NCBI GenBank assembly: GCA_024276655.1
Contig: JAJRWU010000286.1
Span: forward strand, 1-36,691
Source of the DNA: Planctomycetota bacterium
GTDB lineage: Bacteria; Planctomycetota; Planctomycetia; Pirellulales; Pirellulaceae
Length of the DNA stretch: 36,691 nucleotides
Direction of reading: 5' to 3'
The notes below the pieces were generated by a model, which was not told where the DNA came from, searched no databases, and saw nothing but the letters and a program-made list of their open reading frames with translations. Numbering within the stretch: the first letter of the stretch is position 1; each line of letters begins with the position of its first letter. The position numbers and the translations under genes were made by a program. Shown piece by piece: positions 1 to 36,691 of the stretch.

Positions 1-1179
1 CAACTTCAATGTTGAACGCAACATTTTCCAAGCTGGTCGAAACGGCAGCATCCAGCGGTGCTCAAAGAACAGCGAGCCTTCGGTTTCAAAGGCGCTATGC
101 GAGGCAGGCGCGGCTGCCATGAGTTTTTCAAATTCGTCATCGCTGAATCCCAACTTCTTCAATACATAGATCTTGTTTTGTCTTAGTTCGTTCTCCGAAT
201 ACGCCGGCCGCGACAATAACGCCAAAGCGGCTTCACGCGTCAACTCTCCCGTACCAATGAGTGTTGACAAGTGCGCCTTGCGTTTGTCGACGCCGAATTT
301 TGTTGGGAGTACATAATTCTGATAAAACTTGGTGAAGGTCGACTCTCCATGCTTCGTACCGTAGTCTCGCCAACCAAGTTCGTTGCTAATCACGCCAACG
401 GCTTCTTTACGAGAGAATTCGATCAAATCAAGAAATTCCAGAATCTTTATGCCCTTATGAAACGCCTTGCGTTTCTGCTTTCGATCAAATATCGGGTACG
501 ACTTCAGCGGCTTTGTTCCAAACCGCCTGTGGATGTCCCGGAGATTGATATGGTCGCACTTCTGGTAGTGCCAACCACGTGGCATGAAGCCCTCGGTAGC
601 GATATTATTGCCGCCCAATATGAACCGAATGTCATGCTTCAGCGCCGTGCGGTACAGCACGCCATAAATGCCATGATCGGTGGGGACTTCAATATCGATC
701 ACCGAAGCCTTGAAATACGCGCGTTGTAGGTCGCGGAACTCCTCCCAGTCAACCACATAGGTGTGGAGGTCAATATTTAACTTGGAGGTTATCCGCTCGA
801 TATTCTGAACGGCAAGTTCGGAATTCCAACCGTTGTCGAAGTGGACCGCCAACGGGCGCAACCCCAACTGCAGAACTTTCCAAGCCAAATAGGAACTGTC
901 CACGCCGCCGGAAATGCCGATGATGCAATCATACGCTTTCCCTTTTCCGACTTCCTGAATCTCGGCGACGGCTTCCGACAAGGCTTCTTCACGCTGCGTT
1001 CGTCGAGCGAGATGCTGGCCCCAACGTTTCTCGAAATTGCGGCACACGTAGCATATGCCGTCAAGATCTCGCTCCAAATCGGGAACATCAGCAGACGTAA
1101 GAATGCAACGCGAACATGCAACACTGGAACTTGGCTCGTCGCGACGCGAATCTAACGTCGAATTTAGGTTGGACAACAT
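1..1179 (-). CDS. N-acetyl sugar amidotransferase (WbpG/WbuX type), partial at left edge
   Basis: The reading frame is open from an ATG at 1179 to the window edge (393 codons, no stop reached), so the gene is cut at its 3' end. The N-terminus has two CxxC pairs (C22/C25 and C43/C46), typical of the zinc knuckle in this family. A PP-loop SGGVDSS follows at residues 90-96, the ATP-pyrophosphatase motif that adenylates the sugar substrate. Known relatives (WbpG, PseA-like) convert an N-acetyl group to an acetamidino group on nucleotide-linked or lipid-linked sugars, using ammonia from a HisH/HisF-like pair. Such partners are not in the window and could lie beyond the edge. Family members are about 370-390 aa, so little should be missing. 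The start is 3 nt after the stop of the upstream acetyltransferase, so translational coupling is likely. The family is confident; the exact sugar is unknown. Confidence 0.88.
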   Translation of the reverse strand, partial: MLSNLNSTLDSRRDEPSSSVACSRCILTSADVPDLERDLDGICYVCRNFEKRWGQHLARRTQREEALSEAVAEIQEVGKGKAYDCIIGISGGVDSSYLAWKVLQLGLRPLAVHFDNGWNSELAVQNIERITSKLNIDLHTYVVDWEEFRDLQRAYFKASVIDIEVPTDHGIYGVLYRTALKHDIRFILGGNNIATEGFMPRGWHYQKCDHINLRDIHRRFGTKPLKSYPIFDRKQKRKAFHKGIKILEFLDLIEFSRKEAVGVISNELGWRDYGTKHGESTFTKFYQNYVLPTKFGVDKRKAHLSTLIGTGELTREAALALLSRPAYSENELRQNKIYVLKKLGFSDDEFEKLMAAAPASHSAFETEGSLFFEHRWMLPFRPAWKMLRSTLKL

Positions 1180-1182
1180 GCG

Positions 1183-1884
1183 TTAGACTCCAAGTCGGCT
1201 GCGTCGAAAGGCTGGAAATCTACGCTTGGAAACGTATCCGTAGTAGCAAAGCTCATTCTCGAACTGAACACATTCGTCCTTCGCCAATTCCCGGATTTTT
1301 CGAGCTGGTGCGCCAGCAACGACGCAATACCCATCTGGGAATGATCGAGTCACGACCGCATTGGCGCCGACCACGGTAAAATCACCCAGCGTAACTCCCG
1401 GCGTAATAATGCTTCCCATGCCCAGCCAGCAGTACGAACCGATGGTCACACCCGGCGCGCTGTCGTGTCGCCGAAGGTCGGTGGGAACATGGTTTGCGCT
1501 GATGATTCCAACATTCGCCGCGATTTGCGTGTAGTCGCCGATCACCACGGGGCCGATTGCTTGAATGTAACAACCGGGTTCGTAACCTGGAGCCGTATCA
1601 ACACCTATCAAAACGTTTTGAGGCTGGTTGATTCGGCTGCTGAAGTGAACCGGCCAATAGGCTTGACGATTGCAACCTAGAATTTTTTGCCAAAACCAAT
1701 ATCGAAACAAGCAAGGGTTTTGCGCACCAGCGGTTTCCCGAATAAAGCGAAATCCCGGCAACCGTGACGCCATGAAATAGGCCGCTTTACGAATCGCGAC
1801 AAGTGATCGTCGGCTACCAGCAACCATGACGCGGTTGGCCAACGAGCGTTGAGGGAAGGGGATTTCACTGCGTTCCATGTACAT
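1183..1884 (-). CDS. Hexapeptide-repeat (left-handed beta-helix) acetyltransferase
   Basis: A 233-aa protein whose middle and C-terminal parts show hexapeptide-repeat periodicity, with [IV]-G-x4 units such as IGDYTQIAANVG and IGSYCWLGMGS. A histidine in the ISANHVP segment fits the catalytic base of WbbJ/WcaF/maltose O-acetyltransferase-like enzymes. The VVAGAPARKIRE end is the usual closing coil of these enzymes. The role inferred from context is O- or N-acetylation of a polysaccharide building block. The first 14-20 nt overlap the end of the ABC ATPase gene; ATGs at 1884 and 1878 are both possible starts. The amidotransferase gene follows after 3 nt. The fold is confident, the acceptor sugar is not known. 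Confidence 0.85.
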   Translation of the reverse strand: MYMERSEIPFPQRSLANRVMVAGSRRSLVAIRKAAYFMASRLPGFRFIRETAGAQNPCLFRYWFWQKILGCNRQAYWPVHFSSRINQPQNVLIGVDTAPGYEPGCYIQAIGPVVIGDYTQIAANVGIISANHVPTDLRRHDSAPGVTIGSYCWLGMGSIITPGVTLGDFTVVGANAVVTRSFPDGYCVVAGAPARKIRELAKDECVQFENELCYYGYVSKRRFPAFRRSRLGV

Positions 1885-3178
1885 TCAACGCCGGGGTTTT
1901 CCGGCAATTCACTTGCCATTCAAACCGAGGATGGACAACGCCGGACGGCGCCGCTGCTCTCGTCCTACCGAGTTGATTCGCGGATAACTCATCAATCTCG
2001 AAAAAGACTCGATTGCCCGACAAAATATCTCGCTCCAAGGGAACGTCGAAATCGACCGATACCAAATAGCCAAGGCGATTCAACAGGTTCTTCGGAATGA
2101 GACAAATACTCTCATACTCTCCTACCGGACGAGGTGAGTTTTCGGCGGCGGCCGCGATATCGCTGCTCGAGCATACTTCGACGCCATCGGTGGTCATAAG
2201 CAATATCGCGACGCGTAGATTGTAGATCGGCCGTTTTAGTCGATAACGAATTCTGATCTGCACGCTCTCGCCTGTTATCAGATGCGAATCAATGCGACCA
2301 TCCGCATCGCCTACCGAAATTTCGAGAAGCTGAATTTCGTCGTTCTCGGCCGTTTCACATTCGGCGCCGACAAAGACGCGTTGCGTGTGAGCATCACTAC
2401 GCAAATAGGCCCGCACAATATCGGGAGTCTCTCCCCGCATATCGATGGCGCCATTTCGCATCAATACCGACTTGCTACACAACTGTTTCACCGCCCCCAT
2501 GTTGTGGCTCACGAAAAGTATGGTTCTTCCTTGCTCGCGGCTCACATCTCGCATTTTCCCCAGGCAACGATTCTGAAACTCAACATCACCCACCGCCAGT
2601 ACTTCGTCAACGATCAGAATTTCCGGCTCCAGATGAGCAGCGACCGCGAAGGCAAGTCGGACGTACATCCCGGACGAATAGCGTTTGACCGGCGTATCGA
2701 TATACTTGCCACATCCCGAGAAGTCGACGATGTCGTCAAAATGTTTGCGAATTTCGGCGCGAGTCATTCCCAGAATCGCCCCGTTCAGAAAAATGTTTTC
2801 GCGGCCTGTTAGCTCTGGGTGAAATCCGGTGCCGACTTCCAGCAAACTGGCCATCCGACCGTAAGCGGTTATTCTTCCCGTCGTGGGGGCCGTCACGCGA
2901 GACAGCAACTTCAGCAACGTCGACTTCCCCGCTCCATTGCGGCCGATAATGCCTAGAATTTCACCCTGCTGGACTTCCAGGTTGATGTCGCGCAACGCCC
3001 AAACATATTCTCCACCGGCCTCTCGAAGATCATTGCTCTGGCCGACCCTCGCAAACGGGTCTCCTCTGCCGCGAACGCGCGCCCACCAACGATTCAGATC
3101 GTGCGCCAAGGTTCCCGTGCCGACCTGCCCCAGGCGGTACATTTTCGAGACGTTTTCAATGGAAATCGATATGCTCAC
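1865..3178 (-). CDS. Polysaccharide ABC exporter ATPase with C-terminal substrate-binding domain (Wzt-like)
   Basis: An ATP-binding cassette subunit, taken from a GTG at 3178 because the protein then opens with a segment (SISIENVSKMYRLG) that matches Wzt-like N-termini. The frame extends to another GTG at 3277, adding 33 residues that look non-family. Visible motifs are Walker A (GRNGAGKST), the signature YSSGMYVRLAF, Walker B (EILIVDEVLAVGD) and the switch histidine in FVSHNMG. After about residue 265 a separate beta-rich domain of some 150 aa resembles the Wzt C-terminal jelly roll, which in known systems recognises a modified chain end. The permease gene lies immediately upstream. In ABC-dependent O-antigen pathways this pair exports the finished lipid-linked glycan across the inner membrane. 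Confidence 0.92.
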   Translation of the reverse strand: MSISISIENVSKMYRLGQVGTGTLAHDLNRWWARVRGRGDPFARVGQSNDLREAGGEYVWALRDINLEVQQGEILGIIGRNGAGKSTLLKLLSRVTAPTTGRITAYGRMASLLEVGTGFHPELTGRENIFLNGAILGMTRAEIRKHFDDIVDFSGCGKYIDTPVKRYSSGMYVRLAFAVAAHLEPEILIVDEVLAVGDVEFQNRCLGKMRDVSREQGRTILFVSHNMGAVKQLCSKSVLMRNGAIDMRGETPDIVRAYLRSDAHTQRVFVGAECETAENDEIQLLEISVGDADGRIDSHLITGESVQIRIRYRLKRPIYNLRVAILLMTTDGVEVCSSSDIAAAAENSPRPVGEYESICLIPKNLLNRLGYLVSVDFDVPLERDILSGNRVFFEIDELSANQLGRTRAAAPSGVVHPRFEWQVNCRKTPALNVHGTQ

Positions 3179-3333
3179 GACGATATCGAACGATTGAAGG
3201 CGTGTTGTGAATAAGAGATAGTCATCGTTTCGGACAGTAAAGAGTTTGCATGAGCGGACGGAATTGCAACAGAACACAACTCAGCGATCGTTTCTCGCGA
3301 TTCGCTGACACAAATCAGGTCAATGCATCGTCG

Positions 3334-4230
3334 TCAGACAGTATCCATGAAGGTTTTCTCCACCCGGTTAAAAATTACCGCACCGGCGAACATAATGAAC
3401 ACGGCGCAGCATGCGCTGTAGGCCAGACCGCCAAGGCTGTATTGACCTACTCCCAGAAACGCGTATCGAAAGGTTTCGAGGATCGGCGTGAGCGGGTTCA
3501 GCAAAATCAGCCATTGATATTTTTCCGGCAACGTTGACGCCGGGTAGATCACCGGAGTCGCGTACATGGCCAGTTGCACGGCGAATTGCAGGAGGAATCG
3601 CAAATCTCGATACTTTGTTGTCAGTGAACTGATGATCATTCCGAGGCCCAATCCAATACCGGCCATTATTAGAATCAAGACGGGAAACCAAAAGACGGCG
3701 GCATTCATCGCGATTGCATGGCCGGAAAACTTGTAGTACGTCCAGAACACGAGGAACAAAGCAAACTGAACCGCGAACTTGAGCAAGTTCGAGGCGATGA
3801 TCGACAGCGGGACGATGACTCTTGGAAAATAAACCTTGCCAAAGATATTCGCGTTCGCAGTAAATGTCTCGGATGTCTTGGTCAACGATTCAGAAAAGTA
3901 ACCCCAGCATGTGATCCCCACGAGGTAGAACAGTATGGCCGGCAAGCCGTCTGTCGAGAGGCCCGCGATATTCTTGAAAACCAGAGTGAACACCAAGGTC
4001 GTCATGACCGGCTGGATCAAGAACCATATCGGCCCGAGTATCGTCTGCTTGTACAGCGAAACAAAGTCCCGATACACGAGCAGCCACAACAGATCCCGAT
4101 AGCGCCAGACTTCGCGCACATTGAGCGATAGCCAACCTTGCGGGGGGCCGATAACAGTCACCGGTAAACTGGCGTGTGGCGCGACGGCGACGTCGTCTGG
4201 GCGGCAAGTGCTTGTTTCTGCAACAGACAT
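3334..4230 (-). CDS. Polysaccharide ABC exporter permease (Wzm-like, ABC-2 type)
   Basis: A membrane protein of about 298 aa from the ATG at 4230; the frame also opens at a TTG at 4254. It has a cytoplasmic N-terminal stretch and then about six hydrophobic segments. Family landmarks are RDLLWLLVYRDFVSLYKQTILGPIW before the first membrane span, KVYFPRVIVPLS in the middle, and YATPVIYPAS then LLNPLTPILETFRYAFLG near the end. All are typical of ABC-2 permeases that export O-antigen or teichoic acid. The ATPase gene follows at once, so the two subunits should form one exporter. Its presence beside a Wzy-like and a Wzc-like protein is unusual. Confidence 0.92.
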   Translation of the reverse strand: MSVAETSTCRPDDVAVAPHASLPVTVIGPPQGWLSLNVREVWRYRDLLWLLVYRDFVSLYKQTILGPIWFLIQPVMTTLVFTLVFKNIAGLSTDGLPAILFYLVGITCWGYFSESLTKTSETFTANANIFGKVYFPRVIVPLSIIASNLLKFAVQFALFLVFWTYYKFSGHAIAMNAAVFWFPVLILIMAGIGLGLGMIISSLTTKYRDLRFLLQFAVQLAMYATPVIYPASTLPEKYQWLILLNPLTPILETFRYAFLGVGQYSLGGLAYSACCAVFIMFAGAVIFNRVEKTFMDTV

Positions 4231-4320
4231 TTTATGTAGATGGCAAGGAGCCAAAACCGGAAATGGGAAGCGCGACGCCCTTCGGGTTTTGAGCCTTGCG
4301 GTCGTTATTAATTCCCGAAT

Positions 4321-5340
4321 TCAACGAACGCTGATATTAGACGTCGAAGCCAAACACTCTGTTTGGGCGAGCGCTAGGTCGTGATCCACCATGAGGTTCA
4401 CAAGCTGTTCAAAACCGATGGTTGGCGACCAGTTGAGAACCGACCGAGCCTTCGCGGAGTTGCCTCGTAAATCGACGGGATCGGCGGGGCGGCGCAGCCG
4501 GTCGTCGATTTTGACGTAGTTCCTCCAGTTCAAGCCAACTCGACTAAAAGCCGTCTGCAGAAAGTCTTCGATCGAATACGACTTGCCGGTCGCGAGCACA
4601 AAATCGTCGGGGGTTTTCTGTTGCAGCATCAGCCACATGGCTTCCACATAATCCTTGGCGAAGCCCCAATCGCGTTGCACGGCGAGTGACCCCAGATGCA
4701 ACTCCTGCTGAAGACCGAGTTTGATGCGAGCTACGGCGCGGGCGATCTTGCGGGTGACAAAGTTCTCGCCACGACGAGGCGATTCGTGGTTGTAGCAAAT
4801 CGCATTACAGAAGAATAGGCTGTAGGAACGACGGTAAATGCGAACCATTTGCGTGGCGAAAGCTTTTGCACATCCGTAAGGCGACGTTGGATTAATCGGT
4901 GTGTGCTCGTCTTGGGGAGAATCGGTGGGCGTTCCAAAGATTTCGCGAGAACTCGCGTGAAGAAAACGCGGAATCGTTGGCAGGTCGCGTAGCGCTTCCA
5001 TGATCCTGAGCGTTCCCATCGCGGTCAGTTCGCAGGTGCTTTCCGGGATTTCGAAGCTGAGTCCAACATCGCTTTGCCCGGCAAAATGATAGACTTCGCT
5101 GGGGCCGGCCGCAGTCAAAATGCGACGAATCGTCGTTGTATCGGCGAGGTCGGCGCAATGCAAAAAGAGCCGTCGTTCGATTGTTTTCTGATCACCACTG
5201 AGATGGCTAAGGCGTGATTGTTCCCGCGTGCTCGAACGACGCACCAGACCATGAACGACGTACCCCTTAGCGAGCAACAACTCGGCTAGGTAAGAGCCGT
5301 CTTGCCCCGTGATTCCAGTAATGAGTGCGACCTTCCGCAT
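4321..5340 (-). CDS. GDP-mannose 4,6-dehydratase family protein, divergent second copy
   Basis: A 339-aa extended SDR enzyme. The N-terminal nucleotide-binding motif [11 protein letters not shown] is at residues 8-18, and the catalytic YxxxK is in SPYGCAK (Y155, K159). The stretch [19 protein letters not shown] is diagnostic of GDP-mannose 4,6-dehydratases. The active-site loop reads HASSREIFG, where the Gmd domain encoded just upstream has QASSSEMFG. The key glutamate (E133) is kept but one serine is replaced by arginine. It is clearly a paralogue of the Gmd half of the 5431-7509 fusion. It may be a redundant dehydratase, or it may feed another GDP-6-deoxy sugar such as rhamnose or 6-deoxy-talose; the sequence does not decide. 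A 90-nt gap separates it from the fusion gene, on the same strand. Confidence 0.88.
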   Translation of the reverse strand: MRKVALITGITGQDGSYLAELLLAKGYVVHGLVRRSSTREQSRLSHLSGDQKTIERRLFLHCADLADTTTIRRILTAAGPSEVYHFAGQSDVGLSFEIPESTCELTAMGTLRIMEALRDLPTIPRFLHASSREIFGTPTDSPQDEHTPINPTSPYGCAKAFATQMVRIYRRSYSLFFCNAICYNHESPRRGENFVTRKIARAVARIKLGLQQELHLGSLAVQRDWGFAKDYVEAMWLMLQQKTPDDFVLATGKSYSIEDFLQTAFSRVGLNWRNYVKIDDRLRRPADPVDLRGNSAKARSVLNWSPTIGFEQLVNLMVDHDLALAQTECLASTSNISVR

Positions 5341-5430
5341 CGAATCTTAGAGTGTCCTGTTTTCTATTGGTTCAGACGCCGCCGCGGTTCGCGACGAACG
5401 CTTTCGAGCCACGTTTCACGGCGCCGTTGC

Positions 5431-7505
<2,075 letters not shown>

Positions 7506-7509
<4 letters not shown>

Positions 7510-8786
7510 GTCGGCTGGCTTTTCAACGTTGTTTCAGCGAATGTCGGGCGTGACGTCGGTTCGAGGATTTGCCGAATCATCTGGCGGAAGCGATCGACGC
7601 CGACCGGGCGATCAAAGGATTCGACAGCCAATGCGCGGGCTCTTTCTCCCACCCCATCGAAGTCGTCGCGGCGATCGAAAAACCAAGCGATCTTTTCGGC
7701 CAGCTTTTTCGGCTGGTCGGGTTCAACGTTGGCGCCAACTTGTTCGCGAGTCGTCAGTTTCGCTAGTTCGCTATCTTCCGGCGCAACCGTTAAAATGGGC
7801 GTCGCGGAGGCTAACGCACCGTACAATTTGCTCGGCATCAGGTAGCGACTGACGCGAGCGTCTACCGGAACCAAATGGATATCCGCAGCGCTGAGGCTTT
7901 CGCCAAGCCTCTCAAACGGTTGATAGTCGACGAATCGGATGTTCGATAGTTCGCATCGTTCGGCTTGTTCCAAGAGATGCTTTTTGGCGGCTCCGTCGCC
8001 GACCAACAGGAAAACAATGTCTTCTCGATTCTTGAGTTGCTCGGCGGCCTGGAGGATATTATGCAGTCCTTGGCACTGGCCAAGGTTTCCGGAATACATG
8101 ACGACGAATTTGTGGTTCAATCCAAGCTCGGTGCGAAACGCGTTGTTTCTCTTCGCGGGTCCGATTTTCGCAACGTCGACCCAGTTCGGAATCACATCAA
8201 TGGAATCGGGCGGCACATCGGCTTCCAATACGACATCGCGCATGTCATCACTGAGAACGACGACGCGGTTTGCGGTGCGGTAGGCGGCGGCGAAGCGACG
8301 CTCAAGCAGCTTTGTAATCCAATTGTCGGGCAGCTTGCCCAGCGCCACCGCCAATTGGGGGTAGATGTCTTGCAGATAGACGACCGACTTGCAGCGAAAA
8401 CGCCATTTTATCCACCCGCCCAGGAGGCAAAGCATTGGCGGGTCGGACTCGACGACGACGACATCAGGCCGTTTCGCCGTTAGTGAAGCGAAGGCGGCGC
8501 TGACCAGAAAACTAATATAGTTTATCGCTCGCCCCACAAACGACGACTTGCGAAACGTCGTATGCCAGACACGCCGAATCTCGACGCCGTTGTGAAAATC
8601 TGACCCCCAGCGACGAAAACTAGTCTGCTGAAGATTTCGATTCGGCTGTCCGGCAATCACACTGATTTCAAACTCTTCGGCAAGGTCCTCGCAGAGTTGC
8701 GTGAGCAGTTGCCCAGTTGCCTCGACATCAGGATAGTAGGAGCGATTGATGAACATGATTCGCTTACGAGTCGCGGATGAGGTCAT
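7506..8786 (-). CDS. WcaI-like family 4 glycosyltransferase
   Basis: A GT-B fold glycosyltransferase of about 426 aa from the ATG at 8786; a GTG at 8831 would add 15 residues. The N-terminal domain opens with [19 protein letters not shown], close to the start of the colanic acid enzyme WcaI. The C-terminal nucleotide-sugar domain contains [16 protein letters not shown] and the acidic E-x7-E region near [23 protein letters not shown]. The likely role is to transfer one sugar, plausibly fucose given the adjacent gene, to the lipid-linked repeat unit on the cytoplasmic face. It lies between the NusG-like gene and the Fcl-Gmd fusion, and overlaps the latter by 4 nt. Donor and acceptor cannot be read from the sequence. 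Confidence 0.88.
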
Positions 8787-8843
8787 TTCTAGCTCGAGTG
8801 GGACCGCGACTTGACGAGAGCGGAGAACCACCTCTCGGCCATC

Positions 8844-9497
8844 CTAGCGAGGGTTGTAGACAACATCGATGGAGCCTTTGGTTGTTTCGGGCGCGTCAAC
8901 CAGGGCGGAGGCGGGCGCCAGGTACTCGAGTTGGCAGTCGTCTAATTCCACCGAGGCGCCTTGTTGCATGAAATTGACCGCGACGATCAATCGTGATTTT
9001 CCTTGACGTCGAGTGACGACGCCCTCAAAGCTGGCGAATTTCCCAGTTTTCACTCGCACCAAATCGCCCGCGACAAGCCTCGCTTCGCGAGAAAGCGGTT
9101 CGCCCGTTTCGATCAGCCGTTGGATATGCGCCAAGTCTTGCGTGAGTTGGAGGCCATCGCTGACTTGTCGGCACTGCGAAATGCAATTGGTGGTTTGTGC
9201 CGCGTATCGGTCGAGTACGTTGCCGTAAACAAACACGTAGTTGGAAAACAGCGGATCATACACACGGCGAATTCGGCCAGCCTTCGAGCGATAGCGGCGT
9301 TCGATCGTGGGGCAGCAGAAAGCAACTTCCAACACCTCCAACTTCCGCATCAACTGTTTCTCCTGACGCGACCGCGTATACATCGCCCACCAACGCGGCG
9401 ACTCCTCCGTCAGAGGACCATCGTTGGAAAGTTCCGCCTCCGCTTGCGCCAAAAGATCATTGGGAAAGAGACTGGTTTCTTGTTTGAGGATCGGCAT
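8844..9497 (-). CDS. NusG/RfaH-like specialised transcription elongation factor
   Basis: A 217-aa protein with a NusG N-terminal domain at about residues 35-135. It begins WWAMYTRSRQEKQLMRKLE and includes DPLFSNYVFVYG, the equivalent of the LFPGYLFV core of NusG. A KOW domain follows at about 141-192 (VAGDLVRVKTGKFASFEGVV). Both ends carry short extensions absent from housekeeping NusG. Specialised paralogues such as RfaH, UpxY and LoaP sit in polysaccharide loci and suppress termination in long operons. The position here, first gene of the distal block of a 17-kb glycan locus, fits that role. A 25-nt element at 9550-9574, shared with the wzc leader, lies 52 nt before its start. No clear Shine-Dalgarno site is visible before the ATG. 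Confidence 0.85.
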   Translation of the reverse strand: MPILKQETSLFPNDLLAQAEAELSNDGPLTEESPRWWAMYTRSRQEKQLMRKLEVLEVAFCCPTIERRYRSKAGRIRRVYDPLFSNYVFVYGNVLDRYAAQTTNCISQCRQVSDGLQLTQDLAHIQRLIETGEPLSREARLVAGDLVRVKTGKFASFEGVVTRRQGKSRLIVAVNFMQQGASVELDDCQLEYLAPASALVDAPETTKGSIDVVYNPR

Positions 9498-9549
9498 CTT
9501 GTTGCGAAGCTAGGTGTTTATAACCGTGAGGAGAATCGTTGTGTGCGCA

Positions 9550-9574
9550 CACTCCGTGCCCTTGGGTGACACAC
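9550..9574 (-). promoter_or_regulatory. Leader element, copy 1 (shared with 14668-14692)
   Basis: This 25-nt stretch matches 14668-14692 at 22 positions and lies 52 nt upstream of the NusG-like gene in a 228-nt gap. Read on the minus strand it begins GTGTGTCACCCA and ends ACGGAGTG. It is flanked by a perfect 12-bp palindrome gtgtgcgcacac at 9541-9552. It could be an antiterminator recruitment site (ops-like) or an operator. The function is inferred; the repetition is seen. Confidence 0.5.
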
Positions 9575-9725
9575 GGTCAACCCGAATTCTCGCCGAAATA
9601 GGATCTGTCCCAACAAACGTACGGCAGCCGACACACCATTCAACAGTAGTTCGATTTTGAGCAGTTGAAAGAATAAACGTCATGGTTAGGTGGGAATTAA
9701 AAAAGTTGCCGGCGTTGAGATCGAT

Positions 9726-11282
9726 TCAATCGTGGTGTTGCTCTTTCGCCGAAACATCCAGCGCTGGAATCAGCACCCTTTCCCCTGCTTCTGGGGTGTG
9801 TATATCGTTCGCCGTTGCCTCGCTCCCTAGTTCGAGCAAGTCGGACAAGTGTGCTTCGACGGGGCGCAGGCCAGCAATTAAATCACTCATCGCCTCGAAG
9901 ATGTTTACGTTTTCCGAAGTGCCGCTCAGGCGGAGCCTGCCGACCGCCATATCGCGAACCAGGAGCGGAATATCGGAACGCCAAATTTTGGCTTCATTCA
10001 TTTCAGCGTCACGGCGCCGCCAGGAGGCATGGAATTCCTCGCCCATCCCTGGCAGGCTGACATTTAAGTGAATGGAGTCCAGGTCGAGGCGTTCGGCGTA
10101 GGTTGTGAGCATCTCCCAGAGGTCTTCCCACTGCCGGGTTCCGCACAACCGTGTTTGGACGTTATGATCCGTCCTGGCGTTTTTATCGGAAAACGAGGGT
10201 GTCAACGATTTTACCAGCCCTAGCACGCGTTTCCCCAGCAACACGCATTCGTGGCGTCCGAAGAGCCGCGTCACGATGAGCACGGAACAGACGGCGACGA
10301 TTGCGGCGTAGGCCAGCAGCTCGTCTTTCATGTACACGCTTAACGCCGCCCCCACCGCCGTGACACAGCACAACGCCCCGACGACGAGGAGAATTTTCCG
10401 ATCACTAAAACCGTGTTGCTGCAAACTATGGTGAAGATGCCCGCGGTCGGTCACGTAGAGGCTGCGGCCGGTCAGTTTTCTTCGCAGTATGGCCATCGCG
10501 ACGTCGAACACGGGGACGGCCCAAATGGCGGTTGGCGCCGCCAGAACGACTGACGCCGGCCCCTTGAGCGAACTACGAATGGCCAAAGCCCCCAGAACGA
10601 GCCCGATAATCATGCTGCCGGCGTCGCCTAGGAAAATGCTCGCCGGCGGGCGATTATAAACCAGAAACCCTGTTAAGGATCCGGCCAGAGCCAAAGCCAG
10701 AAACGCCTCCGTTACATGCCCCGTAAGACTCGCCATGACGGCTATCGCGAGGCTCAGTATGATGCCAATGCTGGTCGCCAATCCGTCCATCCCGTCGAGG
10801 AGATTGACCGCGTTGATAGCGCCCAGGATCCAAAACAACGTGAGCGGCGCCGACAGAACGCCCAGTTCAAACATCACTCCAAAAATTTGCACACGCTGTA
10901 TGATCAGGCCCGACGCTAACAAGATCATCGCGGCCACGACCTGACCGGCCAATTTCTGGCGGCCGCGCAAGCCGAAGCGGTCGTCAACCAAGCCGATAAG
11001 ACACAAGACCGTTGCCGATGAGAGCATGCCCGCCAGGAAAATGGCGTTGCTTGTCACCTGCGACCTTTGGGAATCGGAACAGAACACCGCCGCCATGGTT
11101 GCGATAACGAATGCTATCAAAACCGCCACGCCGCCCCCAAGAGGAGTCGCCTCCTTATGGAGCTTGCGGTGCTCGTTCGGGTGGTCGACGATATTCCACC
11201 GTCTGGCCAAGCCCCGCACCCAAGGCGTCAGTAGCAGGCAGGCGACAAACGCGGTAAGAAATGTTCCGAAAAGCAGTTTCAT
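9726..11282 (-). CDS. WecA/MraY-type undecaprenyl-phosphate sugar-1-phosphate transferase with C-terminal extension
   Basis: The first about 345 residues form a polytopic polyprenyl-phosphate transferase with the family motifs in order: the VDDR aspartates (D100, D101), NLLDGMDG (residues 160-167), YNRPPASIFLGDAGS (D220) and HLHH at 282-285. Such enzymes load GlcNAc-1-P or a related sugar-1-P onto undecaprenyl phosphate and so start the repeat unit. The protein is 518 aa where WecA homologues are about 350. The extra soluble stretch of about 165 aa (EDLWEMLTTYAERLDLDSIHLNV and onward) follows the last membrane span and matches no family I recognise. It might be a regulatory or docking domain. 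The gene lies 62 nt downstream of the CpsB-like phosphatase. Confidence 0.9.
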   Translation of the reverse strand: MKLLFGTFLTAFVACLLLTPWVRGLARRWNIVDHPNEHRKLHKEATPLGGGVAVLIAFVIATMAAVFCSDSQRSQVTSNAIFLAGMLSSATVLCLIGLVDDRFGLRGRQKLAGQVVAAMILLASGLIIQRVQIFGVMFELGVLSAPLTLFWILGAINAVNLLDGMDGLATSIGIILSLAIAVMASLTGHVTEAFLALALAGSLTGFLVYNRPPASIFLGDAGSMIIGLVLGALAIRSSLKGPASVVLAAPTAIWAVPVFDVAMAILRRKLTGRSLYVTDRGHLHHSLQQHGFSDRKILLVVGALCCVTAVGAALSVYMKDELLAYAAIVAVCSVLIVTRLFGRHECVLLGKRVLGLVKSLTPSFSDKNARTDHNVQTRLCGTRQWEDLWEMLTTYAERLDLDSIHLNVSLPGMGEEFHASWRRRDAEMNEAKIWRSDIPLLVRDMAVGRLRLSGTSENVNIFEAMSDLIAGLRPVEAHLSDLLELGSEATANDIHTPEAGERVLIPALDVSAKEQHHD

Positions 11283-11344
11283 GTCAGCAAATTAAAGAGG
11301 TAAAGGCAAGGAATCGCGCTCTCGATGTTCGACGGCAAATGCAA

Positions 11345-12118
11345 TTACGTTCGAGTAAACCAGCGACGTTTTCGCGGACGGGGACGAGGCGTCTCGATCG
11401 GCAGGCCCTCAAGAACCGCCATGCCATTGATGCTGCAAATTCGGTCCGCCTTCGCCCAGTCGGACCACTCGGCAAGCCGCCCGTAGGCGGCCGAAACGCC
11501 AGGAGGCCGGCGTGTGGGTGAATGTCCGTCCGATGCGATGAGGTGAATGATGTCGCGGCGAACCCACGAGCGAAGACCTTCAGTTACCCGCGAATTACCG
11601 TTTTGCGTGATGCTGGCGGCTGACACTTGAATCAGGCAGCCTCGCTGTATCAATTCTTCCACAACGCCAGCGCCATGCAAAAGCTCGGGGTGACGTTCCG
11701 GATGCACCAGAATGGGCCGCACGCCCAACCCCAGCAAGCGAGTCACCATGTCGCGTAGATCGAGGAACATTCCTGAAGGTAGTTCGACCAGTAGGTAGCA
11801 GCCCAGGTTCGAGACGGAAAGCAGCCGCCCGCATTCAAAATCTGATTCAATCTCGGGACCGATCATCACTTCGGCCGCTGGATACACTTCCAACGGAATT
11901 TTCTCTGCTTCGAGCCGCCTACGTAGTTCGATGGTTGCTTCGAGAATTCGTTGAGGCGTGACTTCTGGCCACCGAGGATTCTGATGGGCTGTTGCGGCAA
12001 TCGCCCGGACGCCGTCGTCCCAGGCGATACGACACATGGCGACCGCTTGTTGCCAGTCTTGCGGGCCATCGTCCATCCCGGCCAATAAGTGACAATGGAC
12101 ATCAGCCAGCGGGATCAC
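11345..12118 (-). CDS. CpsB/YwqE-type tyrosine-protein phosphatase (PHP family)
   Basis: A 257-aa PHP-fold metalloenzyme with its metal-binding set visible: DVHCHLL (H8, H10), TAH (H45), an AAE segment near E83, HPERH (H139) and ASDGH (D197, H199). It begins at a GTG, since the first family residues (IPLADVHCH) follow directly. CpsB/YwqE enzymes dephosphorylate the tyrosine cluster of BY-kinases and so cycle Wzc-type co-polymerases. The gene sits 63 nt downstream of the wzc-like gene, the usual partner arrangement. The C-terminus is arginine and proline rich. The assignment is strong from motifs and context. Confidence 0.9.
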   Translation of the reverse strand: MIPLADVHCHLLAGMDDGPQDWQQAVAMCRIAWDDGVRAIAATAHQNPRWPEVTPQRILEATIELRRRLEAEKIPLEVYPAAEVMIGPEIESDFECGRLLSVSNLGCYLLVELPSGMFLDLRDMVTRLLGLGVRPILVHPERHPELLHGAGVVEELIQRGCLIQVSAASITQNGNSRVTEGLRSWVRRDIIHLIASDGHSPTRRPPGVSAAYGRLAEWSDWAKADRICSINGMAVLEGLPIETPRPRPRKRRWFTRT

Positions 12119-12181
12119 AGCGAATGAAATTCTCGTTCAAGGTCTGAAATGGGGGTCTAGAAACGCGTTGGCGTCCACGAA

Positions 12182-14503
12182 TCAATGTTTCCCGTTATTA
12201 CGATGCACCGGCGCCTTGTTTTCAGTTTCGTCGGCTTCTTCCGATTCGTCGAGGTAGTCGCTGCGGTCGTCGCCATAGCCGTTGGCATCGCGGTATTCGT
12301 AGCCATATTTGGAACCGTAGCCGTAGCCGTAGGAGGATCCGTAACCGTTTTTGCTACTGCCGTAGGCACCGTATTGCTGCCCTTTCCCGACGCCGTTGAC
12401 AACAACACCGAGAACGTTGCCGCCAACTTCTTCCAGGGCGTCGAGGGTTTGGCGGGCGGCGGCGCGCGCGTTTTTCGACAACCTCAGTACGAGCAGAACG
12501 CCATCGACGCGCGGCGCCACGTTAAGCGGATCTGTCACCGCCATAACCGGCGGCGTGTCGACAATGACGATATCAAACTTCTCGCGAAACAACTCCAAGA
12601 GCTCTTCGAAGCGTTGCGAGGTCAGCAGTTCTGACGGTTGTTTTGGGCGTTTGCCGCACGTCAGTGCGCTCAGATTCTCGATCTCGGTGGCCTGCACCGC
12701 GTCGAGCCACTCGACGGAATCTTCGATCACGTTCGCCAATCCTAGGTCGTTTTTGAGCCGCAACAGCTTGTGACAGCGAGGTCGACGAAAATCGGCGTCG
12801 ACCAACAAGACCCGTTTACCCGAATGGGCGATTGAAACAGCAAGATTGGCGGCCAGCGTTGTCTTTCCATCTCCAGGAGTTGGACTCGTGACTTGAATCA
12901 CCTGAGGGCCTCCCCCTCGCGTGCTGAAATAGATCGCGGTTCGCACGGCGCGGTAGGCTTCGGCGATCCGACCACGCGGGGCATGCACAGTGCGAAGCTC
13001 CATTGGCAAGCCGGCGTCGGACGTCTTCGAGCTCTTGCCCGACTTCCCTCTCGCTTTGGCTCCGGGAATCTGGGGGATATGGCCAACCACCGGTAGGCCG
13101 AGATCGTTGCGAATTTCATCGGGGCTTCTAAATCGACGGTCGGCGGCGTCCACTAGGAAGGCCAGTCCGAGACCAACCAATATGCTGAGCACGCTGGCTG
13201 TCAGCATCGTCGACTGTAGGTTGGGTTGAATCTGTCGGCCTAATCCGGGCGGGTGGATGGTTTGAATTTCCGCGCCGCCCCGACCTTTCACCAAGCTGAT
13301 TTCCTCCAAGCGTTTGAGCACCACGTCGAAGAGTCGCGACTTTCGCCCGATCTCGGAGCGGAACATCTCTTCTTGGTCTTGGTAGGTCGAGAGCCCCTTG
13401 GCCGATTCGCGTTCGGCATCGAACAACGCTGTCATTTCAGCAATGGTCTTCTCGTTGATCTTGGTCTGCTCGATCAGCGACTGGAGATAAATCTCGGTAA
13501 AATCAGCCCCGGCGGGCTGCGCATCGGCGTCGGGGCGCCCTGGTTGGTCCAGCCCGAAATGCTTTCGCACAAGAGCGATACGGTTGGCGATCGCCTTCAC
13601 TTTTGGGTGGTCGGCGCCGTGCGTTTCCAGGAGCGACTGTTGTTCCAGCGCCAGCACAAACAACTGATCACGCCCCTTCGGTTTTCCACCGGGTTGCTCG
13701 TTGACATTTTCAAAACTGCCAACCATGAGGTTCAAAGCCTCACGACTGCCGCCGCGAGCCAACGCTTCCTGAAACGCCTCGATTTTCGCGTGCAGCACTG
13801 AGTTTTCCAGCACGACTGCGGAACGTTCGTCTTCAATCCGCTGCAATCGCATCTCATGGATATTGTGTGCCGTCTCGCCGGTGACGAGCAGCGGCGAACT
13901 GTCTCGCATTTTTCGATAGTCGCGTTCCAAGGCAGTGATCTGAGTCTCGAGCTCTTCTTTTGCCTTTCCGATCAGTTTGATCGTCTCCTGATTGACGTCC
14001 TCGTACATGTCGCTGAGGAACTGGTCATAGGCGGTAACGACGGCTTGCAACACCATCGCGCATTCGTCCCGGTCGGGGCTATTATAAGACAGTTGAATAA
14101 TCGTGGCTTTCATATTGCCGCCACCGGTAACCGTTAGTCTCGACAAGATCGTCGCCGCAGGATTCACGGAGCCGCGCAACGCGGCGAGTTGGCCAAGATT
14201 TCCCACCTCGACCGCTTTCTCGATAACGCTTTGGCTGCGCATCAGCGTGACGTGCATCTCTTCAGACGACGAATGCATCTCAAATCCATCAATGGGCAGT
14301 CTCTGTTGCTCTTCGATGACCACGACCTGCGTCGTTGATTGATACAGCGGATCCTGCCGCAGGAAGTACAAATAGCCCAACCCAAGACCCACCATCAGCG
14401 ACAAGACTACAAGCCCCTTGCGCCGCCACGCGAATGCCAGCGTCGACCCGACGCCCTCCGCAGTTTCCGGACTGAATTCAAATGTCTGTGGATTCTGTTC
14501 CAT
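12182..14503 (-). CDS. Wzc-type polysaccharide co-polymerase with tyrosine autokinase
   Basis: A 773-aa inner-membrane protein. A Wzz-like module has a first membrane span at about 31-47 and a second at about 432-452, with long helical periplasmic segments between. The BY-kinase domain follows: Walker A TPGDGKTT (542-549), Walker A' VLLVDADFRRP (565-575) and Walker B IVIVDTPP (645-652). The last 65 residues hold a Gly/Tyr-rich tail with eleven tyrosines between Y711 and Y750, the expected autophosphorylation cluster. These proteins set chain length and couple polymerisation to export. A good Shine-Dalgarno site (AAAGGA) precedes the ATG. A phosphatase gene follows after 63 nt. The 232-nt leader carries copy 2 of the shared 25-nt element. 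Confidence 0.95.
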   Translation of the reverse strand: MEQNPQTFEFSPETAEGVGSTLAFAWRRKGLVVLSLMVGLGLGYLYFLRQDPLYQSTTQVVVIEEQQRLPIDGFEMHSSSEEMHVTLMRSQSVIEKAVEVGNLGQLAALRGSVNPAATILSRLTVTGGGNMKATIIQLSYNSPDRDECAMVLQAVVTAYDQFLSDMYEDVNQETIKLIGKAKEELETQITALERDYRKMRDSSPLLVTGETAHNIHEMRLQRIEDERSAVVLENSVLHAKIEAFQEALARGGSREALNLMVGSFENVNEQPGGKPKGRDQLFVLALEQQSLLETHGADHPKVKAIANRIALVRKHFGLDQPGRPDADAQPAGADFTEIYLQSLIEQTKINEKTIAEMTALFDAERESAKGLSTYQDQEEMFRSEIGRKSRLFDVVLKRLEEISLVKGRGGAEIQTIHPPGLGRQIQPNLQSTMLTASVLSILVGLGLAFLVDAADRRFRSPDEIRNDLGLPVVGHIPQIPGAKARGKSGKSSKTSDAGLPMELRTVHAPRGRIAEAYRAVRTAIYFSTRGGGPQVIQVTSPTPGDGKTTLAANLAVSIAHSGKRVLLVDADFRRPRCHKLLRLKNDLGLANVIEDSVEWLDAVQATEIENLSALTCGKRPKQPSELLTSQRFEELLELFREKFDIVIVDTPPVMAVTDPLNVAPRVDGVLLVLRLSKNARAAARQTLDALEEVGGNVLGVVVNGVGKGQQYGAYGSSKNGYGSSYGYGYGSKYGYEYRDANGYGDDRSDYLDESEEADETENKAPVHRNNGKH

Positions 14504-14667
14504 GGTTTCCTTTGCCTCTACTCGCGATTGAGTTGGCGCCTCTTCAAACGCCCAACACGTATCTAGGTGTCGCCGAAGGTGGGTGAACGTCGCGGGGATT
14601 CAGCCATCGCACAATCTCAGACGACTTCCGCCACTGTTCCAATCAAGCCGCAACTGTTGTCGGCGCG

Positions 14668-14692
14668 CACTCCGTTCCTCTGGGTGACACAC
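14668..14692 (-). promoter_or_regulatory. Leader element, copy 2 (shared with 9550-9574)
   Basis: This is the second copy of the 25-nt element, 164 nt upstream of the wzc-like ATG in a 232-nt gap. On the minus strand it can fold a small GGGTG-TGT-CACCC hairpin at its 5' end, weaker in copy 1. A TTGA tetranucleotide lies just before both copies on the minus strand. The location in the leader of two blocks of the same locus suggests co-regulation; this is inference. Confidence 0.5.
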
Positions 14693-14735
14693 CCATTCAA
14701 ATTCGCACGCACTACGCCATGAGCCTGGCGGCCCG

Positions 14736-17507
14736 TCAACGCAGGCGGGTGCGATTAAGCTGTCGCAGTAGAACATCGTATTGTTCATTTCTTGGATCCA
14801 TCCTCACGCACGTCCTGGCGTGTTTCCACGCTCCTTCAATGTCCCCTTGCTTTTGCAAGAGGGTCGCTAGTTCGTAATGCCATGCGGTCATCTGCGGGCG
14901 TTCGGCAACGGCCAACCGCAGAGACTTGATGGCCTCGTCATCCCGCTCCAAGAGGGCGTAAATCGCACCTTCCAACTGATGACGTTCAGCCGGTTCCAAC
15001 GCGGCGCCGGGCAAGAGACTCTTGGCCCGATCCAACAGCGCCAGCCGCATCGGCTGATTTTCTCGAAAAGCCTCGCTATTCGCCGCTTGCACGAGCACAC
15101 GGGGAGAGTTTGGCGCGATTGCTTTCACAATGGATACCGGCTCATCGAACAAGGCGGCCAGTTGCAGCGCTGCCGGCAATCTTGCCGGGTCGATTTCCAC
15201 CATGCGTCGCATGGTCGTGATGGCGTCTTCCACCCGCTCGGCCTGCAATTGGACAATCGCGCACTCGTATAATATTTGTGTATTTCCGCCAGCCAGAAAC
15301 GGCAGCCGAGACAACCAAGCCTCTGTCGTGGCATTTGGCGATACGATCGGGGCGACCTCCGCCAACAGTAAGCGCGCCCTCGGCAAGAGTGCGCAACCGC
15401 AAACGGCCTTCAAAAGGGCTCTGGAAGCGTTTCTGAGGTCGGTTTGAACCATTTCGCTTCGACGCAGGTTTTCCAACTCAATCGTTCGCTCTTGGTTGGC
15501 GTAACGGTAAACGGCGCCATGCACCGCTAGTGGCGTTGTGATCGCCCACATTTCGTCGACCTTCGTTCGGTCTGGGGTTTGCGATTGAAGTTCCATCAAG
15601 GCGCGTAAGCGATAACGTTGAATCCACAGCTGTGCTAGTCTCTGTTGCCCCTCTGCATGCCCAGGTTTTTTAGCCAACGCCGAACGCAACTGGCTGATCT
15701 GGCTGGTCACGGAGGCGATCGTTACGCCGTCGTGCGAATCAACATTTCGGCTCTCGCCGAGAGCCGTTTCCACGGCCAGACAGTTATTGAGATCGACCGC
15801 TCCCAACAGCAACGCGCAGAACAAGAGGGCGGCGAAACCCACTTGCAAGTCGGCGCGACGAAAGAATTCCGCAACCCTTTCCCGCCAACGACTTGAACTT
15901 GGCCCTCGCAGCGCGCTAGCGCCCGCCACGACTCCGCACAGCAACGCGAAGAGAGCCGTATTGGCCGGCAGGTAAAGGCCGAAATCGAACAGGGAGGATA
16001 CTGCCTGGCTTACCAACGCGTAAACTCCCACGATGCCGCAGATGCGCCGCTCTCGGTTGTCGTCGCGCAGGAGGGTTCGACAGGCGGCGGCGACGGTTCC
16101 AATGGCCGCCAACAGCAGCGCCAGCCCCAGAACCCCGCCTTCACAAAATGCTTCTACGTACTGATTCTCAGCGTGGTAAAACAAAACGCGATCCGTGGCG
16201 GAATAAGGCCGATACACATGACGATAAGTTCCCAGTCCGCTGCCAAAAATCCAAAAATCACTACCCGCGCGCAAGCCGTCGCTCCAGTGCGCCAGCCTGC
16301 TATTGGAAGGGTCGGCGAATTCCGCCTGCAGCGACTCCCAACGCGCGCCAACCAACTCCGTTCGACCCAGCCAGTCGACAAGTCCAAACCCCAACACGGC
16401 AACCACGACCAGCGTCCCCGCCACCTGTGCAATACGTTTGTTGGCGGACAAAATCGTGGCCACGACCGCTGTCGACAACAGCATGGCCACCCATGCCCCG
16501 CGGGAAAGCGTGCAAATCAAGCCGGCGAAGATCAACACAACCATCGCCAACGCCAGCAGCTTTCTCCCATCTAGTTGCGGTACTTCGTTTCCGACGCGCT
16601 GAAAAACTCGTACAAGCCAACTCGAACCCTGCCGAGCCCGAGGTGGGGAATTCGCTTGGTCCGCCTGAGAGAACGCATACAAGGCGAAACCAATGGCGGT
16701 GGCCAGACACAGATTCAAATACCCGCCTGCGTTGTTACGGTTAACGAAGGCGGCAAAAGGGCTGCCGCCCTGCGTAAGTGGAACGCTCCCGTAGATCTGC
16801 CCGTTCCAGACCAACTGCTGGGCGATGCCGAAGAAGGCGAACAGCGCGCCATTTGCCGCAACCACGCCAAATAGTAGGCGTTGCCATTTACGCCGGCTAA
16901 ACAGCTGGCTCGCTAAGAAGAATATGGTAACTGCGATCAGCAACATAATGACATCGCGTCGAGTGGACTGAGGATAAAGACTAATCGTCGATTCGTTGGA
17001 TATCGCAGCTTCGCCAACATCTACGGCAAACGCCTCTTTGTTCGCAGTCGCTTCAGGCGAAGCGTCGGTCCACAATGCATGAGAGCGCCGAGATACGCCA
17101 GCCAGCGATTCTCCCAGCGGCAACTGCTGAACAACCCCCAACACGATCGCCAACAACAGCGGAACAAGCGTCAACGGCAGGCCGCCGCAACGTTTGGGCG
17201 ACACCGCAATCCGGACAAGAATCGTTGCCAATACGCAGCCAACCAAGAGAAGTTGACTCGACGTACGCACCCCTCCGAATAACCAGGGCAACACAGCGAT
17301 TGCCGCGACAAATGGCAGCATGCCGACAAGTTCCCACCCAGCAACACTGGACGAATGAGCGCCGACGGTAGGCGACTGTCTTTCCTCTCGACAAGCCACA
17401 ATATCTGCTCCGACGATACTTAAACCCACGCATCCTTGTGCAATTTCAGCAGCCTTGCCGGATCCCCTATTCCAGAGTTGGTTATGGGTGAATTTCAATT
17501 GTAACAA
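14736..17507 (-). CDS. O-antigen ligase/polymerase (Wzy/WaaL-type) with C-terminal TPR region
   Basis: A 923-aa protein whose first about 540 residues are polytopic. It shows the Wzy_C/O-antigen ligase hallmarks FVNRNNAGGYLN and a large loop ending HVYRPYSATDRVLFYHAENQYVEAFCEGG. The C-terminal part, about 600-923, is soluble and alpha-helical with TPR-like repeats such as ALLERDDEAIKSLRLAVAERP and WHYELATLLQKQGDIEGAWKHA. Such proteins polymerise or transfer lipid-linked glycans at the periplasmic face. The start is uncertain: the full frame opens at a TTG (17507), a GTG at 17429 is another option, and the first clear membrane segment begins near residue 60. It is the first minus-strand gene of the locus and ends in a 232-nt gap before wzc. 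Confidence 0.85.
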   Translation of the reverse strand: MLQLKFTHNQLWNRGSGKAAEIAQGCVGLSIVGADIVACREERQSPTVGAHSSSVAGWELVGMLPFVAAIAVLPWLFGGVRTSSQLLLVGCVLATILVRIAVSPKRCGGLPLTLVPLLLAIVLGVVQQLPLGESLAGVSRRSHALWTDASPEATANKEAFAVDVGEAAISNESTISLYPQSTRRDVIMLLIAVTIFFLASQLFSRRKWQRLLFGVVAANGALFAFFGIAQQLVWNGQIYGSVPLTQGGSPFAAFVNRNNAGGYLNLCLATAIGFALYAFSQADQANSPPRARQGSSWLVRVFQRVGNEVPQLDGRKLLALAMVVLIFAGLICTLSRGAWVAMLLSTAVVATILSANKRIAQVAGTLVVVAVLGFGLVDWLGRTELVGARWESLQAEFADPSNSRLAHWSDGLRAGSDFWIFGSGLGTYRHVYRPYSATDRVLFYHAENQYVEAFCEGGVLGLALLLAAIGTVAAACRTLLRDDNRERRICGIVGVYALVSQAVSSLFDFGLYLPANTALFALLCGVVAGASALRGPSSSRWRERVAEFFRRADLQVGFAALLFCALLLGAVDLNNCLAVETALGESRNVDSHDGVTIASVTSQISQLRSALAKKPGHAEGQQRLAQLWIQRYRLRALMELQSQTPDRTKVDEMWAITTPLAVHGAVYRYANQERTIELENLRRSEMVQTDLRNASRALLKAVCGCALLPRARLLLAEVAPIVSPNATTEAWLSRLPFLAGGNTQILYECAIVQLQAERVEDAITTMRRMVEIDPARLPAALQLAALFDEPVSIVKAIAPNSPRVLVQAANSEAFRENQPMRLALLDRAKSLLPGAALEPAERHQLEGAIYALLERDDEAIKSLRLAVAERPQMTAWHYELATLLQKQGDIEGAWKHARTCVRMDPRNEQYDVLLRQLNRTRLR

Positions 17508-17597
17508 ACAGGAAGTATAAACAGCTAGGGCAAAACTGACGGTTTAGAAAGAAAAGGCTACCTAGGGTTACTGGCGAGCATACGCAGCAAGGGTGGA

Positions 17598-17951
17598 ATG
17601 GATTCCCTCAGAAGAAGTATTAGGTGGACGCCCTTCCGCTCGGCATCCTCACAGGTCGGTAACGGTGGACGGCGGAAGAAAGTCGTTACGGCCAACATGG
17701 AATGGCAATGGGCGCCGGAAGGTTCGTATCGGAAAGAGCGCTTCGGGCCGACTCTCGGCCAGACAGATGCTGAGGCCGAGGTCGAACTTCGGAATATGTT
17801 CGTGGCGATTGACGCCACCTTGGCCGAAGCACCACCTTGGCCGAAGTATATTGACGCTATGCAGGCGGGCGCCATTAAAATCGGTGAGGAGCTAAGATTT
17901 TCAATGCTTCCCATTCCTGACTCTTCCCGCCATTCAGAAGAGTGGCGGTAG
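17598..17951 (+). CDS. Possible small hypothetical protein
   Basis: A 117-aa plus-strand frame with AAGGGTGG placed suitably before the ATG, in the 481-nt interval between the polymerase gene and the tRNA. The second half (from residue 34, MEWQWAPEGSYRKERFG) has a protein-like composition with alternating charged and hydrophobic residues. I recognise no family. A 133-aa minus-strand frame overlaps it almost fully and is lower in plausibility (serine/proline rich). It could be a remnant rather than a gene. Confidence 0.3.
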   Translation: MDSLRRSIRWTPFRSASSQVGNGGRRKKVVTANMEWQWAPEGSYRKERFGPTLGQTDAEAEVELRNMFVAIDATLAEAPPWPKYIDAMQAGAIKIGEELRFSMLPIPDSSRHSEEWR

Positions 17952-17971
17952 CCGGGCAAAGCCTGCTTCGG

Positions 17972-17977
17972 TATACT
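17972..17977 (+). promoter_or_regulatory. Likely -10 box of the tRNA-Val gene
   Basis: TATACT ends 11 nt before the mature tRNA 5' end, the usual spacing for a tRNA promoter. No convincing -35 hexamer is visible 16-18 nt upstream. Confidence 0.45.
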
Positions 17978-17988
17978 TTCAAATACAG

Positions 17989-18062
17989 GGGCGGCTAGCT
18001 CAGCTGGTTAGAGCGCCATGCTCACACCGTGGAGGTCACTGGTTCGAATCCAGTGTCGCCCA
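17989..18062 (+). tRNA. tRNA-Val (anticodon CAC)
   Basis: The cloverleaf can be folded by eye. The acceptor GGGCGGC pairs with GTCGCCC with one G-U. The D stem is GCTC/GAGC. The anticodon stem CCATG/CGTGG carries loop CTCACAC, giving anticodon CAC for GUG codons. The T arm is ACTGG-TTCGAAT-CCAGT. The discriminator base is A; the following CCT shows that the terminal CCA is not fully encoded. A hairpin terminator follows. Confidence 0.96.
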
Positions 18063-18066
18063 CCTC

Positions 18067-18123
18067 CCCCGGTTGCAGGGTATCGCATTCAGATGCAAAG
18101 CCCTGCAATTCCGGGGTTTTTTT
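18067..18123 (+). terminator. Rho-independent terminator of the tRNA
   Basis: CCCCGG plus TTGCAGGG pair with CCCTGCAA plus CCGGGG (two unpaired T on the 3' side), followed by seven T residues. A nested GCATT/GATGC mini-stem lies in the loop. It starts 5 nt after the tRNA. Confidence 0.85.
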
Positions 18124-18232
18124 ATGCGCGGGTGGTGAGGCCAGCGATTTGACTCTGACGTCGCGCCGCATAGAATAGATCGCTTCCCCCGCCAAAGGCG
18201 ATGCCATTCTATTTTCAGGTCAGCAACTACGA

Positions 18233-19000
18233 ATGACGCCCACCTCACGTTTTCTTACGGCATTGCCTGTCTTTAATGAAGTGCAATCGGTCGACGCCGT
18301 CTTGGATGAAGTCTTGCAACACAGCGCCGATGTGTTGGTGGTGGACGATGGCTCCGCCGACGGCACGCGCGAACTCTTGGAGCGCCGGTCGGACGTACAG
18401 GTTGTTCGGCATCCTGAAAACCGGGGTTACGGCGCAGCGCTGCTGACCGCCTTCCAATACGCAGTGGAGCATGGCTACGATATTGTCGTGACCATCGATT
18501 GCGACGGCCAGCACGAGCCGCAGCGCATTCCGCGTTTTGTGGCTGCGGCCGAGGATGCCGATATCGTATCTGGCAGCCGCTATCTGATGAAATATTCCAA
18601 CGACAGCGAGCCGCCGGAACAGCGGCGGCTCATCAATCAACGCGTGACTGCCGATATCAACGCCCGTCTCAACCTGCAACTCACCGACGCCTTCTGCGGT
18701 TTCAAGGCGTATCGGGTTGAAGCGATCAAAAAGATGCAAATAACCGAAGTGGGCTACGCCATGCCACTGGAACTCTGGGTCCAAGCGGCGGCGGCCAAGC
18801 TAAAAATCGTCGAGTTGCCGGTGCCCTTGATTTATCTCGACGAAAAACGCTCCTTCGGCGGCGTGTTGGACGATGCCGCCACGCGGCTGGAGTATTATCG
18901 ATTCGTGCTCGACCGCAGTCTGGCGGCGGCGCAATCGGAAACCCGCGATTCGCCAATGCCCCTCGATGGTCCGGTGGTTGGCGGAGGCTGTACGGCATGA
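18233..19000 (+). CDS. Family 2 glycosyltransferase (DPM1/DPG synthase-like)
   Basis: A 255-aa GT-A protein with ALPVFNE at the start, VVDDGSADGT (aspartates at 38-39) and TIDCDGQHEP (DxD at 89-91). These are the nucleotide-sugar and metal sites of dolichyl- or polyprenyl-phosphate glycosyltransferases. There is no C-terminal membrane segment, so it resembles the soluble DPM1 form. A likely role is to make a polyprenyl-phosphate sugar donor, but the substrate is unknown. Its stop overlaps the start of the next gene by 4 nt (ATGA), indicating a two-gene operon. It lies just after the tRNA terminator and is separate from the minus-strand glycan locus. Confidence 0.88.
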   Translation: MTPTSRFLTALPVFNEVQSVDAVLDEVLQHSADVLVVDDGSADGTRELLERRSDVQVVRHPENRGYGAALLTAFQYAVEHGYDIVVTIDCDGQHEPQRIPRFVAAAEDADIVSGSRYLMKYSNDSEPPEQRRLINQRVTADINARLNLQLTDAFCGFKAYRVEAIKKMQITEVGYAMPLELWVQAAAAKLKIVELPVPLIYLDEKRSFGGVLDDAATRLEYYRFVLDRSLAAAQSETRDSPMPLDGPVVGGGCTA

Positions 19001-20634
19001 GCCCGCGGCGGAGCGCCATCCAACACCGACGCCTGCACGCACCGAGCGAACATGGGGAAATGTTCGTCGAGCCGGCGCTTTCCCATACCGGCGAACTCCT
19101 GGAATCCAACCAACGGCTTGCCGCGAATCGTCGGGTGGATATCCAGGGCCGAACGATGGCCGATTTGGCCCAGGAAGCCCGCTCGCTGCTACTGGCCGAG
19201 GCCCAACAGGCCACCCGCGAGTTTTGCGACGCGCCCACGACCTTTGAAAATACCGCGCGTGAGAATACGCCGCCGGTAATTTTGTCGGGGCATCAGCCGC
19301 AACTCTTCCATCCTGGGGTATGGGTCAAGAATTTCGTGCTCGACGCCCTGGCGCGTCGTCACTCGGCGGTGGCCGTTAATTTACAAATCGATAACGATAT
19401 TATCGGCGCCGCCTCGATGACGGCCTTGTCTGGAACCGCCGAGGCGCCGCATCTGGAGCCAATTGCGTTGGACGCCACGCTGCCGGCAATGCCCTTCGAG
19501 GAGCGGCGCGTGGTGGACGAATCATTATTCGGCTCCTTTGCCTCGCGGGTGGAAAAGGCGGTGCGGGGCATCGTGGCTGACCCCTTAGTGAAGCCCTTGT
19601 TTTCGCCAGCCCGCGATTTAGCCAACGCGACCTCCAACCTGGGCCAACGCATCGCTTGGGCCAGACGACGGTTGGAATCGGATTTCGGGATCAACAACCT
19701 GGAGCTTCCGCTGAGTAGCGTCTGCGATTCACCGCCGTTTGCTTGGTTCGTGGTTCATATGCTGGCCAATCTGCCTCGCTTTCGCACTATTTACAACGAG
19801 GCGTTGGGCGAATATCGGGCGGTGCATCGGCTGCGAAGCACGTCGCACCCGGCGCCCGATCTTGAACAAGACAACCAATGGTTGGAAGCCCCATTCTGGA
19901 TATGGAGCGAGCAAAGCCCCAGCCGGCGGCGGCTCTTTGTGCGACAGGCGGGCGATCAAATCGAATGGACCGACCGCGCGAAACTGGCCGGCCGCCTCGC
20001 GCTGAACGAGCAAACGTCGGGCGAGAAAGCCGCGGCGCAAATTGCCGAGTTGCGCGCCGAGGGCGTCAAGATTCGGCCCCGTGCGCTGATGACCACCCTC
20101 TTCGCGCGTTTCTTTCTTTGTGATCTCTTCCTGCACGGAATCGGCGGCTCGAAGTACGACCAACTGACCGACGCGCTCGCCGCTCGATTCTGGGGAGTTG
20201 AACCGCCCCGGTACCAGACGATTTCTGGCACGTTCCAACTGCACCCGGCCAGTCCACGGGCCGTGGAGGAAGAGAGGCGGCGGGTCGAACAGCGTTTACG
20301 CGAGATTCTTTATCACCCCGAATGTTTCCTCGACCACGACCATGCCGCGTCGGTGGACGCCGCACGGGAGGCGGCGCGGAAAGGCATCGCCGCCAAACGG
20401 TACTGGCTCAGCCACGACGAAGATCGAAAGCGACGCCACCAGGAAATCATGCGGGCCAACGCCGCGATGCAACCGGCGGTGGCGCCGTTGCGTTCCGAAC
20501 TTCTCGCTCGCCGAGAGCAACTCGTCCTAAACCTTCGCCGCGACAAGCTGCTCGCCTCTCGCGAGTATTCGTTTTGCCTGCATTCGACCGCCACGTTGCC
20601 GCCGCTGCTCAAGCAACTCGCCGAGGACGCGTGA
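18997..20634 (+). CDS. Conserved hypothetical protein with distant BshC resemblance
   Basis: A 545-aa soluble protein. The segment VILSGHQPQLFHPGVWVKN (near residue 94) recalls the TGQQPGLF motif of BshC, the cysteine-adding enzyme of bacillithiol synthesis. The order of N-terminal core, central conserved IRPRALMTTLFARFFLCDLFLHGIGGSKYD block and basic C-terminal helices is also compatible. The resemblance is weak: a BshC function is inference, and no bshA or bshB gene is nearby. The 4-nt overlap with the upstream glycosyltransferase suggests co-translation. The C-terminal quarter is rich in Arg, Glu and Ala and is likely helical. Confidence 0.75.
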   Translation: MSPRRSAIQHRRLHAPSEHGEMFVEPALSHTGELLESNQRLAANRRVDIQGRTMADLAQEARSLLLAEAQQATREFCDAPTTFENTARENTPPVILSGHQPQLFHPGVWVKNFVLDALARRHSAVAVNLQIDNDIIGAASMTALSGTAEAPHLEPIALDATLPAMPFEERRVVDESLFGSFASRVEKAVRGIVADPLVKPLFSPARDLANATSNLGQRIAWARRRLESDFGINNLELPLSSVCDSPPFAWFVVHMLANLPRFRTIYNEALGEYRAVHRLRSTSHPAPDLEQDNQWLEAPFWIWSEQSPSRRRLFVRQAGDQIEWTDRAKLAGRLALNEQTSGEKAAAQIAELRAEGVKIRPRALMTTLFARFFLCDLFLHGIGGSKYDQLTDALAARFWGVEPPRYQTISGTFQLHPASPRAVEEERRRVEQRLREILYHPECFLDHDHAASVDAAREAARKGIAAKRYWLSHDEDRKRRHQEIMRANAAMQPAVAPLRSELLARREQLVLNLRRDKLLASREYSFCLHSTATLPPLLKQLAEDA

Positions 20635-20698
20635 GCGGAACGCCATCTCAAAGACAGATTCTCTTTCTCCAACCACGATTGACAAATTCAATACCCCG

Positions 20699-21814
20699 AT
20701 GGCATTTGAAATATTGGCCGGTCCTGAGCCAACATTTTTCACGCGCAGCTTGGCGAGCGCGGCGAAAACGGCATGCGGCGGGGGAGTCGGCTGGTCTTTA
20801 CTCGTTTTCGGTTGCCTGGGTTTGGCGGGCTGCTTGGGCGGGGAATCGGGGCGAGAGGAAGTGGTTGTTTATTCGGCGCTCGACCGGGAATTCTCCCAGC
20901 CAATTCTAGACGCCTTCAGCACTGAAACCGATATGCGGGTGCTGGCCGCCTATGATGTGGAGTCGACCAAAACCGTCGGCTTGGTCACGCGCATCCTACA
21001 AGAGCGGGCGCGGCCCCGTTGCGATGTCTTCTGGAATAACGAAATTTTGCACACCCTGCGTCTCGATAAAATGGGGTTTCTGGAAGTGCATATTCCCCCT
21101 CTTGCCGCCGGCTTGCCGGAGCGTTGCCGTTCTTCTCGCAATACTTGGTTCGGTTTCGCCGCCCGAGCGCGGGTGCTATTGGTCAATACCGATTTAATCG
21201 CCGAGGAAGATTCCCCTCGCTCCGTCCTCGATTTGGCAAACGCAAAATGGAAAGGCCAGGGGGCGATTGCTCGTCCGCTGTTTGGAACCTCCGCCACCCA
21301 CGCCGCCGTGCTCTTCGCGCATTGGGGAGACAAGAAGGCTCGGAATTATTATCGCGACGTCCAAAAAAACGCGCAGGTGCTGGCGGGAAACAAGCAGGTG
21401 GCGTTGGCGGTTTCGCAGGGCCGGGCCGCGTTTGGAATCACCGACACCGACGACGCCATTATTGAAGTCGATAAAGGGTTGCCGGTGCGCATCATTTACC
21501 CCGACCAACAAGCCGGCGGTATGGGCGCCCTGTTCATTCCCAATACGCTGTGCATCATTCGGGGCGGGCCGCATCCCCGGGCGGCGCGGCGGTTGGTTGA
21601 TTATCTGCTCACGCCCGACGTGGAAAATCGACTAGCGGCCAGCGCCAGTGCGCAAATTCCCCAGCATCAAAACGCCACGGGGAAATCGCGGGCGTTGCCG
21701 GAGGGTGTGCGGGTGATGCCGGTCGATTTTGAAGCAGCGGCTGCGGGCTGGGAATCGGCGGCGACGTTTCTACGCCGTGAATTCGCTGGCGGCGCGAAAC
21801 AGCCTAAAGGCTGA
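20699..21814 (+). CDS. Iron(III)-type ABC transporter solute-binding lipoprotein
   Basis: A 371-aa periplasmic binding protein of the FutA/AfuA class. The N-terminus has a hydrophobic segment ending in a lipobox LAGC (C45). The mature part opens VVVYSALDREFSQPILDAFS, the typical first strand and helix. It continues with DVFWNNEI, GFAARARVLLVNTD and AVSQGRAAFGITDTDDA, all family landmarks. It should bind a cation, or another small ligand, at the outer face of the inner membrane. No permease or ATPase gene is adjacent, so it is an orphan here. The last codons and the stop lie in an imperfect 32-nt tandem repeat. The n-region before the hydrophobic part is long, so a later start is possible. Confidence 0.85.
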   Translation: MAFEILAGPEPTFFTRSLASAAKTACGGGVGWSLLVFGCLGLAGCLGGESGREEVVVYSALDREFSQPILDAFSTETDMRVLAAYDVESTKTVGLVTRILQERARPRCDVFWNNEILHTLRLDKMGFLEVHIPPLAAGLPERCRSSRNTWFGFAARARVLLVNTDLIAEEDSPRSVLDLANAKWKGQGAIARPLFGTSATHAAVLFAHWGDKKARNYYRDVQKNAQVLAGNKQVALAVSQGRAAFGITDTDDAIIEVDKGLPVRIIYPDQQAGGMGALFIPNTLCIIRGGPHPRAARRLVDYLLTPDVENRLAASASAQIPQHQNATGKSRALPEGVRVMPVDFEAAAAGWESAATFLRREFAGGAKQPKG

Positions 21815-21854
21815 ACTCCAACGGCGCGAAACAGGCTGAAGCATGAACTCCAGC
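21791..21854. repeat. Imperfect 32-nt tandem repeat, two units
   Basis: Units 21791-21822 and 21823-21854 both begin GGCGCGAAACAG and share TGAACTCCA; they differ at 5 of 32 positions. The first unit contains the TGA stop of the solute-binding protein. Confidence 0.75.
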
Positions 21855-21870
21855 TCCGGCTTTCGGGTAA

Positions 21871-23136
21871 TCATCGGCGGGGTGTTGTTTCAGCCGGCGC
21901 GAAAACAACCCGGCTGGCGCGGTGCGACGGCTTTGCCGGCGCGAGTGCGAACACCGTCGCGACGACCACGAACAGCACCGCCAACGAAACGAACATGGTC
22001 GGATACGCCGGCCAGCCCATATCGCGAGAAAAGTCGAGCACCCCGCCGATCGCCGGCTGCCCGAACAAGTAGCCGATGTCGAACATGGCCATCATGGCGG
22101 TGGTGGCGGTGCCGCGATATCGGCGGGGGAAAACAACCATCCCGCCGCCAATTACGGCTGGGAAGAGAAAGGCGTGGGCAATGCCGCCCACGACCGCCGG
22201 AATCGCCAGGGAAGCTTCCGTTCGCACCAGCAAATACAGCAACATGCTACCGGCCAGACAGCTCAGTCCGATCAGAATCATGGGACGCGTGCCGCAGCGC
22301 TGCGCCATGGTGCGCGTGGCGAGTCGGACAGCAAACCCCGTGGCGGCGTACACCAAAAAGAATGTTTTGATATGGTTGATGCCCAATTCGTCGGTGTAGG
22401 AGCGTAAAAACGTGTGCGGCAGGCCGATGCCCACCCCCATCGCGACCGCCACCAATAACACCATGCCGGGGTGATATTTTCGCAACAGCCCGAGTAAGCG
22501 AGGCCGCCTTGTTCGTTCGATTCGGCGCGCGCGTCGCGGCGTGGCCAGCCAAGTGAACACCAACGAAATCGCGCCGATTGCGGCGGCGAAGAGAAACATT
22601 CGATCGACTTCGGCGCGAGTGGCTTCTCCGCTGGCGAAGAGAGAATCGCCCAATGTGGGGCCGATCATCATGCCGATGAAGCCAGACGTTCCCAGCGTGC
22701 CGATCATTTCCGAAACGCGTTGTTGCGGCGCCAGCAGGGAAACGTAGGTGATCGAGGCGCCAAAGGCGCCGGCAATGCTGGTCGCCAGCAGCGTGCGGGC
22801 GATGTAAACCAGCGGGCTCTGCGCGCTCTCGACGACCAAATGCAAGAGCACGCTGGCGATGAACCCCACCAACGACCAACGCCAGATGCGCCCCGGGCCA
22901 TAATGGTCGATCGCCACGCCTTGAAAAACGCGCATGGCCAGCGCGCCGACCATGCCCAGTCCCACAATCAGCCCCAGCTGAGATTCGCTGCCGCCGAGCA
23001 GCTTGACGAAATCGGCGTAACGAAACAACAGGCTCACCGCCACCATCAATGAAGTATTGGCCAAATAGCTCCACCAAAACACGCGGCCATAAGCGGCGGT
23101 TTCCGGGGCGGCGGCGTGATTCAAAGTGGAAGGCAT
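21871..23136 (-). CDS. Major facilitator superfamily transporter
   Basis: A 421-aa protein with about twelve hydrophobic segments. The loop between spans 2 and 3 carries the MFS motif A pattern (GVAIDHYGPGRIWRW). A similar spacing recurs in the second half with TRTMAQRCGTRPMILIG. A charged central loop (RRARRIERTRRPR) separates the two six-helix bundles. The transported compound cannot be told from sequence. The gene is convergent with the solute-binding protein, its stop being 56 nt from the latter's. The start is an ATG at 23136. Confidence 0.88.
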   Translation of the reverse strand: MPSTLNHAAAPETAAYGRVFWWSYLANTSLMVAVSLLFRYADFVKLLGGSESQLGLIVGLGMVGALAMRVFQGVAIDHYGPGRIWRWSLVGFIASVLLHLVVESAQSPLVYIARTLLATSIAGAFGASITYVSLLAPQQRVSEMIGTLGTSGFIGMMIGPTLGDSLFASGEATRAEVDRMFLFAAAIGAISLVFTWLATPRRARRIERTRRPRLLGLLRKYHPGMVLLVAVAMGVGIGLPHTFLRSYTDELGINHIKTFFLVYAATGFAVRLATRTMAQRCGTRPMILIGLSCLAGSMLLYLLVRTEASLAIPAVVGGIAHAFLFPAVIGGGMVVFPRRYRGTATTAMMAMFDIGYLFGQPAIGGVLDFSRDMGWPAYPTMFVSLAVLFVVVATVFALAPAKPSHRASRVVFAPAETTPRR

Positions 23137-23221
23137 AGCAGTGAAAACAATACAGTCGCAACCCCGGCGAGAGGCGCCGCTGCTGCAAAAGGAAGCATCG
23201 AGGTAATAAACGGCCCGGAAC

Positions 23222-23254
23222 AGAAGCCCGGCTTTTTCAAAAAGCCGGGCTTCT
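23222..23254. repeat. 33-nt hairpin repeat, copy 1
   Basis: A near-perfect palindrome with 16-nt arms starting AGAAGCCCGGC and a single central unpaired base. An identical copy is at 25275-25307. It lies 37 nt past the stop of the sugar isomerase gene and may act as its terminator, though no T-tract follows outside the stem. Confidence 0.8.
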
Positions 23255-23291
23255 CAGTCGCCAATTCGGAACTTCAGGGCGTTGCGGCGGC

Positions 23292-24116
23292 TCAGGCTTT
23301 CAATCGCTCCAGACAGGCCAGCATGTATTCCATGCTCTGGCGAGCGATATTCTCCGCCCCCGGCGAATAGTCGAACACCTCGACCGAAACCCAGCCTTCA
23401 TAGCCGACATCGCGAAGCGCCGCGAAGATCGGCTCGAACGGCACATCGCCCATGCCGGGGCCCAACAGATTGGGATCGTTGGCGTGAAAATGCTCCAATA
23501 ACGACGCCTGCTCATGGATGATCTGCGGAACCGGTTTTTCCTCCGACGACATCGCCTTCACATCCAGATGCAGGCGGCATTGCGGCGAGTCGACAAGGCC
23601 GATCAATTCAGCGCCCAAATCGGCCGTGAGTAGAAAATCGCCTTCTAGAGGACTCAGCGGTTCGACGGCCAGCGTCACTTGGCGTTCCGCGCAAACCGGC
23701 ATGGCGCCGCGTAGCACCTCGGCGGCGTACTGCATGGCTTCGTCCAGCGAAACGCCCGGCAGCAGATTACGCTGCGCCGGCGAGCCGAGTACGAGCACCT
23801 TGCCACCCAAGTCGGCGCAGAGCCGAGCCAACTCCGAAAGATATTCGGTCGTTTTGCGACGCACCTCGGCATCGGGCGATGTCAAATAAAGGCCTTCGGT
23901 AAAGGCCAGCAGCCAATGCAAACCAACCACTTCCAAACCGGCCGTTTCGGCTTGCCGGCGAACCTCCCGCCTTTTTTCCGCCGTGATATTGAAGACGTTT
24001 TTATCGATCGTGAACGGCGCGATTTCAATGCCCGTATATCCCAAGCCGGCCGCCAAGGCGAAAGCTTCGTCGAACGGGGTGTTTTCGAATGTCTCGTTAC
24101 AGATGGCGAATTTCAT
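23292..24116 (-). CDS. Sugar phosphate isomerase/epimerase (xylose isomerase-like TIM barrel)
   Basis: A 274-aa protein of the AP-endonuclease-2/xylose isomerase-like fold. It opens KFAICNETFENTPFDEAFALAAGLGYTGIEI, and the metal-site carboxylates and histidines appear as LAVEPLSP, CRLHLDVK, LEHFHANDPN and WVSVEVFDYSPG. These fit the D-tagatose 3-epimerase/hydroxypyruvate isomerase-type site with Glu, Asp, His and Glu ligands. The exact substrate is unknown. It starts 21 nt after the DNA methyltransferase stop on the same strand, with a GGA-containing Shine-Dalgarno site, so the two may be co-transcribed without an obvious functional link. Confidence 0.87.
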   Translation of the reverse strand: MKFAICNETFENTPFDEAFALAAGLGYTGIEIAPFTIDKNVFNITAEKRREVRRQAETAGLEVVGLHWLLAFTEGLYLTSPDAEVRRKTTEYLSELARLCADLGGKVLVLGSPAQRNLLPGVSLDEAMQYAAEVLRGAMPVCAERQVTLAVEPLSPLEGDFLLTADLGAELIGLVDSPQCRLHLDVKAMSSEEKPVPQIIHEQASLLEHFHANDPNLLGPGMGDVPFEPIFAALRDVGYEGWVSVEVFDYSPGAENIARQSMEYMLACLERLKA

Positions 24117-24137
24117 GATGTTTTTTTCCAGAGAGCG

Positions 24138-25136
24138 TCAGTCGGCGCCGGTAAGCCCCGGCAGCTCCGGTTGATCGGCGGCAAGTTTTTGCCGGCGGCT
24201 TCGCCCGGAGCGGTTTTCGCCCAGACGGCGGCCATTGGCGGTATTGGGCGCGCTGACTAAAGGCTCCGGCGCGCCGTCGAGCGGGTCGCCGACCGATATT
24301 TGCTTCAAACGCCGCCGAATATTTTCCGCATATTCGGCCGACAGTTCATAGCCGATGTAGTCGCGGCCCAGTTTCTTCGCCACGGCCAATGTCGTGCCGC
24401 TGCCGCCGAACGGGTCGAGCAAAATCTCGCCTTTGTTGCTGCAGGCGCGAATCAGACGGCCCAGCAATTGCTCCGGCATTTGGCAGCCGTGCCAGCCGGC
24501 GCGTTCCTTGAAGGTGCCCGCCACGCGGGGGAAGTACCAGGTGTCTTCCTCCGGCGTGAAGCCTTCGGGTAAATCTTGAGGACGCAAAATCCAGGTGTCG
24601 TCGGGCAGGCGGCCCTTGGGGTTGGCGCGGGCGTCGGCATAGACCAACTGCCGCGCTGAAGGCACGCGAATGTCGGCGTCGTTGAAGGTGAACTGTTTGG
24701 GGTCTTTCACCATGTGAAACAGGTGGGCGTGCGAGCGATTGAATTTGAATTTGCAGTTCACGCCGAAGGTGTAATACCAAATCACCCAACTGCGGCAATG
24801 CAGCCCCAACGCCTGCTGCATGAGCACCTTGAGTTCGGCGGCGTATTCATCGCCAATGGCCAGCCAAAACGTTCCGCTGGGCTTCAGCACGCGGACCACT
24901 TCACCCATCCAAACCTGGCACCAAGCGAGGTATTCGTCGGCCGGGAGGTTGTCGTCGTACACGTCGTAATCGTATTTGATATTGAACGGAGGATCTGCGA
25001 AAGCGAGATCGATCACGCCGTCGTCGAGTTTCTTCAAGCCCTCGATACAGTCGGCCTGATAGACTACATTTCGTCGCGATGCCAAGGCCGGAACCTCCCT
25101 GTATGACTGGGGGAAACCATTCCAAAAAACGGCCAT
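24138..25136 (-). CDS. Orphan beta-class DNA methyltransferase (adenine-N6 or cytosine-N4)
   Basis: A 332-aa methyltransferase with the catalytic motif DPPFN at residues 48-52 and the SAM-binding motif DPFGGSGTT at 241-249. The order catalytic motif, then recognition region, then SAM motif defines the beta class (CcrM and PvuII types). The region between holds the likely target-recognition part, including [26 protein letters not shown]. The C-terminal 50 residues are basic and low in complexity. No restriction endonuclease gene is adjacent, so it is either solitary and possibly epigenetic, or the remnant of a system. The start is an ATG at 25136. DPPF alone does not distinguish N6-adenine from N4-cytosine. 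Confidence 0.92.
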
Positions 25137-25274
25137 TCAAAATGGCAGCCGTTTCAAAAAGACCATTACCGCCGAATTTCAACGCGGCGCGTCCATGGGA
25201 AAGGCGGAGGCCGCTATCTTACCAGGGTCGGCGGCGCTGCGGAAGTAACCGCTCTCCGCCTGGGTTGCCGCCTG

Positions 25275-25307
25275 AGAAGCCCGGCTTTTTCAAAAAGCCG
25301 GGCTTCT
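25275..25307. repeat. 33-nt hairpin repeat, copy 2
   Basis: Identical over 33 nt to 23222-23254. It lies 35 nt past the stop of the Nif3-like gene, the same relation to a gene end as copy 1. Confidence 0.8.
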
Positions 25308-25342
25308 GAACGCGTTGGAGTTTTTCCGCGCTTTCCAAGGCA

Positions 25343-26134
25343 TCATACCCAGCGCAGCGGGTCTTGCTCGCGGCGGCTGGCCCACACGGCGGCTGGCGGG
25401 AATTCCGCGTCGAGCGCGGCGGCGAGCGTTTCCACGCCGAAACGCTCGCTGGCGAAGTGGCCCGGCAAAAGCAACGCCACTCCCAATGCTTCCGCCTCCA
25501 GGCAGGTGTGGAACGTGGTTTCACCGGTGACTAATAAATCGCACTGCTGGTCGGCGGCGGCCGGTAAAAAAGTTCCCGCGCTGCCGCAAGCCACCGCCAC
25601 GCGTTGGATGCTGTCCGACGTTTGGCCCACGGCATGGAGTCCGGCCACGCGAACGAATTTTTTCAGGAGGGCCGCCGCAGCGTCGAGCGAAATGGGCGCG
25701 GGCCATTGGCCCAATCGCCCGGCGCCGAGTTGGTCGGCATCGTCTGGAATAGGCGCCAGCGGGCGAATATTTTGCAAGCCCATTCCTTCGGCCAACAGTT
25801 GGTTGATGCCGCGAGCCGCCGAATCGAACGAAGTGTGAGGACTATAAACCGCGATTTTCGCCTCGATCAATTGCAACAGCAGGCGGCTGGGCGTATCACT
25901 CGTGGTGAGCCGCTTGAGCGAGCGAAACGGCAGCGGATGATGCGCCACGATGAGGTCGGCGTTCTCCGCGACGGCCTCTTCAGCGCTGGCGGGCGTGATC
26001 GTCAGGCAGGTCATTACTTTTTGCACGCGTCGTTGGGAATCGCCCACCAAGAGGCCGGTGTTATCCCAATCTTCCGCCAAACGCGGCGGCGCCAACTGCT
26101 CAAGAAAATTACAGAAATCGACCACCGTCGGCAT
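25343..26134 (-). CDS. Nif3-like dinuclear metal centre protein (DUF34)
   Basis: A 263-aa protein taken from the ATG at 26134. The frame is open for 64 more codons upstream, but those overlap the aminotransferase gene and do not resemble the family. Signature segments are LAEDWDNTGLLVGD, IVAHHPLPFRSLKRL, the YSPHTSFDSA strand, and GHFASERFGVETLA. They supply the His-His, Asp, His and Glu ligands of the two-metal site. The family is found in all domains; the biochemical role is unsettled, and annotation as GTP cyclohydrolase I type 2 is doubtful. It follows the class IV aminotransferase after 47 nt on the same strand. Confidence 0.92.
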   Translation of the reverse strand: MPTVVDFCNFLEQLAPPRLAEDWDNTGLLVGDSQRRVQKVMTCLTITPASAEEAVAENADLIVAHHPLPFRSLKRLTTSDTPSRLLLQLIEAKIAVYSPHTSFDSAARGINQLLAEGMGLQNIRPLAPIPDDADQLGAGRLGQWPAPISLDAAAALLKKFVRVAGLHAVGQTSDSIQRVAVACGSAGTFLPAAADQQCDLLVTGETTFHTCLEAEALGVALLLPGHFASERFGVETLAAALDAEFPPAAVWASRREQDPLRWV

Positions 26135-26181
26135 CGCAATCGCTCCACTGGAATTTGGAATAATGGGCAAACAGCCGCGTC

Positions 26182-27117
26182 TCACGCAGGCAGTTGATTC
26201 CTCGCCTGCTTTACAATATCGACTCCCACCAATTCGCTCCAGGCCTGCAACAAACGCTGGGTGATTGGGCCAACGGCGCCGTCGCCCACTGGCAGGCCGT
26301 TGAATTGGGTCGCGGGCATGATGCAATACGGCGTACTGGTGAAAAAAAGTTCGTCCGCCGTATAGAGATCGTACGGTTGCAGCAAGGTTTGACGAGTGGG
26401 AATCCCCAGTGTGTCCGCCAATTCCAACACCGTTTCACGACTCAAACCGGCCAACGAATTGGCGCTGGTGGGCGTTTGCAAGACGCCCTCCGACACGGCA
26501 AAAATATTGCCGCCCTTATTTTCCGCGATGTTGCCCTGGATATCGACAATCACGCCTTGGGCCAGAGGATCGACCAATTTGACCTCCATTTCCGCCAGCG
26601 TGTACGCCAAGCGGCTGCGGTTCTTAATGCGCGCGTCGAGCGATTGTGAAGGCGTGGCGCGGCTCATCGCGGTGACGGCGTGGCAGCCGTGCTCATAGAA
26701 CGACGCCCAACTGGTGAGGTCGAGCGGTTGGTTGAAAATCATCACGGTGGCGCCGCCCTGTTGCCGCGTGGGATCGGCCCCCGCGATCGAAAGGCCGCGT
26801 GAGATATTGTGTACGATCCAACAGTCTTCCGACGAATCGCCGCTTTCCACCGCCTCGTGCTGGGGGAAATTTCTCTCCAGCAAATCGAGCGTGGTTCGCA
26901 ACATCTGCTCCGGCGACATGCCAGGATCGATACGCGTGACCTTGAGCGATTTGTACAGCCGCCGGATGTGCCTCTCCAGCTTGAATGGCCGCCGACGAAA
27001 CGTGCGCGTCGATTCCGTGACCGTATCGCCCAGCATGACGGCGCTATCGAAAATAGAAATTTTTGCTTCCTGCTCGGCGAGATACTCGCCCGAAAGATAC
27101 ACCATGCGTGAAGGCAT
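26182..27117 (-). CDS. Class IV (branched-chain/D-amino acid type) PLP aminotransferase
   Basis: A 311-aa fold-type IV enzyme. SIFDSAVMLGDTVTESTRTF is the usual first motif, where other members have D-x-G-x2-Y/F-G-D. The PLP lysine lies in DARIKNRSRLAYTLAE, and IAENKGGNIFAVSEGVLQTP corresponds to the conserved TEG-SNIF motif. SGLSRETVLELA, here AGLSRETVLELA, contacts the cofactor. It could be a branched-chain aminotransferase, a D-amino acid aminotransferase or aminodeoxychorismate lyase-like; length and motifs fit the first two best. It starts at the ATG at 27117 and is followed by the Nif3 gene, likely in one transcript. Confidence 0.88.
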   Translation of the reverse strand: MPSRMVYLSGEYLAEQEAKISIFDSAVMLGDTVTESTRTFRRRPFKLERHIRRLYKSLKVTRIDPGMSPEQMLRTTLDLLERNFPQHEAVESGDSSEDCWIVHNISRGLSIAGADPTRQQGGATVMIFNQPLDLTSWASFYEHGCHAVTAMSRATPSQSLDARIKNRSRLAYTLAEMEVKLVDPLAQGVIVDIQGNIAENKGGNIFAVSEGVLQTPTSANSLAGLSRETVLELADTLGIPTRQTLLQPYDLYTADELFFTSTPYCIMPATQFNGLPVGDGAVGPITQRLLQAWSELVGVDIVKQARNQLPA

Positions 27118-27438
27118 CTATAATTCATACCTGAAAAGATGAGTTGTTGATTGAATTTATCCGTGTCATCTGTGTTATCCGTGGTTAATATCCCATGAAT
27201 CGCATGTAGATCAGGTAAGGGGGACCACGGATGGCGCTGATGAACACGGATAAAGAAGACTTGAACTTCATTTATCCATAGTTATTTGTCACTCGCTCCA
27301 GCCTTGCCGCCTTCTCCGTCATGTCGTTGCCCGCGCCGCATTGTGTTTCCGTTTTTTGTAACCACGCGACTGGACTTCCGCCCAGAGCGTGTGGAACCGC
27401 GATCGCAATCGGTTCGACAGTTCAGGTCCCTTGAACGG
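27118..27438. other. Intergenic stretch of 321 nt
   Basis: It holds an imperfect inverted repeat (27156-27185 with 27224-27254) and otherwise no convincing gene. The minus-strand frame of the EF-hand gene stays open for 40 codons after its TAA, described as a finding. Confidence 0.5.
27156..27254. repeat. Imperfect inverted repeat
   Basis: The left arm 27156-27185 begins TTTATCCGTGT and ends ATCCGTGGT; the right arm 27224-27254 is its imperfect complement. The arms enclose about 38 nt. It lies between the EF-hand gene end and the aminotransferase start, and may serve as a terminator or be a dispersed element. Confidence 0.65.
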
Positions 27439-29373
27439 TTACTCAATTTCATCGCCTTCAATTTCATCAGCTTCGAGGTAGCCGTCTTGGTCGACGTCGA
27501 GCGAGGAGAACTGCTCTGACGAGCCGAGAAATTCTCGCGGACTGATTTCGCCGTCGGCGTCGAGGTCCATGCTTGTGAACCAACGCGGCGCGTCTTTTGC
27601 CGACAACGCCCGCCGCACGGGCGGTGCGAAGAGCGTGTTATTTTGTTGCACATTGCCGCGCACCAAGCCGAGAATCAAGCCGCTGGGAAGTTCCTCGCCG
27701 GTAATGCGTTGATCGGCATTGGCGTCGAGCTTGGCCAGCGTTGTCGGGGCCGAATCGATTTCCCGCTCCGAGAGTCGGCCATCGGAGTTTTGGTCGAGTA
27801 CGCTGAAGAGGGTATCGGCGTGGTCGGCGGCGCGGGCGCGAATCTGGCTCATGGCCGGCCCCTGCCGCCGCCGCAAATAGGCGGCGTACTCCGCCGGAAA
27901 CACTTTATCGTCTTGATCGTTGTCGAGATCGGCAAATGCCAACATGCCGCCAGGCAGTGCAACCTCCGGAAGCTCCTCTTCTTCGAGATAGCCGTTTTTA
28001 TCGGCATCGAAGCGTTGGAATAATACAGCGGCCTGCTGGGCGATATTGTTATTGACGCCATCGTTGACGAAAAATTCCAGCCGAACACCCGGCAACGCCA
28101 ACGTGATGCGCTGCGCGTAGTCGGTGGCGGCCACGGTTTGCGACGCCAACGGTTCGGCAATTTCGAGCAGTTTTATCTGCGGCGGGCGCGGGACGAGGTT
28201 GTTCTGTGCGGCGCCGTTCGCTTCGGCTTGTTTTTCAAACTGCGGCTCTTCGCCGAAGCGAGCCTCCAGGCGAATCTGAGGTTCGATGGTTACGAGGGCC
28301 TGCAATTCTTCTTCCGAGATTTCGCCATCGGCATCGGCGTCGAGTTGGCGGAACAACCCGGGCGTGAGCGGAAAACTCTCGTCGTCGAGCACGCCGTTGA
28401 CCCCATACATTTCCTCCAGGGAATACTGGAGCGTGCCCCAACGGGTGAGTGCGTCGAGCCGGACCGCCGTATCAGGGCCGCGACGGCGGCGGTTGGGCAT
28501 GGCGCCGGTCATGCGGGCGTCGGGGCTGTCGTCGAAATCGGCTGCCAAGAGCACGCCATCGTCGTCGGCGTCGCGCGAGCGCAAGCGTTTGGCCGACGTT
28601 TCGATCTCCTCCCGCGAGATCATTCCGTCGTGGTCGGTATCGAGATGCAAACCGATCAGCGAGCGAAGCTGGGTGTAATTTCGATATTCATTGGCGCTTT
28701 GCAAGGAGAACGCCGCCGACTGCCCGGCGTTTCGGGTGAGAAAACGCGGCGCTTCGTTGGCGTCGAATTCGCCATCGCGGTCGACATCGTAGAGCCGCAC
28801 CATGCGGCGGGCTTCTTCTTCGTTGCCGACCGGCAAGTTTCCATACTGGCCGCTTTTTAATGCCGGGCTGCTGATCACCTCATCCCATGTCGGACGCCCA
28901 TCGCCGTTGGTGTCAGCCGCTTTTAGCAAATCCGCAACCAACGCCTTCAAGGGCGCATCGAACGGTTGGCCATCGATTGTCATTGTTATCTCGACAACCA
29001 AAGGCCCTCCCGACGACAACAACACCAGCCGCTCGGTTGCCGTATCCTTCACAACCTTCTCCACGACCGCCTCATTCGACGCGGGAGATTCTACAAGCGA
29101 CGATGTTTTTTCCTCGGATGCTTTTTCCTCGGCCGGTGAATTATCTTCCGTTGGCGTTTCTTCTTTCTTGACGACTGGCGCCGCATCCACCGAAGCAGGC
29201 GCCTCTTCCGCCAAGGGCGTCGCTTTCTCTGCTTTTGCCGGGACAGCCGCCGGCGCGCTGGCGGTGGCGTTCGATGCCGGAACATTTTTTTTCCCGGTCG
29301 GCCCGACAGCAGCCTTCGGCGAGCAGCCACATGCCAACACCAGCAACACCGCCAGAAGACGCTGCAATTTCAT
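27439..29373 (-). CDS. EF-hand repeat lipoprotein
   Basis: A 644-aa protein from the ATG at 29373. The N-terminus MKLQRLLAVLLVLACGC is a lipoprotein signal with a cysteine-containing cleavage region. A long Ala/Glu/Lys/Pro-rich stretch of about 100 aa follows, likely a disordered spacer. The rest carries about eleven EF-hand calcium loops, for example DTNGDGRPTWDE, DVDRDGEFDANE, DTDHDGMISREE, DADADGEISEEE, DQNSDGRLSERE, DLDADGEISPRE and DVDQDGYLEADE. One copy (DLDNDQDDKVFPAE) is degenerate, and another has Q at the glycine position. Multi-EF-hand secreted proteins of this kind are typical of planctomycetes; their role is not established. It is probably anchored outside the cytoplasm and binds calcium. 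Confidence 0.9.
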   Translation of the reverse strand: MKLQRLLAVLLVLACGCSPKAAVGPTGKKNVPASNATASAPAAVPAKAEKATPLAEEAPASVDAAPVVKKEETPTEDNSPAEEKASEEKTSSLVESPASNEAVVEKVVKDTATERLVLLSSGGPLVVEITMTIDGQPFDAPLKALVADLLKAADTNGDGRPTWDEVISSPALKSGQYGNLPVGNEEEARRMVRLYDVDRDGEFDANEAPRFLTRNAGQSAAFSLQSANEYRNYTQLRSLIGLHLDTDHDGMISREEIETSAKRLRSRDADDDGVLLAADFDDSPDARMTGAMPNRRRRGPDTAVRLDALTRWGTLQYSLEEMYGVNGVLDDESFPLTPGLFRQLDADADGEISEEELQALVTIEPQIRLEARFGEEPQFEKQAEANGAAQNNLVPRPPQIKLLEIAEPLASQTVAATDYAQRITLALPGVRLEFFVNDGVNNNIAQQAAVLFQRFDADKNGYLEEEELPEVALPGGMLAFADLDNDQDDKVFPAEYAAYLRRRQGPAMSQIRARAADHADTLFSVLDQNSDGRLSEREIDSAPTTLAKLDANADQRITGEELPSGLILGLVRGNVQQNNTLFAPPVRRALSAKDAPRWFTSMDLDADGEISPREFLGSSEQFSSLDVDQDGYLEADEIEGDEIE

Positions 29374-29430
29374 GGTTCGCCACCCTTCGTGTTCGTTTAG
29401 CACCGCTCGATAAATAACGGTCGCATTTGT

Positions 29431-29495
29431 GTAGCCATCGTCGCCAGACGGTGGGTGAGCGGTGAACCATCCCGCGCTCTGGCGAGCATGGCTAC
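29431..29495. repeat. Inverted repeat after the DUF1501 gene
   Basis: The 18-nt arms at 29431-29448 (GTAGCCATCGTCGCCAGA) and 29478-29495 are complementary except at two positions, with a 29-nt loop. It starts 22 nt past the DUF1501 stop on the minus strand, so it could terminate that transcript. Confidence 0.7.
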
Positions 29496-29516
29496 GACAC
29501 TAATTTTCCGCTCGCC

Positions 29517-30851
29517 TTACGCCAGCAGGTTGGCAATCGGTTCGCCTTCCATGATTGGGAATGGACGCCCAATACTAGAGATGATTTCAACCGCCGGGTC
29601 GATGCCCGCGGCCCGGCAAAACGTCGCCAATACATTTCCCTCATCGACTTTGCCGTCTTCCACGGCGGCGCCGTCGTCGCTGGTGCGCCCAAACACCTGA
29701 CCGCCCGCAATGCCGCCGCCCGCCAAAACGCACGTCCAAGCCGCCGGGAAATGGTCCCGACCGGCGTTGCCGTTGATCGTTGGCGTGCGGCCGAATTCGC
29801 CCATCCAGAGAATGGTGGTCGATTCCAGCAGGCCACGGTCCGCCAACTCGCGCATCAGCGTGGCCCAGCCGGCGTCGAGTTGCGCGGAAAGAGTTTTTAC
29901 CGTGGGGAAGTTGTTGAGGTGCGTATCCCAGCCGAGCCCCGTCCCCAGCGACACCTCCACAAACGGCGCCCCGCGCTCGATCAGCCGCCGCGCCATGAGG
30001 CAACCTTGGCCGAAAGTTCCGCGTCCATACGCTTCCCGGACGGCGTCGGGCTCTTGTGAAAGATCGAACGCCGCCACTGCGTCGTCGTGCATCATGCGCA
30101 CCGCGCGGCGAAACATCGTGTTTTGCGCCCGGCTGTTGCCGCTGGACCGACTCGCCAAAAATCGAGACTGCAACGAACGCCACATTTCTAATCGCTTTTG
30201 ATGCTGCTCGGCCGACACATTTTTGGGCAGCGTTAAATTGTCGACGCCCAATTCCGCAAAGCCGTCGGCTGCCGGCACGGCATTCTGGCCAGCCCCTCCG
30301 CCGACCGTGGCGGGCGCGTAACGGGGCCCCAAGTATCCGGGACCGAACGCCGCCGCATTCACCGCCGGACCAGGATTGATGCTGATATAGTTCGGCAGCC
30401 GCGATTGAGGATCGCCCAATTCCTTGGAAACCATCGAGCCCAGCGTGGGGAATCGCACCGGTCCGCCCGGCTGCCGCCCCGTACGCATGAGGTACGAACC
30501 GCGGCCATGGTCGCCTTCCTTGGTGCTCAAGGAGCGGATCAGGGCGAGATGTTCAGCCTGCTGGGCGAGTTGCGGCAGGTGTTCGCTGAATCGGAGGCCG
30601 GGAACGGAAGTGGCCGCCTCCTTGAACTCCCCGCCATTGGCGTGATTCGGCTTCATGTCGAAGGTGTCGGTTTGCGCGGGCCCGCCGGGCATCCAGAGCA
30701 GCACGCAATGTTTGCCCGGTTTGGGTTGCGCGGCCGCCGCCAAGGCCGGCAGCCAAGGACACGCACTAGCGCCCAATACGCCAACCGACATACGCCGCAG
30801 CCATTGCCGACGACTCACACCGCCGAAAGCGCCGGATGGGTCATTCATCAT
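29517..30851 (-). CDS. DUF1501 protein with Tat signal
   Basis: A 444-aa protein from the first of two adjacent ATGs (30851); GGAG lies 5 nt before it. The N-terminus has a twin-arginine signal (SRRQWLRRMSVGVLG), so a folded protein is exported. The fold is of the alkaline phosphatase/sulfatase superfamily, seen in HCVLLWMPGGPAQTDTFDMKP, ALIRSLSTKEGDHGRGSYLM, GWDTHLNNF and MGEFGRTPTING. In planctomycetes DUF1501 genes are regularly paired with DUF1549/DUF1553 genes, as here, where that partner is directly upstream. The biochemical activity is unknown; a role in breakdown of complex polymers has been suggested for such pairs. The frame extends farther upstream, but the Shine-Dalgarno site fixes the start. 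Confidence 0.93.
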   Translation of the reverse strand: MMNDPSGAFGGVSRRQWLRRMSVGVLGASACPWLPALAAAAQPKPGKHCVLLWMPGGPAQTDTFDMKPNHANGGEFKEAATSVPGLRFSEHLPQLAQQAEHLALIRSLSTKEGDHGRGSYLMRTGRQPGGPVRFPTLGSMVSKELGDPQSRLPNYISINPGPAVNAAAFGPGYLGPRYAPATVGGGAGQNAVPAADGFAELGVDNLTLPKNVSAEQHQKRLEMWRSLQSRFLASRSSGNSRAQNTMFRRAVRMMHDDAVAAFDLSQEPDAVREAYGRGTFGQGCLMARRLIERGAPFVEVSLGTGLGWDTHLNNFPTVKTLSAQLDAGWATLMRELADRGLLESTTILWMGEFGRTPTINGNAGRDHFPAAWTCVLAGGGIAGGQVFGRTSDDGAAVEDGKVDEGNVLATFCRAAGIDPAVEIISSIGRPFPIMEGEPIANLLA

Positions 30852-30901
30852 GTTATCTCCGCTCGTATTATTCCGCTTACGGTTGAAAATGTCGCTTTTT
30901 T

Positions 30902-30993
30902 CGTTTAACGGCAAGCCGAAGGCGGCTGTGTTTTGAGCCCACGCGTTCGGGCAATACAGAAAAACGCAGTCGCCTTCGGCTTGCCGTTAAACG
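30902..30993. repeat. Long inverted repeat between the DUF1549 and DUF1501 genes
   Basis: The 33-nt arms 30902-30934 and 30961-30993 start CGTTTAACGGCAAGCCGAAG and are complementary at 31 of 33 positions. Both exceptions would be G-U pairs in a plus-strand RNA but A-C mismatches in a minus-strand RNA. The loop is 26 nt. It lies in the intergenic gap of a minus-strand gene pair. Confidence 0.8.
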
Positions 30994-31036
30994 AGCCATT
31001 ACTAGCCGTGTGAAGTATCGATCTATTGCCCGGCCG

Positions 31037-32746
31037 TTAATGATTCAATACAAATTCCGCGCTGGTCAGCAGCGCCCAAAAAACATCGCCCCGCGCCCGC
31101 CGCCGCGATTTCGCACCCTCGCTTTCAGCGATATACGCCACAAACCGCTGGCGTTCTTCGTCGGTGGGAAAGCGGGCATAAGCCGCCAGGAAAAGAGTCT
31201 CGACGCGTTGTGGCTCCGAAAGCCAAGGCGCCTCCAGTGCTTTCAAGAGGCCGCTCGTTTCCGGCAACGACGCCGCATTGACCGTTCGGCCGTTGAGCAA
31301 CATCAATACCTGCGGCATGCCGGCTTGAAACTCCGCCGGGTTCCAATTCCGCAACTGCATCTGAGAGACAAACTCCTGCCGCTGGGGTGAAAAAGCGGGA
31401 GAGTTTCCCATGCCGGCGGCAATGTTTCGCGGTGTTAAGGTCGCCCGGGCGACGCTGTCGTAAAGTTGTTCGGCCGAAAGCGACTTGATCATCATCGTGG
31501 CGAACAACTCTGGCGGCGGCCGTTCGCCGTCGTAACGGCTCGATAGTTGGTAGGCCTTGGTATTGGCGAGCGTTCGCAATAACTCTTGGTAGTCGAAACC
31601 GGACTGCACAAAATAGGAACTCAGTTCCTGCAGCAACTCGGGATGGCTGCCAGGATTATGCTCGCCAAGATCATCGACCGGTTCGACCAAGGCCCAACCG
31701 AAGAGTTGTTTCCAAGCACGATTGACCGCCGCCGGCGGCAGATAGTGGTTCTCGCGAGAGGCCATCCAGAGCGAAAGCTGCGTGCGGCGCGGCCCGCCTT
31801 CGTCTTCCAACGGCGATTGGCCATCGGGAAATTGCGGCGCCACGACGGTGGCGGTCTCGGGAATCGTGACTGCGCCCGACTCCAAATCAACGAGCCGGGT
31901 GTTGCCGGGGCTGGACTGCGTTTGCTCCAACTGTGCGAAAAAAGCGGCGTATCCCCAAAAATCGTGTTGTTTCCAATGATTGAACGGATGGTCATGACAC
32001 TGTGCACATTGAATTTGCAGGCCCAGGAAAATTCTGGCGGTGTTGGCGGCCAATTCCTCGGGCTTCAATTCCAAGGCGGTGTAAAAGAGGGATGGGCCGG
32101 CGTCGTCGCCTCCGGTGGCGACCAATAAATCAGAAACCAGCCGGTCGTAGCGAAGATTCGCGGCGAACTGACGACGCAGCCAGTTTTGCACGCCCAACAC
32201 GCCCTGAATGTTGCCGTTCTCCATTCCGGCGGGCAACATGATATTTCGCCAGAGCGTGGCCATGTGGGTGGCGTATGCGGGTGAGCGCAACAAGGCGTCG
32301 AGCAAGGCCTGGCGTTTCCGAGGATGTTTGTCGGCCAGAAAGGCGCGCACCCGAGACACCTTGGGAATCGAGCCGGTCAGATCTAAATAGGCGCGCCGCA
32401 GAAACTCGCTATCGTCGGCTGGCGGCGAAGGCGGGGTTTTTGCCTGCCGCCAGTGTTCGGCCAAAATGTCGTCGATTCGGGCGATCATTTCGGCCCGCGG
32501 CGCCGAGCGAGCGTCACCGACGTGCGCGTCGGTATCTTGAGCCACGGTGTTTCGGGTCTCGGTGTTTGGTGACTCGATTTGAGGAGTTTTGGCAATATCC
32601 TCCGCTTCAATATTTCCACTAAACGCACTGCAGAGAATACATAGTGTAAATAGCGGGCATCGCCACCGATTGCCAATTCGTTGCAGAGTGTATATACCTA
32701 ATTGGGCGCGTCGCGCCGAACGATAGCAACGTGAGATTTTCATCAT
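31037..32746 (-). CDS. DUF1549/DUF1553 protein
   Basis: About 569 aa from the first of two adjacent ATGs (32746), preceded by GAGG at 4-nt spacing. A hydrophobic segment (PLFTLCILCSAFSG) serves as signal peptide, followed by a variable Thr/Glu/Asp-rich stretch. The DUF1549 part contains DDSEFLRRAYLDLTGSIP and a CAQCHDHPFNHW motif; this CxxCH resembles a haem-attachment site. The DUF1553 part contains YLPPAAVNRAWKQLFGWALVEPVDDLGEHN and LLRTLANTKAYQLSSRY. The gene precedes the DUF1501 gene on the same strand, the standard planctomycete pair. The two products probably act together outside the cytoplasm; the substrate is unknown. Confidence 0.92.
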   Translation of the reverse strand: MMKISRCYRSARRAQLGIYTLQRIGNRWRCPLFTLCILCSAFSGNIEAEDIAKTPQIESPNTETRNTVAQDTDAHVGDARSAPRAEMIARIDDILAEHWRQAKTPPSPPADDSEFLRRAYLDLTGSIPKVSRVRAFLADKHPRKRQALLDALLRSPAYATHMATLWRNIMLPAGMENGNIQGVLGVQNWLRRQFAANLRYDRLVSDLLVATGGDDAGPSLFYTALELKPEELAANTARIFLGLQIQCAQCHDHPFNHWKQHDFWGYAAFFAQLEQTQSSPGNTRLVDLESGAVTIPETATVVAPQFPDGQSPLEDEGGPRRTQLSLWMASRENHYLPPAAVNRAWKQLFGWALVEPVDDLGEHNPGSHPELLQELSSYFVQSGFDYQELLRTLANTKAYQLSSRYDGERPPPELFATMMIKSLSAEQLYDSVARATLTPRNIAAGMGNSPAFSPQRQEFVSQMQLRNWNPAEFQAGMPQVLMLLNGRTVNAASLPETSGLLKALEAPWLSEPQRVETLFLAAYARFPTDEERQRFVAYIAESEGAKSRRRARGDVFWALLTSAEFVLNH

Positions 32747-32952
32747 CGCCCTCGAATGTAAAAGGCTGACTGCAAATCTGGAGTTTGCCGTTTGGAGTCT
32801 GAGCCGCACCGCGTAATGAGGTCATCCTAACGCGTGGCGACCGTGTGGGGAAATGAAATACTGCACTCATTTCGGCGAACGGCTGAAAATATTGGAGTCT
32901 TAATTCTGGCGAAAAATTCCGCCGACCGCAGGCGTGTTTTGCGCAAAGGAGC

Positions 32953-33006
32953 GTCGCCTTTCGCTGCCCCGCAAGGGAACGCTGCTTTTGCGGAGCGAAA
33001 GACGAC
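32953..33006. repeat. Inverted repeat
   Basis: Arms GTCGCCTTTCGCT (32953-32965) and AGCGAAAGACGAC (32994-33006) are complementary at 12 of 13 positions. The element lies in non-coding DNA upstream of the DUF1549 gene. Confidence 0.6.
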
Positions 33007-33170
33007 CACAAGACCATTGTTTCTCGAACGCTCTTAAGTGGATTGCACATGCACATTTGAATGCCACATTGGCGGATGCCGGATGAAAATCAGGCTTTTA
33101 CTTAAACAGACGGGCGCCCTACGGGTTTGGTGTCAAGGTTGTTTGCCTGCCTCGAACCGAAACGGCCCAG

Positions 33171-33290
33171 AAAACCACCTTTATGGGTGGTACAAAGGCA
33201 ACCTCACCGAAGGCATAAATCCCCACTCAGTGAAAAGTGCGGAAGTCCGCAATCTCTAACGAGATAGATACATAGAAAAAAAGTGGTTTT
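33171..33290 (+). ncRNA. Possible structured RNA with alternative stems
   Basis: Local stems are ACCACC/GGTGGT (33174-33179 with 33186-33191), GCGG/CCGC (33239-33250) and ATCTC/GAGAT (33252-33265). The 5' part AAAACCAC (33171-33178) is also perfectly complementary to GTGGTTTT at 33283-33290, so a closed and a local form exclude each other. I recognise no known riboswitch class. This is a fold by eye and could be chance. Confidence 0.25.
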
Positions 33291-33354
33291 AGCTAGGTTG
33301 GGTGGGTAACAATAAAATTGTCATTTGTTATATTATGGGCATTGTTGGGTATCT

Positions 33355-33372
33355 GTGACACCATCCTGTCAC
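33355..33372. promoter_or_regulatory. Candidate operator palindrome upstream of the Rrf2-type gene
   Basis: GTGACA-N6-TGTCAC is a perfect dyad ending 46 nt before the ATG. A TATATT box at 33329-33334 could be a -10 element, with no clear -35. Many Rrf2 proteins repress their own gene at such dyads, so autoregulation is a reasonable guess. Confidence 0.4.
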
Positions 33373-33418
33373 CCCAATTTTTCTCCAGTCTCGAAGGAAG
33401 AAACGGCCTCAGATTCTC

Positions 33419-33820
33419 ATGAAACTCTCTCGAACCGCAGCATATGCACTTCACGCGACCCTTCGGCTTGCGGAAGAAAAGTCTTCGACCCCTATCCCCT
33501 GCAGCAGGCTGGCCAACGATGGCGAAATGCCAGAGCGATTTTTGTTGCAAATTTTACGCAATCTTGTTAATCACGGCGTGTTACGTTCCACGCGAGGCGT
33601 TGAAGGCGGGTACTCGCTCGCTCGCACCCCCCAACAAATTTCGCTGCTGGAAATTCTCGAAGCGATCGAAGGCCCCATCGGCAGCGCCAACGACGTCGCG
33701 GATTTGCTGCCGCGAAATTATCGCAAGGCGGTAACGTCGGCCATGAATCAGGTCAGCAAGAACTTGCGCGCCGAATTAAAGGCGATCACCATCGCCAAAC
33801 TGATGAGCAAGGGCCGGTAA
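33419..33820 (+). CDS. Rrf2 family transcriptional regulator lacking Fe-S cysteines
   Basis: A 133-aa protein of Rrf2 length. The winged-helix start MKLSRTAAYALHATLRLAE and the recognition part RFLLQILRNLVNHGVLRSTRGVEGGYSLARTPQQISLLEILEAIEG are clear. Fe-S members such as IscR and NsrR carry three cysteines after about residue 90; this protein has none there, its only cysteine being C28. It should therefore sense something other than through a cluster, as CymR does through a partner protein. It stands alone, with a perfect palindrome upstream. A phosphatase gene follows after 171 nt on the same strand but is not clearly linked. Confidence 0.92.
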   Translation: MKLSRTAAYALHATLRLAEEKSSTPIPCSRLANDGEMPERFLLQILRNLVNHGVLRSTRGVEGGYSLARTPQQISLLEILEAIEGPIGSANDVADLLPRNYRKAVTSAMNQVSKNLRAELKAITIAKLMSKGR

Positions 33821-33991
33821 AACGCCTTTCGCTGGAGCGAATCGTTTTCTCAACCGCTTTTCCGGTGTTTGGGAGGTTTTCCGGGTGCTGCATTTCGCCG
33901 CCCCGTCGTTACGCGCGTGCGTTTAGGCGGAGCGCGATGCGCGAGGAAACAAACCATGGCCTTATGAGACATCTTACTTAGGGGGAATCAC

Positions 33992-34837
33992 ATGGACGGC
34001 GCCGCTCCGGTGGATGATGGAGTCCATGACGATGAAATCAAGACGCGGCTGGAATTCGCGCTCTCCATCGCCCAGCAAGCCGGACGGCGAACACTACGTT
34101 ATTTTCGCTCGCCGGATCTAGCCGTCGAGCGAAAGTCGGACAACTCCCCGGTGACGATTGCTGATCGTGATGCGGAAGAATTCTTGCGGAAATCGATACT
34201 GCAAGCGTTCGCCGAAGACAGCATCGTCGGCGAGGAGTTCGACGACGTTGCCGGTGCGTCGGACTTTCGCTGGATTCTTGATCCTATCGATGGAACCAAG
34301 TCGTTCATCAGCGGCGCGCCCCTGTATGGAACGCTGGTCGGCGTGGAACACGCCGGGCGGAGCGTCATTGGCGTGATCGTCATTCCAGCGCTCGACGAAT
34401 GTGTTTATGCGGCGCTCGGTAAGGGGGCTTGGCATATTGTCGGCGGCGCGGCGCCAACACCCGCCAGGGTGTCGGCGCGAACTTCGCTTTCCGAAGGCGT
34501 TTTTCTCACCTCACAAGTCGATACGTTCGCCCGCCGCAACGCCAGAGATGCTTTTTTTGCGCTCGAAAAAGCGGCCTCCCTCACCCGCACCTGGGGCGAC
34601 TGTTATGGCTACCTGATGGTGGCCACCGGCAGAGCAGATGTTATGGTCGACCAGATGATGAACCTCTGGGACGCCGCCGCTATTTTGCCCGTTCTCCAGG
34701 AAGCGGGCGGCGCCTTTACCGATTGGCAAGGAGAGCCTGTCGTTACCTCCGGGGAAGGAATCGGGGCGGCGCCCGGCGTCTTGCAGGAAGTGCTCGAAAT
34801 CACTCGCCGCTTTCCCCGTCTGCCAAAAGCAACTTAG
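33992..34837 (+). CDS. Inositol monophosphatase family phosphatase, HisN-like
   Basis: A 281-aa metal-dependent phosphatase. The metal-site motifs are VGEE (residues 75-78 region), DPIDGTKSFISG and NLWDAAAILPVLQEAGG. The form DPIDGTKSF with GDCYGYLMVATGRADVMVD is closer to histidinol-phosphate phosphatases (HisN) than to SuhB or CysQ, so a histidine-biosynthesis role is likely but not certain. A strong Shine-Dalgarno site (AGGGGGA) stands 6 nt before the ATG. The 3' end overlaps that of the convergent thioredoxin-fold gene by 4 nt, and the stop codon lies in a 16-nt direct repeat. Confidence 0.88.
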   Translation: MDGAAPVDDGVHDDEIKTRLEFALSIAQQAGRRTLRYFRSPDLAVERKSDNSPVTIADRDAEEFLRKSILQAFAEDSIVGEEFDDVAGASDFRWILDPIDGTKSFISGAPLYGTLVGVEHAGRSVIGVIVIPALDECVYAALGKGAWHIVGGAAPTPARVSARTSLSEGVFLTSQVDTFARRNARDAFFALEKAASLTRTWGDCYGYLMVATGRADVMVDQMMNLWDAAAILPVLQEAGGAFTDWQGEPVVTSGEGIGAAPGVLQEVLEITRRFPRLPKAT

Positions 34838-34856
34838 TCGGCCAAAAGCAACTTAG
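34822..34856. repeat. 16-nt direct repeat at a convergent gene junction
   Basis: GCCAAAAGCAACTTAG occurs at 34822-34837 and again at 34841-34856, separated by TCG. The first copy ends the HisN-like gene (stop TAG), and the second encodes the last residues (KLLLA) of the minus-strand gene. Confidence 0.85.
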
Positions 34857-36168
34857 ACGCCAACGCGTCTAACTTCTCCAAGCCCAGGTTGCGGTCCACG
34901 GGATAAAAGCCGGCGTGGTGCTCCACCACTTTTCCGCTGCGGTCGAGCACAACATATGCCGGCAAATGGCCTTCCGCGGTGCGCGGGTCGCCGAAGCGTT
35001 TGAGCACGCCGCCGGAATCTTGCAACAGCGGGTAACTCAGATTCATAAACGCGCGAAAACGCCGACCGCTGGAACTCGCCGTACGGCGGTCGGCTGTGTC
35101 CGGCAAACCGGCGTCGACCTGCACGCCATAGACCCGCAAACCGCGTTTGCCGTAACGACGATAAAGGAAATCGAGGTAACCGGCTTGCCCATACGGCTCC
35201 TCCAGCGGTTTTTCCCGATAGCTCCAGAAATGCAACACGGTCACTTTTCCCAACAGCGCGGAATTATCGACCACCTCCCCGCCTAGCGACGTCAGGCGGA
35301 AGGTTGGCGCTGCGCGGCCCACCAACCGGTTTCGCATCGCGGCGATGCCGCCCGCCCGGCTGACCGAACGTTGCAAATCTTGCCGGGCCGCTTTCGCCAC
35401 CGCCGCCAGTGGAGAATGCTCCGAATTTTCCAGCAGAGACGGCAATTTTTCCTTGAGCATCGCCAGTTGGTCGTCGCTCCACCGCGTTTCCTTGCTTCGA
35501 GGATCGATCTTCAGCCCGTCGCGCAGGGAGATCCACTTGGCGAACGCATCGACCGCCGCCACGTAGGCGTTTGGTGAAAGGGAGTTGCGTTCGACCAGTT
35601 CGCACCGCAGCGTGTGTTTTTTGCCGCGTCCAAAGAAAACGGTCTCGCGGTAGGAAAGCACCAGCGGGCTGTTTTTGTCGACCCACATAGTGCGTTTTAG
35701 GCCGTACGACGTACTGGCTTCCACGCGCCATGCGTCTCGCCCGGCGGCGCGGCCGTCGCGGGTGACCACGTAGGAGAGCCCGCCGGCTGTGAACTTGGCG
35801 CCCACCGCCAAGGGCGTATCGGTATGCAAAAAGAAAGCGGCCATGTTCTTGGCCGACAGTCCTTGGCCATGATCGTAGAGCAGAGCCGGCCCGCCGCTGC
35901 CGCCGCGCCACTGGGCATCATACGCCTGACGGCCGAAACGTTGCACCCACGGCAAGGCGCCGCGTCCTTTTTCTTCCACGCTCCAAAACATTTCGACGCC
36001 CGAATCGTCGGGCGGCGAGAGCCAGCAGGTGAGTTCGAATGTTTTGCGAGTGAGGGCCGGGTCGCCCTCTTCGGCCTCCAAACGACCGGTGTACCGAAGT
36101 TCAAGCGCGCCGGTCGACGGCGCGCCCGCCCAGGTGCAGACGAGGAGCATCAGAGCAGCTGCATTCAT
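34834..36168 (-). CDS. Secreted thioredoxin-fold (TlpA/AhpC-like) protein without CXXC
   Basis: A 444-aa protein with a signal peptide (MNAAALMLLVCTWAGAPSTG) and a beta-rich N-terminal domain of about 200 aa that resembles outer-membrane or periplasmic binding folds (RTMWVDKNSPLVLSYRETV). The C-terminal 160 aa are a redoxin domain: LVGRAAPTFRLTSLGGEVV, KVTVLHFWSY, then HLPAYVVLDRSGKVVEHHAG with the cis-proline. Where thioredoxins have WCxxC, this protein reads FWSYREKPLEEPYG, so it cannot do disulfide exchange in the usual way. It probably acts as a binding or structural module. The stop overlaps the HisN-like gene by 4 nt. The ATG is 14 nt from the divergent small ORF at 36183. Confidence 0.82.
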   Translation of the reverse strand: MNAAALMLLVCTWAGAPSTGALELRYTGRLEAEEGDPALTRKTFELTCWLSPPDDSGVEMFWSVEEKGRGALPWVQRFGRQAYDAQWRGGSGGPALLYDHGQGLSAKNMAAFFLHTDTPLAVGAKFTAGGLSYVVTRDGRAAGRDAWRVEASTSYGLKRTMWVDKNSPLVLSYRETVFFGRGKKHTLRCELVERNSLSPNAYVAAVDAFAKWISLRDGLKIDPRSKETRWSDDQLAMLKEKLPSLLENSEHSPLAAVAKAARQDLQRSVSRAGGIAAMRNRLVGRAAPTFRLTSLGGEVVDNSALLGKVTVLHFWSYREKPLEEPYGQAGYLDFLYRRYGKRGLRVYGVQVDAGLPDTADRRTASSSGRRFRAFMNLSYPLLQDSGGVLKRFGDPRTAEGHLPAYVVLDRSGKVVEHHAGFYPVDRNLGLEKLDALASKLLLAD

Positions 36169-36182
36169 GGAGGAAACTCACG

Positions 36183-36482
36183 ATGGAAGGAGGGGGCCAC
36201 AGGCGGGAGGATTTCATTCTAACATACTCGGCCCCAGACGGCGAGGAAAACCCTCTTTGCGAGGCAAAGGCAAAGGCGCGTCGTAAGTCGAAATCAAAAC
36301 CGAAGAAGAGACCGGCAAGTATCAATGTTCGGTATGAAGTCTCGACGGAGTTTCCTGATGAAGAGGTCGTGCGAATTCTAGCCGGACTTCGGATTGATAC
36401 ACCTCATGATCCGGGAAAGACTCTCCGAATTGAGGTAGAGAGGCGACTGATTGACGATCTAGAGGATGATCAACAAACGTGA
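36183..36482 (+). CDS. Small basic hypothetical protein
   Basis: A 99-aa frame with a perfect GGAGGA ribosome site 8 nt before the ATG. Residues 27-43 are a lysine/arginine/alanine/serine-rich run (EAKAKARRKSKSKPKKR). An ordered-looking C-terminal half follows (INVRYEVSTEFPDEEVVRILAGL), then an acidic end. I recognise no family. The divergent gene starts only 14 nt away, so the promoter would have to lie inside that gene; this argues a little against it. Confidence 0.55.
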   Translation: MEGGGHRREDFILTYSAPDGEENPLCEAKAKARRKSKSKPKKRPASINVRYEVSTEFPDEEVVRILAGLRIDTPHDPGKTLRIEVERRLIDDLEDDQQT

Positions 36483-36691
36483 TTTCGATTTCACTGTACG
36501 ATGTGGCGGAGTGTATGTGACCGATAATCATGCGATCCTCCTGTACCGTTTTTGGTTGTGTAACATTCTTTCTGTAAAAACACAGAGGCAGTCCGGCGTA
36601 GCGTAGCGAAGCCGGGCTGCCTCTGGTAGGCCGCTTGAAAAGAGTGGGCCAAGTTGATCTTCTTCTCGCAGAACTTTACCTATGCGAAAGG
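36483..36691. other. Right-end interval with one hairpin
   Basis: Arms 36583-36597 (CAGAGGCAGTCCGGC) and 36611-36625 are complementary at 14 of 15 positions. On the minus strand a T-rich stretch (TGTGTTTTTACAG) follows the hairpin, so it could terminate a gene read from the right. Nothing else is recognised in this interval. Confidence 0.5.

Follow-up and report, generated by a model that had tools for sequence, protein, structure and literature searches.

A surface-glycan locus in a genome of the Pirellulaceae carries the same short sequence in two intergenic gaps, once ahead of a gene for a NusG-like protein and once ahead of a wzc-like gene. This raises the question of whether the element is a site at which the NusG paralogue engages transcribing RNA polymerase, as the initial annotation suggested, or a promoter, an operator, an element acting purely as RNA, or a repeat without regulatory role. 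We examined it in the window (the whole 36,691-nt stretch of DNA analysed here), in the genome from which the window comes, and across the order Pirellulales, the class Planctomycetia and the phylum.

The repeated element and its glycan locus

The initial annotation described two 25-nt copies (9550-9574 and 14668-14692) in the same orientation that agree at 22 of 25 positions, and this description was reproduced, as was their placement in two gaps of about 230 nt (9498-9725, 228 nt, and 14504-14735, 232 nt) and, by the ORF list and profile matches, ahead of a NusG-like and a wzc-like ORF, respectively. Both copies are on the minus strand and thus in the sense orientation of the genes that follow. 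In shuffled versions of the window, a pattern that fits both has an expected count of 0.00, and at up to three mismatches the 25-mer occurs in its own 5.96-Mb genome only at these two places, on the minus strand.

The gene behind copy 1 (8844..9497, minus strand) encodes the proposed factor, a NusG-like paralogue of the RfaH/UpxY type with 217 amino acids (PF02357, E 7.3e-09). The co-directional glycan genes that lie behind copy 1 (1183..8831, minus strand) have profile matches to a glycosyltransferase, GDP-mannose-dehydratase/epimerase types, an ABC-2 transporter, a Wzt-type ATPase and a hexapeptide transferase. The first gene behind copy 2, also assigned by a profile match, is the Wzz/BY-kinase (wzc-like) gene (12182..14503, minus strand), with glycosyltransferase family 4 and CpsB/CapC genes behind it on the same strand (9726..12118; profile matches).

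An alignment of sites from other genomes places the conserved core in a 27-nt element, TGTCACCCANNNGNACGRAGTNCGCGC, trailed by a weak CGA tail and slightly shifted from the 25-nt copies. In the window, on the minus strand, the core corresponds to 9545..9571 for copy 1 (TGTCACCCAAGGGCACGGAGTGTGCGC), 47 nt upstream of the NusG-like start codon, and to 14663..14689 for copy 2 (TGTCACCCAGAGGAACGGAGTGCGCGC), 159 nt upstream of the wzc-like start codon. Most columns of the core hardly vary across 163 non-redundant sites (thinned from 183), and the 40 columns upstream hold only 0.00-0.19 bits each; the element is therefore discrete and not a piece of a longer conserved leader. The TTGA that had been pointed out upstream of each copy falls in these weakly conserved columns and is no conserved part of it.

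Distribution and integron cassettes

The strict pattern (up to three mismatches) occurs in 126 of 396 genomes of the order, with reversed-pattern controls at 0 in the rows, and a covariance model (30 positions, E<=0.01) finds the element in 142 of the 396, at 1-7 copies per genome in all genomes but one. When 84,980 species of bacteria and archaea were scanned for the exact IUPAC pattern, 112 stretches matched; all 80 with visible titles are planctomycete-labelled, and include Rhodopirellula, Rubripirellula, Stieleria, Roseiconus, Roseimaritima, Schlesneria, one labelled Kuenenia, and many MAGs. A looser pattern matched in 53 genomes of a phylum-wide draw of 392, and the clear matches (0-1 mismatch) of this draw are found within the class only. 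A spread beyond the class was rejected, as the looser-pattern matches there are only of 2-3 mismatches and the draw has 16 control rows. Random occurrence across genomes, which would have refuted the proposed role, was not seen, given the two matches in the genome of origin and the zero controls in the order.

One genome holds 43 copies by the strict pattern, in integron cassettes. Rubripirellula obstinata (G281) encodes an integron integrase (427.8 bits, above the curated cut-off), and its contigs are full of attC-like repeats, GGATAAC...GTTATCC, with a DNA fold z of -4.2 for the consensus. Such a repeat lies within 150 nt downstream of 28 of the 31 testable elements, at exactly 29 nt in 27, and with up to five mismatches allowed the element is present in 28 of 96 cassettes on eight contigs. 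The element-bearing cassettes are mostly copies of a cassette of about 332 bp (outliers 268 to 3473), with a mean identity of 80% (minimum 48%) and no ORF of constant size. In 32 cassette copies TTGCTT is conserved, the 17-nt spacer varies more and the -10 box is of the extended type, TGcTACgaT; this TTGCTT-17-TACGAT stands just upstream, with a predicted start about 8-10 nt before the element. Cassettes of this kind point to a way in which long arrays with few promoters might be transcribed. Elements beside attC-like repeats were also seen in G364 (locus L117) and G304 (L094).

Its abundance in integron cassettes could mean that the element is merely a mobile or repeat-derived sequence, of integron or REP-like kind, without a regulatory role. 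Other genomes, however, have 1-7 copies ahead of functionally coherent operons, the flanks are unconserved, and the element occurs together with the NusG paralogue, which leaves this explanation with next to no credence.

Genes behind the element

The R. obstinata array loci were excluded from the 163 sites above and from a set of 147 sites for which the downstream genes were recorded. The next gene lies on the same strand as the element at 136 of the 147 and on the opposite strand at two, the locus end being reached at nine (136/138), and the median distance to it is 128.5 nt. Genes were called for these counts and for the strand steps below with our own script, not with a standard gene finder. 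Eleven sites fall inside a called gene, three of them deeper and eight within 53 nt of the called edge, where start-codon errors may be responsible; without the 11, the counts are 128 on the same strand, two on the opposite strand and six at the locus end. From the first gene on, over up to eight genes, 462 of 477 steps to the next gene stay on the same strand, compared with a background of 126 of 189 in random stretches of 20 element-bearing genomes.

At 123 sites a same-strand gene begins within 600 nt, and dropping one duplicate leaves 122 first genes. Their families, which overlap, include Epimerase (26), Polysacc_synt_2 (18), UDP/GDP-sugar dehydrogenase (8), ABC-2 exporter (7), Wzz (6) and exosortase (5), with further matches to sugar-nucleotide dehydratases, BY-kinase, glycosyltransferases and NusG among the 25 of 81 families listed. 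Genes 2-5 are similar (epimerases, glycosyltransferases, cytidylyl- and nucleotidyltransferases and the like), nine of the 130 sampled having been left out (four window genes, one NusG gene, duplicates or first genes, and one very long gene). Among 118 random genes from 20 element-bearing genomes (122 less four that were too long), each of the named glycan or first-gene families has at most one member, judged from the top 25 of 206 families, the last of which has one. The regulon is mainly a surface-glycan regulon, and the mostly glycan first-gene families agree with the expectation that related genomes would have the element upstream of glycan operons.

Co-occurrence and adjacency with the NusG paralogue

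Relatives of the window NusG-like protein (E<=1e-15) are encoded in 208 of the 396 genomes of the order. With the element scored by the model, 136 genomes have both, six the element only, 72 the protein only and 182 neither (Fisher p 9e-44, relatedness ignored); the protein is thus found in 136 of 142 genomes with a match versus 72 of 254 without, and by the strict pattern in 120 of 126 element genomes. The co-occurrence that the initial annotation had proposed as a check is accordingly observed. The 72 of 208 paralogue-bearing genomes that lack a model match may use other sites, or the search may be too strict there. Six genomes have the element only by the pattern (G222, G284, G286, G304, G327 and G337) and again six by the model, with G155 replacing G284. 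The site in G284 (L064), with three mismatches and deep inside a gene, is probably a chance match. That in G304 is the site mentioned above as adjoining an attC-like repeat.

Outside the order, we considered 36 genomes of the class from the phylum-wide draw (protein E<=1e-6, element at up to three mismatches). The protein is present in 8 of 10 genomes with the element and in 7 of 26 without it; it is encoded in all five genomes with an element of 0-1 mismatch, and the two element genomes without it have 3-mismatch matches only. A first sample of the class had given 8 of 8 versus 3 of 12, and the remaining genomes, run later, lowered the link, which outside the order is consequently weaker than the first sample showed. 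Our confidence that the element recruits the paralogue rests on the order and was left unchanged. One class genome outside the order (G601) has a 3-mismatch element 26 nt ahead of its paralogue match.

The two are also adjacent. A NusG domain is encoded by 26 of the 122 first downstream genes, and 13 of 38 paralogue loci picked regardless of the element have it within 600 nt upstream at up to three mismatches (two short loci were left out). With each locus counted only once, which removes three second copies, the figure is 11 of 35. Reversed and reverse-complement controls at the 38 loci gave 0 matches at up to three mismatches. In many genomes, then, the element stands ahead of the gene of the factor itself, as the idea of a circuit that includes its own factor had supposed.

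The NusG paralogue

Two NusG matches are present in the genome of origin: the housekeeping NusG and, in addition, the window protein. Across genomes one paralogue match is usual, with two in 16 of 208 rows. The window protein meets the criterion for an NGN domain (PF02357, 36.5 bits vs gathering 22.2), and its KOW domain scores just below the threshold (21.3 vs 22.3). An AlphaFold2 model (pLDDT 90.6, pTM 0.84) contains an NGN domain and a beta-barrel KOW domain, with which membership of the NusG superfamily is met; as a single static model it cannot exclude fold switching. A structure search at E<=0.001 retrieved nine PDB chains. All are NusG or RfaH, and their TM-scores, taken across the full two-domain query, are only 0.28-0.42. 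An N-terminal extension in the window protein, MPILxxExxxxPxxLL, is common to most relatives, and MPILxxEPDxFPxxLL is the signature of most members in a set of 23 sequences.

Membership of the known specialised families was not met by the window protein: it scores 56.5 bits against a cut-off of 144.5 for RfaH (TIGR01955), 35.0 against 125 for LoaP (NF033641) and 77.3 against 100 for UpxY (NF033644), on which two relatives reach 71.4 and 73.3. The UpxY model is the nearest among the NCBIfam models, and the protein also remains under the cut-off of the NusG model. Judged by these profile criteria, it is no member of RfaH, LoaP or UpxY.

Probable position in the leader

A location upstream of the transcription starts would have refuted the initial annotation. 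Sigma70-like matches (TTGnnn-15..19-TAnnnT) were counted around 156 sites against dinucleotide shuffles. The region from -200 to 0 contains 50 versus 22.6 (sd 4.3), and the overlapping region from -300 to -100 is also somewhat rich (30 vs 18.6, sd 4.1), with 18 versus 17.9 downstream of the element and 17 versus 21.4 on the opposite strand. This two-box count is a later form of the promoter test; an earlier, cruder promoter score showed no difference upstream of the element, and TATAAT-like hexamers gave only a loose bump at -180 to -120. Because promoter-like matches are enriched upstream and on its own strand only, the element probably lies in the transcribed leader, behind a promoter, and as far as can be judged without transcripts it is not upstream of the starts. 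In the window, a weak candidate promoter upstream of copy 1 (TTGAAT-16-TACGTT, 9616..9643, minus strand), read from the sequence, could be due to chance. The same string in locus L009, from the same genus, was picked up by the promoter scan.

Terminator-like sites were found in 1 of 102 leaders of 40-500 nt, compared with 0-3 in five shuffles, and at this chance level the criterion of a LoaP-type leader terminator behind the element is not met. None of 4227 Rfam models matched in 9001-15200 at E up to 5.

An element upstream of operons in fixed orientation could also be the promoter of a glycan regulon under an alternative sigma factor, either of ECF type, with TGTCAC as the -35 box, or sigma54, with GG-N10-GC at positions 12-13 and 24-25. 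Copy 1 fits the sigma54 consensus with two mismatches (the window has 16 such matches, 25 being expected by chance), and GC is present at 24-25 in 161 of 163 sites. Sigma54 promoters have invariant GG and TTGC boxes, whereas GG at 12-13 occurs in only 106 of 163 sites and TTGC at 22-25 in none of the 163; on position 12 and the absent TTGC the GG-N10-GC of copy 1 was rejected as a sigma54 promoter. Any sigma promoter is further opposed by the near invariance of the would-be spacer (positions 13, 15-17 and 19-21), by the sigma70-like matches upstream of the element on its strand, and by the linked regulator gene, which is the NusG paralogue, no sigma-factor or HTH family being among the 25 families listed for the 122 first genes. 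We regard such a promoter as improbable. The element is most likely not itself the promoter and would sit behind one in the leader, an assessment made from sequence in the absence of transcript data.

Possible hairpins

Within the element, pairing is possible over positions 13-23, G-N-A-C-[G(A/G)A]-G-T-N-C. Its loop together with the closing pair, C-GNA-G, is present in 161 of 163 sites, and Watson-Crick pairs are possible at 13-23 in 159, at 15-21 in 161 and at 16-20 in all 163. As a DNA minihairpin, C-GNA-G has unusual stability. At the variable pair 14-22, 80 of 163 sites have a Watson-Crick combination (G-C 68, C-G 11, A-T 1), 59 have A.G and 24 have others; a covariation count found one pair changed on both sides, 48 of the 101 cells of that pair being non-standard, and the pairing proof for the putative minihairpin is partial. 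In one genome (G362), G..C and C..G versions of pair 14-22 occur side by side.

A second hairpin may form at the 5' edge. At copy 2, where a small hairpin had been noticed, a left arm TGGGTG (14690..14695, minus strand) complements CACCCA (14681-14686) across a TGT loop; for this copy the folding program prefers another pairing. Over all sites, the upstream 18-nt flank together with TGTCACCCA folds at a mean of -6.42 kcal/mol, versus -4.04 (sd 0.17) once the flanks are shuffled; flanks taken from further away give -3.03 to -3.75. Swapping flanks among sites gives -5.99 and removes only part of the effect, as expected if the right arm is constant. The left arms differ (TGGGTG, GGGTG, GGTGA and GGGGAC, for example), as does their distance to the element. 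At least five contiguous pairs are possible in 46 of 163 sites versus 12-22 of 163 for three flanks further up, and the contiguous-helix test (3.91 vs 3.49, sd 0.07) is weaker than that by folding energy. In these predictions the 5' hairpin is a statistical tendency and no rule. Whole-element RNA folds of six examples were unremarkable (z -0.3 to -2.8).

The inverted repeat TGGGTG..CACCCA, which spans the 5' edge in some sites, could belong to an operator at which a repressor or activator of the glycan genes binds DNA. The element is nevertheless asymmetric, 136 of 138 next genes lie on its sense strand, and the 25 families listed for the first genes include none of DNA-binding regulators. The left arm, moreover, is unconserved in sequence and spacing (0.00-0.19 bits per column), unlike a dimer half-site, and being complementary all the same it fits a nucleic-acid structure better. 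An operator seems to us slightly less credible still than an alternative sigma promoter.

A more serious contender is a purely RNA-level element, such as a LoaP-like hairpin or an EAR-like cis RNA, with the paralogue acting on RNA and not on non-template DNA. It draws support from the variable left arm that complements the conserved right arm (the -6.42 vs -4.04 kcal/mol above) and from LoaP, which binds an RNA hairpin in its leader (PMC12691694). It is weakened by the chance level of terminator-like sites (1/102), where the dfn leader of LoaP has a terminator, by the lack of an Rfam match in 9001-15200, and by a strong 5' hairpin in only part of the sites. We consider it a real possibility but not the favoured one; it overlaps with recruitment of the paralogue at the element, in which RNA versus non-template DNA is left undecided.

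Proposed mechanism

We think it probable that the planctomycete NusG paralogue is recruited at the element, which would lie in the transcribed leaders of long glycan operons and, in many genomes, in that of the gene for the paralogue itself. The antitermination idea of the initial annotation gains support from the genome-wide evidence, namely the position at glycan operons, the co-occurrence and adjacency of the paralogue and the probable leader site. No transcript, pause, binding or antitermination data exist for it, and pausing, binding, recruitment, antitermination and the sign of regulation are inferred. In the proposed course of events, RNA polymerase would start upstream, transcribe the element and slow or pause on it. 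Once exposed, the element would load the paralogue, whether through a C-GNA-G minihairpin (positions 13-23) formed by non-template DNA in the bubble, through the nascent transcript or through both. The paralogue would replace housekeeping NusG on the polymerase and stay bound, so that polymerase could cross the long multi-gene operon without early (Rho-type) termination. Where the gene of the paralogue itself carries the element, the circuit could feed back on itself.

By geometry alone, a minihairpin in the bubble would place the 5' hairpin, which ends at position 8-9, at the RNA exit, and both could act together. More speculatively, and with considerably less confidence, we envisage a two-part signal in a lineage-specific system, combining an exit-channel RNA hairpin with a free left arm (LoaP-like) and a C-GNA-G DNA minihairpin (ops-like), the ORF-poor R. 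obstinata cassette with its own promoter re-arming polymerase every few cassettes.

If recruitment of the paralogue is correct, planctomycetes would have a NusG-paralogue regulon with a defined cis-element, and a simple search would be enough to locate their glycan operons, together with some exosortase operons, throughout the class. This would also add a further recruitment code for NusG paralogues and help to ask how they learn sequence specificity. We found no account of such a regulon in planctomycetes in the literature within our coverage, which omits most subscription journals, and the portion available of a paper on sigma54 regulons (PMC12316311) has nothing on it.

Comparison with known systems

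Like RfaH/ops in Enterobacteria, the planctomycete system combines a NusG paralogue with a short oriented element ahead of long surface-polysaccharide operons. The ops consensus is GGCGGTAGNNTG, and the planctomycete element is unrelated to it in sequence and has 27 nt instead of 12; the window contains no exact match to GGCGGTAGNNTG and nine 1-mismatch matches, none in either leader. A further likeness is the mini DNA hairpin that the non-template strand of ops forms (C3:G8, loop G4-A7; PMC5995543), and with almost no terminator-like sites (1/102) the planctomycete leaders are more RfaH-like than LoaP-like. The RfaH residues that contact ops, H20, R23 and Q24 (PMC5995543), align with k, a and l of the profile (HMMER alignment, hand-counted); the loop contacts are not kept, and a different code would be read. 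The KOW domain of the window protein is also a beta-barrel and not an alpha-hairpin in the single static model, and the gene for the paralogue is itself preceded by the element in many genomes.

LoaP/dfn in Bacillus shares a NusG paralogue that reads a leader element, and possibly an RNA hairpin. In dfn the element is a UNCG hairpin, and its leader also contains an intrinsic terminator (PMC12691694), whereas the proposed planctomycete loop is GNA and terminator-like sites are at chance level. UpxY of Bacteroides is likewise a NusG paralogue of capsule-type operons, and its NCBIfam model scores best (77.3 bits). Each UpxY activates its own resident operon (PMC7593976). The planctomycete paralogue, in contrast, is usually single and would serve several operons through a common element. 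The EAR element of the Bacillus eps operon, for which processive antitermination has been proposed, is also a leader element of exopolysaccharide operons and is a larger structured RNA; it differs in that no Rfam family matches the planctomycete window. By analogy among these systems, and with function inferred, the best reading is that the element and the NusG paralogue would work like ops and RfaH.

Element copies on integron cassettes

In Rubripirellula obstinata (genome G281), copies of the element are found within integron cassette arrays (loci L114-L116, L180, L195, L211, L244 and L247), where 28 of the 96 cassettes carry it. These are mainly copies of one ORF-poor cassette of ~332 bp, which also bears a promoter-like sequence and is interpreted as a repeated regulatory cassette. 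In 27 of the 28 cases measured, the element lies 29 nt upstream of attC. Element copies adjoining attC-like repeats were also identified in genomes G304 (locus L094, positions 953-979) and G364 (locus L117). Since the element is present in G304 yet no match to the NusG paralogue was obtained there, this copy may be cassette-borne.

The NusG paralogue and sequences around the element

No match to the covariance model of the element was obtained in 72 paralogue-bearing genomes; the site used in these may have diverged or be another one altogether. The N-terminus of most NusG paralogues (alignment A2 of the paralogue genes; 8844-9497, minus strand, in the window) reads MPILxxEPDxFPxxLL, and this extension of unknown role is ordered in the predicted structure (pLDDT 81-98).

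T-runs of at least five nucleotides are somewhat commoner directly 5' of the element, with 13 in the bin from -20 to 0 and 1-10 in the other bins (156 sites).

None of the nine strings in the window that match the ops-like GGCGGTAGNNTG at one mismatch falls in either leader (9498-9725 and 14504-14735). Their excess over the 2.1 expected possibly reflects codon usage (Gly-Gly).
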